Shown: positions 1 to 64,000 of the stretch, one piece after another
Position numbering within the stretch: the first letter of the stretch is position 1
How the letters are laid out: every line of letters begins with the position of its first letter
Assembly (NCBI RefSeq): GCF_014174355.1
Contig: NZ_JABEQF010000008.1
Location: 1-64,000 of the forward strand
Length of the DNA stretch: 64,000 nt
DNA from: Gluconacetobacter azotocaptans
GTDB lineage: Bacteria; Pseudomonadota; Alphaproteobacteria; Acetobacterales; Acetobacteraceae
Direction of reading: 5' to 3'
Program-made: the position numbers and the translations under genes
Notes under the pieces: model-generated
The model's input: the letters and a program-made list of their open reading frames with translations, nothing else
Databases searched by the model: none
What the model was told of the DNA's origin: nothing

Positions 1-532
1 CATCCAGGATCGCGCGCGTCAGGCCCTGCGTCCGTTCGACCGGCTGGTACGGGTCGGTATTGGTCCCCAGCGCGATGGGGCGGGGCTGGTAGGACGGACG
101 CCGCAATTCCTGTTCCAGCAGCTTCGCCGCGTCGGGCTTGCAGGTCAGGCGGGTCTCGAAATCCAGCCCGGGAGACAGGCCGATCCACGCATGGGTGGGC
201 CGGGCGTAGCAATAGATGCACCCGTGTTCGCACCCCCGATAGGCGTTGATCGAGCGGTCGAACCCGACATCGGGGCTGGTGTTGCGCGTGATGATGGTCC
301 GCGCGGCTTCGAACGCCAGTTCGGTGCGTGTTTCCGCCGGATCCTGCCCCAGTGTGTCCCACCCGTCGTCGAAGGGCGAGGGCGCATGCGCGGCATGGCG
401 GTCGGGCGGCGAGATCGTCGCCCCGCGACCGTGCACGATGCCGGCGACCGTCGTCGATCCGTCGCGCAGGGTCCGCGATGCCAGGCGCGTGGGCTGTCCC
501 CGGCCGATCCGGATAGGGGGCTGGTCTGTCAT
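1..532 (-). CDS. PA0069-family radical SAM protein, C-terminus cut by window edge
   Basis: The minus-strand frame opens at an ATG at 530-532 and runs off the left edge, so about 177 N-terminal residues are visible. Around residues 75-85 it carries the CX3CX2C motif (GCEHGCIYCYA) that binds the [4Fe-4S] cluster of radical SAM enzymes. The following GTNTDPYQPVER segment is typical of the PA0069/Rv2578c-like family. These proteins are predicted to cleave S-adenosylmethionine, but their substrate is unknown. The gene reads away from the Gfo/Idh/MocA gene at 719. Family assignment is firm; the biological reaction cannot be stated. Confidence 0.85.
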   Translation of the reverse strand, partial: MTDQPPIRIGRGQPTRLASRTLRDGSTTVAGIVHGRGATISPPDRHAAHAPSPFDDGWDTLGQDPAETRTELAFEAARTIITRNTSPDVGFDRSINAYRGCEHGCIYCYARPTHAWIGLSPGLDFETRLTCKPDAAKLLEQELRRPSYQPRPIALGTNTDPYQPVERTQGLTRAILD

Positions 533-718
533 GCTGCGTTCCGGCTGAAGAGGGGGCAATGGGCGGAATGGTTCCAGAAGCGGCCCCGAAAAACAAGAAC
601 AAATTAGGAACGTATCCGGCGGAGCGGGGCGCGGTCCCGTTTGGGTTCCGGCGGGGCCTCTGGTCGTTCCGTCGCGGGTGCTCTAACCCTGCGTCATCGC
701 GGACGCGGAGAGAGGGCG

Positions 719-1753
719 ATGGCAGGGCTTTTCGGTGGCGGAACAGGACGAGGGCCGGCGGCGGGGCCGGATGAGGGACGCCGCTTGCGCGTCGGTGTGA
801 TCGGCGCCGGTCATTTCGGACGGTTTCACGCGCTGAAAATCGCCGGATCGCGGCGGGAAACCCTGGTCGGCATCCATGACCCGGACCACGAGCGGGCGGC
901 TGCGGTGGGGGCCGAGGCCGGCGGTGCGCCGGCTCTGGCGCTGGACGACCTGCTGGCGCGCTGCGACGCCGCGGTGGTGGCGGCCCCGGCGGAACATCAT
1001 TTCGCCCTGGCCGAACGCGCCTTGCTGGCCGGCCGCCATGTTCTGGTGGAAAAGCCGATCGCCTCGACCCTGGCGCAGGCCGATCGCCTGGCGGCGCTGG
1101 CGACGGAAACCGGGCTGGTGCTGCAGGTGGGGCACCTGTTGCGCTATTCGGCGGAACATCGCGCGATCACCGAACGGATCAGCCGGCCGCTGTATATCGA
1201 GGCGACGCGCATCGCGCCGTTCAAGGCGCGCGGCACCGACGTGTCGGTCATCCTGGACCTGATGATCCACGATCTGGACCTGGTGCTGGCGATCGTCGAT
1301 AGCGAGATCGAGGATGTCGATGCGCTGGGTGCGGCGGTCAGCTCGCAGCACGAGGACATCGCCAATGCCCGGGTGCGCTTCGCCAACGGCTGCGTCGCCA
1401 CCATCACCGCCAGCCGGATCTCGCTGAAGACCGAGCGCCGGATGCGGCTGTTTTCCGAGGAAGGCTACCTGTCGGCCGATTTCGTCAAACGCGAACTGAC
1501 CATGATCGGCCGCGACAAGGGCCTGCCGTTGCCCGGCACCGGCGGGTTCCGGCGCGAGGCCGTGACGTGGACCGACCACGATACCCTGATGGCCGAGCAT
1601 GAAGCCTTCGCCGCTGCCTGCCTGGACGGCGCGCCGGTGCTGGTCGATGCCCAGGCGGGCCGCCGCGCGCTGGCGGCGGCGCTGGCGGTCACGGGCGGCA
1701 TCGCGGCCGCGCGCGCGCGTATGGAGCAATCGGGTCTGGTTCACCGATCCTGA
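719..1753 (+). CDS. Gfo/Idh/MocA family NAD(P)-dependent oxidoreductase
   Basis: The 344-residue protein starts at ATG 719, chosen over the frame opening at 641 because a purine-rich GGAGAGAGGG lies just upstream and the Rossmann fold then begins near residue 23. The dinucleotide-binding motif GVIGAGHFGRFH is followed by the family's EKP motif (VEKPIASTLAQA) near residue 105 and a DLMIHDLDL stretch in the catalytic half. Family members oxidise or reduce sugars and related polyols. The stretch RGTDVSVILDLMIHDLDL resembles UDP-GlcNAc 3-dehydrogenase (GnnA)-like members linked to lipid A genes, but no lpx gene lies nearby here, so the substrate remains open. Confidence 0.85.
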   Translation: MAGLFGGGTGRGPAAGPDEGRRLRVGVIGAGHFGRFHALKIAGSRRETLVGIHDPDHERAAAVGAEAGGAPALALDDLLARCDAAVVAAPAEHHFALAERALLAGRHVLVEKPIASTLAQADRLAALATETGLVLQVGHLLRYSAEHRAITERISRPLYIEATRIAPFKARGTDVSVILDLMIHDLDLVLAIVDSEIEDVDALGAAVSSQHEDIANARVRFANGCVATITASRISLKTERRMRLFSEEGYLSADFVKRELTMIGRDKGLPLPGTGGFRREAVTWTDHDTLMAEHEAFAAACLDGAPVLVDAQAGRRALAAALAVTGGIAAARARMEQSGLVHRS

Positions 1754-1773
1754 GTCATGCCGTGAGACCTTCG

Positions 1774-1884
1774 GCGGGGCACTGCCCCGCACCCCGCCAA
1801 AGGCAATCGCCTTTGGAAACCAGTCATTTCAAATGAATCGGGGTCCAGGGCCTCAGGCCCTGGTGGGTTTGGGCAAAGCCCAAA
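1774..1884. repeat. Cluster of five adjacent hairpins between convergent genes
   Basis: Five back-to-back palindromes fill the gap between the converging oxidoreductase and carbinolamine dehydratase genes. They are GCGGGGC/GCCCCGC (1774-1790), CCAAAGGC/GCCTTTGG (1797-1816), TCATTT/AAATGA (1824-1836), CCAGGGCCT/AGGCCCTGG (1845-1863) and TTTGGGC/GCCCAAA (1868-1884). Loops are 1 to 4 nt. The last hairpin is flanked by A and T runs and could terminate transcription in either direction. From memory, hairpin blocks of this general look are common between genes in acetic acid bacteria; I have not verified that. Function is inferred as termination or an intergenic repeat. Confidence 0.7.
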
Positions 1885-1896
1885 AATAACGATCCC

Positions 1897-2244
1897 TTAG
1901 TGGGGCAGTGTCTCGATCCGCGCCGCCATGATGAAGTCGTTGCGATGCAGCCCGCCGATGGAATGGGTTTGCAACGCAAGGCGGACATAGCCCCAGCCGA
2001 ACGAGATGTCGGGATGATGATCGGCGGCCTCGGCCAGGGCTGCGATGCGCTCGACCAGGGCATAGGCCGAGGCGAAATCGGGCAGTACGAAATCCCGTAG
2101 CAGCGTGGTGCCGTCGGGGGACAGCGTCCAGTTGGGGGCCTGGGGCAGCAGGCTTTCGGCCTCGGCCCGGTCAAGGGCCGGGGTCTTGCGCGGGCAGGGG
2201 GCGATTACTTCCCGCGCCAGGTCGGAGGTAGGGCAGTGCGGCAT
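1897..2244 (-). CDS. phhB: 4a-hydroxytetrahydrobiopterin dehydratase (pterin carbinolamine dehydratase)
   Basis: The 115-residue protein has the usual length for the PCD/DCoH family, which dehydrates the 4a-carbinolamine pterin made by aromatic amino acid hydroxylases so that the cofactor can be recycled. The signature is clear: ADHHPDISFGWGYVRL followed by QTHSIGGLHRNDF, giving the paired histidines, the aromatic residue and the terminal His/Asp of the active site. I chose the ATG at 2244 because upstream in-frame residues have no family character. No phenylalanine hydroxylase gene is in the window. The symbol assumes the canonical bacterial role. Confidence 0.9.
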   Translation of the reverse strand: MPHCPTSDLAREVIAPCPRKTPALDRAEAESLLPQAPNWTLSPDGTTLLRDFVLPDFASAYALVERIAALAEAADHHPDISFGWGYVRLALQTHSIGGLHRNDFIMAARIETLPH

Positions 2245-2285
2245 CGTTTTTCCCCTTTTCCGCCGCGCCCCTGGCCCCGGCTCTG

Positions 2286-4088
2286 CTAGGGGGCTTCCAG
2301 CGTCTCGCGCAGCATTTCCAGTTCCAGCCACCGTTCCTCGGCGGCCGTCAGTTCGGCCTCGGCACGTTCCAGCTTCCCCGTTGCCGCCGTGAAGGCCCCC
2401 GGGTCGCGGGCATAGAGGCCGCCATCCGACAGGATCGTGCGCAGGCGGCCGATTTCCGTCTCCAGCGCCGCGATCTCGCCGGGAAGGCGATCCAGCGCGT
2501 GCCGGTCCTTGTAGGACAGTTTCCGTGCGGGGCCTTTTTCCGGCCGTTTCTGCGCGGCCGGGGCATCCGTGCCGGCGCGCCGCTCCCGGCCGGCCGGGGC
2601 GTCGCCGCGCTGGGCCAGCATGTCGCTATAGCCGCCGGCATATTCAACCCATCGCCCGCCCCCTTCGGCCGTCAGCACAGAGGTGGCGACCCGGTCTAGG
2701 AAGTCACGGTCGTGGCTGACCAGCAGGACGGTCCCGGAATAGGCGTCCAGCATCTCCTGCAACAGGTCCAGCGTTTCAAGGTCCAGATCGTTCGTCGGTT
2801 CATCCAGGACCAGAAGGTTGGAGGGGCGGGCCATCGCGCAGGCCAGCATCAGCCGTCCGCGCTCGCCGCCCGACAGGACGCCGACGGGGGTGCGCGCCTG
2901 TTCCGGCCGGAACAGGAAATCCTTCATGTAACCGATGACGTGGCGCTTCTCGCTGCCGACCAGCACCATGTCGCCCCCGCCGCCGGTCAGGGTATCGGCA
3001 AGGGTGCGGGTGGGGTCCAGCGCGCGGCGCTGCTGGTCCAGCGTGACGGTGGACAGGGCGCTGCCGATGCGGATGTCGCCGGAATCCGGGCGGTCCTGGC
3101 CTGTCAGAAGCCGCAGAAGGGTGCTCTTGCCCGCGCCGTTGGCGCCGACGATGCCCAGGCGGTCGCCGCGCAGCACGCGCAAATCCAGCCGGTCGACGAC
3201 GACATGCGGGCCGTAGGCCTTGCTGGCCTGTTCGGCGACCGCCACCAGCTTGCCGGACAGGTCGCCCTCGCTGGCCTCGATCTTCAGGCCGGTCGGGGTG
3301 CGAACGGCCTCGCGACGGGCCTGGCGCATGGCGGCGAGTTCGCCCACGCGGCGCACGTTGCGCTTGCGCCGGGCGGTCACGCCATAGCGCATCCAGTCTT
3401 CCTCGCGCGCGATCTGGCGATCCAGCTTGTGGGCGTCGCGGACCTCCTGCTCCAGAACCTCCTCGCGCCAGGATTCGAAGCGGGCGAAGCCCTGGTCCAG
3501 CCGGCGGGTGACGCCGCGATCCAGCCAGACGACGGCGCGCGACAGCGTTTCCAGCAGGCGGCGGTCATGGCTGATGATGACCATCGCCGAGGACAGCGAC
3601 AGCAGTTCGCGTTCCAGCCATTCGATGGTGGGCATGTCCAGATGGTTGGTCGGCTCGTCCAGCAGCAGCAGGTCGGGTTCCGGCGCCAGGGCCCGGGCCA
3701 GCGCGCAGCGCCGGGCTTCGCCGCCCGACAGGGTGGCGGGGTCCTCGGCCCCCGTCATGCCCAGTTCACCCAGCAGCAGGGCGGCGCGATGTTCGGGGTC
3801 GCCCGGCCCCATGCCCGCGCGGACATAGTCCAGCGTAGTCGCGAAGCCCGACAGGTCGGGTTCCTGCGGCAGGTAGCGCACCGATGTGCCGGGTTGCAGG
3901 AAGCGCGTGCCGTCGTCGGGCAGCAGCTCGCCCGCGGCGATCCGCAGCAGCGTCGATTTGCCGCTGCCGTTGCGGCCGACCAGACAGAGTCGTTCGCCGG
4001 CCGAGACGCCGAATCCGGCGCCGTCCAGCAGGGGCGAACCGCCCAGCGTCAGCGTGATGTCCTGAAGCAGGAGAAGAGGAGGCGACAT
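2286..4088 (-). CDS. uup: ABC-F family ATP-binding protein, Uup-like
   Basis: The 600-residue protein has two ABC ATPase domains in tandem and no membrane segments. Domain 1 has Walker A GRNGSGKST, signature LSGGEARR and LLLDEPTNHLD. Domain 2 has GANGAGKST, LSGGERGR and LVLDEPTNDLD. The linker between them is charged and Arg-rich. The C-terminus (about 510-600) is a predicted coiled coil rich in Glu, Leu and Arg, typical of Uup rather than EttA. ABC-F proteins act on ribosomes, and Uup also affects precise excision and replication-associated DNA structures. The ATG at 4088 gives MSPPLLLL directly before the first ATPase strand. It lies 82 nt downstream of phyR on the same strand. Confidence 0.88.
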   Translation of the reverse strand: MSPPLLLLQDITLTLGGSPLLDGAGFGVSAGERLCLVGRNGSGKSTLLRIAAGELLPDDGTRFLQPGTSVRYLPQEPDLSGFATTLDYVRAGMGPGDPEHRAALLLGELGMTGAEDPATLSGGEARRCALARALAPEPDLLLLDEPTNHLDMPTIEWLERELLSLSSAMVIISHDRRLLETLSRAVVWLDRGVTRRLDQGFARFESWREEVLEQEVRDAHKLDRQIAREEDWMRYGVTARRKRNVRRVGELAAMRQARREAVRTPTGLKIEASEGDLSGKLVAVAEQASKAYGPHVVVDRLDLRVLRGDRLGIVGANGAGKSTLLRLLTGQDRPDSGDIRIGSALSTVTLDQQRRALDPTRTLADTLTGGGGDMVLVGSEKRHVIGYMKDFLFRPEQARTPVGVLSGGERGRLMLACAMARPSNLLVLDEPTNDLDLETLDLLQEMLDAYSGTVLLVSHDRDFLDRVATSVLTAEGGGRWVEYAGGYSDMLAQRGDAPAGRERRAGTDAPAAQKRPEKGPARKLSYKDRHALDRLPGEIAALETEIGRLRTILSDGGLYARDPGAFTAATGKLERAEAELTAAEERWLELEMLRETLEAP

Positions 4089-4170
4089 GGTCCGGTTTCT
4101 CGCCCAGCCGCAGGCCCAGCGCAAGGAAGATCCGCCGTGCCGGACGAGCGGGCGTCCGCCTCTCGATTCG

Positions 4171-4929
4171 CTATCCGATCCGCGGCCCGCCGGTGACGGC
4201 CTGATAGGTCGCGATGGCCAGGGTCATAGGCTCGAACGGCTTCGTGATGACGAAGGCGGGTTCGACCGTCTCGCCGGTCAGCAGCCGTTCGGGATAGGCG
4301 GTGACGAAGATGACGGGGGTGTCGTGGTGACGCAGGATGCTGGCCACCGCCCGCATGCCGTCGCCGCCGGCGCCCAGATTGATGTCGGCCAGGATCAGGC
4401 CGGGGCGGGTCCGGGTGGCCAGGGCCACGGCATCGGCCTCGGTCGCCGCGACACCGGCAACCTGATGGCCGCAACGACGGACCAGATCCTCGATATCCAT
4501 GGCGATGATCGGCTCGTCCTCGATGATGAGGATGTTGGTCTCGGCCACCGTGCGCAGGCTGGCGTGGGCCCGGGACAGGATATCGGTGGCCTGCCGCGGG
4601 TCGATATCAAGGGTGCGGGCCGCGTCGGCGAGCGGCACTTCCTCAAGCGACGTCAGCAGCAGCAGCTTGCGTTCGGTCGCGCCCATGCTGCCGCCCCGGT
4701 CGGTCGGGGCGGCAGCCTCGGCCGGCATGGCGGTGGCGTCGAAATGGCGGGAAATCCAGCGGTACAGGCTCAGTCGGGCCGGCAAGGCCCCGGTGTCCAC
4801 CACCGCCAGTTCACGAAGGCTTTCGGCGACCAGCAGGTCGCCGCGGGATTGGCTGCCGGTCAGGGCGCGCGCATATCGCCTGGCATAGGGAAGGGCACGG
4901 ATCAGATCCTGCCGCCGCGAGAAAGGCAT
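4171..4929 (-). CDS. phyR: General stress response regulator PhyR (sigma-like anti-anti-sigma factor)
   Basis: The 252-residue protein has the PhyR architecture: a sigma-factor-like domain (about 1-125) fused to a C-terminal receiver domain (about 132-250). Receiver residues are visible: acidic pair E137/D138, phosphoacceptor D182 in ADINLG, T210 and Y212 in FVTAYPERL, and K230 in ITKPF. In the known alphaproteobacterial mechanism, phosphorylated PhyR binds the anti-sigma factor NepR through its sigma-like domain and releases EcfG. It is divergent from the sigma gene at 5074, with 144 nt between. The module's other parts (two sigma genes, nepR and a kinase) follow on the opposite strand. Confidence 0.95.
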   Translation of the reverse strand: MPFSRRQDLIRALPYARRYARALTGSQSRGDLLVAESLRELAVVDTGALPARLSLYRWISRHFDATAMPAEAAAPTDRGGSMGATERKLLLLTSLEEVPLADAARTLDIDPRQATDILSRAHASLRTVAETNILIIEDEPIIAMDIEDLVRRCGHQVAGVAATEADAVALATRTRPGLILADINLGAGGDGMRAVASILRHHDTPVIFVTAYPERLLTGETVEPAFVITKPFEPMTLAIATYQAVTGGPRIG

Positions 4930-5073
4930 CGGGCGTTCAACTCCCAGAGGAATATGTTACGGTCTGGATCATGACAGTGTTGAAGCTGTCCGCAAGGGTG
5001 AAGGGGAAACAAGCTGGCGCCTCCCATCGGTTCGGCAAAGCACCTGACGGTATCGCAACTTCGGCACGAGATC

Positions 5074-5565
5074 ATGTCTCTTTTGCCGGACCTGCGGGGT
5101 TTCGCCCGTTTTCTGACCCGCGATGCCTCGTCATCGGACGACCTTGTGCAGGAAACCGTCATGCGGGCGCTGGGCGCGCTGGACCAGTTCCAGGGCGATA
5201 CGAACCTGAAGGCGTGGCTGTTCACCATCGAGCGCAATATTTTCTTCGAGCAGAAACGGCGGAGGAAGCGCGAACATGAAATCATGACCGATTACGCCGC
5301 CCAGTCGTACAGCCAGACCGAAAGCCGGCCCGCCAGTTCCGGTGACGACGTGCGGGATCTCGAAAGTGTGTTCTGGCTTCTGTCCCCGTTGCTGCGCGAG
5401 GCCCTGATCCTGGTTGGCGCGCAGGAGATGACGCATGAGGAAGCCGCCGTGATCTGCGGCGTGCCGGTGGGCACGATGAAGGCGCGGGTGTCGCGGGCGC
5501 GTGTCCGCCTGGCCGAACTGGTCGCCCATGCGCGGGGTGACGATGTGCCGGCGGACGGCGACTGA
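5074..5565 (+). CDS. EcfG-like RNA polymerase sigma factor, first copy
   Basis: The 163-residue protein has a sigma region 2 (LVQETVMRALGALDQF, then NLKAWLFTIERNIFF) and a region 4 helix-turn-helix (THEEAAVICGVPVGTMKARVSR). This is the EcfG/ECF15 style that partners with PhyR and NepR. ATG 5074 is the first ATG after an in-frame stop at 4999-5001. The upstream in-frame residues VSQLRHEI also look like normal sigma N-terminal sequence, so a non-ATG start slightly upstream is possible. It is divergent from phyR and followed 124 nt later by a second EcfG-like gene. Which of the two is the main general stress sigma factor cannot be decided from sequence alone. Confidence 0.88.
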   Translation: MSLLPDLRGFARFLTRDASSSDDLVQETVMRALGALDQFQGDTNLKAWLFTIERNIFFEQKRRRKREHEIMTDYAAQSYSQTESRPASSGDDVRDLESVFWLLSPLLREALILVGAQEMTHEEAAVICGVPVGTMKARVSRARVRLAELVAHARGDDVPADGD

Positions 5566-5689
5566 CGGGCGCGCCGTTCTGCAGGGCGCGGACCGGCAAA
5601 ATGCATCACCTCACGCTCTCGTTATATCAACTACGCAACCCTGCCATTCGACCGTTCATTGGTGTCGTGTGATGAGGGAAACAAATACC

Positions 5690-6274
5690 ATGACAAGCAA
5701 CTTCCATGACCAGGTTGTGACCATCCTTCCGCGCCTCCGGGTTCAGGCGCTGGCGCTGACGCGCAACAGAACGATGGCCGAGGATCTGGTGCAGGATGCC
5801 GTGTGCAACGCACTGGCCGCCCAGGACAGTTTTATCCCCGGCACAAATTTTTCGGCCTGGATGCATCGCATCCTGCGCAACCGTTTCATTTCCGACCTGC
5901 GCAAGCGGCGCGAGACGACGGATATCGAGGACGTGCCGGCGGCGGCGCTGGCCACCGCGGCCGCGCACGAGGACCGGCTGGCGCTGAAGGACCTTGCCGA
6001 GGCGTTGGATCGCCTGCCCGAGGATCAGCGCGAAGCCCTGATCATGGTCGTCATCCATGGCATGAGCTATGAGGCGCTGGCCGAAGCAACGGGCTGCGCG
6101 GTCGGAACGGCCAAAAGCCGGGTGTTCCGGGCGCGCCGTCAGTTGGAAGCCTGGATGACCGGCGACAGCCATGCCAATGCCGCCCTGCAGGCGCGGGTCG
6201 CGCGCGTGAAGGGTATTCTGGCCGAACGCGGTATCGCCGCGGGCCCGGGGATGGCCGAACAGCGGCCTTTATGA
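5690..6274 (+). CDS. ecfG: EcfG-like general stress sigma factor, second copy
   Basis: The 194-residue sigma factor has region 2 (LTRNRTMAEDLVQDAVCNAL, then NFSAWMHRILRNRFISDLRK) and region 4 (LPEDQREALIMVVIHGMSY, then GCAVGTAKSRVFRAR), the classic EcfG pattern. I chose ATG 5690 over an in-frame ATG at 5672 because AGGGAA sits 9 nt upstream of it. EcfG directs RNA polymerase to general stress promoters of the GGAAC-N16/17-CGTT type. The gene precedes nepR by 172 nt. Of the two sigma genes here it most resembles textbook EcfG, so I gave it the symbol, but the naming is inferred. Confidence 0.9.
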   Translation: MTSNFHDQVVTILPRLRVQALALTRNRTMAEDLVQDAVCNALAAQDSFIPGTNFSAWMHRILRNRFISDLRKRRETTDIEDVPAAALATAAAHEDRLALKDLAEALDRLPEDQREALIMVVIHGMSYEALAEATGCAVGTAKSRVFRARRQLEAWMTGDSHANAALQARVARVKGILAERGIAAGPGMAEQRPL

Positions 6275-6295
6275 CCGTGCGGCCCCGGTGATTCC

Positions 6296-6321
6296 GGCAA
6301 ATATTTAATTTACATATCGTT
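6296..6321 (+). promoter_or_regulatory. Weak candidate EcfG-type promoter upstream of nepR
   Basis: In the 172-nt gap before nepR, GGCAA (6296-6300) and CGTT (6318-6321) are separated by 17 nt of AT-rich DNA. The general stress consensus is GGAAC-N16/17-CGTT, so the -10 part is exact and the -35 part matches 3 of 5 positions. Autoregulation of nepR-ecfG operons by EcfG is common in alphaproteobacteria. This is a pattern match only. Confidence 0.3.
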
Positions 6322-6446
6322 AAGATAATGGGAGGCGTCGTCTGGACGGGTCCGCGGGAGGGATTTACTATTACTGCCTTAACGCGATGCAACCGGAGCG
6401 CAGGTCCGGGAGTTTGTGGCAGGGTAGTAGTGGACCTCAGGGATCA

Positions 6447-6635
6447 ATGATGACGCCGCCTAAGGATTCTCGTTCCTCAAGGCTGTCGAAAAACAATAAG
6501 AAAAACCGACAAGATGACCCGTTCGAGTTGTGGCTCAAGCGAGGATTGCATCAGCTTTTCGATGAGGTGGCGCGCGAGCCGGTTCCGGAGGAGCTGCTGC
6601 GCCTGATCGAGGACGACCGCAAGACCAGGGAATAA
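6447..6635 (+). CDS. nepR: Anti-sigma factor NepR
   Basis: This small 62-residue protein is recognisable by the NepR core DPFELWLKRGLHQLFDE and PVPEELLRLIED (about 24-55), the two helices that wrap around EcfG or the sigma-like domain of PhyR. The N-terminal 20 residues are basic and presumably disordered, as usual. Two in-frame ATGs occur at 6447 and 6450. The first has an AGGGA ribosome site just upstream, and the long in-frame extension to 6387 lacks family character. The stop codon directly abuts the ATG of the kinase gene, so the two are probably translationally coupled. Confidence 0.92.
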   Translation: MMTPPKDSRSSRLSKNNKKNRQDDPFELWLKRGLHQLFDEVAREPVPEELLRLIEDDRKTRE

Positions 6636-8456
6636 ATGGACCGTCAAACAGGGCACGACCGCCGTCGCGCGTTGCGTGCGGCGTTTTACGCCATGCGTGT
6701 CTGGCGCATGTTCGATACGGTCAGTGCCCGCATGATTGTCATCATCCTGCTGTCGGCCGGCCCGATGGCGATGATTGGTGGGCTGCAGGCCTGGTACAGC
6801 TATCGCCATACGCTCGCGGCGCCGGCGTTTCGCGCCGACATGGCCGTCGGCCGCATCAATCTGGAAATCCGGCATGACGTCGATCATCTCAGCGCCCTGC
6901 TGAACGCGATCAATCTTATGTCGCTGGACGAGCAGGCCATAGGCCGGACCCTGCAACTGGCGCAATCGCTGACCGGGCATTTCTATCCGCAACTGGCGCT
7001 GCTGGATGACCGCGGCAACGTCATCGTCGCGGTCGACAACGGCCATACCCTGTCATCGGGCGGCAACGTGCCGGCCGAAGGGCTGCCCCGCTTCAGTGGC
7101 GACGTGCGCGTCGAGCCGCTCGACCTGTCGGGCCCGGAACGGGACGGCCGTTCCTATGTCCGGATTTCGATCCAGACGGCGATCGCCGACACGGGTGGCA
7201 ATGCGGTGCGGCAGGGCTTTTTGACGGCGATCATGCCCCTGGTCTGGAGCCGCCATCATCTGCAGATCGGCGATCCGCGCCTGGATTTCATGCAGAAGGA
7301 TGGGGCGATCGACGCCTGGATCGTCGGCCGCGATCACAATATCGCCCCGCTCTGCGAGGATTGCTGGGGCATGCGCGTGCCGCCGCCGCAGGTTCTGCAA
7401 TGGATACACACCCTGTCGCCGGACAGCACCACCCACGCGACCATGAGCATGGGCGATGCCTCCTTCGCCTACGGCCCGGTCGAAGGGGGCGTCGGCGCCC
7501 TGACCATGACCCGCCGTAACGTCGCGGAAACCCATGCGCTGGTCATGTTCATCATCTGGCTGTTCGTGATCGTCTCGTTGCTGGGCTGCGGGCTGATCGG
7601 CGTGACCAAGAGCGCGAACCTGCTGCTTATCGCCCCGTTGCGGCGACTGACGACGTCGGTCGCCCAGTGGCAGACCAGCGGGGGCGGATTCGACGCGCAC
7701 TCCACCTGGTCGATGCCGGCCGAGATCCGGCGGCTGGCCAATGCCTTCGCCACGGCCACGCGCACCCTGGCGCGCCACGAGCAACGGCTGGCCCGCGCGT
7801 CGGTGCGCCAGGAACTGCTGCTGAAGGAGATGCATCACAGGGTTAAGAACAACCTGCAAATCGTTGCCTCGCTGTTGAATCTTCAGGCCAACCGCATCCG
7901 CCAGCCCGAAGCGCGCGAGGAATTTACCCAGGCGCGGGACAGGGTGCGGGCGCTGGCCACCCTGCATCGCTACCTCTATGCCGATGGCGAACTGTTCAGC
8001 CTGAACATGGAACATTTCGTCAGCGAACTGTGCGGCCAGATCTTCCAGGCGGTGGGCGAGGGCACCGGTACCCGGATCGCCCTGCAGATCAATGCCGAAC
8101 GGCTGGAGATGGTGCCGGACCAGGCCGTGCCCCTGGCTCTGATCCTGACCGAGGTCGTCAGCAACGCCATCAAATACGCCTTCCCCGAGGGCCGGCACGG
8201 CACGATTTCCGTCGGTCTGGTAAAGGAGGACGGACACATGGCGCGGCTGTGGATCACCGATGACGGGATCGGCCTGTCGGCGGGGCGCCGGCGCGACGCG
8301 GAAGATCGTACCGGCATTGGCCTGCAACTGATCCGGGGGTTTGCGCGCCAGCTTGGCGGGACGCTGGAGATCGTCGAGGATGGCGGGACCCGTTTCGAAA
8401 TGGTCTTCCCCCTGCAGGCACGCGACGATCCGAACGAGAGTCGCCAGACCTCATGA
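6636..8456 (+). CDS. Membrane sensor histidine kinase, HisKA_2 type, of the general stress response
   Basis: The 606-residue kinase has a transmembrane segment near residues 30-55, a large presumably periplasmic sensor region (about 55-295), and a second membrane segment (about 298-325) followed by a HAMP-like stretch. A HisKA_2 dimerisation box KEMHHRVKNNLQ places the phosphoacceptor at H400/H401. The ATPase domain shows N-box EVVSNAIKYAF and G-boxes TDDGIGL and GIGLQLIRGF. Kinases of this class phosphorylate PhyR. Direct adjacency to nepR, with ATG right after its stop, supports that role. The signal sensed is unknown. A GEDC-type cysteine pair (CEDC, near residue 243) in the sensor region may be relevant but is unproven. 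Confidence 0.9.
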   Translation: MDRQTGHDRRRALRAAFYAMRVWRMFDTVSARMIVIILLSAGPMAMIGGLQAWYSYRHTLAAPAFRADMAVGRINLEIRHDVDHLSALLNAINLMSLDEQAIGRTLQLAQSLTGHFYPQLALLDDRGNVIVAVDNGHTLSSGGNVPAEGLPRFSGDVRVEPLDLSGPERDGRSYVRISIQTAIADTGGNAVRQGFLTAIMPLVWSRHHLQIGDPRLDFMQKDGAIDAWIVGRDHNIAPLCEDCWGMRVPPPQVLQWIHTLSPDSTTHATMSMGDASFAYGPVEGGVGALTMTRRNVAETHALVMFIIWLFVIVSLLGCGLIGVTKSANLLLIAPLRRLTTSVAQWQTSGGGFDAHSTWSMPAEIRRLANAFATATRTLARHEQRLARASVRQELLLKEMHHRVKNNLQIVASLLNLQANRIRQPEAREEFTQARDRVRALATLHRYLYADGELFSLNMEHFVSELCGQIFQAVGEGTGTRIALQINAERLEMVPDQAVPLALILTEVVSNAIKYAFPEGRHGTISVGLVKEDGHMARLWITDDGIGLSAGRRRDAEDRTGIGLQLIRGFARQLGGTLEIVEDGGTRFEMVFPLQARDDPNESRQTS

Positions 8457-8544
8457 CCACGCATAACAGGGATTGCCGGCACGGATAGGCATTCGGGCGG
8501 GAACGGGTGTCGCTTGCCCGACGCATCCATTATAGAACGCGGAC

Positions 8545-10263
8545 ATGAGCGGTGACAAAACAGTGATGAAGGCCTGGACGCGGGCACAATCGCGTCTTGG
8601 CCGTCGGCAGGCGATGCCGATCGTGGGCCTCGGCATGCTGTCCAGCCTGATCGCGGTAGGGCAGGCGTGGTGCATGGCGGCGATCCTGGCCCGGGTTCTG
8701 GTGGGGGCTGGTCCGGGGGCGGCCGGCCTGCTGGGCGCGCTGGCGGTCCTGGCCCTGGCGCGCGGGCTGTGCCTGACGCTGGGCGACATTGCCGCCGCGC
8801 GGGCCGGGCGGGCGGCCCGGCTGCGGCTGCGCGACGGCGTGCTGTCGGCCATCCTGCGTGGCGGCCCGGCCCTGCTGCGCCAGCAGCACAGTGCGGAACT
8901 GACCGCGCTGGCGGTCGACAGGGTCGAGGCGCTGGACGGGTTTTTCGCACGCTGGATTCCGGCGTCGATCCTCTGGATCGCAGCACCCGGGCTGATCGCC
9001 GTGCTGGCCGCGTTCGTCCAGCCCGGGTCGGCCGCGATCATGGCGGCCTGCGGGCTGGCGGTGCCGGTCGGGCAGGCCCTGTTCGGCATCGGGGCGGCCG
9101 TTGCCTCGCGCAACCAGTTCCTGGCGATGACGCGATTGCAGGCCCGGTTTCTGGACCGGGTGCGCGGCATCGCCACCATCGTCCTGGCCGGCCGGACCGA
9201 GGACGAGGCTCATCGCCTGGCCGCTGCCGCCGACGAACTGCGCCGCCGCACGATGAAAATCCTGCGGGTTGCATTCCTGTCATCGGCATCCATCGACTGT
9301 GCCATGGTCCTTGCCCTGGTGCTGATCGCGCTGCGCAACGGCGGGGTGGTACTGGGCCTGCATCAGGGCGACATGCCCCCGACCACAATCGCCGACGCGA
9401 CGATGCGCGGGCTGTTCGTCCTGCTGCTGGTGCCCGAATTCTTCGTGCCGCTCCGCGGGCTTGCGCTGGCCTATCAGGACCGCGCGCATGCCGCGGGGGC
9501 TGCATCGGCGATGGCGGTCCTGCCCGACGGGGACACGCGGGCGGCGGGCAATGCGACGGTGCAGGCCGGAGCCGACGGCGTGTCCGTCGCCTTCGAGCAC
9601 GTCACCTTCGCCTGGGATGCCGCGCGGGGGCCGGTGCTGGACGATCTCAGCTTCGTCGTCCCGGCAGGCCAGACCCTGATCCTGGTCGGTGCTTCGGGAT
9701 CGGGGAAGTCGACGATCATCGAGATGCTGCTGGGCTTTGTCGTGCCGGGCGGCGGCCGCGTCACCATCGGGGGGGTGGATCTTGCGGCGCTGGCGCCATC
9801 CACCCTGTCAGGCCTGGTCTCGTGGATCGGACAGAAGCCGGTGCTGTTCGCCGGCACGCTGCGCGAGAACATCCTGTTCGCCCGGCCGGACGCCAGCGCC
9901 GAAGATGTGGGGCATGCCCTGCGCGCGGCGGCGGTCGACACATTTCTGGCGGATCTGCCCGAAGGGCTGGAGACGCGGATCGGCGAGGGCGGGTTCGGTC
10001 TTTCGGGCGGGCAGGCGCAGCGGATCGCCATCGCGCGGGCCTATCTGAAGAACGCGCCGCTGCTGCTGCTGGACGAGCCGACGGCGCATCTCGACCCCTC
10101 GACCGAGGCCGACATCCTGGCCAGCCTGCGTGGGCTGGCCCGCGGGCGGACGGTGATCCTGGCCAGCCATTCGGCGTCGGTGCATGAATTTACGGGCCAG
10201 CGCCTCGATCTCGGCCGCCGCCATCCGGCGCCCGTTCAGGGGGAGCATGAACATGTCGGATAA
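8545..10263 (+). CDS. cydD: Cysteine/glutathione exporter ABC subunit CydD
   Basis: The 572-residue half-transporter has about six membrane segments in the first 310 residues and a C-terminal ATPase. The ATPase shows Walker A GASGSGKST, signature LSGGQAQRIAIARA and Walker B LLLLDEPTAHLD. With CydC it forms the heterodimeric inner-membrane ABC transporter that exports cysteine and glutathione and is needed to assemble cytochrome bd oxidase. The start at ATG 8545 has only a weak upstream ribosome site. The 3' end overlaps the start of cydC. No cydAB genes are in the window. Confidence 0.88.
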   Translation: MSGDKTVMKAWTRAQSRLGRRQAMPIVGLGMLSSLIAVGQAWCMAAILARVLVGAGPGAAGLLGALAVLALARGLCLTLGDIAAARAGRAARLRLRDGVLSAILRGGPALLRQQHSAELTALAVDRVEALDGFFARWIPASILWIAAPGLIAVLAAFVQPGSAAIMAACGLAVPVGQALFGIGAAVASRNQFLAMTRLQARFLDRVRGIATIVLAGRTEDEAHRLAAAADELRRRTMKILRVAFLSSASIDCAMVLALVLIALRNGGVVLGLHQGDMPPTTIADATMRGLFVLLLVPEFFVPLRGLALAYQDRAHAAGAASAMAVLPDGDTRAAGNATVQAGADGVSVAFEHVTFAWDAARGPVLDDLSFVVPAGQTLILVGASGSGKSTIIEMLLGFVVPGGGRVTIGGVDLAALAPSTLSGLVSWIGQKPVLFAGTLRENILFARPDASAEDVGHALRAAAVDTFLADLPEGLETRIGEGGFGLSGGQAQRIAIARAYLKNAPLLLLDEPTAHLDPSTEADILASLRGLARGRTVILASHSASVHEFTGQRLDLGRRHPAPVQGEHEHVG

Positions 10264-11920
10264 AACCGAGGGGGGGCTGGCTCCCGTCCTGCGGATCCTG
10301 TCCCTGTGGCGGGCGCGGGCGCCCCTTCTGATCGTGGGCGGGACATTGTCGTTGCTGGCCGTGCTGGCAGGGCTGGTGCTGATGCAGGGCGCGGGCATGC
10401 GGCTGGCCGGCACGGCATCCGGCGCGCTGGTCGTCGGCGTACTGCTGCTGCGGGTGTCGGGCATCGGCCGCGTGGTCCTGCGTTATGTCGAACGCCTGGT
10501 GACGCACGACGCGATGTTCCGGGCCCTGGCGGACGTGCGGGTGTGGTTTTTCCGCCATCTGGCGGGCGGGGCTGCGGCCGGGCTGGGGTTTCGCCGCGCC
10601 GGCGACCTGCTGTCGCGCCTGGTTTCGGATGTCGAGGCGCTGGATGCGCTGTATCTGAGGATTCTGGTGCCCCTGGCCGGGGCGTGCCTGATCCTGCCGT
10701 TCTTGGTCCTGGCCGTCCTGCCCGTCGATCCGGCGCTGGCGATGGTCGTCGGCGGATTGTTCGTGACGGGCGCGTTCGTCCTGCCGCTGGGCGCCGCCCT
10801 GCTGGGCCGGCGGCAGGCAGGTGCGCTGACGCATCGCCTGGCCGGGCTGCGGATCGGGGTGCTGGACCTGGTCAGCGGCCTGCGCGAAATCCGCGCCTTC
10901 GGGGCCGAGGGGCGGGTCCTGTCCCAGGTCCGCGAACGCGATGCCCGTCTGTTCGATGCGCAGGCGCAGCAGGCGCGCCTGCTGGCGATGGTGGGTGGGG
11001 CGTCCTACCTTTGCGGGCAGGCGGCGATGCTGGCGGTGCTGGCGGCGGCGCTGGGCGTAGGGTTCGGGCCGATCCCGCCGGTGCGCGCCGCCGGACTGCT
11101 GTTTCTGGTCGTCGCGGGGTTCGAAGGGATCGGCGGGCTGACACGGGCCGGCGCGCTGGCCGGAGGCGTCAGCCGGGCAGCGGCTCGTGTCATCTCGGTC
11201 GGCGGGCAGGAAGGACCGGCGGTGCCGGTCGGCACGCTGCCGGCACCGGCCGACACCCATCTGCGGTTCGAGCAGGTCGGATTTCGCTGGCGCGCCGACC
11301 GTGCGCCGGTGTTCGACGGGCTGACCCTCGATATTCCGGCCGGATCGCGTGTGGCGGTGCTGGGGCCGTCGGGAATTGGAAAATCGACGCTGGCCGCACT
11401 GCTGCTGAAGGTCGCGGCGCCGACCTCGGGCAGGATCATGCTGGGCGGGCAGGATCTGGCGGACCTCGATAGCGCGTCCGTGCGCCGTCGCGTGGCCTGG
11501 CTGTCGCAGGTGACGCATCTGTTCGCCGACACCATTCGCGCCAACCTGCTGCTGGGCCGGCCCGACGCGACCGAGGCCGAACTGTGGGCGGCACTGGAAC
11601 GTGCGCAGATCGGCGATCTGGTCCGGTCCATGCCCGACGGGCTGGACAGCTGGCTGGGGGAAGGGGGCACCACGGTCTCGGGCGGGCAGGGCCGACGGAT
11701 CGCCCTGGCCCGGACGCTGCTGTCGGATGCGCCGATCCTGATCCTGGACGAGCCGGCGACGGGCCTCGACGCCGAGACCGAGCGGGATTTCCTGCTGACG
11801 CTCAACACCGTCACCGCGGGCCGCACGGTCATCCTGATCGCGCATCGCCTGGTGGGCGTGGAAAGGCTGGACCGGATCTGGCGCCTGTCGGACGGCCGGG
11901 CGAATGCCGTCGCGGCATAG
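10253..11920 (+). CDS. cydC: Cysteine/glutathione exporter ABC subunit CydC
   Basis: This roughly 555-residue half-transporter is the partner of CydD: membrane domain in the first 310 residues, then an ATPase with GPSGIGKST, VSGGQGRRIALAR and LILDEPATGLD. Two in-frame ATGs, 10247 and 10253, overlap the end of cydD. I prefer 10253 because the GGGGGAG ribosome site is then about 7 nt away. The overlap indicates coupled translation of the two subunits. An inverted repeat follows about 43 nt after the stop. Confidence 0.88.
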   Translation: MSDKTEGGLAPVLRILSLWRARAPLLIVGGTLSLLAVLAGLVLMQGAGMRLAGTASGALVVGVLLLRVSGIGRVVLRYVERLVTHDAMFRALADVRVWFFRHLAGGAAAGLGFRRAGDLLSRLVSDVEALDALYLRILVPLAGACLILPFLVLAVLPVDPALAMVVGGLFVTGAFVLPLGAALLGRRQAGALTHRLAGLRIGVLDLVSGLREIRAFGAEGRVLSQVRERDARLFDAQAQQARLLAMVGGASYLCGQAAMLAVLAAALGVGFGPIPPVRAAGLLFLVVAGFEGIGGLTRAGALAGGVSRAAARVISVGGQEGPAVPVGTLPAPADTHLRFEQVGFRWRADRAPVFDGLTLDIPAGSRVAVLGPSGIGKSTLAALLLKVAAPTSGRIMLGGQDLADLDSASVRRRVAWLSQVTHLFADTIRANLLLGRPDATEAELWAALERAQIGDLVRSMPDGLDSWLGEGGTTVSGGQGRRIALARTLLSDAPILILDEPATGLDAETERDFLLTLNTVTAGRTVILIAHRLVGVERLDRIWRLSDGRANAVAA

Positions 11921-11963
11921 GTACGTCATCCGTCGGAAAGGTTGACGGGGAACGGGCCAACAG

Positions 11964-11990
11964 GCACCAAGGCGACATAAACCTTGGTGC
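11964..11990 (+). terminator. Inverted repeat after cydC, possible terminator
   Basis: GCACCAAGG (11964-11972) pairs perfectly with CCTTGGTGC (11982-11990) across a 9-nt loop. No T-run follows, so if it terminates cydDC transcription it is a weak or factor-assisted terminator. Confidence 0.4.
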
Positions 11991-12072
11991 TGAACACTCA
12001 TGTCGCCGGCGTGTCCGCGGTATCGGCGGCCGATTCATCCATCAGCCGAATGTAAAAAAAAGGGATCTGCCG

Positions 12073-12447
12073 ATGCGTCGCCTGTCACTGGTTCTGGGTC
12101 TTTGCCTGCTGGCAGGCTGCGCGACCGGACCGTCCCGGAAGTATATCGTCTTCTTTACCCGGGATTCGACGGTGCTTGACGATCCCGCGCGGCTGGTCGT
12201 GGCGCATGCGGCCGAACAGGCGGCGCAATATCCGAATTCGGTCGTCAATGTCGAAGGCTACGCCGCCGCCCATGGCGATCTGTCCGCCGATGCGCTGCTG
12301 GCGATCGACCGGGCCAAGCGTGTGTCGGCCCAATTGACGACGGATGGTGTGGTCGGCGGGCGTATTCGCCAGAAGCCGCGTGCCCCCTCGAACGAGGATG
12401 GCGCCGTCGGGTCCCGCCGGGTCGAAATCGAGATCACCGCGGGCTGA
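12073..12447 (+). CDS. Small OmpA-like outer membrane lipoprotein
   Basis: The 124-residue protein has a lipoprotein signal peptide with lipobox LLAGC at about residues 13-17. A compact OmpA-type peptidoglycan-binding core follows: IVFFTRDSTVLDD, VVNVEGYAAAHGDLSADALL, then DRAKRVSAQL and a terminal SRRVEIEI. Compared with the consensus, the usual Asp in the GYAD part is Ala, so peptidoglycan binding may be altered. It is likely tethered to the outer membrane. The gene stands alone, 24 nt before recQ. The start follows a GGGATC region with only weak ribosome-site character. Confidence 0.75.
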   Translation: MRRLSLVLGLCLLAGCATGPSRKYIVFFTRDSTVLDDPARLVVAHAAEQAAQYPNSVVNVEGYAAAHGDLSADALLAIDRAKRVSAQLTTDGVVGGRIRQKPRAPSNEDGAVGSRRVEIEITAG

Positions 12448-12471
12448 TCGGCGGGCGGGCGATTTCCGGCC

Positions 12472-14325
12472 ATGGCGGCATCCATCATGACGGATAGCGG
12501 TCTCGACACGTCCCCGCGTGCCGTCCTGTCCCGTGTCTTCGGCTTTCCCGATTTTCGCGGATTGCAGGAACAGGCGGTGGGCGAGGTCATGGCCGGGCGC
12601 GACTGCCTGGTGTTGATGCCCACCGGCGGGGGCAAGAGCATCTGCTATCAGGTGCCCGCACTCAGCCGTCCCGGAACCGGGCTGGTGGTGTCGCCGCTGA
12701 TCGCGCTGATGGACGACCAGGTGGCGGCGCTGCGCCAGGTCGGCGTCAATGCCGGGGCCCTGCATTCGGAACTGGAACCGGAAGACGCCGCCCGGGTAAG
12801 GTCGGACCTGATGGCGGGCCGGCTGGACGTGCTCTATGTCTCGCCCGAGCGCCTGCTGTCGCCCGGCATGCTCGACCGGCTGTCCCGGCTGCCGCTGTCG
12901 GTCATCGCGATCGACGAGGCCCATTGCATTTCCGCCTGGGGGCACGAATTCCGTCCGGAATATCGCGCCCTGGCCAGCCTGCCGGACCATTTCCCCGGCG
13001 TGCCGCGCATCGCCCTGACGGCGACGGCCGACCCACGGACCCAGGCGGACATCCTGGACGCCCTGGCCATGCCGGACGCCACGGTCCTGCGCGCCAGCTT
13101 TCATCGCCCCAACCTGGATATCGCCGTCCGGCCCAAGATTTCGGAATCGCGGCAGTTGCTGGATGTACTGGGCCGGTATCCGGGCGAAGCCGCCATCGTC
13201 TATTGCGGCAGCCGCAACAAGACTGAGCGCGTCGCCCGCGCGCTGCGTGAGCGCGACTGGCCCGCCCTGCCGTTCCATGCCGGCCTGCCGCCGATCGAGA
13301 AGCGCGCGGCGCTGGCCCGGTTCCGGTCCGGCGAGCCGGTGGTGATCGTGGCGACCATCGCCTTCGGCATGGGGATCGACCGTCCGGACGTGCGCACGGT
13401 CGTGCATCTGGACATGCCGTCCTCGCCCGAAGGCTATTACCAGCAGATCGGCCGCGCCGGCCGCGATGGCGAGAAGTCGGAGACCGTCCTGCTGTACGGC
13501 GGCGACGATATCGCGCGCGCGCGGCACTGGCTGGAACAATCCAGCGCGCCCGAGGCCCAGCAGCGGATCATGAGTGCGCGGTTGGAAGCCATGATTGCGC
13601 TGACCGAAACGACCGGCTGCCGCACGCAGGCGCTGCTGTCCTGTTTCGGCGAGACGCTGGCCGGCCCGTGCGGGCATTGCGACAATTGCCGCAACCCCGT
13701 TGCCTCGTTCGACGGCACGGTCGAGGCCCAGAAGGTTCTGTCCGCGATCTATCGGATCGGCCAGAAATTCGGGGCGGTGCATGTCGCCTCGGTCCTGCGC
13801 GGCAAGGACAGCGAGATGGCCAGCCGCCACGGCCATGACCGGCTGGGCGTCTTCGGCGTCGGCAAGGACCGGCCCGAGCTGTTCTGGCGCGGGGTGATCC
13901 GGCAGCTGATCGCCCGGGGCGCCATTCGCGTCACCGGCGATTACAATGCGCTGGCCCTGAATCAGGAAGTCGCGCGCCCCATCCTGCGCGGCGAGCAGAA
14001 GCTGATGCTGCGCGAGGACGCGACCGACGACCTGAAAGCCGGCGGGGCGCGCGCGGCCCGGGCGCCCAGTGGCACACGGCCGGCCGTATCCCTGCCGCCC
14101 GAGGCCGAGGCCCCGTTCGCCGCCCTGCGCGCCTGGCGTCTGGGCGAGGCGCGGGAGCAGGAAATTCCGCCGTATGTGATCTTCCACGACGTCGTGCTGC
14201 ATGACATCGCAATGGAACGTCCGGCGACGCTGGACGCGCTGGGGCGAATCAAGGGGGTGGGCGCGTCGAAGCTGGACCGGTACGGCGCCGCCGTGCTGCA
14301 GGTCCTGGCGAAGGCGGGCGAATAG
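12472..14325 (+). CDS. recQ: ATP-dependent DNA helicase RecQ
   Basis: The 617-residue protein has the usual RecQ length and order. Superfamily 2 helicase motifs come first: MPTGGGKS Walker A, IAIDEAHCISAWGHEFRPEY with the aromatic-rich loop, and QIGRAGRDG motif VI. The RQC zinc-binding cysteines follow (C in GCRTQALLSC, then CGHCDNC), then the winged helix, then a C-terminal HRDC domain (about 540-615). RecQ unwinds DNA with 3'-5' polarity in recombination and fork repair. The ATG at 12472 gives a short N-terminus before the first helicase motif; an alternative in-frame ATG lies at 12487. It converges on the PCu(A)C gene with a 16-nt gap. Confidence 0.95.
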   Translation: MAASIMTDSGLDTSPRAVLSRVFGFPDFRGLQEQAVGEVMAGRDCLVLMPTGGGKSICYQVPALSRPGTGLVVSPLIALMDDQVAALRQVGVNAGALHSELEPEDAARVRSDLMAGRLDVLYVSPERLLSPGMLDRLSRLPLSVIAIDEAHCISAWGHEFRPEYRALASLPDHFPGVPRIALTATADPRTQADILDALAMPDATVLRASFHRPNLDIAVRPKISESRQLLDVLGRYPGEAAIVYCGSRNKTERVARALRERDWPALPFHAGLPPIEKRAALARFRSGEPVVIVATIAFGMGIDRPDVRTVVHLDMPSSPEGYYQQIGRAGRDGEKSETVLLYGGDDIARARHWLEQSSAPEAQQRIMSARLEAMIALTETTGCRTQALLSCFGETLAGPCGHCDNCRNPVASFDGTVEAQKVLSAIYRIGQKFGAVHVASVLRGKDSEMASRHGHDRLGVFGVGKDRPELFWRGVIRQLIARGAIRVTGDYNALALNQEVARPILRGEQKLMLREDATDDLKAGGARAARAPSGTRPAVSLPPEAEAPFAALRAWRLGEAREQEIPPYVIFHDVVLHDIAMERPATLDALGRIKGVGASKLDRYGAAVLQVLAKAGE

Positions 14326-14341
14326 GGCGCCCGGTGCGTGC

Positions 14342-14881
14342 TCAGGGCGCGGTGTCGGCGGTATCCGGCGCAGGGCGGACCTCAAAGGCCACGGTCCGTG
14401 TCGTGCCCCCCAGGAAGTGAAAGATCACGGGAATGCTCCGCCCCGGCTGGAGTGTTCCGTCATAGCCCCGGCAGATCAGGTGATACCCGCCGGGCGGAAA
14501 CACCAGCGTGGTCTGTGCGGGCAGGGCCATGTGGGTGAACAGCGTGGCGGTTTCGCTGGTGCTTTCCTGTTCGGTATGATGGGCGAACATGTCGCGGCAG
14601 GCGGTAGCGGTCACGCCGGTCAGCATATGGGCGTCGGTGCCCCGGTTCTCGATCGTGAAATATCCGCCGGCAATCTGTCGTTCGGGACGGATGATCTGCA
14701 ACCATGCATCGCGGACCTCGATGTCGCCGGCGGCGCTGGCCTGTCCGGGAATCGACGTCGGCGCCCCGGCCGCCCGGGCCGGCAGGATCGCGCGTGGTCC
14801 GGCCAGCAGGGTCAAGGGCAGGAACAGGGCCAGAGCGGGCAGTTGGCCGAACAGTCGGGGCAACCGGCCGTGTCGCGTCAT
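14342..14881 (-). CDS. PCu(A)C-like copper chaperone domain protein, exported
   Basis: The 179-residue protein has a basic, hydrophobic signal peptide (about 1-45) followed by a PCu(A)C/DUF461 fold: VRDAWLQIIRPERQIAGGYF, then PGGYHLICRG near the C-terminus. Family members carry periplasmic copper to cytochrome oxidase using an H-x10-M-x21-H-x-M set. Here the His-rich AHHTEQ and THMALP segments remain, but the final His-x-Met reads HLI, so the copper site looks incomplete. ATG 14881 is supported by AAGGAG 8 nt upstream; the longer frame adds unrelated residues. Confidence 0.8.
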   Translation of the reverse strand: MTRHGRLPRLFGQLPALALFLPLTLLAGPRAILPARAAGAPTSIPGQASAAGDIEVRDAWLQIIRPERQIAGGYFTIENRGTDAHMLTGVTATACRDMFAHHTEQESTSETATLFTHMALPAQTTLVFPPGGYHLICRGYDGTLQPGRSIPVIFHFLGGTTRTVAFEVRPAPDTADTAP

Positions 14882-15042
14882 GATGGGTCTCCTTGCCGGT
14901 ATGTTTTCGCCAAGGGTATCAGCAAGCCCTGGTCGGGCGAAACCCGTGGATCGCACGGCTGGATCGCGGGGGCGGGCTTGCGTCCTGCCGATTTCATGCG
15001 CATCTCGGGGCAGGACGAACGCCGGTCAGGATTGCCGTACGC

Positions 15043-15582
15043 ATGCGATGCCCTTTTTGTGGACACGACGACACCCAGGTCAAGGACAGCCGCCCGCACG
15101 AGGACGGTGCCGCCATCCGCAGGCGGCGGATCTGCGCGTCGTGCAGCCAGCGTTTCACCACGATCGAGCGGGTGCAGCTTCGCGACCTGTTCGTCGTGAA
15201 GGTCGATGGCCGCCGCGTACCCTTCGAGCGTGACAAACTGGCGCGGTCCGTCCGCGTGGCGCTGCGCAAGCGCCCAGTGGACGACGAGCGGATCGAACGG
15301 ATCGTCAACGGGCTGGTCCGCCAGCTGGAGGCGTCGGGCGAGACCGATATTCCGTCCCGTGATATCGGCAAGCTGGTCATGGACACGCTGCGCGAGGTCG
15401 ACGTGGTGGCCTACATCCGCTTTGCCAGCGTGCATTGGGATTTTCGTGAAACCAAGGATTTCGCTGCCATTCTGGAGTCGATTCCCGGCACCCTGGTCCG
15501 GGACGCTCCGGCCGCCGACGGCACGGCCCTTCGTCCCGTCGTGGCCGGCGGCTATGGACCTGGCGACGTAAAGAGGCGATGA
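15043..15582 (+). CDS. nrdR: Transcriptional repressor NrdR
   Basis: The 179-residue protein has an N-terminal zinc ribbon ([17 protein letters not shown], then [16 protein letters not shown]) and an ATP-cone domain (about 49-139). NrdR senses ATP and dATP and represses ribonucleotide reductase genes by binding NrdR boxes. ATG 15043 matches the invariant family start MRCPFC; the longer frame upstream is not homologous. The C-terminal 30 residues beyond the ATP cone are an extension. It overlaps the possible early start of nusB by 4 nt (ATGA), suggesting cotranscription with nusB and thiL. Confidence 0.95.
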
Positions 15583-15623
15583 AGCCGCCATTGGCGGAAT
15601 CGCGGCATGCAGGAGACACGCGT

Positions 15624-16148
15624 ATGAACGGCGCACAGGACGAAGACACGACCCGGCAGAAGCCCCGGTCCCGCACCGCATCGCGCGTCGCGGTCGTGCA
15701 GGCGCTGTTCCAGATCGAACAGGGGGGCGACGCCCCCGAGACCGTGATCGCGCAGTTCGTGCGGCACCGCCTCAGCACTGCGCCCGGGACGGCGGAATAT
15801 GAAGACGGGCAGGTGCCCCAGGCCGACGTGCAATTGTTCGAGCAGGTCATCCGCGCGGCGGTGGCGCGGCAGGAACAGGTCGATGCCCTGATCGTTGATC
15901 TGCTGCCGCTCACATGGCCGGTTGCGCGGCTGGACCCGGTCCTGCGCGCCGTGCTGCGCGCCGCCGGGGCGGAACTGGCCGCGGTCGAGGGCGTGCCCAC
16001 CCGGGTGATCCTCAACGAATATCTCGACATCGCGCACGGGTTCTTCTCGGGCGATGAACCGAAGATGGTCAACGGCGTGCTGGACGCCATGGCCCGCCGC
16101 CTGCGTGAGGTACCGGCCGCCCCGGTCCCCGAGACCGACGAGGCCTGA
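15624..16148 (+). CDS. nusB: Transcription antitermination factor NusB
   Basis: The 174-residue protein shows the all-helical NusB fold, with ASRVAVVQALFQIEQ at the N-terminus and the C-terminal signature GVPTRVILNEYLDIAHGFF. NusB with NusE binds boxA RNA for rRNA antitermination. I chose ATG 15624 because AGGAGA lies 9 nt upstream. An in-frame ATG at 15579, overlapping the nrdR stop, would add 15 residues and cannot be excluded. The protein is slightly longer than usual because of a charged N-terminus and an insertion around residues 50-70. Confidence 0.92.
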   Translation: MNGAQDEDTTRQKPRSRTASRVAVVQALFQIEQGGDAPETVIAQFVRHRLSTAPGTAEYEDGQVPQADVQLFEQVIRAAVARQEQVDALIVDLLPLTWPVARLDPVLRAVLRAAGAELAAVEGVPTRVILNEYLDIAHGFFSGDEPKMVNGVLDAMARRLREVPAAPVPETDEA

Positions 16149-16164
16149 TACCAGGGGGTGGCCG

Positions 16165-17145
16165 ATGCCTTCCGACCCTGCCGGGACGCCGGACGCCCCG
16201 CTTCCGCCTGAATTCGGGTTCATCCGGCGGCATTTCCAGCCGCTGGCCGGCGAAGGTGCGCTGGGCCTTGCGGATGACGCGGCGCTTGTGCGGCCGCCGG
16301 CCGGGCGGGATCTGGTGATCGCCCTCGACACCATGGTGGAAGGGGTCCATTTCCTGCCGGACGACCCGGCGGACACGGTGGGGCGCAAACTGCTGCGCTG
16401 CAACCTGTCCGATCTGGCGGCGATGGATGCGACCCCCCTGGGCTATCTGCTGTCGGTCTCGCGGCCGCCCGGCCGGGACGACAACTGGTTCGCAGGATTC
16501 GCCGCCGGCCTGCATGACGACCAGGCCCGGTACGGCGTGACCCTGCTGGGCGGGGATACGACCGGCACGGCCGGGCCGTTGGTCCTGTCGCTGACCATCC
16601 TGGGCCATGTGGCGCGTGGGCGGGCATTGCGGCGCAACGGCGCCCGCGATGGCGACGGCGTGTGGGTGACCGGCACCATCGGGGACGGGGCGCTGGGTCT
16701 GCGGGCGCTGCGGGGCGAACTGGATGATCCGGCGGGCGTGCTGGCCCACCGCTATCGCCTGCCGGAACCCCGGCTGGGCCTGGGACTGGGCGGCATCGCC
16801 TCGGCGGCCATGGATATCTCCGACGGGCTGGTGCAGGATCTGGGGCATCTGGCGCGGGAAAGCGGGATCGGGGCAAGGATCGACGCATCGCTGGTGCCGC
16901 TGTCCCAGGCGGCCCGTCAGGCCGGGGCGGCGTGGCTGCCGGTCTGCCTGGGGGGCGGCGACGATTATGAGCTGCTGCTGGCGGTGCCCCCGTCGCATGA
17001 GGCTGCGTTGCTGCGCGCCGCGGCCGCGCGTGGCGTTCCGGTCACCCGGATCGGGCAGTTCGAGGCCGGCACGCAGGGCGTGGCGGTCCATGACGCATCG
17101 GGGCGGCCGCTGACCCTGGATCGGACCGGATGGAGCCATTTCTGA
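16165..17145 (+). CDS. thiL: Thiamine-monophosphate kinase
   Basis: The 326-residue enzyme phosphorylates thiamine monophosphate to thiamine diphosphate, the last step of cofactor synthesis. It belongs to the PurM/ThiL fold. Visible are the N-terminal FIRRHFQPLAGEGALGLADDAAL, the DTMVEGVHF metal-binding segment, LRCNLSDLAAMDATP, LLGGDTTG, and C-terminal MDISDGLVQDLGHLAR and GGGDDYELL. The ATG at 16165 follows CAGGGGG by 8 nt. It is downstream of nusB with a 16-nt gap, the widespread nusB-thiL pairing, and complements the thiOSGE cluster at 44.5-47.2 kb. Confidence 0.95.
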   Translation: MPSDPAGTPDAPLPPEFGFIRRHFQPLAGEGALGLADDAALVRPPAGRDLVIALDTMVEGVHFLPDDPADTVGRKLLRCNLSDLAAMDATPLGYLLSVSRPPGRDDNWFAGFAAGLHDDQARYGVTLLGGDTTGTAGPLVLSLTILGHVARGRALRRNGARDGDGVWVTGTIGDGALGLRALRGELDDPAGVLAHRYRLPEPRLGLGLGGIASAAMDISDGLVQDLGHLARESGIGARIDASLVPLSQAARQAGAAWLPVCLGGGDDYELLLAVPPSHEAALLRAAAARGVPVTRIGQFEAGTQGVAVHDASGRPLTLDRTGWSHF

Positions 17146-17296
17146 TGGGTCTCAGGCCCGGCGGGTCGATCTTCGTGCCCCGAAAAAGCCGACATCCTGC
17201 GCCATGTGAGGCCTGCCGGACCTGAAGCAGGCGCGGCCGTGGTCGCCATGGCCGCATATCCCGACGTAATGGAAAGCAGCGAAGGAAGGGGTCCCG

Positions 17297-18112
17297 ATGG
17301 CCAGAGCGCGCCCGAACGGCGAAACACGATTCGATCCCACGACGGTCCTCATTACCGGGGCGTCCAGCGGGATTGGCGCTGAACTGGCCCGCTTCTACGC
17401 CCGGTCGGATCGGACGCTGATCCTATGGGGACGGGACGCCCACCGTCTGGAGCAGGTGGCCCGCGATTGCCGCGCCCTCGGCGCGGGCGCGCGGACGCGG
17501 GTGCTGGACCTGCGCGATGGCGGGGGGGCGATCGCGGCGTTCAGGGCCGACGATGACCGCCACCCGGTCGATCTGCTGGTGCTGGCGGCCGGCCTGGGCG
17601 ACATGCGCCAGAACGCGGCGCGCACCGAGGATGCCGAGACCGTGCTGGAACTCGGCCTGGTCAATTACGCCACGCCCTCGGCCATCGCCACGGCGGGGGC
17701 CGAGCGCATGGTCTCGCGCGGCGGGGGGCATATCGCCATGCTGGGCTCGGTCGCCGCGTTTCATGCCCTGCCGTTCGCCCCGGCCTATTCGGGGTCCAAG
17801 GCGGGGCTGATGCGCTTTGCCGAGGCGCTGCGGAACGGCTTGTCGGGCTATGGGGTCGGGGTGACGCTGGTGTCGCCCGGCTTCGTCGATACGCCCATGA
17901 GCCGCCGGGTCAGCAGCGCCAAGCCCTTCCTGCAGACCGCGCCGGCGTCGGCGCGGCTGATCGCGCGCGCGATCGAGGAAAACCGGGCTCATCTGGTTTT
18001 CCCGCGGCTGTTCTCGGTGCTGCGTTTTCTCGATATCATCATGCCGCGCCCGATCCGCGACGGCATTCTGCGCCGGCTGAAGGCCGATCAGGCGCCGCGT
18101 CCGGCATCCTGA
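17297..18112 (+). CDS. Short-chain dehydrogenase/reductase
   Basis: The 271-residue classical SDR has the cofactor motif TGASSGIG at about residues 20-27, a VLAAG segment in place of the NNAG motif, catalytic Ser in MLGSVAAF and the YSGSK catalytic Tyr/Lys. The C-terminus carries a basic, hydrophobic LRFLDIIMPRPIR segment, as in membrane-associated SDRs of the DltE type. The substrate is unknown. The start is backed by GGAAGGGG just upstream. A 151-nt gap to glucokinase suggests separate transcription. Confidence 0.85.
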   Translation: MARARPNGETRFDPTTVLITGASSGIGAELARFYARSDRTLILWGRDAHRLEQVARDCRALGAGARTRVLDLRDGGGAIAAFRADDDRHPVDLLVLAAGLGDMRQNAARTEDAETVLELGLVNYATPSAIATAGAERMVSRGGGHIAMLGSVAAFHALPFAPAYSGSKAGLMRFAEALRNGLSGYGVGVTLVSPGFVDTPMSRRVSSAKPFLQTAPASARLIARAIEENRAHLVFPRLFSVLRFLDIIMPRPIRDGILRRLKADQAPRPAS

Positions 18113-18263
18113 CACCCCGGCGGCCGCGCCCGGCTGATTCGATTCCGGACTTGACGGCGCGGGACGGGAATCGGACACGGAACGAATAACAATAATGTGC
18201 ACCGGGCGGCTGCGGCGAAAGGCTGCGCGTCCGACAGAATGATGCCACGGAGCCTGTGAAGAC

Positions 18264-19232
18264 ATGAGAGAGATCGTAGCGGTCGATATCGGCGGGACCC
18301 ACGCGCGTTTCGCCATCGCCACGGTGGATTGCGGGCGGGTGGTCAGCCTGGGCGAGGCCACGACCCTGAGATGTGCCGAGCACGCCAGCCTGCAACTGGC
18401 GTGGGAGGCCTTCGCCCGCCAGATCGGCCAGAGCCTGCCGCGCGCGGCGGGGATCGCCGTCGCCTGCCCGGTGCAGGGCGATATTCTGAAGCTGACCAAC
18501 AATCCGTGGATCATCCAGCCCGCGCAGCTCGGTGCGAAGCTGGGTGTCGACGAACACGTGCTGGTCAACGATTTCGGCGCGGTCGGCCACGCCGTGGCCC
18601 AGGTGGATGCCTCGCATCTGCGTCATCTCTGCGGCCCCGATCGTCCGTTCGCGGAATCGGGCGTGACCACGATCGTAGGGCCGGGGACGGGCCTGGGGTC
18701 GGCCTATGTCGTGCGGCGGGACGGGCGCTACCTGGTGTGCGAGACCGAGGGCGGGCATGTCGATTTCTCGCCGCTCGACCAGGTGGAAGACCAGATCCTG
18801 CAGCGCCTGCGGCGGCGCTATCGCCGGGTGTCGGCCGAGCGCATCGTATCCGGACCGGGGCTGGTCAATCTGTACGAGGCGATTGCCGAGATCGAAGGCC
18901 AGTCGGTGCATACGCGCGACGACAAGGAATTGTGGACCCGCGCGTTGGAAGGCCGCGACCACATGGCGTCCGCGGCGCTGGAGCGGTTCTGCCTGGCCCT
19001 GGGGGCCGTTGCGGGCGATCTGGCCCTGGCCCAGGGCGGAAGCAGCGTCGTCATCGCCGGCGGGCTGGGCCTGCGGCTGGCGGACCATCTGCCCAATTCC
19101 GGATTCGCCGAGCGATTCGTGGCCAAGGGGCGTTTCGAATCGCTGATGGCGGACATGCCGGTGAAACTGATCACCCATCCGCAGCCGGGATTGTTCGGGG
19201 CGGCGGCGGCATTCGCCGAACGCTTCGCCTGA
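18264..19232 (+). CDS. glk: Glucokinase
   Basis: The 322-residue enzyme is of the E. coli Glk type (no ROK zinc motif). It has phosphate-binding VDIGGTHARFAIA at the N-terminus, substrate loop LTNNPWII, catalytic Asp in LVNDFGAVGHAV, GPGTGLGSAYV and the ETEGGHVDF segment. It phosphorylates glucose to glucose 6-phosphate in the cytoplasm. In acetic acid bacteria this enzyme feeds the pentose phosphate and Entner-Doudoroff routes beside periplasmic glucose oxidation. No sugar transporter or regulator gene adjoins it. Confidence 0.93.
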   Translation: MREIVAVDIGGTHARFAIATVDCGRVVSLGEATTLRCAEHASLQLAWEAFARQIGQSLPRAAGIAVACPVQGDILKLTNNPWIIQPAQLGAKLGVDEHVLVNDFGAVGHAVAQVDASHLRHLCGPDRPFAESGVTTIVGPGTGLGSAYVVRRDGRYLVCETEGGHVDFSPLDQVEDQILQRLRRRYRRVSAERIVSGPGLVNLYEAIAEIEGQSVHTRDDKELWTRALEGRDHMASAALERFCLALGAVAGDLALAQGGSSVVIAGGLGLRLADHLPNSGFAERFVAKGRFESLMADMPVKLITHPQPGLFGAAAAFAERFA

Positions 19233-19465
19233 CGCACGCCGGCAGGGCGTTCGGCGTCGGTGCCAGCGGCCACTCGCTCGGATTCGAATTGAGGGCGCCC
19301 TTCGGCGGACTATATTATTTTTTGTGGCGGCGTTGCGTTCTTGGCCGTGTGGCCGGGCCCCGCCTTGCATGTGCGGGCAGGAACCGGGCGTCGCCACGAA
19401 GATCCCTCGATCGCGGTGTGTTTCAGCGCGTAGTCGCGCGCGTTCAGGGAACATGATGAATGCGG

Positions 19466-19489
19466 AAAAAACCCGGGAAACCAGGCTTT
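19466..19489 (-). terminator. Probable intrinsic terminator of tRNA-Cys
   Basis: On the minus strand, AAAGCCTGG pairs with CCGGGTTTT across a short loop (two G-U wobbles), followed by a run of T. It begins about 34 nt after the 3' end of the tRNA-Cys gene. Confidence 0.5.
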
Positions 19490-19522
19490 CGTCACTATAT
19501 GCGATGATCTGGGAAGATCGCT

Positions 19523-19596
19523 TGGAGGTCCGGGCGGGAATCGAACCCACATTCGCGGATTTGCAGTCCGCTGCATCACCATTCTGCCACCGGACC
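19523..19596 (-). tRNA. tRNA-Cys (anticodon GCA)
   Basis: The minus strand gives a complete 74-nt cloverleaf with encoded CCA. The acceptor stem GGTCCGG pairs with CCGGACC, the anticodon stem CGGAC/ATCCG frames the GCA anticodon in loop CTGCAAA, and the T arm reads GTGGGTTCGATTCCCGC. The discriminator base before CCA is T, typical of tRNA-Cys. The 290-nt stretch between glk and this gene holds no supported coding region. Confidence 0.97.
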
Positions 19597-19773
19597 TGAC
19601 CGGGCGCGTTGGCTATATCCACTCTCTCTTCGGCGCGGTCAAGCCGTTGTGTGCGCACGGCCTGCTAGGCAGACGGGCCGAGCGGCCATAAAACTGTCTT
19701 CGCCGGGGAACCTTCGGCCAGGGACGTCGCGCGCGCATGCCGGCGCCGTCGGGACAGCAGTGAAGGGAGTGTC

Positions 19774-20454
19774 ATGAACCAGTCCGCGCTTGAAGAATTC
19801 GCCCTCGATTACGACGCCGCGCGGCAGAGGATGGTGGATGCCCAGATCCGCCCGGTCCAGATCAACGATCCGCGGATCATCGCCATCATGCGCGACCTGC
19901 CGCGCGAACGCTGCATGCCCGCTCCGCTGCGCCCCTTCGCCTATGCCGACCAGAGCCTGGAAATCGGGGGCGGGCGCGTCCTGACCGAACCGCGGATCGT
20001 CGGCCGGATGGTGCAGATCGCGGCCCCGCAACCGGGCCAGCGCGCGTTGGTCGTCGGCGCGGGGACGGGGTACGTGCCGGCCCTGCTGGCCCGGCTCGGC
20101 CTTCATGTGGTGGCCCTCGAATCGGATTCGGCCCTTAGCACCATCGGCAAGGCCTTCTGTGCGGCCGAGGCGCCGCAGGTGGTCTGGCGCGACGGCGCCC
20201 TGGCATCGGGCGATGCGGCCGGCGCGCCGTTCGATGTGATCCTGATTGACGGCGCGGTGCGCGACATCCCGCCGGCCCTGCCGGCCCAACTGGCGGACAA
20301 GGGCCGTATCGTCTGCGTGATCTGGCCCGAGGGCGGGGTCGCCTCGGCCAGCGTCGCCGAACGCACGGCGCACGGCGTAGGCGTCCGGCCGGTCTTCGAC
20401 GTGGCGCTGCCGTTGCTGCCGGAACTGGTGCCGGCCCCCGTCTTCGCCTTCTGA
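19774..20454 (+). CDS. Protein-L-isoaspartate O-methyltransferase family protein
   Basis: The 226-residue protein resembles PCMT: QIRPVQINDPRIIAIMRDLP and LTEPRIVGRMVQ at the N-terminus, then the SAM-binding motif ALVVGAGTGYVPALLARLG and DVILIDGAV. True Pcm has a conserved TISQPY motif near the active site; here the equivalent segment reads RVLTEPRIVG. It is therefore probably the divergent alphaproteobacterial homologue commonly found upstream of tolC, with unproven isoaspartate repair activity. GAAGGGAG precedes ATG 19774. The tolC gene starts 110 nt downstream. Confidence 0.82.
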   Translation: MNQSALEEFALDYDAARQRMVDAQIRPVQINDPRIIAIMRDLPRERCMPAPLRPFAYADQSLEIGGGRVLTEPRIVGRMVQIAAPQPGQRALVVGAGTGYVPALLARLGLHVVALESDSALSTIGKAFCAAEAPQVVWRDGALASGDAAGAPFDVILIDGAVRDIPPALPAQLADKGRIVCVIWPEGGVASASVAERTAHGVGVRPVFDVALPLLPELVPAPVFAF

Positions 20455-20564
20455 ACTGCCGTATCGCGCGACGATCATGCAAATCCTTTTCCGTGTATCG
20501 AAATGTCGTCTACAACCTTGGGTAGCGTAATGGGTGGCGATGGTCGGGACACTGGGAGGGGACG

Positions 20565-21998
20565 ATGAAGCGAACCTGCGGGATCGGGGCCGGAATGGCC
20601 GCCCTGCTGTGCGGCGGCACCGCCCTGGCCCAGCGCTATGACGGCAGCGGGTCGCCGACCTTCGTGCCCCATACGTTGCAGGAAGCGCTGGCTGCCGCCT
20701 ATCTGACCAACCCGACCCTGCAGCGGGAACGCGCGACCCTGCGTGCGACCGACGAGCAGGTGCCGACCGCGCTGGCCGGCTGGCGGCCCACGGTCACCGG
20801 CAACATGAACCTGACCTATTTCACCGGCACCAACTCGGTGGCGCGGCAGGAGGGGTATGCCGGATACGATCGCCGCTTCGACGTGCCGGGCTACAACGGC
20901 GGGGTCACCATTTCCCAGCCGCTCTATTCGGGCGGCCGTACAACGGCCAGCACCCACAAGGCCGTCAATCAGGTGATGGCCGAGCGGGCGAACCTGATCG
21001 CAACCGAGCAGCAGGTCTTCACCGATGTGGTCAGCGCCTATGTGGGCGTGATCGAGGACGAACAGCTTCTGCAGCTGAACATCAACAACGAGAAGGTGCT
21101 TCAGGAACAGCTTCGCGCCACCAGCGAGCGTTTTCGCGTCGGCGAGATCACGCGCACCGACGTGGCCCAGGCCGAGGCCGCGCTGGCCAGCGCCCGCGCC
21201 GCCCGGCAGGAAGCCGAGGGAACGTTGCAGACCGCGCAGGCGACCTATATGCAGATCGTGGGCATGGCGCCGCCGTCCAACCTGGTGCCGCCGCAACCCC
21301 TGGTGCTACCGGTGAAATCGCAGAACGAGGCGATCGCGCAGGCGGTCCAGAACAATCCCAACGTGGTCAATGCGCTGTTTACCGAGGCCTCGCAGAAGGA
21401 TGCGGTGTCCGTCGCCCTGGCCGCCATCCTGCCCAAGGTGACGGCCGAGGCCGCCTACACGCACGGCAGCAACCAGAGCAGCGGCCGGTCCCTGAACGAC
21501 GAGAAATACGCGCTGCTGAATTTCCAGGTCCCGATCTATCAGGGCGGATCGGAATATGCGGCCGTTCGCCAGGCACGCCAGCAGGCCACCGAGGCGCATC
21601 GCGCCGTCGATATCCAGCGGCGCGCGGCGTTGCAGCTCGCGTCGTCCAACTGGCAGAAGCTGGTGGCCTACAAGGCCTCGATCGACAGCAACCGTACCGC
21701 CATCTCATCGAACATCGTCGCCCTGGATGGGGTGGAGCGCCAGGCCATCGTCGGCACCAGCACGACGCTGGAGGTCCTGCAGCAGCAGCAGACGCTGCTC
21801 CAGGCCCAGGTGGCGCTGGTGCAGAGCCTGAGCAACCTCGTCACCGCGTCGTACGGCGTGGCGGCGGCCATCGGGCGCCTGACGTCGGTCGATCTGAAAC
21901 TGGACGTCCCGCGCTATGACGAGACCGCCTATTACAAGGCGGTCAAGGACCGGCTGTGGGGCATCAGCGACCACGCGACGGATCAGCCCGGGCGCTGA
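20565..21998 (+). CDS. tolC: TolC family outer membrane channel protein
   Basis: The 477-residue protein has a clear signal peptide (about 1-23, ending ALAQ). Two outer membrane efflux repeats follow: LQEALAAAYLTNPTLQRER and GGVTISQPLYSGGRT in the first half, and LLNFQVPIYQGGSEYAAVRQ in the second. Long heptad-rich helices carry the tunnel, for example SERFRVGEITRTDVAQAEA. TolC forms the trimeric outer membrane duct for type I secretion and multidrug efflux. GGGAGGGG precedes ATG 20565. The structured intergenic repeat begins immediately after the stop codon. Confidence 0.93.
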   Translation: MKRTCGIGAGMAALLCGGTALAQRYDGSGSPTFVPHTLQEALAAAYLTNPTLQRERATLRATDEQVPTALAGWRPTVTGNMNLTYFTGTNSVARQEGYAGYDRRFDVPGYNGGVTISQPLYSGGRTTASTHKAVNQVMAERANLIATEQQVFTDVVSAYVGVIEDEQLLQLNINNEKVLQEQLRATSERFRVGEITRTDVAQAEAALASARAARQEAEGTLQTAQATYMQIVGMAPPSNLVPPQPLVLPVKSQNEAIAQAVQNNPNVVNALFTEASQKDAVSVALAAILPKVTAEAAYTHGSNQSSGRSLNDEKYALLNFQVPIYQGGSEYAAVRQARQQATEAHRAVDIQRRAALQLASSNWQKLVAYKASIDSNRTAISSNIVALDGVERQAIVGTSTTLEVLQQQQTLLQAQVALVQSLSNLVTASYGVAAAIGRLTSVDLKLDVPRYDETAYYKAVKDRLWGISDHATDQPGR

Positions 21999-22159
21999 GA
22001 GTCCGTTTGTGAATCCGGTCTGGCGGCGATCCGACGCGCGTTTTCTGCGCTTCGATGCTCACGGCCAGCAAGGCCGCTCCGCTTCGATGCTCGAAAACAC
22101 ACGACGGACGCGCCCTTTTCAGGGCGCTCTCGCGCCAGACCGGATTCACAAATGGACTC
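21999..22159. repeat. Structured intergenic repeat, copy 1 (after tolC)
   Basis: A 27-nt left arm (21999-22025) is complementary to the right arm (22133-22159), with a single G-U pair. The roughly 107-nt interior holds a hairpin CGGCC/GGCCG (22062-22076) and a second hairpin GCGCCC/GGGCGC (22110-22127). Interior positions 22026-22110 match 35740-35824 at about 77 of 85 bases by eye. The terminal arms and the second hairpin differ from the other copy but stay self-complementary. Apparent ORFs here are fragments and not credible. It may act as a terminator, a REP-like element or a non-coding RNA; the sequence does not decide. Confidence 0.8.
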
Positions 22160-22288
22160 CGAATCCTCCGACCGCCCCGACGATGGCCGGAAAGCCGCGA
22201 TCGTTTCTTTCGGTCCGGTTTTCGGTATAAGCGGCGGACACGGGGCGTATCCCGCCGGCTATTCATCAAGTTAGGTCTGGCTTTCGCG

Positions 22289-24982
22289 ATGCTGAACAAG
22301 TCTTTCTCGCCCGGCGAGATCGAACCGACATTATATGCGCTCTGGGAACGGAATGGCGCGTTCGCCGCCGATCCGGGCAGCGACGCCCAGCCCTATACGA
22401 TCATGATCCCGCCGCCGAACGTGACCGGCACGCTGCATGTCGGCCACGCGCTGACCATGACGTTGCAGGACACGTTGATCCGCTGGCGGCGCATGCAGGG
22501 GCGCGACACCCTGTGGCAGCCGGGCACCGACCATGCCGGCATCGCGACGCAGATGGTGGTCGAACGCACCTTGCAGAAGGAAGGTACCTCGCGCCAGGCG
22601 ATGGGCCGCGAGGCGTTCGAGCAGCGCGTGTGGCAATGGAAGGCGGAATCGGGCGGCGGCATCACGACGCAGTTGCGCCGGCTGGGGGCCTCGCTGGACT
22701 GGCCGCGTGAACGCTTCACCATGGACGACGGCCTGTCGCAGTCCGTGCGCGAGGTCTTCGTCACCCTGTATCGCCAGGGGCTGATCTACCGGGACCGGCG
22801 GCTGGTGAACTGGGACCCGGCCTTCCGGTCCGCGATTTCGGATCTGGAGGTCGAGAATCGCGAAATCCAGGGCAGCCTGTGGTACATCCGCTATCCCGTC
22901 GAGGGCGAGCCGGGCCGCACCATCACCGTGGCGACCACCCGGCCCGAGACGATGCTGGGCGACATGGCGGTTGCCGTGCATCCCGAGGACGAACGCTATG
23001 CCGACCTGATCGGCCGGTCGCTGGTCCTGCCGCTGACGGGCCGGCGCATCCCCGTCGTCGCGGACACGCATTCGGACCCTGAAAAGGGCAGCGGCGCGGT
23101 CAAGATCACGCCCGCGCACGATTTCAACGATTTCGAGGTCGGACGCCGCCACAATCTGGCGATGCCCACCGTGCTGGACGCCGACGCCCGCATCACGCTG
23201 GCCGAGATCGAGGGCGATCTGCGGGTCGAGGACGGGCTGGCGGATCCGCAGTTCGTGCGGGGGCTGGACGGCCTGCCGCGCGACCAGGCGCGCAAGGCCA
23301 TGGTCGAGGAACTGGACCGCCTGGGCTGGCTGGAGAAGATCGAGCCGCACCGCAACCAGATCCCGCATGCCGAGCGCAGCGGGGCGGTGGTCGAACCCCG
23401 CCTGACCACCCAGTGGTATTGCGATGCTGCGACCCTGGCCGGCCCGGCGATCGCGGCGGTGGAGACCGGCCGCGTGCAGTTCGTGCCGCAGCAGTGGGAA
23501 AACACGTTCTTCGCCTGGATGCGTGAAATCCAGCCCTGGTGCATCAGCCGGCAGCTCTGGTGGGGACACCGTATTCCGGCCTGGTACGGCCCGGACGGAC
23601 ATGTCTTCGTGGCGCGGGACGAGGCCGATGCCCAGGCGCAGGCCCAGGCGCATTATGGCTGCGACGAGGCCCTGAGCCGGGACGAGGACGTGCTGGACAC
23701 GTGGTTCTCCTCGGCTCTCTGGCCGTTTTCCACGCTGGGCTGGCCGGAGCGCACGGCGGACCTGGCGCGCTACTACCCGACCGACGTGCTGGTGACGGGA
23801 TTCGACATCATCTTCTTCTGGGTGGCCCGGATGATGATGATGGGCCTGCATTTCATGGACGACGTGCCGTTCCGCAAGGTCTTCATCCACGGGCTGGTCC
23901 GCGACGAGCGCGGCCAGAAGATGTCCAAGAGCAAGGGCAACGGCATCGACCCGCTGGAGATGATCGACCAGTACGGCGCCGATGCCATGCGCTTTACGAT
24001 CTGCGCGCTGACCGGCCTGGGCCGCGACGTCAAGCTGGGGCAGAAGCGGATCGAGGAACATCGCTCCTTCGTCACCAAGATCTGGAATGCCGCGCGGTTC
24101 TGCGAGATGAACGGGGTGAAGCCGGTCGACGGCTTCCGCCCCCAGGACGCGACGTCGGCGCTCGGCCGCTGGATCCTGGACGAGGCCGCGCGCGCGACCG
24201 TCGAGGCCAATGCGGCGCTGGAGTCCTTCCGTTTCGATGAATATGCGGCGACCTGCTACCGCTTCGTCTGGAATTGCTTCTGCGACTGGTTCCTGGAATT
24301 CGCCAAGCCCGTGTTCAATGGCGACGATGCGGCGCAGGCGGCGGAAATCCGCGCGGTCGCGGCCCATGTGCTGGGCGTGATCCTGCGGATACTCCAGCCG
24401 GTGATGCCGTTCGTCACCGACGACCTGTGGGCGCAGTTCGGGTTCGGCGTGCCCGGCAGCCTGATGGCCACCGCATGGCCCGAAGCCGTCCGCCCGGATG
24501 GCGCCGAGGAGGCTGCCGCCGAACTGGACTGGGTCGTGCGGTTCATTTCGGCGATTCGTACCGTGCGCGCCGAAATGAACGTGCCGCCGTCGCGCCTGGC
24601 GCCCGTGCTGCTGCGTGACGCCGCGCCGGCGACGGTGGAGCGGGCCGGACGCTGGGCCGAGGCGATCGGCCGCATGGCCCGGGTGTCCGAGGTCACGGTG
24701 CTGGCGGGCGAGATGCCGCAGGGCGCGGCGCAGCTGGTGGTGGACGAGGCGACGCTGGTTATTCCGCTGGCCGGGATCATCGATTTGTCGCAGGAGCGCC
24801 AGCGCCTGGAAAAGGAGCGCCGGAAAATCGACGACGAAATCGCGAAGGTCGAGCGCAAGCTGGGCAACGCGGATTTCATCGCGCGTGCCAAGCCTGAGGT
24901 CGTCGAGGAAAATCGCGACCGCCTGGCCCAGCAGCAGGGCGAGCGCGCCCGGCTGGATGCAGCCCTGGCCCGCATCGCCTGA
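22289..24982 (+). CDS. valS: Valyl-tRNA synthetase
   Basis: The 897-residue class I synthetase has the HIGH motif in PPPNVTGTLHVGHALT (about 45-55), the KMSKS loop in QKMSKSKGNGID, the editing-domain segment TTRPETMLGDMAVAVHPED, and a C-terminal coiled-coil arm (about 830-897, LEKERRKIDDEIAKVERKLG). It charges tRNA-Val. ATG 22289 gives MLNKSFSPGEIEPTLYALWE, the expected N-terminus; the longer frame upstream reads through the repeat element and is not real. Only a weak ribosome site (TTAGG) precedes it. Confidence 0.96.
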   Translation: MLNKSFSPGEIEPTLYALWERNGAFAADPGSDAQPYTIMIPPPNVTGTLHVGHALTMTLQDTLIRWRRMQGRDTLWQPGTDHAGIATQMVVERTLQKEGTSRQAMGREAFEQRVWQWKAESGGGITTQLRRLGASLDWPRERFTMDDGLSQSVREVFVTLYRQGLIYRDRRLVNWDPAFRSAISDLEVENREIQGSLWYIRYPVEGEPGRTITVATTRPETMLGDMAVAVHPEDERYADLIGRSLVLPLTGRRIPVVADTHSDPEKGSGAVKITPAHDFNDFEVGRRHNLAMPTVLDADARITLAEIEGDLRVEDGLADPQFVRGLDGLPRDQARKAMVEELDRLGWLEKIEPHRNQIPHAERSGAVVEPRLTTQWYCDAATLAGPAIAAVETGRVQFVPQQWENTFFAWMREIQPWCISRQLWWGHRIPAWYGPDGHVFVARDEADAQAQAQAHYGCDEALSRDEDVLDTWFSSALWPFSTLGWPERTADLARYYPTDVLVTGFDIIFFWVARMMMMGLHFMDDVPFRKVFIHGLVRDERGQKMSKSKGNGIDPLEMIDQYGADAMRFTICALTGLGRDVKLGQKRIEEHRSFVTKIWNAARFCEMNGVKPVDGFRPQDATSALGRWILDEAARATVEANAALESFRFDEYAATCYRFVWNCFCDWFLEFAKPVFNGDDAAQAAEIRAVAAHVLGVILRILQPVMPFVTDDLWAQFGFGVPGSLMATAWPEAVRPDGAEEAAAELDWVVRFISAIRTVRAEMNVPPSRLAPVLLRDAAPATVERAGRWAEAIGRMARVSEVTVLAGEMPQGAAQLVVDEATLVIPLAGIIDLSQERQRLEKERRKIDDEIAKVERKLGNADFIARAKPEVVEENRDRLAQQQGERARLDAALARIA

Positions 24983-25077
24983 TCGAGGGGGCATTCGTCA
25001 CCATCACTTCTCTTTTAATCCGGTGCGCGCCATCACATGTTGATGGACGGGCCAGATGATCGGGACGGGGGATTCGG

Positions 25078-25650
25078 ATGACGGACCATACGACGCACGG
25101 CGCGTCCCGCCGGGATGTCGCCTATCTGGGCGGGGGATGTTTCTGGTGCATCGAGGCGATGCTGCGGGAACTGGACGGGGTGCTGGACCTGGCGCCGGGT
25201 TATGCCGGCGGCATCCGGCCGGACCCGACGTACGAGGACGTCTGCACAGGCCGGACGGGACATGCCGAAATCGTCCGGGTGGGGTTCGATCCGGACATTC
25301 TGCCCTATGCGGACCTGCTGCGGATCTTCTTCACCCTGCATGACCCGACGACGCCGGACCGGCAGGGTGCGGATGTCGGCACCCAGTATCGTTCGGTGAT
25401 CTTCTGCACGGATGCGGCGCAGGAACGCGCCGCCCGCGCCGTGCGGGACGAAATCGCGGCTTCCGGCCTGTGGCCCGACCCGATCGTTACCGAGATCCGT
25501 CCGCTGGAGCGGTTCTACGAGGCCGAGCCCTATCATCACGATTATTTCGCCAAACATCCGGAACGCGGTTACTGCGTCGCCGTGATCTCGCCGAAGGTCG
25601 CGAAGGTGCGGCGCCTGTTCCACGACCGGCTGGCGCTGGCGCGCCGCTGA
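25078..25650 (+). CDS. msrA: Peptide methionine sulfoxide reductase MsrA
   Basis: The 190-residue enzyme carries the catalytic GGCFWCIE motif at about residues 20-27 and the family pattern GYAGGIRPDPTYEDVCTGRTGHAE, FFTLHDPTTPDRQGADVGTQYRS and EPYHHDYFAKHPERGYC. It reduces methionine-S-sulfoxide in proteins and free methionine. It converges on the ABC ATPase gene with only 19 nt between stop codons and no obvious T-rich terminator. Confidence 0.95.
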   Translation: MTDHTTHGASRRDVAYLGGGCFWCIEAMLRELDGVLDLAPGYAGGIRPDPTYEDVCTGRTGHAEIVRVGFDPDILPYADLLRIFFTLHDPTTPDRQGADVGTQYRSVIFCTDAAQERAARAVRDEIAASGLWPDPIVTEIRPLERFYEAEPYHHDYFAKHPERGYCVAVISPKVAKVRRLFHDRLALARR

Positions 25651-25669
25651 CCGGCGGGGCGCGTCGCGT

Positions 25670-27028
25670 CTACGAGGTTTCCTCGTCCAGGAACAACTGA
25701 TCGGCTTCCTCGTCGAAATCGAACAATTCGGCGTAGCGGGACCAGCCGATCAGCGTCTGCAGCGTCTGCTTGGCGTAGTCGGGGGACATGCTGTCCTCCA
25801 GTTCGTCGCGGAAGCGTTCGGCGCTGGCACGATGGTTCGGCCGTTCGTCCAGGACGGCGCGGATCGTGCGGACCAGCGGAATATTGTGCAGCAGGCTGTG
25901 CCACAGGATGTGCTTGCGTTCGTCATGTGTGCTCTGGACGAAGCGGGCGCCTTCCTGTGTCAGGATGATGTCGCCGTCTTCCAGTTCGGCGAATTCCAGA
26001 AGTTGCAGCGATTCGCCCAGCGGAAACAGGTCGTCCAGCTCCAGTTGCAGCCGCGACGCCAGCAGCGGCAGGTCCGCCCGCCCGTCCAGCGGATCGGCCG
26101 CCAGTGTCTCCATCATGCCCACCATGGTGTTGATAGGCAGCGAGGGCAGGGCGATCTGGGCCACCGGGACCGGCAGGGGGCCTTCCTCGCCGGGCAGTTC
26201 GGCTTCCGAGACGATGGGCGCGCGACGGGTCATCAGCGCGTAGATCCGGTCCACCACCTGCCGGAAGGCGGGGTCCTCGCGATTGCGGGGATGGGCGAAC
26301 GGCACCATCAGTTCATGCGCCACCCGTCCCGGATTGGACGAAAAGACCAGGATGCGGTCGCACATCAGCACCGCCTCCTCGATATTGTGCGTCACCAGCA
26401 GCACCGATTTGATGGGCAGGCGGCGTTCGGCCCACAGTTCGATCAGGTCGGTGCGCAGGTTTTCCGCCGTCAGCACGTCCAGCGCCGAGAATGGTTCGTC
26501 CATCAGCAGCAGGTCGGGATGCACGACCAGCGCCCGGGCCAGGCCGACACGCTGGCGCATGCCGCCCGACAATTCCTTTGGATAGGCGTTTTCGTATCCG
26601 CCCAGGCCGATCAGGTCGATGGCGTTTTCGGCCAGGCGTTCGCGCTCGGCCGCCGGCACGCCCTTTGCCTCCAGCCCCAGTTCGACATTCTTCTGCACGG
26701 TCAACCAGGGGAACAGCGCGAAGGACTGGAAGACCATCGCGATGCCCGGCGCGGGGCCGTCAAGTTCGCGCCCCTTCCACAAGACCTCGCCCGATGTCGG
26801 CGGCAGCAGGCCCGCGATGATGCGCAGCAGGGTGGATTTGCCGGACCCCGAACGCCCCAGCAACCCGACGATCTCGCCGGATCGCAAGGTCAGGTGCACG
26901 TCGTCCAGCACCACCAGGTCGGCCGCGCTTTCCTTGTGATAGGCCTGCCGGCAGCCGACGATACGGATCAGTTCGTCATGTTCCTGGCCGGCGGGTGCGG
27001 CGGCGGCCAGGGGCATCGCATGGGGCAT
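25670..27028 (-). CDS. ABC transporter ATP-binding protein, NitT/TauT type with C-terminal extension
   Basis: The 452-residue protein has an ATPase domain (about 20-260: GRSGSGKST, LSGGMRQRVGLARAL, LLMDEPFSALD, VTHNIEEAV). A roughly 180-residue C-terminal domain follows, rich in acidic and Leu residues, resembling the AAA-associated domain of this subfamily. The NitT/TauT group imports nitrate, sulfonates or similar anions, but the substrate here is unknown. ATG 27028 is chosen because it follows the permease stop by 11 nt with a GAGG ribosome site. The open frame continues far upstream only as an artefact of the permease gene. Confidence 0.85.
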   Translation of the reverse strand: MPHAMPLAAAAPAGQEHDELIRIVGCRQAYHKESAADLVVLDDVHLTLRSGEIVGLLGRSGSGKSTLLRIIAGLLPPTSGEVLWKGRELDGPAPGIAMVFQSFALFPWLTVQKNVELGLEAKGVPAAERERLAENAIDLIGLGGYENAYPKELSGGMRQRVGLARALVVHPDLLLMDEPFSALDVLTAENLRTDLIELWAERRLPIKSVLLVTHNIEEAVLMCDRILVFSSNPGRVAHELMVPFAHPRNREDPAFRQVVDRIYALMTRRAPIVSEAELPGEEGPLPVPVAQIALPSLPINTMVGMMETLAADPLDGRADLPLLASRLQLELDDLFPLGESLQLLEFAELEDGDIILTQEGARFVQSTHDERKHILWHSLLHNIPLVRTIRAVLDERPNHRASAERFRDELEDSMSPDYAKQTLQTLIGWSRYAELFDFDEEADQLFLDEETS

Positions 27029-27039
27029 CACGTGGGGCC

Positions 27040-28770
27040 TCAGCTGAAGGTGAAATGGCGACGGGCATATTCGGCAAGCGGACGCCAGATCGCGCGGTTG
27101 AACAGCAGGACGAAGGCGGCCATGACCGTCATGCCCAGCCCGACATGCGCGGTATCGCCGCGCAGGGTGGCGTGGGCGATGTAGGCGCCCAGCCCGTGGG
27201 CCGCCAGATGGACATCGCCCCAGTTGGCGACCTCGGCGGCGATGGCGGCGTTCCAGGCGCCGCCCGATGCCGCGATCGCCCCGGTGATGTAATAGGGGAC
27301 GATGCCGGGCAGGATCACCCGCAGCCACCACAGGCGCCCGCCCACATGCAGGCTGCGTGCGACCTCCAGCAGGTCGGCGGGGTAGGACGCCGCCCCGGCC
27401 ACCACGTTGAACAGGATGTACCACTGCGTTCCAAGGATCATCAGCGGCGTCAGCCAGATGTCGCTGGCCAAGTGGAAATGAACGATGACCACCACGAAGA
27501 TCGGGAAGAACAGGTTGGCGGGAAAGGCCGCCATGAACTGCGCGACGAACTGCGTGCGGCGGGCCCGCGTTGCGTCCAGCCCAAGCCATACCCCCGCCGG
27601 CACCCAGATCAGCGAGGCCAGCAGCACCATCGCGATCACCCGGATCAGGGTCAGCCCGCCCAGGCCGATGACATGCCAGATCTCGGCCAGCGGGAACGTG
27701 GCGTGGACGTACTGCCAGACCTGCCAGGCCGCGACGGCGCAGAGTCCGGTCAGCAACGTGGCCCACCCCGCGTCCTTCACGCGTTCGGGCACCCGCAATT
27801 TGGGGCGGCGGGCATCCGACGGGCGCCGCCCCAGCGGCAGGCCGCCGATCGCCGTCAGCCCGTTGCCGATCGAATCCGTCACCCGCCGCAGCAGGGCGGT
27901 GCGGCGCAGCAGCACCAGCATCCAGGGGTCGCCGCCCGAGCGCACGTCGATCGTCGAGGTGGCGAAACGCGACGACCACGCGACCAGCGGGCGGAAGACC
28001 AGCTGGTCGTATCCCAAGATGACCACCAGCATCGTGACGATGGCGTAAAGCACCGCCCACAGGTTGCGCTGGGCGATGGCGGTGCCGACATACGACCCGA
28101 TACCGGGCAGCAGGACGTCGGTATTCCCGACGGTGATCGTCTCGGAATACACCACCATGAACCAGCCGCCCGACATCGATATCATGGCGTTCCACACCAG
28201 CCCGGGCACCGCGAACGGGACCTCCAGCCGCCAGAATTTCTGCCAGGATGTCAGGCGGAACCCGCGCGCCACTTCCTCCAGGTCGGGCGGGATGCTGCGT
28301 AGGGACTGATACATGCTGAAGGCCATGTTCCAGGCCTGGCTGGTGAAGATCGTGAAGATCGCCGCCAGTTCGGCCCCCATGACCTGGCCGGGGAACAACC
28401 CCATGAAGAACACGACCGTGAAGGTCAGGAACCCCAGGATCGGGACGGATTGCAGCACGTCCAGCACCGGGATCAGGATCAGCCCCGCGCGGCGGCTCTT
28501 GGCCGCCCAGACGGCGTAGGTGAAGGTGAACAGCAGGGAGGCCATCAGGGCCGCGAACATGCGCAGCGTAGTCCGCACGGCATATCCGGGCAGCCAGGAG
28601 GGGTCCAGATGGATGGTCGCCGCGTTGGGCGCGGACAGGGGCGCCAGCATGTGGCGGCCGGCCGAGGCCAGCAGGACGGCCAGCCCCATGAGGCACAGCA
28701 GGGCGGCGAGGTCGAACAGGTTGGGGCGGCCCTGGCGGGACGTCTGGGCGGGGAGCGTGCTCGCCGTCAT
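27040..28770 (-). CDS. Fused two-domain ABC transporter permease
   Basis: The 576-residue membrane protein contains two binding-protein-dependent permease domains in one chain. The first half (about 60-270) has EEVARGFRLTSWQKFWRLEVP and the second half (about 350-570) has LLEVARSLHVGGRLWWLRVILP, both variants of the EAA loop that contacts the ATPase. An Arg-rich cytoplasmic linker joins them. It pairs with the ATPase gene 11 nt downstream. No substrate-binding protein gene adjoins, so the importer must borrow one or work differently. The ATG follows the dut stop direction by 39 nt. Confidence 0.87.
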   Translation of the reverse strand: MTASTLPAQTSRQGRPNLFDLAALLCLMGLAVLLASAGRHMLAPLSAPNAATIHLDPSWLPGYAVRTTLRMFAALMASLLFTFTYAVWAAKSRRAGLILIPVLDVLQSVPILGFLTFTVVFFMGLFPGQVMGAELAAIFTIFTSQAWNMAFSMYQSLRSIPPDLEEVARGFRLTSWQKFWRLEVPFAVPGLVWNAMISMSGGWFMVVYSETITVGNTDVLLPGIGSYVGTAIAQRNLWAVLYAIVTMLVVILGYDQLVFRPLVAWSSRFATSTIDVRSGGDPWMLVLLRRTALLRRVTDSIGNGLTAIGGLPLGRRPSDARRPKLRVPERVKDAGWATLLTGLCAVAAWQVWQYVHATFPLAEIWHVIGLGGLTLIRVIAMVLLASLIWVPAGVWLGLDATRARRTQFVAQFMAAFPANLFFPIFVVVIVHFHLASDIWLTPLMILGTQWYILFNVVAGAASYPADLLEVARSLHVGGRLWWLRVILPGIVPYYITGAIAASGGAWNAAIAAEVANWGDVHLAAHGLGAYIAHATLRGDTAHVGLGMTVMAAFVLLFNRAIWRPLAEYARRHFTFS

Positions 28771-28809
28771 GAACCTAACTTTCCTGCTCTATTGGCGGCG
28801 CGCCTGGCC

Positions 28810-29280
28810 TCAGGCTGCGGGGGCCGCCGTTCCCGTGCTGCCGAATCCGCCGCCCGAGCGCGCCGTTTCATCCAGTGTCCCGACCTCGTGCCAGCCGGCG
28901 CGGACGACGGGGGCCAGCACGCCCTGGGCGATGCGCATGCCGCGCTCGATCGTCACCGCCTCGGTGCCGGTATTCAGCAGGATGATGCCGATTTCCCCGC
29001 GATAATCCTCGTCGATCGTACCGGGCGTGTTGGGCAGGGTGATCCCGTGCTTCAGGGCCAGTCCCGAACGCGGGCGGACCTGCAGTTCATATCCCGCCGG
29101 CAGGGCGATGCACAGGCCGGTCGGGACCAGGACGCGGGTGCCTGGCGCGACGATGACGGGCGAGGCGACCGCGGCCAGGAAATCCATGCCCGCGGCACCG
29201 GCCGTCGCATAGGTCGGCAGGGGCAAGCCCTCGGCATGGGGCAGGCGTCGGACGGCGACAGGGACGGTGGGGGCGGTCAT
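28810..29280 (-). CDS. dut: Deoxyuridine 5'-triphosphate nucleotidohydrolase
   Basis: The 156-residue trimeric dUTPase has all five motifs in order: [45 protein letters not shown] and the C-terminal [10 protein letters not shown] that closes over the active site. It hydrolyses dUTP to dUMP, preventing uracil incorporation and supplying dTMP synthesis. The ATG overlaps the coaBC stop by 4 nt. This coaBC-dut coupling is widespread in proteobacteria. Confidence 0.96.
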
Positions 29281-30524
29281 GCGGGACTCCGGTCGGGGGA
29301 AAAATATTCGGCGATCCGTTGCGCCAGGCGCTGCGCCACGGCCTCTTTCGTCAGTCTGGGCCAGCGTTCGGAGCCGTCGGCGGAGATCAGGACGATCTCG
29401 TTTTCCGCGCCACCCATGATACCGGTTTCGGGCCGCACGTCGTTCGCGACGATCCAGTCGCATCCCTTCGCCACGCGCTTCGCCGCCGCGTACCGCTCCA
29501 GGTCATGGGTTTCGGCCGCGAAGCCGACCACCAGGGCCGGGCGCGCCGGCCCGGCGGCGGCAAGGTGCGCCAGGATATCCGGGTTGGGCGCCAGGGTCAG
29601 GACGGGGGCGGTGGCTCCCGGGGCCTTCTTCATCTTGCGGTCGGTGGGGTTGGCGACGTGCCAGTCGGCGACGGCGGCGGTGCAGACGGCGATATCGCAG
29701 GGCAGGGCGGCCCGGCACGCCGCCAGCATCTGGGTGGCGGTTTCGACCCGCCGCACGTCGATGCCCGGCGGCGGCGGCAGATCCACCGGGCCACTGACCA
29801 GGGTGACGCGCGCGCCACGCGCGGCCAGCGCGGCGGCGATGGCATAGCCCTGGCGGCCGGACGAGCGGTTGGCCAGGTAGCGCACCGGGTCGATCGGCTC
29901 ATGCGTCGGCCCGGCGGTGACAAGGGCATGGCGCCCGGCGAGAGAGGGCCCGGCCGCGGCGCCGTGGTCCAGATGCCGGAAGATGGCATCGGCCAGCGTG
30001 GGCGGTTCGGCCAGCCGTCCGGGTCCGGTCTCGTTGCAGGCCATCAGGCCGACCTCCGGCCCCACCACCGCTACCCCGCGGGCCCGCAGGGTCGCCATGT
30101 TGGCCTGCGTGGCCGGGTGGTCCCACATCCGCACGTTCATCGCCGGTGCGACCATGACCGGCTTGTCGGTCGCCAGCAGCAGCGTGGTGGCCAGGTCGTC
30201 GGCCATTCCGACCGCCATCCGGGCCAGGATGTCCGCCGTCGCCGGGCATACCACCAGAAGGTCGCAAGCGCGCGACAGGACGATATGCCCCATCTCGCTT
30301 TCGTCGGTCAGGGAAAACAGGTCGGAAAAGACGCGCTCGCCCGTCAGGGCCTGGAGGCTGAGCGGGGTCACGAATTGCGCGCCGGCCGCCGTCAGCACCA
30401 CGCGCACGCGCACGCCCCGCGCCGTCAGCAGGCGAATCAGTTCCAGGCTTTTATAGGCCGCAATGCCCCCGCAGACGATCAGCAGGACTGACCGCCCGTC
30501 GGGTGCGGGGGCGTGCGGCGTCAC
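29277..30524 (-). CDS. coaBC: Bifunctional phosphopantothenoylcysteine decarboxylase / phosphopantothenate-cysteine ligase
   Basis: The 415-residue protein joins the flavin-dependent decarboxylase CoaC (about 1-190: [27 protein letters not shown], the PAMN motif in [10 protein letters not shown], catalytic Cys in [11 protein letters not shown]) to the ligase CoaB (about 200-400: [31 protein letters not shown]). It performs two steps of coenzyme A synthesis. The start is a GTG at 30524, 2 nt after the ubiE stop, since no ATG lies before the first conserved strand. It overlaps dut at the 3' end. Confidence 0.93.
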
Positions 30525-30526
30525 GG

Positions 30527-31321
30527 TCAGATCCGCCAGCCCGAATGGATGGCCGCGATCCCGCCCGACAGATTGCGGTACGAGACATGTTCCAGCCCCG
30601 CGTCGCGCATCATGCCGGCCAGGGTCTCCTGGTCGGGGAACATGCGGATGCTTTCGGCGAGGTACTGGTAGCTTTCGCGGTCGCCGGCGATCGCGGCCCC
30701 CATCCGGGGCAGCACCTGGAAGGACCATGCATCATAGACCGGCGACAGCGCCGCCACCTGCACGCGCGAGAATTCGAGGCAGAGAAACCGCCCGCCCGGA
30801 CGCAGGACGCGCCGCGCCTCGCGCAGGACCGCGTCCTTGTCGGTGCAGTTGCGCAGGCCGAATGCGATGGACACCCGGTCGACCGAGCGGTCGGGCAGGG
30901 GGATGGCCTCGGCGTCCATCACGGCGAAGCGCAGGCTGGAAATCAGGCCGCGTTCCAGCGCGCGGCCGCGGCCGACGGCCAGCATGTTGGCATTGATGTC
31001 CGACAGGATCGCCTGGCCGCCGCCGGCCCGCAGCCAGCCGAACGAGATATCGCCCGTTCCCCCGGCCAGATCCAGCAGGGTCAGGTCCGCATGGGCGCCC
31101 AGTTCCGTGATGAAGATCTTCTTCCAGGCCCGATGGATGCCCAGCGACATGACGTCGTTCATGATGTCGTACCGCGAGGCCACGCTGTCGAAGACGGCGC
31201 GGACCATCGGTTTCTTTTCGGCGATCGGAACGTCGCGGAAGCCGAAATCGGTGGTGTCCGCGTGGGCGGGATGGGGCATTGCGGAGTCCGCAAACGGGGG
31301 CTGGATGGTATTGTCGGTCAT
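30527..31321 (-). CDS. ubiE: Demethylmenaquinone/ubiquinone C-methyltransferase
   Basis: The 264-residue SAM-dependent methyltransferase has the UbiE pattern: [19 protein letters not shown], then [11 protein letters not shown] and [26 protein letters not shown], ending [18 protein letters not shown]. It methylates the ring of the ubiquinone precursor. Acetic acid bacteria rely on ubiquinone for periplasmic oxidation chains. It starts a probable minus-strand operon ubiE-coaBC-dut, and its ATG lies only 29 nt from the divergent mutM start. Confidence 0.95.
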
Positions 31322-31350
31322 GGACCAAGGATATAACCTCAGATCCGGTC

Positions 31351-32214
31351 ATGCCGGAACTCCCTGAAGTCGAAACAGTGATGCGTGGGATGCGATTGCA
31401 TCTCGAAGGCCAGGTGATCGCGCGGGCGATGGTCCGGCGGGACGGGCTGCGTTTTCCGTTCCCCGAGCGGCTGGCCGCGCGCCTGGCCGGGGCCAGGATC
31501 GTCGATTTCCGGCGGCGGGCCAAATATATCCTGATGCGGCTGGATCGCGGGGAAACCCTGCTGCTGCACCTGGGCATGTCCGGGCGCGTTCTGCTGTCGG
31601 GGCCGGGGGATGCGCCGCCGGACGACCCGGCGCGGCACGAGCACCTGGCCTTCGAGACGGAAAGCGGCGCGCGATTCGGCCTGATCGACCCCAGGCGCTT
31701 CGGCGCGGTCGATCTGATGCCCACCGCGGACGAGGACCGGCACCGCCTGCTGGTCCGCCTCGGCCCCGAGCCACTGGGAAACCAGTTTTCGCAACGCTGG
31801 CTGCACAAGGTCCTGGCCGGGCGCCGCACGTCGATCAAGGCGGCACTGCTGGACCAGGCCGTCGTGGCGGGCCTGGGTAATATCTATGTGTCGGAGTCGC
31901 TGTTCCGCGCGTCGATCCACCCCGCACGCCTGGCCTGCACCCTGGACGAGCGCGAGGAGGCGGCCCTGGTCAGGGCGGTCCGCGCCGTGCTGCGCGAGGC
32001 GATCGCGGCGGGGGGATCAAGCCTGCGCGACTATGTCCGGCCGGATGGGGAGCTGGGCTATTTCCAGCATGCCTGGCGCGTCTACGGCCGCGCCGGACAG
32101 GGGTGTCCGGATTGCCCGGGCGGGACGGCCTGTGGGGGTGTGGTACGGATCGTCCAGGCCGGACGCTCGACCTTCTTCTGCCCCCGGACCCAGATCCCGG
32201 GTGACGAAGAATGA
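31351..32214 (+). CDS. mutM: Formamidopyrimidine-DNA glycosylase
   Basis: The 287-residue enzyme begins with the catalytic [13 protein letters not shown] (Pro-2 nucleophile, Glu-3), has the Lys in [23 protein letters not shown], the H2TH segment [17 protein letters not shown], and a C-terminal zinc-finger region. It excises oxidised purines. The finger reads CPDC, an extra Cys, then FFCPRTQ; the usual fourth Cys of CPxC is Thr. ATG 31351 is fixed by the invariant PELPE N-terminus. It is divergent from ubiE with 29 nt between start codons. Confidence 0.95.
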
Positions 32215-32337
32215 TTGTTCCGCGAAGACGTGTCTTGACGAGGGATGAAGCCTTGGACTAGATCGCCAGCCTGATCTGGATGTCCGCACACGTCAGGCGG
32301 CGGACTTCGTAACCTGATTTATGCTGAACTGAGAACG

Positions 32338-32607
32338 ATGGCCAATACCGCATCCGCGCGCAAGCGCATCCGTCAGAACGAGCGCCGCAACGCGCGCAAC
32401 ACGGCACGCGTCTCGCGCATGCGCACCTTCATCAAGAAGGTCGAGACCGCGATCGCGACCGGCAACAAGCAGCAGGCGGCCGACGCCCTGCGCGAGGCCC
32501 AGCCGGAAATGCAGCGGGCATCGGGCAAGGGCGTCATTCACGCCAACACCGTTGCGCGCAAGCTCTCCCGCCTGTCCGCCCGCATCAAGGCGATCGCCGC
32601 AGCGTGA
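32338..32607 (+). CDS. rpsT: 30S ribosomal protein S20
   Basis: The 89-residue basic protein starts [18 protein letters not shown] and ends with [20 protein letters not shown], the S20 pattern; it binds 16S rRNA during early 30S assembly. A TTGACG (32235-32240) in the 123-nt leader could be a -35 element, though the matching -10 is poor. A strong intrinsic terminator follows at 32675. Confidence 0.97.
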
Positions 32608-33026
32608 TGGGCTGACGACCCGGTATTATTTTCCTTGGGGAAAGTAACGGGTTTGTGGACGGTGAAAATTCAGTAAAAGTCGGGCCAGGCGTTTCGGCGC
32701 TGGGCCCGGCTTTTGCTTTATTACGCAAGTTCCTGTCAGTCTGGCTGGCCGGGTTTCGGGTGTTTGGCGCGGCTGGTCCTCCAGTTTTTCGTTGCCTCCG
32801 CCCGGCCCGTGACTTACTATTCGCGTCTTCCTGTCGTAATGATTGGTGAAGCGATGTGACCGCACCCGGCAGGGTGTCGGGCAGGTGGAAAACTGTGCCT
32901 GTCGAACGGGAATGCCTGCCGGAAGGCGGGCGCTGCGCGATGGGTGATATCTTGGTGTCTGGACACAACCGTGCGGAATTATCCGTGCAACCGGGCAGTC
33001 ATGTCCTCGAACGGCCGGGAGTTGGG
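32608..33026 (+). other. Leader region between rpsT and dnaA
   Basis: This 419-nt stretch holds the rpsT terminator (32675-32716) and presumably the dnaA promoter. The dnaA reading frame stays open back to 32856, with in-frame ATGs at 32856 and 32940. The N-terminal part of dnaA could therefore be longer than annotated. I see one degenerate DnaA-box-like TTGTGGACG at about 32653 and no cluster of boxes, so there is no evidence for oriC here. Confidence 0.5.
32675..32716 (+). terminator. Intrinsic terminator after rpsT
   Basis: AAAAGTCGGGCC pairs with GGCCCGGCTTTT-like sequence (GGGCCCGGCTTTT, 32702-32714) across a loop of about 14 nt containing TTTCGG. A T-rich tail (TTTTGCTTTATT) follows. 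It lies 68 nt after the rpsT stop and separates rpsT from dnaA. Confidence 0.8.
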
Positions 33027-34475
33027 ATGACGGGCGAATTGGGTGGATATGATGCCGTCGCGGAGGCTCGGTCGGCCCGGAATATCCTCGATATCCACTG
33101 GACCCGGATCTGCGCCCGGCTGCAGGCCGAAGTGGGCGAGGTTGAGTACCGGACCTGGCTGAAGCAGATCACGATCGGCCCCGTCGATGGGGACGAGATC
33201 ACCCTGAACCTGCCCACCCGTTTCCTGCGCGACTGGGTGCGCAGCCAATATGGCGATCGTCTCAGCACGCTGTGGAATGCCGAAATCCCCGAGATCCGCC
33301 GGGTGGAATTGCAGGTCGCCCGCGCCGATGGCCCGGCGGCCGTGTCTCCGTCGCCCTCGGTTGCGGCCGACGTCGCGACGGGCGCCGACGATCGGGGCGC
33401 TGCACCGGCTGCGCCGGCGGCCGAGGACCGGGTTCCGGAAAATCGCAACGATCTGGCGGCGCCGCTCGATCCGCGCTTCACCTTCGATACTTTCGTCGTC
33501 GGCAAGCCGAACGAATTTGCCTATGCCTGCGCGCGCCGGGTGGCCGAACGGCCGTCCAGCCCGGGATTCAACCCGCTGTTCCTGTATGGCGGCGTCGGGC
33601 TGGGCAAGACGCATCTGATGCATGCCATCGGGTCGGAACTGGTGCGGGGCGGGGCGGTGTCGGTCGCCTACATGTCGGCCGAGAAGTTCATGTACCGCTT
33701 CATCGCCGCCATCCGGTCGCAATCGACGATGGAATTCAAGGAGCAGCTTCGGTCGGTCGACGTGCTGATGATCGACGATCTGCAGTTCCTGATCGGCAAG
33801 GACAACACGCAGGAAGAATTCTTCCACACCTTCAACGCCCTGGTGGATGCGGGCCGGCAGATCGTCGTGTCGGCCGACAAGTCGCCGTCCGACCTGTCGG
33901 GGCTGGAGGATCGGCTGCGGACCCGGCTGGGCTGCGGCATGGTGGCCGACATCCATGCCACGACGTTCGAGTTGCGGATTTCCATTCTGGAATCTAAGGC
34001 CGCGGCGTCCGGTGTCGCCGTTCCGGGCAAGGTGCTGGAATTCCTGGCGCACAAGATCACGTCCAACGTCCGCGAACTGGAAGGCGCGCTGAACCGGTTG
34101 ATCGCGCATGCCAACCTGTTCGGCCGGCCGGTGACGCTTGAGGCGACGCAGGATGTGCTGCACGACATCCTCAAGGCCCACGACCGCCGGGTGACGATCG
34201 AGGAAATCCAGCGCAAGGTGTCCGAGCACTGGAATATCCGCCTGACCGACATGTCGTCGGCCCGCCGGGCCCGCGCGGTCGCGCGGCCGCGGCAGGTGGC
34301 AATGTACCTGGCCAAGCAGTTGACCAGCCGCTCGCTGCCGGAAATCGGCCGAAAATTCGGCAATCGCGACCATACCACCGTCATGCATGCCGTCGCCCGC
34401 GTCACCGAGCTGATGGAACGCGACACCGCGTTCGCCGAGGACGTCGAGCTTCTGCGGCGCATGCTCGAGAGCTGA
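33027..34475 (+). CDS. dnaA: Chromosomal replication initiator protein DnaA
   Basis: The 482-residue form starting at ATG 33027 has GGGAG a few bases upstream. Starts at 32940 or 32856 would add up to 57 residues. Domain I follows (ILDIHWTRICARLQAEVG), then a variable Ala/Asp linker (about 95-150). The AAA+ domain has FTFDTFVVGKPNEFAYA, Walker A LYGGVGLGKTHL and MIDDLQFLIGK. Domain IV has the DnaA-box helix-turn-helix with the signature GNRDHTTVMHA. It opens oriC and loads the helicase. Downstream dnaN, recF and gyrB form the classic block. Confidence 0.96.
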   Translation: MTGELGGYDAVAEARSARNILDIHWTRICARLQAEVGEVEYRTWLKQITIGPVDGDEITLNLPTRFLRDWVRSQYGDRLSTLWNAEIPEIRRVELQVARADGPAAVSPSPSVAADVATGADDRGAAPAAPAAEDRVPENRNDLAAPLDPRFTFDTFVVGKPNEFAYACARRVAERPSSPGFNPLFLYGGVGLGKTHLMHAIGSELVRGGAVSVAYMSAEKFMYRFIAAIRSQSTMEFKEQLRSVDVLMIDDLQFLIGKDNTQEEFFHTFNALVDAGRQIVVSADKSPSDLSGLEDRLRTRLGCGMVADIHATTFELRISILESKAAASGVAVPGKVLEFLAHKITSNVRELEGALNRLIAHANLFGRPVTLEATQDVLHDILKAHDRRVTIEEIQRKVSEHWNIRLTDMSSARRARAVARPRQVAMYLAKQLTSRSLPEIGRKFGNRDHTTVMHAVARVTELMERDTAFAEDVELLRRMLES

Positions 34476-34586
34476 TGGCGCGGCCGAGCGCGCGGGGCCT
34501 TTCCGCGGCCGCCCGGCGCTGCTAGAGCTAATGCCCCGTCGGGCTGGCCAGGGCGGGTTTATGCCGGGCAAGGAGATTCTGTACCG

Positions 34587-35711
34587 ATGAAGCTGAAGGC
34601 TGACCGCGCGACACTGCTCAAGGCGCTCGCCCATATCCAGAGTGTCGCCGAGAAGCGGAACACCATTCCGATCCTGGCCAATGTCCTGATCAACGTCGCC
34701 GATGGCCGGCTGACGCTGACCGCGACGGACATGGAAATCGCGGTGGTCGAGGAAATCGGCGCCGAGACCAGCCGGAACGGCGCGGTGACGGCGCCCGCCG
34801 CCGTCTTGTACGAGATCGTCCGCAAGCTTCCGGACAGCGTCGCCATCGAACTGGACCACGCGGGCGGCGACGCGCCACTGGCCCTGCGGGCCGGGCGCTA
34901 CGCCACCAGCCTGAACGTGCTGGACGTGGATGATTTCCCGTCGATGATGGCCGGCACCCTGCCGCATCACTTCACCATGCCCGCCGCCGTGCTGCGGGGC
35001 CTGATCGACCGGACGCGCTTCGCGATCTCGACCGAGGAAACCCGGTATTACCTCAACGGGATCTATCTGCATGTCGCGACCGTCGAGGGCGGCAGCATGC
35101 TGCGCGCCGTCGCGACCGACGGCCACCGCCTGGCGCGGGTCGAAACCGAGGTTCCGCCCGGGGCCGAGGGCATGCCCGGCGTCATCGTGCCGCGCAAGAC
35201 GATCGCCGAACTGCGCAAGCTGCTGGACGAGGGGGCCGAGAACGTCACGGTCGCCCTGTCGGATACGCGCATCCAGTTCACCGTCGGCACCGTCACGCTG
35301 ACGTCGAAGCTGATCGACGGCACCTTCCCGGAATATGACCGCGTGATCCCGCGCGGCAACGACAAGATCCTGCGGGTAGGGAAGCGCGATTTCTCGGACG
35401 CCGTGGCTCGCGTCGCCGCCATCAGCCAGGAGCGTTCGCGCCCCGTCAAACTGTCGATCGGCCGCAACCTGCTGACCCTGTCGGCGGTCAGCCCGGACCA
35501 GGGGACGGCCAAGGAAGAGCTCGACGACAATCACGTCAGCTACGAATCCGATCCGCTGGAGATCGGGTTCCAGGCCCGCTACCTGAACGACATCACGGAC
35601 CAGATTGAACGTGATGTCGAATTCGCATTCTCGGACAGTTCGGCGCCGACCATCGTGCGCGACGTGGGCAGCCCGTCGGCATTGTATGTCCTGATGCCGA
35701 TGCGAGTCTGA
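34587..35711 (+). CDS. dnaN: DNA polymerase III beta sliding clamp
   Basis: The 374-residue clamp protein has the expected length and three repeated folds. Visible are MKLKADRATLLKALAHIQ, RNTIPILANVLI, DGHRLARVE, LTSKLIDGTFPEYDRVIP and the C-terminal ALYVLMPMRV. It forms the ring that tethers polymerase and binds repair proteins. AAGGAG lies upstream of ATG 34587. The structured repeat copy 2 begins within its TGA stop codon and separates it from recF. Confidence 0.97.
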   Translation: MKLKADRATLLKALAHIQSVAEKRNTIPILANVLINVADGRLTLTATDMEIAVVEEIGAETSRNGAVTAPAAVLYEIVRKLPDSVAIELDHAGGDAPLALRAGRYATSLNVLDVDDFPSMMAGTLPHHFTMPAAVLRGLIDRTRFAISTEETRYYLNGIYLHVATVEGGSMLRAVATDGHRLARVETEVPPGAEGMPGVIVPRKTIAELRKLLDEGAENVTVALSDTRIQFTVGTVTLTSKLIDGTFPEYDRVIPRGNDKILRVGKRDFSDAVARVAAISQERSRPVKLSIGRNLLTLSAVSPDQGTAKEELDDNHVSYESDPLEIGFQARYLNDITDQIERDVEFAFSDSSAPTIVRDVGSPSALYVLMPMRV

Positions 35712-35875
35712 GAAGCTGTTTGATAAAATGGGTATGCCGGCGATCCGACGCGCGTTTTCTGTGCTCCGATGCTCACGGCCGTTAAGGCCGCTCCGCTTCG
35801 GTGCTCGAAAACACACGCCGGGCGTGCCGCTGCGCGGCACTCTCGCTCGGCCTGCCCACTTTTCAAACAGCTTCT
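35711..35875. repeat. Structured intergenic repeat, copy 2 (between dnaN and recF)
   Basis: The left arm at 35711-35739 pairs with the right arm at 35848-35875. The outer 13 bp (AGAAGCTGTTTGA) are perfect, and the inner part has one bulge, a wobble and two mismatches. The interior repeats copy 1 (about 77 of 85 bases from 35740), including the hairpin CGGCC/GGCCG with a changed loop (GTTAA instead of AGCAA). Its second hairpin is GTGCCGC/GCGGCAC (35824-35840), replacing the GCGCCC/GGGCGC of copy 1. The arms differ in sequence from copy 1 but keep pairing. No coding sequence is supported. Confidence 0.8.
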
Positions 35876-35898
35876 GACCGGGAGTCGTCAGGGTCGCC

Positions 35899-37029
35899 AT
35901 GGCGCGTCTCGAACGGCTGGCCCTGACTGATTTCAGGAATTACCGCCATCTGGTCTGGCGGCCGTCTTCGCCTGTGGCGGTGGTGACGGGCGAAAACGGC
36001 AGCGGCAAGACCAATTTGCTGGAGGCCCTGTCGCTGCTGGTGCCCGGGCGTGGCCTGCGGGGTGCGCGCAATGCGGAGATCGTGCGGCATGGCGTGTCGG
36101 CCTGGGGCGTCGCCGCACGGTTCGGCAGCGGTGCCGCCCTGCCCGTCGATATTGCAACCGGCAGCGACCCGGCCCGACCCGAACGACGGGTCTTCCGGAT
36201 GGATGGCGAGACACTGCGCAGCCAGGCCGGCCTGTCCGATCATCTGTCCGCCGTCTGGCTGACCCCGCAAATGGATCGCCTGTTCCTGGAGGGGTTGCCC
36301 GGCCGCCGCCGCTTCCTGGACCGGCTGGTGCTGGCGCTGGAACCGGGACACGCGCGCGAACTGGCCGCCCACGACCAGGCGATGGCGCAGCGGAACAGGC
36401 TGCTGGCGACGGGCCAGGCCGATCCGGCCTGGCTGGCGGCGCTGGAGGATTCGATGGCCCGGCACGCGGTGGCGGCTTCGGCGGCCCGCCTGGCGCTGGT
36501 GGCGCATCTGAACGAGGCCGGCGGAAGCGCGGTTCCCGACGGGTTTCCCCCCGCCCGGCTGGACATCGCCTGCGCCATTGCCGAGCGCCTGCGTGATCGC
36601 CCCGCCTTGGCGGTCGAGGACTGGCTGCGTGCGCGCCTGGCTGCCGATCGGCCGGCCGATGCCGCGCGCGGCGGCAGCGGCACGGGGGCGCACCGCACCG
36701 ACCTGGCCCTGTCGGACCGGGCGACCGGCCGTGCGGCGGGGCAGGCCAGCACCGGCCAGCAGAAGGCGTTGCTGCTGGGCGTGATATTGGCGCATGCGGC
36801 CCTGATGGCGCGCACCCGGGGCGACGCGCCGATGATCCTGCTGGACGAGCCGCTGGTGCATCTGGACCGCACGCGGCGCGACGCCCTGTTCAGGACCATC
36901 GGCAGCTTCGACACCACGGTCCTGATGACTGGTACCGATGCCGAGCAGTTCCTGCCCCTGCGCGACCTTGCTGCGTTCGTGACCCCGCGCGACGATGAAC
37001 TGCGCCCCCTGTTTCCCCCCGTGTCCTGA
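35899..37029 (+). CDS. recF: DNA replication and repair protein RecF
   Basis: The 376-residue SMC-like ATPase has N-terminal LERLALTDFRNYRHL, Walker A TGENGSGKTNLLEA, signature region TGQQKALLLGVILA and Walker B MILLDEPLVHLD. It loads RecA at gaps with RecO and RecR. GGGAGTCGTCAGGG upstream provides the ribosome site for ATG 35899. Its start lies 23 nt after the structured repeat, which may separate its transcription from dnaN. Confidence 0.95.
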   Translation: MARLERLALTDFRNYRHLVWRPSSPVAVVTGENGSGKTNLLEALSLLVPGRGLRGARNAEIVRHGVSAWGVAARFGSGAALPVDIATGSDPARPERRVFRMDGETLRSQAGLSDHLSAVWLTPQMDRLFLEGLPGRRRFLDRLVLALEPGHARELAAHDQAMAQRNRLLATGQADPAWLAALEDSMARHAVAASAARLALVAHLNEAGGSAVPDGFPPARLDIACAIAERLRDRPALAVEDWLRARLAADRPADAARGGSGTGAHRTDLALSDRATGRAAGQASTGQQKALLLGVILAHAALMARTRGDAPMILLDEPLVHLDRTRRDALFRTIGSFDTTVLMTGTDAEQFLPLRDLAAFVTPRDDELRPLFPPVS

Positions 37030-37064
37030 TTTCGGCCGGCGGATGCTGGTTCGCCGGGCGGTAA

Positions 37065-39587
<2,523 letters not shown>

Positions 39588-39600
39588 GACAGGACCCGCG

Positions 39601-40383
39601 ATGATCCGGGCGATCGTTCGCGTCCTGGCACTGGGCGCCGGCCTGGTGGCGGGGCCCGTGCTGGCGGCGGACATGCCGCCGCAGGTCGACCAGACCTATG
39701 CCGTGTACAGCCATGGCTTCCGGGTGCTGGCGATCTCGGCGCGTTACAGCATGACGCCCACGGGGTACGCCATTCGCGCGACGATGCAGAGCGGCGGCCT
39801 GATGGGGCTGCTGTTCCATATGAACATCACCTCGCAGGCGACGGGCCGGTTCGTCGACGATGGGGTCCAGCCGCTGACCTATGACAGCGCGGGCTTCTCG
39901 CGAGGGGCCGACCGGCATGTGGTCATGGCCTATGACGACGGCCGCGCGCGGATTGCCCTGCAAACCCCGCCCGAGACCGGGCGCGACCCGATCCCGGCCG
40001 ACGACCTTGCCCCGGCGGTGGATTCCCTCAGTGCCCTGATGCGGCTGCAACAGGCGGTGCGGACCCGTCATGCCTGCGACGGGTCCGCCATCGTGTTCGA
40101 CGGTGTGCGCCTGCTGCGCATGGAGGCCCGGACAGTCGGTGCCGGGCAGATGCCCGACGATTCGCGCCAGCCCTATCGCGGCACGGCGTTCCGCTGCGAT
40201 TTCAGCGACGTGCAGATCGCCGGGTTTCGCCGGTCGGAGGGACCAGACTCCCCGGCCCGCCGTCCCATCCTGGGCAGCGTGTGGTTCCAGGATGTTCCGG
40301 GGATCGGGGAGACCGCCGTGCGGATCGTGTTCGACCATCCGAAGCTGGGTCGGCTGATGGTCATGCTGCGGCCGGAGGGCTGA
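39601..40383 (+). CDS. DUF3108 domain-containing exported protein
   Basis: The 260-residue protein has a signal peptide (about 1-22, ending VLAA) and a DUF3108-like beta-rich body: YAVYSHGFRVLAISARY, then VQPLTYDSAGFSRG and a C-terminal VWFQDVPGIGETAVRIVFD. Two cysteines about 45 residues apart (CDGSAIVF and FRCDFS) may form a disulfide in the periplasm. Function of the family is unknown. It follows gyrB by 13 nt and converges on gph with a 13-nt gap. Confidence 0.72.
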   Translation: MIRAIVRVLALGAGLVAGPVLAADMPPQVDQTYAVYSHGFRVLAISARYSMTPTGYAIRATMQSGGLMGLLFHMNITSQATGRFVDDGVQPLTYDSAGFSRGADRHVVMAYDDGRARIALQTPPETGRDPIPADDLAPAVDSLSALMRLQQAVRTRHACDGSAIVFDGVRLLRMEARTVGAGQMPDDSRQPYRGTAFRCDFSDVQIAGFRRSEGPDSPARRPILGSVWFQDVPGIGETAVRIVFDHPKLGRLMVMLRPEG

Positions 40384-40396
40384 TCGCACCCAGGCT

Positions 40397-41089
40397 TTAC
40401 GCCGGCACCAGTTGCGCCGCGAGATGCGGAATTTCGACCATCGCGTCGGCCCCGACGGTGGCCCCGGCTTCCATTTCGGGCCGGCCGTAGCCCCAGCGGG
40501 CGAAGACCGAGCCGACATGCGCGCCCGTCGCCGCCAGGATGTCATTGTGATGATCGCCCACCATGATCGCACGGGCCGGCATGCCGTGCGCCAGGCCGAT
40601 GGTGCCCAGCAGATGCGCGGGGTCGGGTTTGCGGACAGGGAAGCTGTCGCCGCCGCCGATTGCGTCGAACCATCCGTCCAGCCCCAGAGCCGATACGATT
40701 CGCCGTGCGGCCTCGACCGGTTTGTTGGTGCAGATCGCCAGCATCCAGCCGTCGGCCTTCAACGTTTCCAGCGCGTAGGTGGTGCCGGGGAAGGGGCGCG
40801 ACAGTTCGGTGGATCGGGGCGTGTAGTCGGCCATGTAGCGTGCCGCTGCCTGCTGCGGGTCGATCGACGCGGCGGCGTCCCCCGCATGGGCCAGCAGGCG
40901 CCGGACCAGGGCCGCGACGCCGTCGCCCACCATCGGGCGCACGATGTCCGGGGTGACGCCGGGCAGGCCGTACGAGGTCAGCAGGCGGTCGGCGCAGGCC
41001 GCCAGGTCGGGGAGGCTGTCCAGAAGGGTGCCGTCCATGTCGAACACGGCCAGGCGGGGGGCTGAGGAACGGGGACACTGTAGCGTCAT
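40397..41089 (-). CDS. gph: HAD-family phosphatase, probable phosphoglycolate phosphatase
   Basis: The 230-residue HAD hydrolase has motif I FDMDGTLLDS, a helical cap, motif II ICTNKP, Lys in RKPDPAHL and motif IV MVGDHHNDILAA. Cap type and length match Gph, which removes 2-phosphoglycolate formed during DNA repair. Motif IV has HH where Gph usually has SxxD, so specificity is inferred. CAGGAG lies 9 nt upstream of ATG 41089. It is divergent from glmU with 108 nt between. Confidence 0.8.
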   Translation of the reverse strand: MTLQCPRSSAPRLAVFDMDGTLLDSLPDLAACADRLLTSYGLPGVTPDIVRPMVGDGVAALVRRLLAHAGDAAASIDPQQAAARYMADYTPRSTELSRPFPGTTYALETLKADGWMLAICTNKPVEAARRIVSALGLDGWFDAIGGGDSFPVRKPDPAHLLGTIGLAHGMPARAIMVGDHHNDILAATGAHVGSVFARWGYGRPEMEAGATVGADAMVEIPHLAAQLVPA

Positions 41090-41197
41090 GACGGAAACTC
41101 CTGCGGGGCGGTCGATGCAGTATTCCGTAAATCTAAGTGATGGTCATGGTCCCATCATGGATTTGACGCGGCGTCCCCCGCCCGCTACCCGCAAAAC

Positions 41198-42571
41198 ATG
41201 AATGCCACAGCAGAGTCCGCCCCCGTGAGGGGCACGGCCGCCCATCGTCCCGCCACGGCCGTCATCCTGGCGGCCGGGCTGGGCACCCGCATGAAATCCG
41301 ACCGGCCCAAGGTCATGCATCCGCTGGCCGGGCGCCCGATGCTGCGTTACCTGCTGGACAATGCGGCGTCGGTCTTCGACCGGATCGTGGTGGTGGTCGG
41401 ACCGGGCATGGAGCAGGTCGCGTCCCTGGCCGCCCCCCACGCGGTGGTCGTCCAGCACGACCGCCTGGGGACCGCGCACGCAGCCCTGCAGGCGGCCGAC
41501 CTGTTCGGTGACGGCGACGTGGCGATCCTGTACGGGGACAACCCCCTGATCACCGCCGACACCATGCGCCGCCTGCTGGCCTGCCGGGCCGAGGATGGGG
41601 TGGGGCTGGCGCTGCTGGCGATGCGGCCGCGCGATCCGGCCCGCTATGGCCGTGTCGTGACCGAAGGCGGGCTGGTCCGGCGCATCGTCGAATGGGCGGA
41701 CGCAACTCCGCAGGAGCGGGCGATTGATCTGTGCAACGCCGGGGTGCTGTGCGCCGGGGCCGACGCCTTCGGCGCGTGGCTGCACGCGGTCGGCAACGAC
41801 AATGCCAAGGGCGAGTATTACCTGGGGGACGTCGTGGCCCAGGCGGTGGCGGACGGACGGCAGGTCCGCGCCGTAGAGGCAGCCGAGGACGAACTGCGCG
41901 GCATCAATTCCCGCGCCGAACTGGCCGAGGCCGAGGCCTGCGTCCAGGGACGGCTGCGGGCTGCGGCGCTGGACGGCGGGGCGACGCTGGTCGCGCCCGA
42001 GACGGTGTTCCTGTCCGCCGACACGGTGCTGGAGCCCGACGTGACAGTGCAGCCGCATGTCGTGTTCGGCCCCGGCGTGACGGTGCGGCGCGGGGCGGAG
42101 ATCCGGGCGTTCAGCCATCTGGAAGGCTGCGTCGTCGGGCCGGGGGCGCTGATCGGCCCGTATGCCCGCCTGCGGCCGGGCAGCGATGTCGGGCCCGACG
42201 CGCATGTCGGCAATTTTGTGGAATTGAAGGCCGTGACGATGGGGGCGGGGGCCAAGGCCAACCACCTGACATATCTGGGTGATGCCACCGTCGGCCCAGG
42301 AACGAACATCGGGGCGGGGACGATAAGCTGTAACTACGACGGGGTGTTCAAGCACCGGACGACGATCGGGGAGGGGTGTTTCATCGGATCGGACTCGATC
42401 CTGGTGGCGCCGGTCGCCATCGGCGACGGGGCGCTGGTCGCCGCCGGCAGCGTGATTACCGAGGATGTGCCGCCCGGCGCCCTGGCGCTGGGCCGGGCGC
42501 GGCAGACCAACAAGGACGGGCGGGGCGCTGCAATGCGCGCGGCCCTGCGCAAGAAGAAGGAACAGGGCTGA
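41198..42571 (+). CDS. glmU: Bifunctional N-acetylglucosamine-1-phosphate uridyltransferase / glucosamine-1-phosphate acetyltransferase
   Basis: The 457-residue enzyme has an N-terminal pyrophosphorylase (LAAGLGTRMKSDRPKVMHPL, YGDNPLI) and a C-terminal left-handed beta helix with hexapeptide repeats (ALIGPYARLRPGSDVG, GDATVGPGTNIGAGTISCNYDG). It makes UDP-GlcNAc for peptidoglycan and lipid A. No recognisable ribosome site lies before ATG 41198 (the preceding bases are CCCGCAAAAC), so the message may be leaderless or the start poorly translated. The glmS ATG overlaps its TGA stop by one base. Confidence 0.96.
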   Translation: MNATAESAPVRGTAAHRPATAVILAAGLGTRMKSDRPKVMHPLAGRPMLRYLLDNAASVFDRIVVVVGPGMEQVASLAAPHAVVVQHDRLGTAHAALQAADLFGDGDVAILYGDNPLITADTMRRLLACRAEDGVGLALLAMRPRDPARYGRVVTEGGLVRRIVEWADATPQERAIDLCNAGVLCAGADAFGAWLHAVGNDNAKGEYYLGDVVAQAVADGRQVRAVEAAEDELRGINSRAELAEAEACVQGRLRAAALDGGATLVAPETVFLSADTVLEPDVTVQPHVVFGPGVTVRRGAEIRAFSHLEGCVVGPGALIGPYARLRPGSDVGPDAHVGNFVELKAVTMGAGAKANHLTYLGDATVGPGTNIGAGTISCNYDGVFKHRTTIGEGCFIGSDSILVAPVAIGDGALVAAGSVITEDVPPGALALGRARQTNKDGRGAAMRAALRKKKEQG

Positions 42572-44394
42572 TGTGCGGCATTGTGGGTGTCGTCGGCAGC
42601 AATCAGGCCGCCCCGGTGATCTTCGGCGCACTGCGTCGCCTGGAATATCGCGGATACGATTCCGCCGGGATCGCTACCCTGGTGGATGGGCGGATCGAAC
42701 GGCGGCGCGCGGCGGGCAAGCTGGATCATCTGGCGGCGCTGCTGGAGCGGATGCCGCTGGCGGGCATCACCGGGATCGGCCACACCCGCTGGGCGACCCA
42801 TGGCGCGCCGACCGAAAACAATGCTCACCCCCACGGCACCGCGCGCGTGTCGGTGGTTCATAACGGGATCATCGAGAATTTCGAGGAGCTGCGCCGGGAA
42901 CTGGAAGCCGCCGGCCAGGTCTTCACCACCGAAACCGATAGCGAGACCATCGCCCAGATGGTCGATTTCCATCTGGCCCGGGGCCTGTCGCCGCGTGACG
43001 CGGCCTTCGCCACCCTGCGCCGGCTGGAAGGCGCCTATGCACTGGCCATGATCTTCGCCGGCCACGACGGCCTGGTCATCGGCGCGCGGCACGGCGCGCC
43101 GCTGGTCGTGGGATATGGCGAGAACGAGATGTTCCTGGGCTCCGACAGCCTGGCGCTGGCGCCGCTGACGCGCCGGATCGCCTATATGGATGACGGGGAC
43201 TGGGTGGTCGTGACCCCCGAGGGTGCCGAATTCTTCGACGCGTCGGGCGAGCGGGTGGCGCGCGAGATCCGCGTCACCGCCCTGATCGCCGGCGCGATCG
43301 GCAAGGACGGCTACCGCCATTACATGGAAAAGGAACTGCACGAGCACCCGGTGGTGATCGGCCAGACCCTGCAGCGCCTGATCGACCCGGCCACCCGCCG
43401 GGTGGTCCTGCCGGACCTGCCCTTCGACATGGCGTCGGTTCCCCGTGCGGTGATCACGGCGTGCGGTTCGGCGTTCTATGCCGGCATGATCGGGCGCTAC
43501 TGGCTGGAAAGCGTGGCGCGGATTCCGGTCGATATCGATGTGGCCAGCGAAATGCGCTACCGCGACCCGCCGCTGACCCCGGGTGGGATGGGCCTGCTGA
43601 TTTCCCAATCCGGCGAGACCGCCGACACGCTGGCGGCCCTGCGCGGCATGCGCGCGCACCGCCAGCACATCGTGTCGGTCCTGAATGTCGAGCAGAGCAC
43701 GATGGCCCGCGAAAGCGACGTCGTGCTGGGGACCGCGGCGGGGCCGGAAATCTCGGTCGCCAGCACCAAGGCGTTCACCGCGCAATTGTCCGTCCTGGCG
43801 TGTCTGGCCATCGCGGCCGGTCGCCAGCGCGGCGTCGTGTCGCCCGACCAGGAACAGGCGCTGGTCGCCTCTCTGCTGGACCTGCCCAGCCGCGCCGGCG
43901 AGGTGTTCGACCAGGCCGACGCCATCCGCCGGATGGCGGCCGTCATCGCGGGGGCGCGGGATGTGCTTTACCTTGGGCGCGGATCGTCCTTCCCGGTGGC
44001 CCTGGAAGGGGCGCTGAAGCTCAAGGAAGTGTCGTACATTCACGCCGAGGCCTATGCGGCGGGCGAGATGAAGCACGGGCCGATCTCGCTGATCGACCAG
44101 ACGGTGCCGATCGTGGCGACCGTGCCCTCGGGACGCCTGTTCGAGAAGACGCTGTCGAATCTTCAGGAGGCCCGCGCGCGCGGCGGCCGCCTGCTGGTCT
44201 TTACCGATACGCAGGGGGCGGAACGCCTGCGGGGCATCGCGGAAATCGTGGTCGCGATTCCGACCGTCGACGAGTTTACCGCACCGGTTTTGCAGACCAT
44301 TCCTGTCCAGATGCTGGCCTACGAGGTCGCGTTGCTGAAAGGTACCGACGTCGATCAGCCCCGCAACCTCGCCAAATCCGTGACGGTCGAATAA
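42571..44394 (+). CDS. glmS: Glutamine-fructose-6-phosphate aminotransferase (isomerizing)
   Basis: The 607-residue enzyme starts with the catalytic Cys of the glutaminase domain (MCGIVGVVG), followed by RLEYRGYDSAGIA and GHTRWATHG. Two SIS sugar-isomerase domains follow (ITACGSAFYAGMIG, SQSGETADTLAALR, LGRGSSFPVALEGALKLKE), ending in KSVTVE. It makes glucosamine 6-phosphate, feeding GlmM and GlmU. The TGATG overlap with glmU indicates cotranslation. A GC-rich hairpin follows at 44420. Confidence 0.97.
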   Translation: MCGIVGVVGSNQAAPVIFGALRRLEYRGYDSAGIATLVDGRIERRRAAGKLDHLAALLERMPLAGITGIGHTRWATHGAPTENNAHPHGTARVSVVHNGIIENFEELRRELEAAGQVFTTETDSETIAQMVDFHLARGLSPRDAAFATLRRLEGAYALAMIFAGHDGLVIGARHGAPLVVGYGENEMFLGSDSLALAPLTRRIAYMDDGDWVVVTPEGAEFFDASGERVAREIRVTALIAGAIGKDGYRHYMEKELHEHPVVIGQTLQRLIDPATRRVVLPDLPFDMASVPRAVITACGSAFYAGMIGRYWLESVARIPVDIDVASEMRYRDPPLTPGGMGLLISQSGETADTLAALRGMRAHRQHIVSVLNVEQSTMARESDVVLGTAAGPEISVASTKAFTAQLSVLACLAIAAGRQRGVVSPDQEQALVASLLDLPSRAGEVFDQADAIRRMAAVIAGARDVLYLGRGSSFPVALEGALKLKEVSYIHAEAYAAGEMKHGPISLIDQTVPIVATVPSGRLFEKTLSNLQEARARGGRLLVFTDTQGAERLRGIAEIVVAIPTVDEFTAPVLQTIPVQMLAYEVALLKGTDVDQPRNLAKSVTVE

Positions 44395-44419
44395 GCGCCC
44401 GCGCGGCCATGGCGGCCCG

Positions 44420-44449
44420 CCCATGCCCGCCGGACAGGTCGGGCATGGG
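44420..44449 (+). terminator. Hairpin after glmS, possible terminator
   Basis: CCCATGCCCG (44420-44429) pairs perfectly with CGGGCATGGG (44440-44449) across a 10-nt loop, 25 nt after the glmS stop. No T-run follows, so termination is uncertain. The stretch to thiO shows no TPP riboswitch signature. Confidence 0.45.
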
Positions 44450-44539
44450 TGCCGGGCGTTGTCATGAACGGCGAGAGGATGTTTCCTCCCTCGGGTTGTC
44501 CGCCAGGCGTGACTCGGAAGCCGGCGAGAGGGAGCGACG

Positions 44540-45538
44540 ATGATGGAACACAGCGGATCGGAACAGGCCGGCGCGCGGCCACGGGTCCTGGTCCGGGGGG
44601 CGGGGGTGGCCGGCCTGGTCACCGCCGTGACATTGGCCGAGCGCGGCGCCGACGTGACGCTGGTCGAAATCGGGCCGCGGGTCGGGTCGGGGGCGTCGTG
44701 GATGGCCGGCGGCATGCTCGCGCCGTGGTGCGAGGCCGAAGCCGCGCCGCCCGAGGTGACGCGGCAATCGGTCGATTCGCTCGATTGGTGGGATGCGCAT
44801 GTGCCGGGCGTGGTGCGCAACGGCAGCCTTGTCCTGGCCCCGCCTCGCGACGTCGGCGAGATCGCCCGGTTCGCCCGGCGCACCAGCCATTTCGAAACCG
44901 TCGACGGGGACGCGATCGCCAGGCTGGAACCCGATCTGGGCGGCCGGTTCGGCAAGGGGCTGTTCTTTCCCGACGAAGGGCACGTCGATCCGCGTAAAGC
45001 GCTGTGCGCCCTGCGCGACCGTCTGGTGGATCTGGGGGGGAATGTCCGGTTCGACGCGCCGGCGGACCATTCGGATGCCGGGTACGATCGCGTGGTCGAT
45101 TGCACGGGAATCGCCGCGCGGTTGCGGCTTGCCGGCCTGCGCGGGGTACGGGGCGAGATGCTGCTGCTGCGCTGCCCCGACGTGACGCTGGACCGGTCGG
45201 TGCGCATGCTGCATCCGCGCATCCCGGTTTACATCGTCCCGCGCGCCGACCATCTGTTCATGGTAGGCGCGACGATGGTGGAAAGCGAGAACGCGGGCGG
45301 CATGACGTTGCGGTCCATGGTGGAATTGCTGACGGCCGCCTATGTGCTGCACCCCGCCTTCGGCGAAGCTGAAATCGTCGAAAGCGGCGTCGGCCTGCGT
45401 CCGGCCTATCCGGACAACATGCCGGCCGTGACCCAGGACGGCCGGACGGTTTATGTGAACGGGATGTACCGGCATGGCTTCCTGCTGTCGCCGGCCCGCG
45501 CGCGGCAGGCCGCCGATATCGTGTTCGGCGTCGCCTGA
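44540..45538 (+). CDS. thiO: Glycine oxidase ThiO
   Basis: The 332-residue FAD-dependent amine oxidase has the nucleotide motif VAGLVTAVTLAERGADVTLVE near the N-terminus, GASWMAGGMLAPWCEAE and the C-terminal GLRPAYPDNMPAV, then NGMYRHGFLLSPA typical of ThiO. It oxidises glycine to the imine used by ThiG for the thiazole ring, replacing the oxygen-sensitive ThiH. ATG 44540 (with an immediate second ATG) follows GAGAGGGAG. It leads the thiO-thiS-thiG-thiE operon. Confidence 0.93.
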   Translation: MMEHSGSEQAGARPRVLVRGAGVAGLVTAVTLAERGADVTLVEIGPRVGSGASWMAGGMLAPWCEAEAAPPEVTRQSVDSLDWWDAHVPGVVRNGSLVLAPPRDVGEIARFARRTSHFETVDGDAIARLEPDLGGRFGKGLFFPDEGHVDPRKALCALRDRLVDLGGNVRFDAPADHSDAGYDRVVDCTGIAARLRLAGLRGVRGEMLLLRCPDVTLDRSVRMLHPRIPVYIVPRADHLFMVGATMVESENAGGMTLRSMVELLTAAYVLHPAFGEAEIVESGVGLRPAYPDNMPAVTQDGRTVYVNGMYRHGFLLSPARARQAADIVFGVA

Positions 45539-45570
45539 ACGCTTCGGCACGGAGGGCGAAGGAGGGGAAG

Positions 45571-45768
45571 ATGAAAATTCTGGTGAACGAGGAAACGCGC
45601 GAGGTCTCGACCACCACCCTTGCCGGCCTGCTGGACGAGCTGGGTTATGGCGACGCACGGGTGGCCACGGCGGTGGATGGCGATTTCGTGCCGGCCTCCC
45701 GCCGGGGGGGGCATATGCTGGCCGAAGGGGCGCGGATCGAGATCCTGGCCCCCATGCAGGGAGGCTGA
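45571..45768 (+). CDS. thiS: Sulfur carrier protein ThiS
   Basis: The 65-residue ubiquitin-like protein ends in the required Gly-Gly (PMQGG), which becomes a thiocarboxylate that donates sulfur to the thiazole. The N-terminus MKILVNEETREVS and the FVPASRRG segment fit the family. GAAGGAGGGG precedes the ATG. It sits between thiO and thiG, with 3 nt to thiG. Confidence 0.95.
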   Translation: MKILVNEETREVSTTTLAGLLDELGYGDARVATAVDGDFVPASRRGGHMLAEGARIEILAPMQGG

Positions 45769-45771
45769 GCC

Positions 45772-46542
45772 ATGTTGTTCTACGGCACAGAATTGTCGTC
45801 CCGACTGATGCTGGGCACGGCGCAATATCCGTCGCCCGAGATCCTGGCCGACGCGGTGCGTGCGGCCCAGGCCGGGGTCGTCACCGTCTCGCTGCGGCGG
45901 GAATCGGCCGGGCTGCGGGCCGGGCAGGCCTTCTGGTCCATGATCCGCGACCTGGGCGTGCCCGTCCTGCCCAATACCGCCGGCTGCCACACGGTGAAGG
46001 ACGCGGTCACCACGGCCCACATGGCGCGCGAGGTGTTCGAGACCGACTGGATCAAGCTGGAGGTCATCGGCGAGTCCGATACGCTGCAACCCGACATGTT
46101 CGCCCTGGTCGAGGCCGCGCGCATCCTGACCGAGGACGGGTTCAAGGTCTTTCCCTACATGACCGAGGATCTGGTCGGCGCGGAACGGCTGTTGCAGGCG
46201 GGATGCGAGGTCCTGATGCCGTGGGGCGCGCCGATCGGGTCGGGCAAGGGGCTGAACAATCTATTCGGCCTGAGGGCACTGCGGGCGCATTTCCCCGATG
46301 TGCCGTTGGTCGTCGATGCCGGGATCGGCCTGCCGTCTCATGCCGCGCAGGCGATGGAACTGGGATATGACGCCGTGCTGATCAATACGGCCGTGGCGCG
46401 GGCCGGCGACCCGGCGGCGATGGCGGGGGCCTTCCGCCTGGCGGTCGAGGCCGGCCGGATCGCCCGCCAGGCCGACCCGATGGAGGAACGTGACATGGCG
46501 GTGCCTTCCACCCCCGTCCTGGGCCGGGCGGTGCTGGCATGA
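45772..46542 (+). CDS. thiG: Thiazole synthase
   Basis: The 256-residue TIM-barrel enzyme combines deoxyxylulose phosphate, dehydroglycine and the ThiS thiocarboxylate. Visible are [26 protein letters not shown], the active-site Lys in [25 protein letters not shown] and [19 protein letters not shown]. The last four nucleotides overlap the thiE start (ATGA). Confidence 0.96.
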
Positions 46543-47150
46543 TCCTGCCGTCGAGGATCTATCCCGTCGTCGACCGTGCCGTGTGGGTGGACAGGCTGGG
46601 CGGCGCCGGGGCGCGGCTGATCCAGTTGCGCGTCAAGGATCTGCCGGCCGACGACCTGCTGGCTGAAATCCGGACGGCACGGGCGCTGGCGGCGCGGCAT
46701 GGCGTATGCCTGGTGCTGAACGATTACTGGCAACTGGCGCTGGATGAAGGGATCGATTTCATTCACCTGGGCCAGGAGGACCTCGACACCGCCGACCTGG
46801 CCGCCGTCAGGCGGGGCGGGATCCGGCTGGGGGTCAGCACGCATGCGCCGGACGAACTGGATCGCGCGCTGTCGGTCGGGCCCGATTACGTGGCGCTCGG
46901 CCCGGTCTGGCCGACGAAGCTGAAACAGATGCCCTGGGCGCCGCAGGGGGTGGAACGGCTGGGTGAATGGAAGCGCCTGGTCGGGCCGGTGCCGCTGGTC
47001 GCCATCGGCGGCATCACGCTGGCCCGGGCCGCGGCCTGCATCGCGGCCGGGGCGGATTGCGTATCGGCTGTGTCCGATTTTATCGGCGCGCCCGACCCCG
47101 AAGGGCAGGTGCGGGCCTGGTTGGCGGCTACCGCCGACCCGTCCGAATGA
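46539..47150 (+). CDS. thiE: Thiamine-phosphate synthase
   Basis: The 203-residue TIM-barrel enzyme joins the pyrimidine and thiazole moieties. It has RLIQLRVKD at the N-terminus, [50 protein letters not shown] and [12 protein letters not shown]. The usual GPxFxT-TK phosphate loop reads GPVWPTKLK. It closes the thi operon. Neither thiC nor thiD is in the window; thiL is at 16.2 kb. Confidence 0.93.
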
Positions 47151-47488
47151 ATGCGCCCCGCGACGCCGTAATGTATCGGGGATGCAGCAATACGTGACCA
47201 TCGGTGCGTTGCCCGATTCCGGCTTGTATGCTTTTTCGGACATGTCGGGATGGCGGAAACGTTAATGTAAAATTCATGCCCGGCACGGGCGGAACCAATG
47301 ACGGGGCATATCCTTACACCGCTGTTTCGATTGCCGTCTTCATCACGGCGACGGCCCCGCCGGGTGGGGCGGGAGGATGAGGTCGGGTGGCCTTCTGTCC
47401 CCGATGTCCTGAAAGGGCCATCATAAATTCATACTTGCCTGCCATAGTAAAACGGTATGGGCGCATGGCGACGAGGAGAGATTAGCGG
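47151..47488 (+). other. Intergenic region between thiE and the antiporter gene
   Basis: The 338-nt stretch has no supported gene. A short GCCCG/CGGGC hairpin at 47278-47290 could end the thi transcript. An AT-richer patch at about 47420-47455 probably holds the antiporter promoter, but I cannot identify firm -35 and -10 elements. Confidence 0.4.
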
Positions 47489-50110
47489 ATGGTGGTGACG
47501 GGACTTGCTGCGGTTCTTCTGGCGATCGCCGTGCTGCTGGTGGTCGTCAGCGCGGTACAGCCGATCGCCCGCCGTCTTGAAGTGTCCGAGACCGTCCTGC
47601 TGGCCGTCGTGGGGATCGTGCTGGGCGGGACGGCCGATCTGGTGCTGCGCAGTTCCTACACCGACCTGTTCAATGGCGCGGCCGAGACGCTGCTGGATTT
47701 CCCGCTGAACAGCGAGGCCTTCCTGCTGATCTTCCTTCCCGCGCTGGTCTTCCAGGGGGCGCTGGCGATCGATGTCCGGCGTCTGGCGCATGAAACGGCG
47801 ACGGTGCTACTGCTGGCGGTGGTGGCGGTGATCGTGTCCACGGCGACCATCGGGCTGGCGCTGTTTCCGTTCGCGGGCCTGCCGTTGTCGGTCTGCCTGC
47901 TGCTGGGGTCCATCGTGGCGACGACCGACCCCTCGGCGGTGGCCGGGATCTTCCGCGATATCGGCGCGACCAGCCGTCTGACCCGGCTGGTCGAAGGCGA
48001 GGCCCTGCTGAACGACGCCGCCGCCATTGCCATCTTTTCCATCCTGCTGGCCGCCGTGACGTCGCATCACCAGATCCAGCCCGGCAGCGCGGTCCTGGAA
48101 TTCCTGGTATCGTTCGTGGGCGCGATCGTCATGGGCGTGCTGTTCGGGCGGCTGACCCTGCTGCTGATCACGACGATCGGCGCCGCGCCGGCCGCCGAAA
48201 TCACGCTGACGGTCGCGCTGCCCTATATCGTCTATATCGTCTGCGACGAATTCCTGGGCTTTTCGGGCGTGGTCGCGACCGCCGCCGCCGGGCTGACGCT
48301 GTCGGTCTACGGGCCATCGACCTTCCGCCCGCAGACCTGGCGCTTTCTGGACGAACTCTGGCAGCAACTGGTGTTCTGGGCGGGGTCGCTGGTCTTCGTC
48401 CTGGCGTCGATGCTGGTGCCGCGCCTGCTGGTGGGCATGACGCGGTGGGATTGCGTGCTGATCCTGATCGCGACGGGCGCCGGACTGCTGGCCCGGGGCG
48501 CGGTGGTGTTCGGCCTGCTGCCGGTGCTGGCGGCCACGCGCCTGTCCCCGCCGGTGCCGACCCCGTTCAAGGTCACGATGGTCTGGGGCGGGCTGCGCGG
48601 CGCGATCACGCTGGCGCTGGCCCTGGCGGTGACCGAGAACGAGCACGTCTCGACCCCGGTCGCGCATTTCATCGGCATCATCGCCACCGGCTTCGTGCTG
48701 ATCACGCTGTTCGTCAACGGCACCACCCTGCGCTACCTGGTGCTGTTCCTGAAGCTGGACCAGCTCTCGCCGATCGACCAGGCGCTGCGCCATCAGGTGC
48801 TGGGCATCGGCCTGGGCGAGGTGAGGGACCGCACCCGCGACATGGCCGACGAACTGGGGTTTTCCCGCAACGTGGTGGGCGGCGTCGTTGGCATGCTGGA
48901 CGAGCGCGTGGCCGAGGAAGAACAGGCCAATACCTTCGACACCGCGCTGGGCGACCGGCAGCGGGTGACGCTGGCGCTGATCGTCGTCGCCAACAAGGAA
49001 CGGTCCATCCTACTGGATCTGTTCCGTATCCAGGGCCTGTCGCGGCCGGTGATGGAGACGCTGCTGCGCTCGGCCGAGGCGATGGTCGACGGCGCGCGGC
49101 TGGAAGGCCGGTTCGGCTACGTCCGCGCCCTGCGCCGGCGGTTGCGTCCGTCGCTGCGTTTTCGCATCGCCCAGGCGATCCATCACCGGTTCCATTTCGA
49201 CCAGCCGCTGATGTACTGCATGACCGAGCGGTTCGAGATGCTGATGATCAGCTATTTCGTCTCGCTGTCGCTGATCCGCTTCATGCGCACGCGGATGGAA
49301 CCCACCCTGGGCAGCCGCATCGGCGAGATCGTGGGCGAGGTGCTGGAACGTCAGCGCAAATTGCTGAACGAGGCCCTGCAGACCCTGCGGCTGCATTATC
49401 ACGGCTATTCCGAAGCCCTGGAGAGCCGGCTGCTGCAGCAGGTCGCCCTACGGCTGGAGGGCGAGGAATATGATGCGCTGATGTCGGAATCCCTCATCAG
49501 CGAGGAACTGCACCGGGAACTGCACCGCGATGTCGAGCGTCGGCGCTCGCAGCTGGATTTCCGTCTCAAATTCGACATCAAGACCGGCATCGAATCCCGG
49601 ATGCGCGGCCTGCCGGCCTTTCGCGGCCTGCCGGACGCGGTTCTGCACGACCTGTCGAAGCAGATGTCCATCCATTTCACCTCGCCGGGCGAGCGGCTGT
49701 ATCACCGGGGCCGAAAGGTCCGGACCGTCTATTTCATCAGCGCGGGCGTGGCCGAAACCCATTACGCCGAGCATGATGTCCGCTACGGCGCCGGCGATGT
49801 CATCGGGGCGGAGGAAGCCCTGTCCGGCGAGCCGGTCCGCGCCATCAGCCGGTCGTTGCAGTTCGGGCATTTCCTGACCATGAGTGCCCGCCGTTTCCGA
49901 CGGCTGGTCGGGGAATACCCGGTCATCCTCGAAAATCTGGACAAGCTGGGCCGGACGCGCCAGACCTCCGACAGGTCGGAGGCCCTTCTGCTGCCGGCGG
50001 GCAAGGGTGAGGATCTGGCGCCCTCGGACGAGGCGATCGCCCTGGCGACAGCGTCGCTGTCCGATGCATTGCCCGCCTCGATCGACGGCACGGACGGCCG
50101 CCAGCCCTAG
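47489..50110 (+). CDS. CPA1-family Na+/H+ antiporter with C-terminal cyclic-nucleotide-binding-like domain
   Basis: The 873-residue protein has about 12 membrane helices in the first 420 residues with CPA1 hallmarks: LLIFLPALVFQGALAID, the ATTDPSAVAGIFRD region and LVEGEALLNDAAAIAIF, where the Asp of the ND pair is expected to bind the ion. A roughly 220-residue soluble helical region follows, then a CAP-like effector domain (about 700-830: FRGLPDAVLHDLSKQM, then VYFISAGVAE and GAEEALSGEPVRA). This layout resembles plant SOS1. It should exchange Na+ or K+ for H+ at the inner membrane; ion and ligand are not determined. Confidence 0.85.
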   Translation: MVVTGLAAVLLAIAVLLVVVSAVQPIARRLEVSETVLLAVVGIVLGGTADLVLRSSYTDLFNGAAETLLDFPLNSEAFLLIFLPALVFQGALAIDVRRLAHETATVLLLAVVAVIVSTATIGLALFPFAGLPLSVCLLLGSIVATTDPSAVAGIFRDIGATSRLTRLVEGEALLNDAAAIAIFSILLAAVTSHHQIQPGSAVLEFLVSFVGAIVMGVLFGRLTLLLITTIGAAPAAEITLTVALPYIVYIVCDEFLGFSGVVATAAAGLTLSVYGPSTFRPQTWRFLDELWQQLVFWAGSLVFVLASMLVPRLLVGMTRWDCVLILIATGAGLLARGAVVFGLLPVLAATRLSPPVPTPFKVTMVWGGLRGAITLALALAVTENEHVSTPVAHFIGIIATGFVLITLFVNGTTLRYLVLFLKLDQLSPIDQALRHQVLGIGLGEVRDRTRDMADELGFSRNVVGGVVGMLDERVAEEEQANTFDTALGDRQRVTLALIVVANKERSILLDLFRIQGLSRPVMETLLRSAEAMVDGARLEGRFGYVRALRRRLRPSLRFRIAQAIHHRFHFDQPLMYCMTERFEMLMISYFVSLSLIRFMRTRMEPTLGSRIGEIVGEVLERQRKLLNEALQTLRLHYHGYSEALESRLLQQVALRLEGEEYDALMSESLISEELHRELHRDVERRRSQLDFRLKFDIKTGIESRMRGLPAFRGLPDAVLHDLSKQMSIHFTSPGERLYHRGRKVRTVYFISAGVAETHYAEHDVRYGAGDVIGAEEALSGEPVRAISRSLQFGHFLTMSARRFRRLVGEYPVILENLDKLGRTRQTSDRSEALLLPAGKGEDLAPSDEAIALATASLSDALPASIDGTDGRQP

Positions 50111-50203
50111 GCCGGGTTCCCCTTTCCAATAATGTTTTGTTATCAAGACGGGATCGGGTCGGCGTCATCGGGCGCCGGCCACTGGTTCCTGTCCGGAGGA
50201 TGC

Positions 50204-50659
50204 ATGCTGACATTGCAGGTTAACGGCGTCGCGCATCAGGTCGATGTCCCCGACGACATGCCCCTGCTATGGGTCCTGCGGGATGTGCTGGGCATGCCGG
50301 GTACGAAGTTCGGATGCGGCATCGCCGAATGCGGTGCCTGCACCGTGCATGTCGACGGCAAGCCTGTCCGGTCATGTTCGCTGCCGGCGTCGCTGGTGGC
50401 CGGGCGGCCGGTGACGACGATCGAGGGGCTGGCCGGCGACATGGTGGGCGAAAGCGTGCAGCAGGCGTGGATGGATATCGATGTCGTACAGTGCGGCTAT
50501 TGCCAGACCGGGCAGATCATGTCGGCGGTGGCGCTGCTGAAGAGCAATCCGCATCCGACGGACGACGACATCGACCAGGCGATGTCGGGCAATATCTGCC
50601 GCTGCGGCACCTACCGGCGGATCCGCGCCGCCATTCGTAACGCCGCCGGGGTGGCATGA
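50204..50659 (+). CDS. (2Fe-2S) small subunit of a molybdenum hydroxylase
   Basis: The 151-residue protein has a plant-type ferredoxin domain ([18 protein letters not shown], then CS) and a second cluster domain ([31 protein letters not shown]). These are the eight cysteines of the small subunit of isoquinoline 1-oxidoreductase or membrane-bound aldehyde dehydrogenase. It relays electrons from the molybdenum subunit to the cytochrome. ATG 50204 follows GGAGGATGC; a longer frame to 50132 is unrelated. It overlaps the large subunit gene by 4 nt. Confidence 0.9.
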
Positions 50660-52806
50660 TGCCCGTGACCATGCTGTCCCGCCGTGGCGCTCTGGCCGGC
50701 GCCGGCGGCCTGCTGCTGGCGGCGGTGCTGCCCCATCGTGCCGCCCGCGGCGCCATGCGGATCGTCGAGGACCAGGCCGGTCCCTTCGCCCCCAACGCCT
50801 TCGTGCGCATCGCGACCGATGGGACGGTCACGCTGATCCTGCCCAATGTGGAGATGGGGCAGGGGATCTATACCGGCGAGGCGATGCTGATCGCCGAGGA
50901 ACTGGCCGTCGGGCTGGACCAGATCCAGATCGAGGCGGCGCCGCCGGGCGACCCGTACATCACCAAGGAACTGGGAACCCAGGCGACCGGCGGATCGACA
51001 TCGACCATCGCCACCTGGACGGGGTTGCGGCAGGCAGGCGCCGCGGCGCGGACCCTGCTGATCCAGGCCGCTGCCGCGCGCTGGTCGGTCGCCCCCGAAA
51101 CGTGCCAGGCCGGGGCCGGCACGGTGCGCCACATGGACAGCGGGCGCAGCCTGACCTATGGCGAGGTCGCGGCCGACGCCGCGCAGCTGTCGGTGCCGGC
51201 GAACCCGGTGCCGTTGCGCGACCCTGCCACCTTCCACCTGATCGGCAAATCGCAGCACCGGCTGGATTCCCCGGCCAAGGTCGCCGGCACCGCGACCTTC
51301 GGCATCGACGTGCAGGTCCCGGGCATGCTGGTCGGCACCGTTGCGGCCTGTCCAGTCCTGGGAGGCACGCTGAAGCATGTCGATGCCGACGCGGCGCGCA
51401 AGGTGCCCGGCGTGCGCGATGTGCTGACGATCGGCAATGCGGTCTGCGTGGTGGGCGATCATTTCTGGGCGGCCCGCAAGGGGCTGGGAGCGCTGTCGAT
51501 CACCTGGGACGAAGGGGTGAACGCCGCCGTCACCACCGCGACGATCTATCGCCAGCTTCACGACGCGCTGGAGGGCCCGGCCATCGTCGCCCACACCAAG
51601 GGCGATGCCAGGGCCGTCGTCGCGGGGGCCACGACGCGGGTCGAGGCGACATATCAGCAGCCGCTGCTGGCCCATGCGCCGATGGAACCGATCAACTGCA
51701 CCGTGCAGGTCACGCCCCAGCGTTGCGATATCTGGGTGGGGTCCCAGGTACCCCTGCGCGCGCGCGACGCGGCGGCCGAGATCACGGGCCTGGCCAAGGA
51801 CCAGGTCCATGTCCACAACCAGTATATCGGTGGCGGATTCGGCCGCCGGCTGGAACATGAATATGTGATCCAGGCGGTCCAGTTCGCGCGGCAGGTGTCC
51901 TATCCGCTGAAGATCGTCTGGACGCGCGAGGAAGATCTGACGCTCGACCGCTTCCGGCCGGCCTATGTCGACCGGCTGGTCGGCGGGCTGGACCGGCACG
52001 GCAATCTGGTGGGCATCGAACACCGTATTGTCGGGCCGGCGGTGGTCGCTCGCTGGGCGCCCGAGGCGCTGCTGCCGAACGGGATGGATGACGATCTGCT
52101 GGTTGCCACGGCGGAGACGCCCTACGCCATTCCCGCGACGCGCCTGGAATATGCGCGGCGCGAGGCCCCGGGCGTGGTGACGGCCTGGTGGCGGGGCGTC
52201 GGCGGCACGCGCGGCGTGTTCGTGGTCGAGAGTTTCATCGACGAACTGGCGGCTCAGGCCGGGGCCGACCCGGTGGCGTTCCGGCGGAAGATGACGGGCG
52301 ACAACCCGCGCGCCCGCGCCGTGCTGGATCTGGCGGCGGAGAAGGCGAACTGGGGCACGCCGCTGCCGCCGCATGTCGGCCGGGGCGTGGCCTTGCAGTA
52401 CGTCTTCGGGTCCTACCTGGCCACGGTGATGGAAGTCGAGGTGTCCGAGACCGGGGGCGTCCGGGTCCGGCGGGCCATCGTGGCCGTGGATTGCGGACGG
52501 GTGGTGAACCCCGATCAGGTCGTGTCCCAGATCGAAGGGGGTCTGATCTTCGGGCTCAGTGCCGCCCTGTATAACGAGGTCACGCTTAGCGGTGGCCGGG
52601 TGCAGGAGGACAATTTCCATTCCTACCGGATCCTGCGCATGAACGAATCGCCTATGATCGATGTCCATCTGATCGACAGCACCGAGGATCCGGGGGGCAT
52701 AGGGGAAACCGGCACGGCGGCGGCGGCGGCGGCGCTGGCCAATGCGATGGCGGCGGCCAGCGGCCGGCGATACCGGACCCTGCCGCTGACAGGGCGGCAG
52801 GCATGA
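50656..52806 (+). CDS. Molybdopterin large subunit of a periplasmic aldehyde/N-heterocycle oxidoreductase
   Basis: The 716-residue protein begins with a Tat-type signal ([17 protein letters not shown]). It carries xanthine-oxidase-family molybdopterin segments: [48 protein letters not shown] and the catalytic Glu at residue 684 in [10 protein letters not shown]. No FAD subunit is encoded. Both IorB (isoquinoline oxidoreductase) and the AldH large subunit of acetic acid bacteria fit; AldH proteins are, from memory, somewhat longer. Host lineage and the cytochrome partner favour aldehyde dehydrogenase-type function, by inference. Confidence 0.85.
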
Positions 52807-54074
52807 GCGCGCGGGCCGAATCGCGTCGCGGCGTCATGCGGCGAACCGTTTATCTGTCTCTCGCCGCCGTCGCGGCGCTGGGGGCCGGCGCGCGCGGGGC
52901 ACGGGCGGCGGACGCGGACCTGGTTGCCCGGGGGGAGTATCTGGAACGCGCGGCGGATTGCGAGGTCTGCCATACCCGGCCGGGTGGCACCCCGTTCGCT
53001 GGGGGCCGGGCCTTCGTCCTGCCGGGGATCGGGACGATCTATTCCCCCAACATCACGCCGGACCGGGAAACCGGGATCGGCACCTACAGCGACGCGCAGT
53101 TCGTGTCTGCCGTACAGAGGGGCGTGGCGCCGGGGTGGAAGCATCTGTACCCCGTCATGCCTTATCCGTCCTATGCGCGGATGACGGTCGATGACGTGCG
53201 GGCCATTCGCGCCTATCTGGATACGCTGCGCCCGGTCCATGCCCCGGCGCCGGCCAACGAGGTGCGGTTTCCCTACAGTTTCCGGCCGGTGATGATCGCC
53301 TGGAACCTGATCAACCTGCCATCGGCGGCCCTTGCCGACGATCCGGGGCAGTCGGCCGACTGGAATCGGGGACGGTATCTGGTCGAGGCCGCCGGGCATT
53401 GCGCCGAATGCCATTCGCCGCGCAACATCATGCAGGCGACGTCCCGCGCGCATTCCTATGCCGGCACGGTGACGGACGGGTGGCGTGCCTATAACATCTC
53501 CCCCGATCCCGACAGCGGCATCGGGGCGTGGAGCGACACGCAACTGGCCGCCTATCTGTCCAGCGGACATGCCGAGGGCCATGGAACGGCGGCGGGGCCG
53601 ATGGCCGATGTCGTCAGCCACAGCCTGCGGTACCTGACGGCGCGGGACATCGCGGCGATGGTGACCTATCTGCGCACCCTGCCGGCGCGGCGATCGGACG
53701 AGACGGTGGCGAATATCACCCCGGACGCGCTGGCGACGGGCGCCAACAGCAGCAATGGCAGCCGGCTGTTCGCCGGGGCGTGCGCCGGCTGCCATCTGAC
53801 GAACGGGCAGGGGCGACAGGTGGAGGTTGCCGACCTGTGGGGCGCGCGCTCGCTGGGCGAGACGCAGGGCCCTAACCTGACGAAGCTCATGGTCGAGGGA
53901 TCGCGGCTCGACACCGCCCAGGGGGCGATGATCATGCCGGCCTTCGGGCCGGAATATCGCGATCAGGATCTGGCGGACATCGCCAATTACGCCATTGGCC
54001 ACTTCAGCCACCGAATCGGCCATGTCACGGCCCGGGATGTGGCGACCGAGCGGGGGGATGCACCACCGTCGTAA
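52803..54074 (+). CDS. Triheme cytochrome c subunit
   Basis: The 423-residue protein has an N-terminal signal region (about 12-36) and three CxxCH heme sites: CEVCH near residue 57, CAECH near 200 and CAGCH near 325. This is the pattern of the cytochrome subunits of membrane-bound alcohol and aldehyde dehydrogenases of acetic acid bacteria. It should pass electrons from the molybdenum hydroxylase to ubiquinone. The ATG overlaps the large-subunit stop; an internal ATG at 52836 would also keep the signal peptide. Confidence 0.88.
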   Translation: MSARAESRRGVMRRTVYLSLAAVAALGAGARGARAADADLVARGEYLERAADCEVCHTRPGGTPFAGGRAFVLPGIGTIYSPNITPDRETGIGTYSDAQFVSAVQRGVAPGWKHLYPVMPYPSYARMTVDDVRAIRAYLDTLRPVHAPAPANEVRFPYSFRPVMIAWNLINLPSAALADDPGQSADWNRGRYLVEAAGHCAECHSPRNIMQATSRAHSYAGTVTDGWRAYNISPDPDSGIGAWSDTQLAAYLSSGHAEGHGTAAGPMADVVSHSLRYLTARDIAAMVTYLRTLPARRSDETVANITPDALATGANSSNGSRLFAGACAGCHLTNGQGRQVEVADLWGARSLGETQGPNLTKLMVEGSRLDTAQGAMIMPAFGPEYRDQDLADIANYAIGHFSHRIGHVTARDVATERGDAPPS

Positions 54075-54094
54075 TACGGCATCGTGCAGGGCAG

Positions 54095-54113
54095 GCCCGG
54101 ATAGGATCCGGGC
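54095..54113 (+). terminator. Hairpin after the cytochrome gene, possible terminator
   Basis: GCCCGGAT (54095-54102) pairs with ATCCGGGC (54106-54113) across a 3-nt loop, 20 nt after the stop. No T-run follows directly, so termination is uncertain. Confidence 0.4.
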
Positions 54114-54143
54114 ATGTCGCGCGGAACGGGTACCGCACCGATA

Positions 54144-54166
54144 ATAAAAAAGGGGGAAGACCCGAC
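54144..54166 (-). terminator. T-run terminator candidate of the CAU tRNA
   Basis: Reading the minus strand after the tRNA, a short GGG-TCTT-CCC stem is followed by a run of six T and ATTAT. The stem is weak but the T-run is long, and the position is right for tRNA termination. Confidence 0.4.
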
Positions 54167-54169
54167 GGA

Positions 54170-54244
54170 TGGTAGCGGCGGACGGATTTGAACCGCCGAC
54201 CAAGGGATTATGATTCCCCTGCTCTACCGCTGAGCTACGCCGCC
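54170..54244 (-). tRNA. tRNA-Met (anticodon CAU), probably elongator
   Basis: The minus strand gives a 75-nt cloverleaf with encoded CCA. The acceptor stem is GGCGGCG/CGCCGCT (first pair G-U), the D arm GCTCAGCGGTAGAGC, the anticodon loop ATCATAA with CAT, and the T arm GGCGGTTCAAATCCGTC. The shape matches alphaproteobacterial elongator tRNA-Met. A CAU anticodon could also belong to tRNA-Ile whose C is modified to lysidine, so identity between these two is not certain. Confidence 0.9.
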
Positions 54245-54421
54245 ATCGCGTCGGGTGGTTGGGAGATATCGCCCCGGTCGGCCAAAGTCAACCCGTTCGC
54301 CGCATGGGACGTGAACCTTGTCATGACGGTTAAAGAAAACTCCCGTTTCCGTTGATATGGCTTTATTCATGCCCGCCCCATTCCCCCGCCTTCGAGACGA
54401 GAGACCGGAAACCGTGCCGTT

Positions 54422-55621
54422 ATGAAGACCGAGTTTATTTCCCTGCTGACCGATATCCGCAATCTGCTCGGCTGGCTGCCGGCGCCGGTGGCGTCGATCC
54501 TGATGCTGTGTGCGGCCGGGCTGATGGCGGAAATCCTCAGCCGAATCATCACCAAGCTGGTTCTGCGCATTCCCGGGCAGAAGCGCGGGGCGTTCGTGCG
54601 GTCCTTCACCCTGGCCATGCAGCGCCCGGCGCGCATCATGCTGGTCATCATCTTCGTGGGCACGGCGCTTCCTGCCTCGGGCTTTTCGTACGCGACGCGG
54701 CAGGCGACGGGGCATGGGCTGCTGGTCCTGTTCGTGCTCATGCTGGGCTATGCGGCGATCGTGGCGATGCGCATCCTGTCGGACGCCTATCTGACGCGCA
54801 TCAGCGGCAAGGACGACAGGGACGACATCCTGTCGCGCACGCACATGACCCAGGTGCGGGTGCTGCGGCGGATGGCCGACATCCTGGTAGGGCTGCTGAC
54901 GGTGGGGTCGGCCCTGATGACGTTCGAATCGGTGCGCGAATACGGGTTAAGCCTCTTCGCCTCGGCCGGGGCCGCGTCCGTCGTGGTCGGTCTGGCCGCG
55001 CGGCCGCTGCTGACGAACCTGATTGCGGGCATGCAGATCGCCATGACGCAGCCGATCCGCATGGAAGACCTGATCATCATCAACGGCGACTGGGCCTGGG
55101 TGGAGGAAATCAACGCAACCTATGTCGTGCTGCGGGTCTGGGACTGGCGCCGCCATATCGTACCGATTTCCTATTTCCTGGAAAATCCGTTCCAGAATTG
55201 GACGCATAATTCGGCGGCCCTGATCGGGGTGGTATTCCTGCATGTGGATTTCCACGCGCCGATGGACCGCATCCGGACGCGGCTGAACGAAATCGTCCGC
55301 GCGACGACGCTGTGGGATGGGAAAGTCTTCGACGTTCAGGTTTCGGATTGCAGTGCGCAGATCATGACCATCCGGATCATCGCCAGCGCCCGCACGGCGC
55401 TGCAAAGCTGGGACCTGCGATGTGAAATCCGCGAGAAGATCATCGTCTTCCTGCGCGACGAATGCCCCGAGGCGCTGCCGCGTGAACGCATGGCCCATGT
55501 CTCGTCCATGGCAGGCCAGGACGTCCTGACCACCACCGGCATCTTGTCGCCGCTGGTCGACCGGCCGCCGCCGGGGGCCTACACCGGGCCGGGCAGCGCG
55601 CCGCCCCCGTCGGTCTCCTGA
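54422..55621 (+). CDS. Mechanosensitive ion channel, MscS family
   Basis: The 399-residue protein has about four to five membrane segments in the first 200 residues. The MscS pore-lining and beta-domain signature follows: LFASAGAASVVVGLAARPLL, then TNLIAGMQIAMTQPIRMEDL and INGDWAWVEEI. A cytoplasmic alpha/beta domain and a Pro-rich tail (from about 380) complete it. It opens on membrane tension during osmotic downshock. It is oriented away from the tRNA and converges on the APC permease gene with a 10-nt gap. Confidence 0.9.
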   Translation: MKTEFISLLTDIRNLLGWLPAPVASILMLCAAGLMAEILSRIITKLVLRIPGQKRGAFVRSFTLAMQRPARIMLVIIFVGTALPASGFSYATRQATGHGLLVLFVLMLGYAAIVAMRILSDAYLTRISGKDDRDDILSRTHMTQVRVLRRMADILVGLLTVGSALMTFESVREYGLSLFASAGAASVVVGLAARPLLTNLIAGMQIAMTQPIRMEDLIIINGDWAWVEEINATYVVLRVWDWRRHIVPISYFLENPFQNWTHNSAALIGVVFLHVDFHAPMDRIRTRLNEIVRATTLWDGKVFDVQVSDCSAQIMTIRIIASARTALQSWDLRCEIREKIIVFLRDECPEALPRERMAHVSSMAGQDVLTTTGILSPLVDRPPPGAYTGPGSAPPPSVS

Positions 55622-55631
55622 AAGGCCGGCC

Positions 55632-57170
55632 TCAGGCCCTGATGGCCGCGTTCTCGCGGCCCAGCAGCGAATGCGACCGGCCATAGAAGGCGTAGCCCAG
55701 CACGCCCAGCACGATATAGGTGCCCAGCAGGATGGCGGGCAGGGGGTTTCCGTTCCACAGCGCGCGGATCATGTCCACGAACAGCGGAACCATCATGATG
55801 ATGCAGAACAGGATACCCAGCGCCGGCGAGACGCCGATCCATATCCCGCCAATCCGCACCCCGCCCAAGGGCACGCTGAACGGGCGGTGCAGGTCGGGCC
55901 GGGTGTTCCGCTGCCAGATCACGGTGAAGCAGACGATGCCGAACGCCGTCGCCGTGCCCAGGCTGACCAGGTCGCTGATGATGTCGATGGGCAGCGTCGC
56001 GGTCGCCACCGCCACGATCAGGCCCAGCACGATGGTGCCGATCCAGGGCGTGCAGAATTTCGGATGCAGCCGGCAGAACATCGGCGGCAGCAGCCCGTCG
56101 CGGGCGATGGTGAAGAAGATGCGCGTCTGGCCGTAGAGCAGGCCCAGAATCACCGAGCACAGGCCGGTCACCGCGCCGATCTTGATCAGGATCGCCAGCC
56201 AGGGCTGGCCGATGGTGTCGACCGCGATGGCCAGCGGATCGGCCACGCCGAGCCTGCGATACGGGACGATGCCGATCAGCACCGCGGCCACGCAGATATA
56301 GACCAGGGTACAGACCAGCAGGGACCCGATGATGCCCAGCGGCACGTCCCGCCGTGGGTTCCGGGCTTCGGCCGATGCGGTCGACACGGTCTCGAACCCC
56401 ACATAGGCGAAGAAGATGACCGAGGCGGCGCGAAAGATGCCCGGTACCCCGTAATGGAACCCGCCTTCGCGCGGTGGGATGAACGGCACCCAGTAGGAGG
56501 GATGGACGTAATGAATGCCCACCGCCAGGAACAGCATCAGCACGCCGACCTTGATGAAGACGATCAACGTATTGATCCGGGCCGATTCCTCGACACCCAG
56601 GACGAGGAAGAACGTGACCAGCAGGACGGATGACGCCCCCACGAGGTCGAGCCGCGGCGCCACCAGAAGGCTGGCGCCATGGGCCGTCGGCACCGTCTGT
56701 ACCAGGGAGGCGTGGAGGAACGAGGGAACCGTCACACCCAGGTCGTGCAGCAGGCTGGTGGCGTAGCCGGAAAATCCGGCGGCCACGCCCGCGCAGGACA
56801 CCCCGTATTCCAGCAGCAGCAGCCAGCCGACCGCCCAGGCGGCGCGTTCGCCCATCGACACATAGGCGTAGCTGTATGCCGAGCCCGACACCGGCATCGT
56901 CGAAGCCAGTTCCCCGTACGAAAACGCCGTGAACAGGCAGGCCAGGCCCGCCACCAGGAAGGACAGCAGAATGGCCGGCCCGGCATAGTTCGCGGCGGCG
57001 GTGCCGGTCATGACATAGATCCCGGCGCCGATCGTCGAGCCGATTCCCAGCATCATGAGCTGGACTGGGCCGAGGGTACGGCGCAGCCCGTGCGTCAGGC
57101 TTTCGGACTCGATCTGCTGGATGGACTTGCGAAGCGCCAGGCGCCGGGGCGAGGAGGGAATAGTCGGCAT
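55632..57170 (-). CDS. APC family amino acid permease
   Basis: The 512-residue membrane protein has about 12 to 14 helices and the APC N-terminal core MLGIGSTIGAGIYVMTG, typical of the cationic amino acid transporter (CAT) subgroup, with FFAYVGFETVSTASAEARNP in the middle. ATG 57170 gives [16 protein letters not shown] with AAGGTG 6 nt upstream; a longer frame to 57236 lacks support. Substrate specificity cannot be assigned. Confidence 0.88.
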   Translation of the reverse strand: MPTIPSSPRRLALRKSIQQIESESLTHGLRRTLGPVQLMMLGIGSTIGAGIYVMTGTAAANYAGPAILLSFLVAGLACLFTAFSYGELASTMPVSGSAYSYAYVSMGERAAWAVGWLLLLEYGVSCAGVAAGFSGYATSLLHDLGVTVPSFLHASLVQTVPTAHGASLLVAPRLDLVGASSVLLVTFFLVLGVEESARINTLIVFIKVGVLMLFLAVGIHYVHPSYWVPFIPPREGGFHYGVPGIFRAASVIFFAYVGFETVSTASAEARNPRRDVPLGIIGSLLVCTLVYICVAAVLIGIVPYRRLGVADPLAIAVDTIGQPWLAILIKIGAVTGLCSVILGLLYGQTRIFFTIARDGLLPPMFCRLHPKFCTPWIGTIVLGLIVAVATATLPIDIISDLVSLGTATAFGIVCFTVIWQRNTRPDLHRPFSVPLGGVRIGGIWIGVSPALGILFCIIMMVPLFVDMIRALWNGNPLPAILLGTYIVLGVLGYAFYGRSHSLLGRENAAIRA

Positions 57171-57248
57171 GAAGTGCACCTTAACATGCCGCGCGAAAAC
57201 TGTATCGCAAGGAAAAGGAATTGCCGTCCCGCTCAACTGTCCGGACGG

Positions 57249-58028
57249 TCAGTGGCGATGGTCCCCCAGCGCATCGGCGACGGCGGGTTCGATCATGCGG
57301 GCGATCGCCTCCTGCGCCGGGGCGGTCGGATGCAGGGGCGGGTCGGGGGGCGTCAGGTGCGGGTCGAGGAACCGCGACCGATCGGGCGCGCCGTCACGTT
57401 CCACCGTCGCCCCGGCATCCATGTAGCGCAGCCAGGGACGGCCCCGGCCGATATCATCGTGCAACGTCCGGTTGAGTTGTTGCGTGTTCGCCGTGATCCA
57501 GGCCGAGCGGATGGAGGGCAGGACGCCCAGAAGCAGCACGCGGCTGGACGGGAATCGGGCATGGATGGTGTCGACGATCCGGACGATGCCCGGATAGGTC
57601 AACCCCGCGTCCGTATGGACGTGACCGAAATTATTGGCGCCGATCAGGACGATGAACAGGCGGGGCGGAGTGCGGAAATCCAGCTCGCCATGGGCCAGGC
57701 GCCACAGGACATGGCAGGTGCTGTCCCCCTTGAACCCCAGATTGATGGCATGCCGGTCGCCGTAATACCGCTGCCAGGTCGGGGCGAAATCGCGCCAGGC
57801 TTCCGGCCCGTTCCGCTCCCAGTTCTGGGTGATCGAATCGCCCAGCCAGACGACATCGAATCGACCGTGGGCGATTGCGGCCTGCTTTTCGGCGAATCGC
57901 TGGTGCCACCAGGGCGTGTCCATGCGCGATACGGGCTGGATCGCGATGTTGGCGCGGATGGCGTGGGCGGGGGCGGCGCCCAGCCCCAGCAGGGCCAGGA
58001 CGGGCAGGACGGATAGAAGGGGGCGCAT
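57249..58028 (-). CDS. SGNH/GDSL hydrolase, exported
   Basis: The 259-residue protein has a signal peptide (about 1-24, ending AHA) and SGNH blocks: catalytic Ser in VVWLGDSITQNWE, Gly in INLGFKGDSTC, Asn in IVLIGANNFGH and a C-terminal His in DPHLTPPDPPLHP. The pattern is nearest to platelet-activating factor acetylhydrolase-like esterases. It lies 20 nt after uppP on the same strand, so they may be cotranscribed. A longer frame upstream overlaps uppP and is not real. It may deacylate a periplasmic glycan or lipid, by inference. Confidence 0.82.
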   Translation of the reverse strand: MRPLLSVLPVLALLGLGAAPAHAIRANIAIQPVSRMDTPWWHQRFAEKQAAIAHGRFDVVWLGDSITQNWERNGPEAWRDFAPTWQRYYGDRHAINLGFKGDSTCHVLWRLAHGELDFRTPPRLFIVLIGANNFGHVHTDAGLTYPGIVRIVDTIHARFPSSRVLLLGVLPSIRSAWITANTQQLNRTLHDDIGRGRPWLRYMDAGATVERDGAPDRSRFLDPHLTPPDPPLHPTAPAQEAIARMIEPAVADALGDHRH

Positions 58029-58048
58029 AAGGTCGGGTTCCGCAGAGG

Positions 58049-58891
58049 TCAGTGGCCGAGAAGGACGAAGGCCACGGCCCCGATTCCCAGGCAGTAATAG
58101 CCGAACGGCCGCAGCGCCCATTGTTCGTGGCTGTGGAAATAGCGCATCAGGAAGGCGGTGCTGGCCAGCGCGGTGATGGCCGCGATCACCGCGCCGATCG
58201 TTGCGATCTGCATCGTGCCGGGCGGGATGTCGACATGGCGCAGATGGAAGGCCTCGCGCACCGTCGCGGCGATGATGACCGGCTGGGCCATCAGGAACGA
58301 GAAGCGCGCGGCCCCTTCGTGATTGAGGTTGCGCAGCAGGCCGCCGATGATGGTCGCCCCCGACCGCGAAATGCCGGGCAGAAAGGCAAGGCATTGCCAT
58401 AGGCCGATCACCGCGGCGTCGGCATAGGTCAGCGCCGCGATGGCCCGGTCGGGGTGGACGCGCTCGCGGCTCTTGATCCGTTCGGTCACCAGCAGAAGGG
58501 CGCCGTTCAGGATCAGGAAGATCGCGGCGAATCGCGCTGTGCCGAACAGGGCGCGCAGCCAATGCTCCAGCAGCCCGCCGATGATGACCGCCGGGATGGT
58601 GGCGACCACCAGCAGCGCGATGATGTGGATGCTTTCGGCCTGCCGCTGGGTGCCGTCCCGGCCGGTCAGGCCCTGGACGATCGCCGACCAGTCCTTCCAG
58701 AAGAAGATCAGCAGGGCCACCGCCGTTCCCAGGTGCAGCATCACCAGGAAGGGCAGGAAGGTGTCGCCATGCGGATCGAGCGACCAGTGCAGCAGGGCGG
58801 GCACGATCACGGCGTGCCCCAGGCTACTGACGGGAAACAATTCCGTGGCGCCTTGCAGGATGGCAATCAAGATAGCTTGGATGAGTGTCAT
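58049..58891 (-). CDS. uppP: Undecaprenyl-diphosphate phosphatase
   Basis: The 280-residue membrane protein of the BacA/UppP type has motif 1 LQGATELFPVSSLGHAVI, with the catalytic Glu and Ser, and motif 2 LPGISRSGATI, across about eight helices. It regenerates the lipid carrier for peptidoglycan and glycan export, and overexpression in other species confers bacitracin resistance. It is divergent from the mlaD-like gene at 59005 with 113 nt between. Confidence 0.95.
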   Translation of the reverse strand: MTLIQAILIAILQGATELFPVSSLGHAVIVPALLHWSLDPHGDTFLPFLVMLHLGTAVALLIFFWKDWSAIVQGLTGRDGTQRQAESIHIIALLVVATIPAVIIGGLLEHWLRALFGTARFAAIFLILNGALLLVTERIKSRERVHPDRAIAALTYADAAVIGLWQCLAFLPGISRSGATIIGGLLRNLNHEGAARFSFLMAQPVIIAATVREAFHLRHVDIPPGTMQIATIGAVIAAITALASTAFLMRYFHSHEQWALRPFGYYCLGIGAVAFVLLGH

Positions 58892-59004
58892 TGTCCGGCC
58901 GTCCGTGGCGAATTACAATGTTGTCGTGCCCCAGTTTTCGGGGATACCGCAAGCGGATACCGCAGGTGCCCGCGGGATCGGTGCTTCGGGATTAGGAGGA
59001 ACGT

Positions 59005-59472
59005 TTGGCGCGAGAAAATGGCAGCGCGGTAATTTTCAGCGGGTTGGTCCTGCTGGTCGCCGGGGCATTCTATGCCTATGCGCGGGCGACGCAGGTTGAT
59101 CTGAGCCACGATCGCTATGCGCTGGACGCGCGTTTCCTGTCGGCGAACGGCCTGCATGTGGGGGCCGAGGTGCAGTTGGCGGGCGTCCCCGTCGGCCGCG
59201 TCGCCGCCATTACCCTGGACCCGGCCAGCTACATGGCCGATGTCCGCTTCACCGTGGACCGCAACCTGTCGCTGCCCGCCGACTCGGGGGTCATGATCGG
59301 CAGCGCCACGATGACCGCGGACGACGCGTTGATGATCGTGCCCGGCACGGCGCCTGCGCGCCTGGCACCCGGGGCCGTCATCACCAACGCTCAGGAAGCC
59401 GTCAGCCTGGAGCAGCAGGTCAGCAACTACATTTTCGGCAATGGGGGCCTGCCGTCCGATTCGACCCAATAG
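59005..59472 (+). CDS. MlaD/MCE domain lipid-binding protein
   Basis: The 155-residue protein has one N-terminal membrane anchor (about 7-26) and a single MCE domain: GLHVGAEVQLAGVPVGRVAAI, then RNLSLPADSGVMIGSATM and a C-terminal AVITNAQEAVSLEQQVSNYIF. MlaD hexamers carry phospholipids across the periplasm for the MlaFEDB transporter. The start is TTG at 59005, fixed by AGGAGGA 5 nt upstream. No mlaE, mlaF or mlaB is adjacent, so it is an orphan whose partners lie elsewhere. Confidence 0.85.
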   Translation: MARENGSAVIFSGLVLLVAGAFYAYARATQVDLSHDRYALDARFLSANGLHVGAEVQLAGVPVGRVAAITLDPASYMADVRFTVDRNLSLPADSGVMIGSATMTADDALMIVPGTAPARLAPGAVITNAQEAVSLEQQVSNYIFGNGGLPSDSTQ

Positions 59473-59656
59473 GGCGGCGCGTCGGGGTGGTCACTGTAGA
59501 TAAAAAATATAAAGATTAACTCATAAGCATGCACGAGAAGCATGCGATGGCCTGACGGCAACGCCTGATGTTGCCAGGGCCCGGATCGCCCGCCGCCTCT
59601 TGCACGGTTCGTTGCCCAGTAGCGTCTCCAGAAACCGCTCTGCGTCCACGCTCTGG

Positions 59657-59908
59657 CTAGGCCGAATCGCCTTCCGACACGCCATCGGTCTCCGGCCACC
59701 GGGCGGGGCCGAGATAGTGCCACGCCGCCATGGCGGGGCCCGCGTGTTTCTGCCGCCAGCGCGACAGGACCCACAGGCGCCGGTGCGCCTCCCACCATCC
59801 CCAGATCTTCTCACCCTGCGGGTCGAGAAGCGCGTGGGGACCGCTGGTATCCGGGTTACGCGGAATACCAACATGCTCGGAATCGGGCCAGGCGGGATCG
59901 TGCGTCAT
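59657..59908 (-). CDS. Small Trp-rich hypothetical protein
   Basis: An 83-residue minus-strand frame starts MTHDPAWPDSEHVGIPRNP and contains KIWGWWEAHRRLWVLSRWR, an unusually Trp/Arg/His-rich stretch. No signal peptide or membrane span is seen. Residue use is unlike random antisense ORFs, which supports coding, but no family is recognised and the ribosome site is weak. The rest of 59473-60016 holds an AT-rich patch near 59496 and no other gene. Confidence 0.4.
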   Translation of the reverse strand: MTHDPAWPDSEHVGIPRNPDTSGPHALLDPQGEKIWGWWEAHRRLWVLSRWRQKHAGPAMAAWHYLGPARWPETDGVSEGDSA

Positions 59909-60016
59909 GTCCGCCAGTCTAGCTGCGCGGCCCCAGACCCCATAATCGGTGACCGCATGCGCGTTATGTGGGAACCGACCCCTCCCTTCATCCTTTGAAG
60001 TCGGTCCGCAATGCCC

Positions 60017-61393
60017 TTACGCCGCCGGGCGGATGTTCTGGTTGACGTGAAACAGGTTGGTCGGGTCGAATTTCGCCTTGAGGGCAGCGAGGTGCGGGTA
60101 ATTTGCGCCATAGCTTGCCTTGATCCGGCCCTCGCCCTCATCGTCCATCATGAAATTGGGATAGGCGCCCTCCAGGTCGAAGGGGTGTACCGCCGCCCAA
60201 TACGCTCTCGCCCAGTCCCGCAGCGCGGCGGCCCTGGCCGGATCGGGATCGACGCCGGCGATGACCATGGACCATGTCGCGTCGCGGACGCCCCATGCGG
60301 TGTCGCCCTGAGCCTTCGCGTGCACCGCGCCGTCGATCGGGTAGAGATGCATGAGCGACAGCGCGCTGGGGGCCTGGGCGGCATGCGCGATATGGGCCGC
60401 GATCGCCGCGTCCGGCAGCGATTTGACGAAATCGCCCTTCCAGTACCATTGCAGCCCCGGCGGGCAGAGCGCGTCGAACAGGGTCTGCAGCACCGGATAG
60501 GCAATCGGCCCCGCCCAGTCGATGAGCGGCGTCGGCAGGGCGGCGCGGACAGCGTTGACGGCGGCCTCGGCCCCATCGCCGTTATGCGAGACGAGCAGCA
60601 CGCACATCCGCTTCCCCCAATGTTCGGGTGGGAAGGGCGCGCTGGGCGGCACCGTCTGCAGGCCGAGAAAGATGTAAAATGCGTCCGATGCCGTCTGCAG
60701 GAAATCCCGATACCATCGCATCACCGTCTCCGCGTCCGACAGGTCGAAGATGATCGGTCCGCCATAGAGCCTGTCTGCCGGATGGGTACGGAACAGGAAA
60801 CTGGTCACCACGCCGAAATTGCCGCCGCCCCCGCGCAGCGCCCACAGAAGGTCGGCGTTGTCGTCTTCGCCGGCGATGACGAAGCGACCGTCGGCCAGCA
60901 CCACGTCGGCCTCGATCAGATTGTCGATGGCGAGGCCGTATTGCCGTGCCAGATAACCATGGCCGCCGCTCAGCGTCAGGCCGGCGACGCCGGTGGTGGA
61001 AATGATTCCGAAGGGCACCGCCTGGCCGAACGCATGGGTGGCGTGGTCGACCTCCCCGGTCGTGCAGCCGGGACCGACCCTGACCGTACGGTTCCGGGGA
61101 TCGACGCGGATGCCCTTCATGGCAGACAGGTCGATGACCAGCCCGTCATCGACGCTTCCCAAACCGGCCCCGTTATGGCCGCCGCCGCGTATGGCGATGG
61201 GCAGGCCCTTGTCGCGGCCGAACGCCACGGCGGTCATGACGTCGGCGGCGTCGGCGCAGCGCGCGATCAGGCGCGGCCGCTTGTCGATCATGGCGTTATA
61301 GAGCCTGCGGGCGTCGTCATAGCCCGCGTCATCCGCCCGAATGACGGGCCCGCGCAGGGCTGCCGAGAACCGGCTGATGTCTTCGTCGTCCAT
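60017..61393 (-). CDS. FAD-binding oxidoreductase, berberine-bridge-enzyme type
   Basis: The 458-residue enzyme has a PCMH-type FAD domain with the His-attachment motif IRGGGHNGAGLG, GLTLSGGHGYLARQYGL and GGGGNFGVVTSFLF, and ends with a BBE motif (NYPHLAALKAKFDPTNLFHVNQNI). Family members oxidise sugars, alcohols or alkaloids. The position that carries the second flavin-linked Cys in bicovalent members reads GIISTTGV, so only the His link is expected. ATG 61393 fits; the longer frame lacks homology. Substrate unknown. Confidence 0.88.
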   Translation of the reverse strand: MDDEDISRFSAALRGPVIRADDAGYDDARRLYNAMIDKRPRLIARCADAADVMTAVAFGRDKGLPIAIRGGGHNGAGLGSVDDGLVIDLSAMKGIRVDPRNRTVRVGPGCTTGEVDHATHAFGQAVPFGIISTTGVAGLTLSGGHGYLARQYGLAIDNLIEADVVLADGRFVIAGEDDNADLLWALRGGGGNFGVVTSFLFRTHPADRLYGGPIIFDLSDAETVMRWYRDFLQTASDAFYIFLGLQTVPPSAPFPPEHWGKRMCVLLVSHNGDGAEAAVNAVRAALPTPLIDWAGPIAYPVLQTLFDALCPPGLQWYWKGDFVKSLPDAAIAAHIAHAAQAPSALSLMHLYPIDGAVHAKAQGDTAWGVRDATWSMVIAGVDPDPARAAALRDWARAYWAAVHPFDLEGAYPNFMMDDEGEGRIKASYGANYPHLAALKAKFDPTNLFHVNQNIRPAA

Positions 61394-61623
61394 GAGGTCT
61401 GCTCCCGAGCCGAACCGGCGCCGGCTTTGGACGGGGTGGCCCAGGGGGCGCGTCTCGCCGGGAATTGCCGGATCTGTGGATGGACAGGGAGGTGATGCCG
61501 GGCGCGGCCTGTGTCGAGGGGCGACGCGCCCCGCCGGTCGCATTTTCCGCGCGCCGGAGGAGACGGGGCGGGGATCGGCCGGTCCGGCCTCTGGCGCATC
61601 AGGTCAAAAATGCAACTGGAGTG

Positions 61624-62721
61624 CTAATCGTTCAGAGGGTAGGAGGCCAGCAGCCGTTTCTGCAACCGCCAGTAGCGCAGCATCGTGAAGGCGCCGCTGG
61701 TGCGCCAGCCCGCCTTCCTTTTCTTGGCGCCGATCCGGAATGTCTCGCGGTAATGCAGGAACTGCGTGGCGTAGGCTTCGCGCAGGGTGGTGCGCGAATC
61801 CCAGATATGGGTGGCTTCGGAGCCGACTCCGTTGATCTCGATGATTTCGAACCCGGAGCCCCGGCGCAGGGCGGCGATCGATTCGAATTTCAGGTCGATC
61901 CGGCCGAAATGGAAATCGGGCACATCCTGCATGATTTTGTCGACCTGCTCGACCAGCGCCGGGGTGATGTCGTCGGCGCCGTTGCGGAAGATGGACCCCT
62001 TGCAATGGTTTCCGGCGAAGACCAGCCGCAGGGGTTCGCCGGTCGGCAGGATGTCGTGCACCCGTTCGCCCAGCCGGGGGAGGTAGAGATGCGGGACCAG
62101 GCGCGTGCGCGCGTCGGCGTCGATCAGTTGCCGCACCGTCGAGCGTCCGTCGCCGATCAGCACCGGCGCTTCCTTGTAGGTCAGTGACGTGATGCGCCCC
62201 TGCGCCTCGTCGGGATGGCGGATGTAGAAGACGCCGGCCTCATGCTCGAAGGGAATCAGCCGTTGCAGGACCAGGCGTATGCCGCGCGGATACTGGTCCA
62301 GCGTCAGGGCCAGGTCGTCGGGGCTTTCGATCAGCTTCACCCCGGTGCCGTTGCAGCCGATATCGGGCTTCAGGACGACGGGCAGGGACAGGCCGGCATG
62401 CTCCAGCGCCATGCGCGCCGCCCGGGCGTCGTCGGTCGATCCGGTGACGATGGTGGTGTAGGGGGCGATCCAGCGCCGGGCTTCGTCTCCGGCCATGTCG
62501 AGGATCGAGGTCTTGCTCTCCCCGCACAGGCCGCCCGTCTCGATGCGCGGATTCGCCGCCGTCGGCAGGCTGAAATCCCGGTGACGCAGGCCCATCAGGA
62601 TCCAGTAGAGCACGACCGGGGTATAGAATACCCAGCCCGGCCAGAATTCGAACAGCGACAGCGGCGAGGGCTGGCGTGTCTTGCCGGCGGCCGGCGTCGC
62701 GGCGGTCGAGGCCTGGTTCAT
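61624..62721 (-). CDS. ATP-grasp domain protein
   Basis: The 365-residue protein has one hydrophobic segment near residues 25-45 (WPGWVFYTPVVLYWILMG) and a downstream ATP-grasp fold: LSLPVVLKPDIGCNGTGVKLI, then GIRLVLQRLIPFEHEAGVFY and FEIIEINGVGSEATHIWD, where Glu and Asn bind metal. The HFGRIDLKFES strand also fits. Such enzymes ligate a carboxylate to an amine or similar, with ATP; the substrate here is unknown. Its ATG overlaps the DedA stop by 4 nt, so the two are coexpressed. Confidence 0.75.
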   Translation of the reverse strand: MNQASTAATPAAGKTRQPSPLSLFEFWPGWVFYTPVVLYWILMGLRHRDFSLPTAANPRIETGGLCGESKTSILDMAGDEARRWIAPYTTIVTGSTDDARAARMALEHAGLSLPVVLKPDIGCNGTGVKLIESPDDLALTLDQYPRGIRLVLQRLIPFEHEAGVFYIRHPDEAQGRITSLTYKEAPVLIGDGRSTVRQLIDADARTRLVPHLYLPRLGERVHDILPTGEPLRLVFAGNHCKGSIFRNGADDITPALVEQVDKIMQDVPDFHFGRIDLKFESIAALRRGSGFEIIEINGVGSEATHIWDSRTTLREAYATQFLHYRETFRIGAKKRKAGWRTSGAFTMLRYWRLQKRLLASYPLND

Positions 62722-63305
62722 CGGGACGGACTCCGCACGGTGGCCACGATCCGGCCGACAAGAATGATGGTCAGGACGAATCCCGCCATGCCCAGCCATT
62801 TCCATGCGCCCAGATGGTCGATCAGGAACTGGCCGATGCGTAGCGAAACAGCGAACAGCAGCGATGTCCAGATCAGCGTCGCCAGGATCGCCGCGCCGGC
62901 GAAGCGGCCGATGCTGGCCCGGAAGAACCCGCAGGCGGTATAAAGCGGCAGGCGCGCGCCGGGGATGAAGCGGCTGATGAAGACGATGCGAAAGACATTC
63001 CGGCCGAACCAGCCCTGGCTGTCGGCGCCCTGCGGACCCGTGCCCGGGACGGCGACCCAGCGCCGCGCCGGCGGCCACAGGGCGGCCAGGCGCCCCAGGC
63101 CATACAGGCCCAGGTCGCCGACCACGATGCCGATATAGAGGGCTACGAGCGCGACCCCCAGCGAGACCTGGCCGGTCTGGACCTCCATCGCGGTCACGAT
63201 CGTGGCCGCGTCTTCCAGGATGAAGGTCCCGATGATGATCGCCAGCGCCTGGACGAACGGCGACGTGCCGGCACTGGCGAGCAGGGCGGAAAGGGACGGG
63301 AACAT
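62718..63305 (-). CDS. DedA family membrane protein
   Basis: The 195-residue protein has about five hydrophobic segments and DedA signatures: FILEDAATIVTAM near residue 30, IVVGDLGLYGLGRLAAL near 60, and SRFIPGARLPLYTACG near 112, where Arg and Pro are conserved. DedA/SNARE-associated proteins help flip lipid carriers such as undecaprenyl phosphate and are linked to proton gradients. It overlaps the ATP-grasp gene, suggesting joint action in the envelope. Confidence 0.85.
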   Translation of the reverse strand: MFPSLSALLASAGTSPFVQALAIIIGTFILEDAATIVTAMEVQTGQVSLGVALVALYIGIVVGDLGLYGLGRLAALWPPARRWVAVPGTGPQGADSQGWFGRNVFRIVFISRFIPGARLPLYTACGFFRASIGRFAGAAILATLIWTSLLFAVSLRIGQFLIDHLGAWKWLGMAGFVLTIILVGRIVATVRSPSR

Positions 63306-63611
63306 GACTGGGACGCGCTGGCGGTCAGCGCCGCAGCGGCGGGGGCGGTAGGGTCACATTCCTCACTTCATCAAGCCTCTTGCCCGTTGGACGGCGCGCC
63401 CCGATTCATCCGGCCACCGCGTCCAACTTCAATATTTCGACGCGGACCGGCGTGGCCCGCATCCTCGGCCCGGGCGCGATCTGCCCCGGGTCCGGAGAGG
63501 CGGTCCTTGTGGCATGCTTCGCCCCGGCCGACAAATCGCCCCAGTGTGGCAGCGATGATTACGGCAGCGAGGATTGAAAGGCCCCGGACAGATGTGGCAC
63601 AGCTATCCGTC
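63306..63611. other. Intergenic region with no supported gene
   Basis: This 306-nt gap between the divergent DedA and transglycosylase genes shows only short shadow ORFs. An imperfect GC-rich palindrome lies around 63460-63500. Promoters for both sides are expected here, but no clear elements are visible. Confidence 0.4.
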
Positions 63612-64000
63612 ATGATCGGACGTCGCGCCTTCCTTTTTTCCGCCTCGGCAGCCTGTGCGAGCGGTGGCGCCCTGGTCGGCATGCCGGCCCGCGCCGCGCC
63701 TGCCACGTCGTATGCCGCCTTCCTGGCCGGCGTCCGGGCCGAGGCGCTGCGCAATGGCCTGTCGGCGTCGGTTGTGGGACGCGCGCTGGCGCTGCAGGCG
63801 CCGAACGACAAGGTACTGCAACTCGACCGTCATCAGCCGGAATTCACGCTGACCTGGGCCCAGTACCGCCAGCGGGTCCTGACCGAAAAGAAGATCGCCG
63901 ACGGACGCAGCGCCGCACAGGCGCGCCGCGCGCTGCTGGCGGCGGTGGGGCAGCGCTACGGCGTCGATGTGCAGCCGCTGATGGGGATCTGGGGGCTGGA
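63612..64000 (+). CDS. MltB-type lytic murein transglycosylase, 3' end beyond window
   Basis: About 129 residues are visible. The N-terminus MIGRRAFLFSASAACASGG looks like a Tat or Sec signal (RRAFLF). The body shows SYAAFLAGVRAEALRNGLS, VLQLDRHQPEFTLTWAQYR and YGVDVQPLMGIWGLE, the start of the SLT_2/MltB fold with Glu at the very edge as the likely catalytic acid. MltB enzymes cleave peptidoglycan glycosidic bonds, forming anhydromuramic ends. The start is uncertain; GTG 63594 is an in-frame alternative. Confidence 0.78.
   Translation, partial: MIGRRAFLFSASAACASGGALVGMPARAAPATSYAAFLAGVRAEALRNGLSASVVGRALALQAPNDKVLQLDRHQPEFTLTWAQYRQRVLTEKKIADGRSAAQARRALLAAVGQRYGVDVQPLMGIWGL

Follow-up and report, generated by a model that had tools for sequence, protein, structure and literature searches.

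A MITE-like palindrome family in Gluconacetobacter whose arms change in step at orthologous sites, probably through template-switch copying

Introduction

In the usual MITE the ends are the conserved part, and covariation between the two sides of a stem is the standard proof of a functional RNA. The element described here resembles MITEs of the IS1031 subgroup of the IS5 family (IS1031-type insertion sequences and ISLrh, in the available part of PMC12016507) in its GAG-type terminal repeats, its 3-bp TNA duplication and the presence of IS5-family transposases in the genus. According to the same part of that source, 5'-TNA-3' is the preferred target of the IS1031 group, whose insertion produces a 3-bp repeat. 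Unlike the IS1031-type insertion sequences, our element has no coding capacity, and it differs from the MITEs of the subgroup in having an interior more conserved than its terminal repeats, with outer ~10 bases that are specific to the site yet matched between the arms.

Rewriting of one arm of a palindrome from the other is known as quasipalindrome correction. In the available parts of the respective sources, template switching makes the repeat more perfect in Escherichia coli lacZ reporters (PMC7202029), the arms of imperfect inverted repeats are homogenized in yeast (PMC8604942), and template switching is proposed for the stems of RNA genes (PMC8794818). Our case would share the rewriting of one arm from the other, but here a single mobile palindrome shows the signal at 37 orthologous sites in nature, and its arms and core contrast within the element. 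REP and REPIN sequences with RAYT (available parts of PMC3733652 and PMC3116915) are also dispersed extragenic palindromes; by comparison, the genome studied here has no detected Y1 transposase, and the element is ~162 bp long with a 3-bp TNA duplication and IS5-like ends. ERIC, NEMIS, and RUP are bacterial MITEs that are likewise short, palindromic, intergenic, and present in many copies, a likeness of description and not of sequence (PMC3733652, available part). Coupled evolution of their arms in situ is not described among the literature matches listed, as far as the available parts of those sources go, and no title describing the present element family was found among the matches listed from the open-licence literature.

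Results

The window, a stretch of 64,000 nucleotides from Gluconacetobacter azotocaptans (genome G000), contains copy 1 of the element directly 3' of the TGA of a tolC-family gene and upstream of valS, and copy 2 behind dnaN. The features are as follows.

21996..21998, + strand: TGA ending the tolC-family gene (20565-21998), presumed to be the left repeat of the TNA duplication; G105 and G109 have the same TGA without the element
21999..22159, + strand: element copy 1, full length, 161 bp, from BLAST and covariance-model matches; orthologous site empty in G105 and G109
21999..22025, + strand: left arm (terminal inverted repeat), starting GAGTCCGTTTG; 26 of 27 positions are the reverse complement of the right arm, the remaining one is G-U
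22026..22109, + strand: conserved core, a long imperfect stem, conserved in two copy alignments
22062..22076, + strand: apical hairpin CGGCC-AGCAA-GGCCG, stem constant, loop variable
22110..22127, + strand: 3' side hairpin GCGCCC-TTTTCA-GGGCGC, which is GTGCCGC/GCGGCAC in other copies
22133..22159, + strand: right arm (terminal inverted repeat), pairing with the left arm
22160..22162, + strand: CGA, probably the decayed right copy of the TGA target duplication, judging from TGA/TGA at other copies
35709..35711, + strand: TGA ending dnaN (34587-35711), left repeat of the duplication
35712..35874, + strand: element copy 2 of 163 bp, lying between dnaN and recF; G105 has a clean empty site here
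35875..35877, + strand: TGA, right repeat of the 3-bp duplication; G105, where the site is empty, has one TGA and then the same CCGGGAGTCGTCAGGG

A preliminary description of this DNA had reported an intergenic element with a conserved interior and a covarying terminal stem, and this observation is confirmed. The arms of copy 1 (GAGTCCGTTTGTGAATCC) pair over 27 positions as described (26 Watson-Crick pairs and one G-U, 21999-22025 with 22133-22159), and the interior identity between the two copies, counted there by eye, is exactly 77 of 85 positions. The reported change of the side hairpin, from GCGCCC/GGGCGC in copy 1 to GTGCCGC/GCGGCAC in the dnaN copy, is correct, and so is the constancy of CGGCC/GGCCG around a changed loop. 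The side hairpin is not formed in copies with GAGCCTGTTTGAAAATG arms, e.g., L034-L036. Copy 1 folds at -103.4 kcal/mol (shuffles, n = 200, average -56; z = -11.1) and the whole of copy 2 at -89.3 kcal/mol, its arm pairing being less perfect than that of copy 1. The element has no coding capacity, since the tolC, dnaN, and recF genes end before it or start after it; the open frame of valS does extend upstream into the element, as far as 22055, but the whole valS match falls from 22289 onward. Short (161-163 bp), non-coding and bounded by 27-bp terminal inverted repeats, the element has these traits of a MITE.

A new structured RNA had also been proposed, and the results do not establish one. 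No Rfam family matched the element at its gathering score (the sole match at E ≤ 10 was a microRNA at E 2.9, far under its cut-off), and no promoter-like site and no terminator-like GC-rich stem with a T run behind it was found in the scanned region 21900-22300 around copy 1. The core, whose stems covary almost only by transitions, may still have a role as a structure.

As the preliminary description had recommended, we searched for further copies with a covariance model, here built from 17 copies and used alongside BLAST, and found them in the genome itself, the genus, the family, and the class. At least 29 strong copies are present in G000 (E ≤ 2.3e-10, BLAST and covariance model). In the genus, 14 of 14 genomes have copies, at least 452 in total (covariance model, E 1e-25) and 4 to 87 each among the matches listed; two of the 14, G102 and G103, look like near duplicates at the loci compared. 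These are not the few copies that would have counted against a family. At the family level, at least 21 of 100 sampled genomes have matches, namely 2 of the window's genus and 19 of 98 other genera, and at the class level at least 5 of 240 sampled genomes match, the window's own among them. The exact core pattern occurs in 33 stretches, from Gluconacetobacter species and Nguyenibacter vanlangensis. The apical hairpin is missing from a subfamily of shorter elements, ~135 bp long (e.g., G000:C3:325282-325416), and a 57-bp remnant at G000:C6:169109-169165 (L358) consists of little beyond the two outer arms.

Covariation was measured on 60 of 87 eligible single-site copies. In these 60 copies from separate sites, 95.0% of cells are paired and 39 of 64 pairs show double changes. 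Double-changed cells, which count sequences and not events, number 501, against 136 in shuffles; none of 500 shuffles and no slid register (at most 97) reached this value, so that the covariation passes the significance test that had been asked of it. Some arm positions show all four Watson-Crick pairs; column 8, for example, has CG in 21 copies, UA in 17, GC in 10, AU in 8, one G-U and 3 unpaired. Over the arms there are 360 alternative Watson-Crick cells and only 13 G-U among 1,620 cells. The core is near constant, and variability is highest in the outer ~10 bases. GAG ends are no longer present in many copies, which have AAA, GTT, ATT, or GTG instead and still pair. In a set of 255 near-full-length copies, from which matches of <140 model positions and copies too near a contig end were excluded, 220 pair at ≥17 of the outer 22 positions, and arms that fail to pair, which would likewise have spoken against the family, are thus the minority.

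Static mismatches in the arms are more often A-C than G-U: 62 versus 13 in the 60 copies, and 167 versus 23 in 170 copies, where about half of the A-C lie at position 18 alone. A first, smaller set of 32 pairs gave 18 A-C, 6 G-U, and 25 other mismatches, with 22 transitions and 23 transversions. Because A-C is G-U on the other strand, selection for a structure of the complementary strand could underlie the static A-C excess.

We then compared copies at orthologous sites, which were matched by both flanks; each site contributed a single spanning tree. The initial set comprised 85 ortholog pairs. A threshold of ≥16 of 22 outer pairs, applied to both copies, left 71, of which 53 form the spanning trees. 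These 53 are partly dependent on one another, and among the pairs of low identity some may represent two insertions into the same stop codon. Over 37 sites and 1,166 arm positions, 63 positions changed in step with pairing in both copies, compared with 7.6 expected from the arms' own rates and a randomized mean of 6.2 (maximum 15 in 2,000). When only arms ≥75% identical are kept (49 pairs), 40 coupled changes stand against 3.9 expected. An example is L006/L176, with one T-to-G in both arms, which are otherwise perfect; other coupled changes within near-identical arms at orthologous sites are seen in L134/L146, L160/L276, and L235/L315, and in L012/L200, outside the 53 pairs, several arm differences are all matched, each copy pairing at 27 of 27 positions.

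The coupled arm changes comprise 28 transitions and 35 transversions, not significantly different from the flanks (1,956 and 1,566; p = 0.10), and the arms are thus kept matched through coupled changes of all mutation types, as template switching predicts. One-sided arm changes gave G-U 22 times, A-C 29 times, and other mismatches 45 times (G-U versus A-C, p = 0.40), and 7 arm positions were neither coupled nor one-sided. Selection on an RNA would favor transitions via G-U, and G-U over A-C; neither is seen in the arms, so templated copying fits better. For RNA genes, 61.0% of instantaneous compensatory changes were of the G-U-reachable type (PMC8794818, available part). The two 15-base versions of each of the 40 coupled changes were sought at other sampled sites. 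Neither occurred elsewhere for 17, which disfavors conversion from other copies there; one version was found for 19 and both for 4, and ectopic conversion is possible for those.

Rates were compared in 49 of the 53 pairs, those with arms ≥75% identical, a filter that lowers arm divergence. The arms diverge by 7.6 and 7.7% and the right flank by 7.8% (ratio 0.97, bootstrap 0.72-1.30), and hence the arms lack the slowing expected of constrained stems. Divergence is 5.2% in the mostly coding left flank, 5.1% in the core, and 10.7% in the 3' side hairpin; the core therefore evolves at 0.65 (0.51-0.83) of the rate of the right flank, but at 0.98 of that of the mostly coding left flank. In the 28 of these 49 pairs in which the core could be scored, its stems show 12 coupled transitions and 1 transversion, which differs from the arms (p = 0.0017), and its one-sided changes are G-U 14, A-C 9, and others 7. 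Evolution thus follows different regimes in the two parts, with arms that look copied and a core that looks constrained or more recently shared.

Target-site duplications and empty sites, the marks of a bacterial MITE, were both found, with clean empty sites at dnaN and L050. At dnaN, G105 reads GGGTC-TGA-CCGGG and the window TGA-(163 bp)-TGA-CCGGG. The dnaN element is also absent from the orthologues in G102, G103, G111, G100, G107, G108, G042, G101, G104, and G106; in G109 it is present with an internal deletion and one-sided arm changes. G105 is the nearest to G000 among G105, G109, and G102 in all four stretches compared, and its lack of the dnaN element implies loss, exchange, or two insertions. 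The second clean empty site belongs to the 135-bp copy G000:C3:325282-325416 and has CTA where the filled site has TTG/TTA (L050 versus L150). The tolC site is without the element in G105 and G109, and G102/G103 have there a copy with a different left arm and without the right arm. Within the tolC-valS interval, L092/L093 (G102, G103) and L099 (G106) carry an element or remnant after a stop codon, which suggests that the interval has been used repeatedly.

The 3-bp flanks are identical in 25 of 205 copies tested. In a set of 28 copies with identical 3-bp flanks, T occupies the first position in 25, G the second in 22, and A the third in 26; the preceding base is C in 25 and the following base is G in 19, giving the consensus C-TGA-(element)-TGA-G. 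A TNA target with a 3-bp duplication is thus present, as in the IS1031 subgroup. Insertions are strongly oriented: the left end abuts the stop codon of the upstream gene in 93 of 195 copies, the right end in 4, and neither in 98, and among copies with duplication the counts are 14, 1, and 10. The left gene is directed toward the element in 153 of 194 copies.

The genus contains IS5-family elements with related ends. One of 883 bp has the ends GAGACTGTTTGGAAAATC/GAGCCTGTTTGGGAAATC and a TTA duplication, one of 897 bp has GAGTCCGTTTGAGAATGG/GAGCCTGTTTGAGAATGT and a TAA duplication, and one of 930 bp has the end GAGCCCGATCCGAAAGTT and duplications of TGA, TTA, or TAA. Both the 883- and the 897-bp element have a transposase that matches NF033580, IS5 family. 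The ends of the 897-bp element are close to the arms of copy 1 and to the GAGCCTGTTTGAAAATG arms common to several G000 copies with intact duplications. Ends shared with an autonomous element, another trait of MITEs, were found as similar but not identical ends in L375 and L389 (congeneric G042). These ends and targets point to an IS1031-type transposase as the probable mover of the element, and the MITE-like character proposed in the preliminary description agrees with the TNA duplication, the clean empty sites, and the IS5-family elements. Among eight loci opened in G000 and G105 (17 and 19 end-pattern matches), none combined element-type ends with a transposase of its own; what they contained was limited to arms or fragments of the element. 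The insertion sequence ends found in G000 (L031, L032) differ from the arms and were rejected. The REPIN half of the earlier proposal was also rejected, along with RAYT, since PF01797 (Y1) had no match in the draft assembly of G000 at E 0.01.

Several insertion sequences of IS5 type with GAG ends and TNA duplications were seen (L372, L375, L389, and others). PF01609 matches number 45 and 53 in G102 and G103 and 2 in the window's genome.

Discussion

We consider the element to be, probably, a non-autonomous MITE of the IS5 family, IS1031 subgroup, whose arms are kept matched by template-switch copying. A resident or visiting IS1031-type transposase would recognize the GAG-type ends and insert the element at C-TNA-G, duplicating TNA. 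Where the TNA is the TGA or TAA of a stop codon, the duplication would rebuild it, so that the gene is undamaged and the insertion survives. The inserted element would persist as a long imperfect palindrome, and at replication or repair the nascent strand may fold back, with one arm serving as template for the other. A mutation on one side would then be either erased or written into the partner arm, and over time each site would gain an arm sequence of its own with the arms still matching. We infer template switching as the copying step because in a quasipalindrome it accounts for coupled changes that show no G-U bias and accumulate at a near-neutral rate. The preliminary description had listed, among its options, a replication mechanism that rebuilds the palindrome, and the coupled changes in situ, which lack the G-U and transition signature of RNA compensation, favor it.

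Several observations count against template correction. The static A-C excess, much of which goes back to a single inherited position, is one. Another is that a CGC/TGG mismatch at arm positions 18-20 is retained in 101 of 205 copies; together with the one-sided changes of the dnaN copy in G109, it shows that arm correction is incomplete. Pairing is not better with age, as copies without target duplication pair at 23.80 of 27 positions versus 24.60, and a rise of palindrome perfection with age, not seen on average, was rejected. Loop inversion is a side product of some template switches only; no reverse-complement pair was present among 60 apical loops. The orientation bias counts against the mobile part of our explanation, since a symmetric TNA target does not predict it. 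The bias reflects either a transposase that takes its orientation from the G of C-TGA-G or selection on orientation, and it is the strongest point left in favor of an RNA-level role.

Such a role would mean that compensatory selection on a transcribed 3'-UTR hairpin (a terminator, stabilizer, or sRNA, on either strand) maintains the paired arms. We regard this as unlikely. In its favor are the very stable fold, the orientation (93 versus 4, and 14 versus 1 among copies with duplication, with the left gene toward the element in 153 of 194), the core stems with their 12 coupled transitions to 1 transversion and one-sided G-U of 14 versus A-C of 9, the core divergence at 0.65 of that of the right flank, and the static A-C excess when read as G-U on the complementary strand. 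The arms themselves speak against it. In situ they have G-U 22 versus A-C 29, transversions make up 35 of 63 coupled changes, and they evolve at about the flank rate; moreover, 21900-22300 has no terminator-like site, Rfam offers no family, and the core rate equals that of the mostly coding left flank (0.98). A more speculative version of template-switch copying, which we hold to be quite improbable, gives the core the active part: as an element-encoded fold or replication block it would drive fold-back synthesis, arm repair would belong to the life cycle of the palindrome itself, and the almost transition-only covariation would mark the core as the selected functional part.

Selection at the DNA level, for a hairpin or cruciform or for the matching ends that a transposase requires, would penalize all mismatches alike and so predict the missing G-U preference observed in situ. 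It would, however, have to be strong at each site, but the arms change at about the flank rate; selection through transposition cannot keep a copy fixed at one site across species, and the many copies without GAG ends (AAA, GTT, ATT, GTG) still pair. We therefore judge it very unlikely. A further idea is that nothing is coupled in situ and that arm differences stem from independent insertions by insertion sequences with different ends or from conversion by other copies. Insertion sequences with different GAG ends do exist, repeated use of a stop codon is likely (at tolC the left arms differ between the window and G102/G103, with G105/G109 empty), and in some same-site pairs the coupled differences extend to 7 of 22 arm positions (L282/L198). 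This reading is made highly improbable by the coupled changes inside near-identical arms (L006/L176, L134/L146, L160/L276, L235/L315) and by the 40 that persist at ≥75% arm identity, 17 of them without a sampled donor.

What is surprising in this family is how its covariation arises, which looks more like copying during replication than like selection on an RNA. Its hundreds of copies show strong covariation that seems to be due mainly to mutational copying, with an internal contrast of arms and core. As natural replicates they could serve to measure the frequency with which template switching imitates compensatory evolution. The family is also a warning for covariation-based RNA discovery in palindromic mobile DNA.

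An origin of the arms from a host terminator at the target was rejected, because the empty sites of dnaN and L050 have no arm-like hairpin. At L276, G106 has a short hairpin AGCCTGAGCCG/CGGCTCAGG with similar outer arms, where G104, G100, and G101 have the element with arms starting AGCCTGAGC; we read it as an internal (core) deletion in G106. Head-to-tail arrays of 2-3 elements at ~165-bp spacing occur at L115 (1501-1931), L226 (701, 866), and L223 (700, 1034, 1199), and further ones at G106:C7:92015-92509 and G106:C11:45815-46294. In some arrays, e.g., L115, the later units retain the core and right arm, and their left arm is unrelated.
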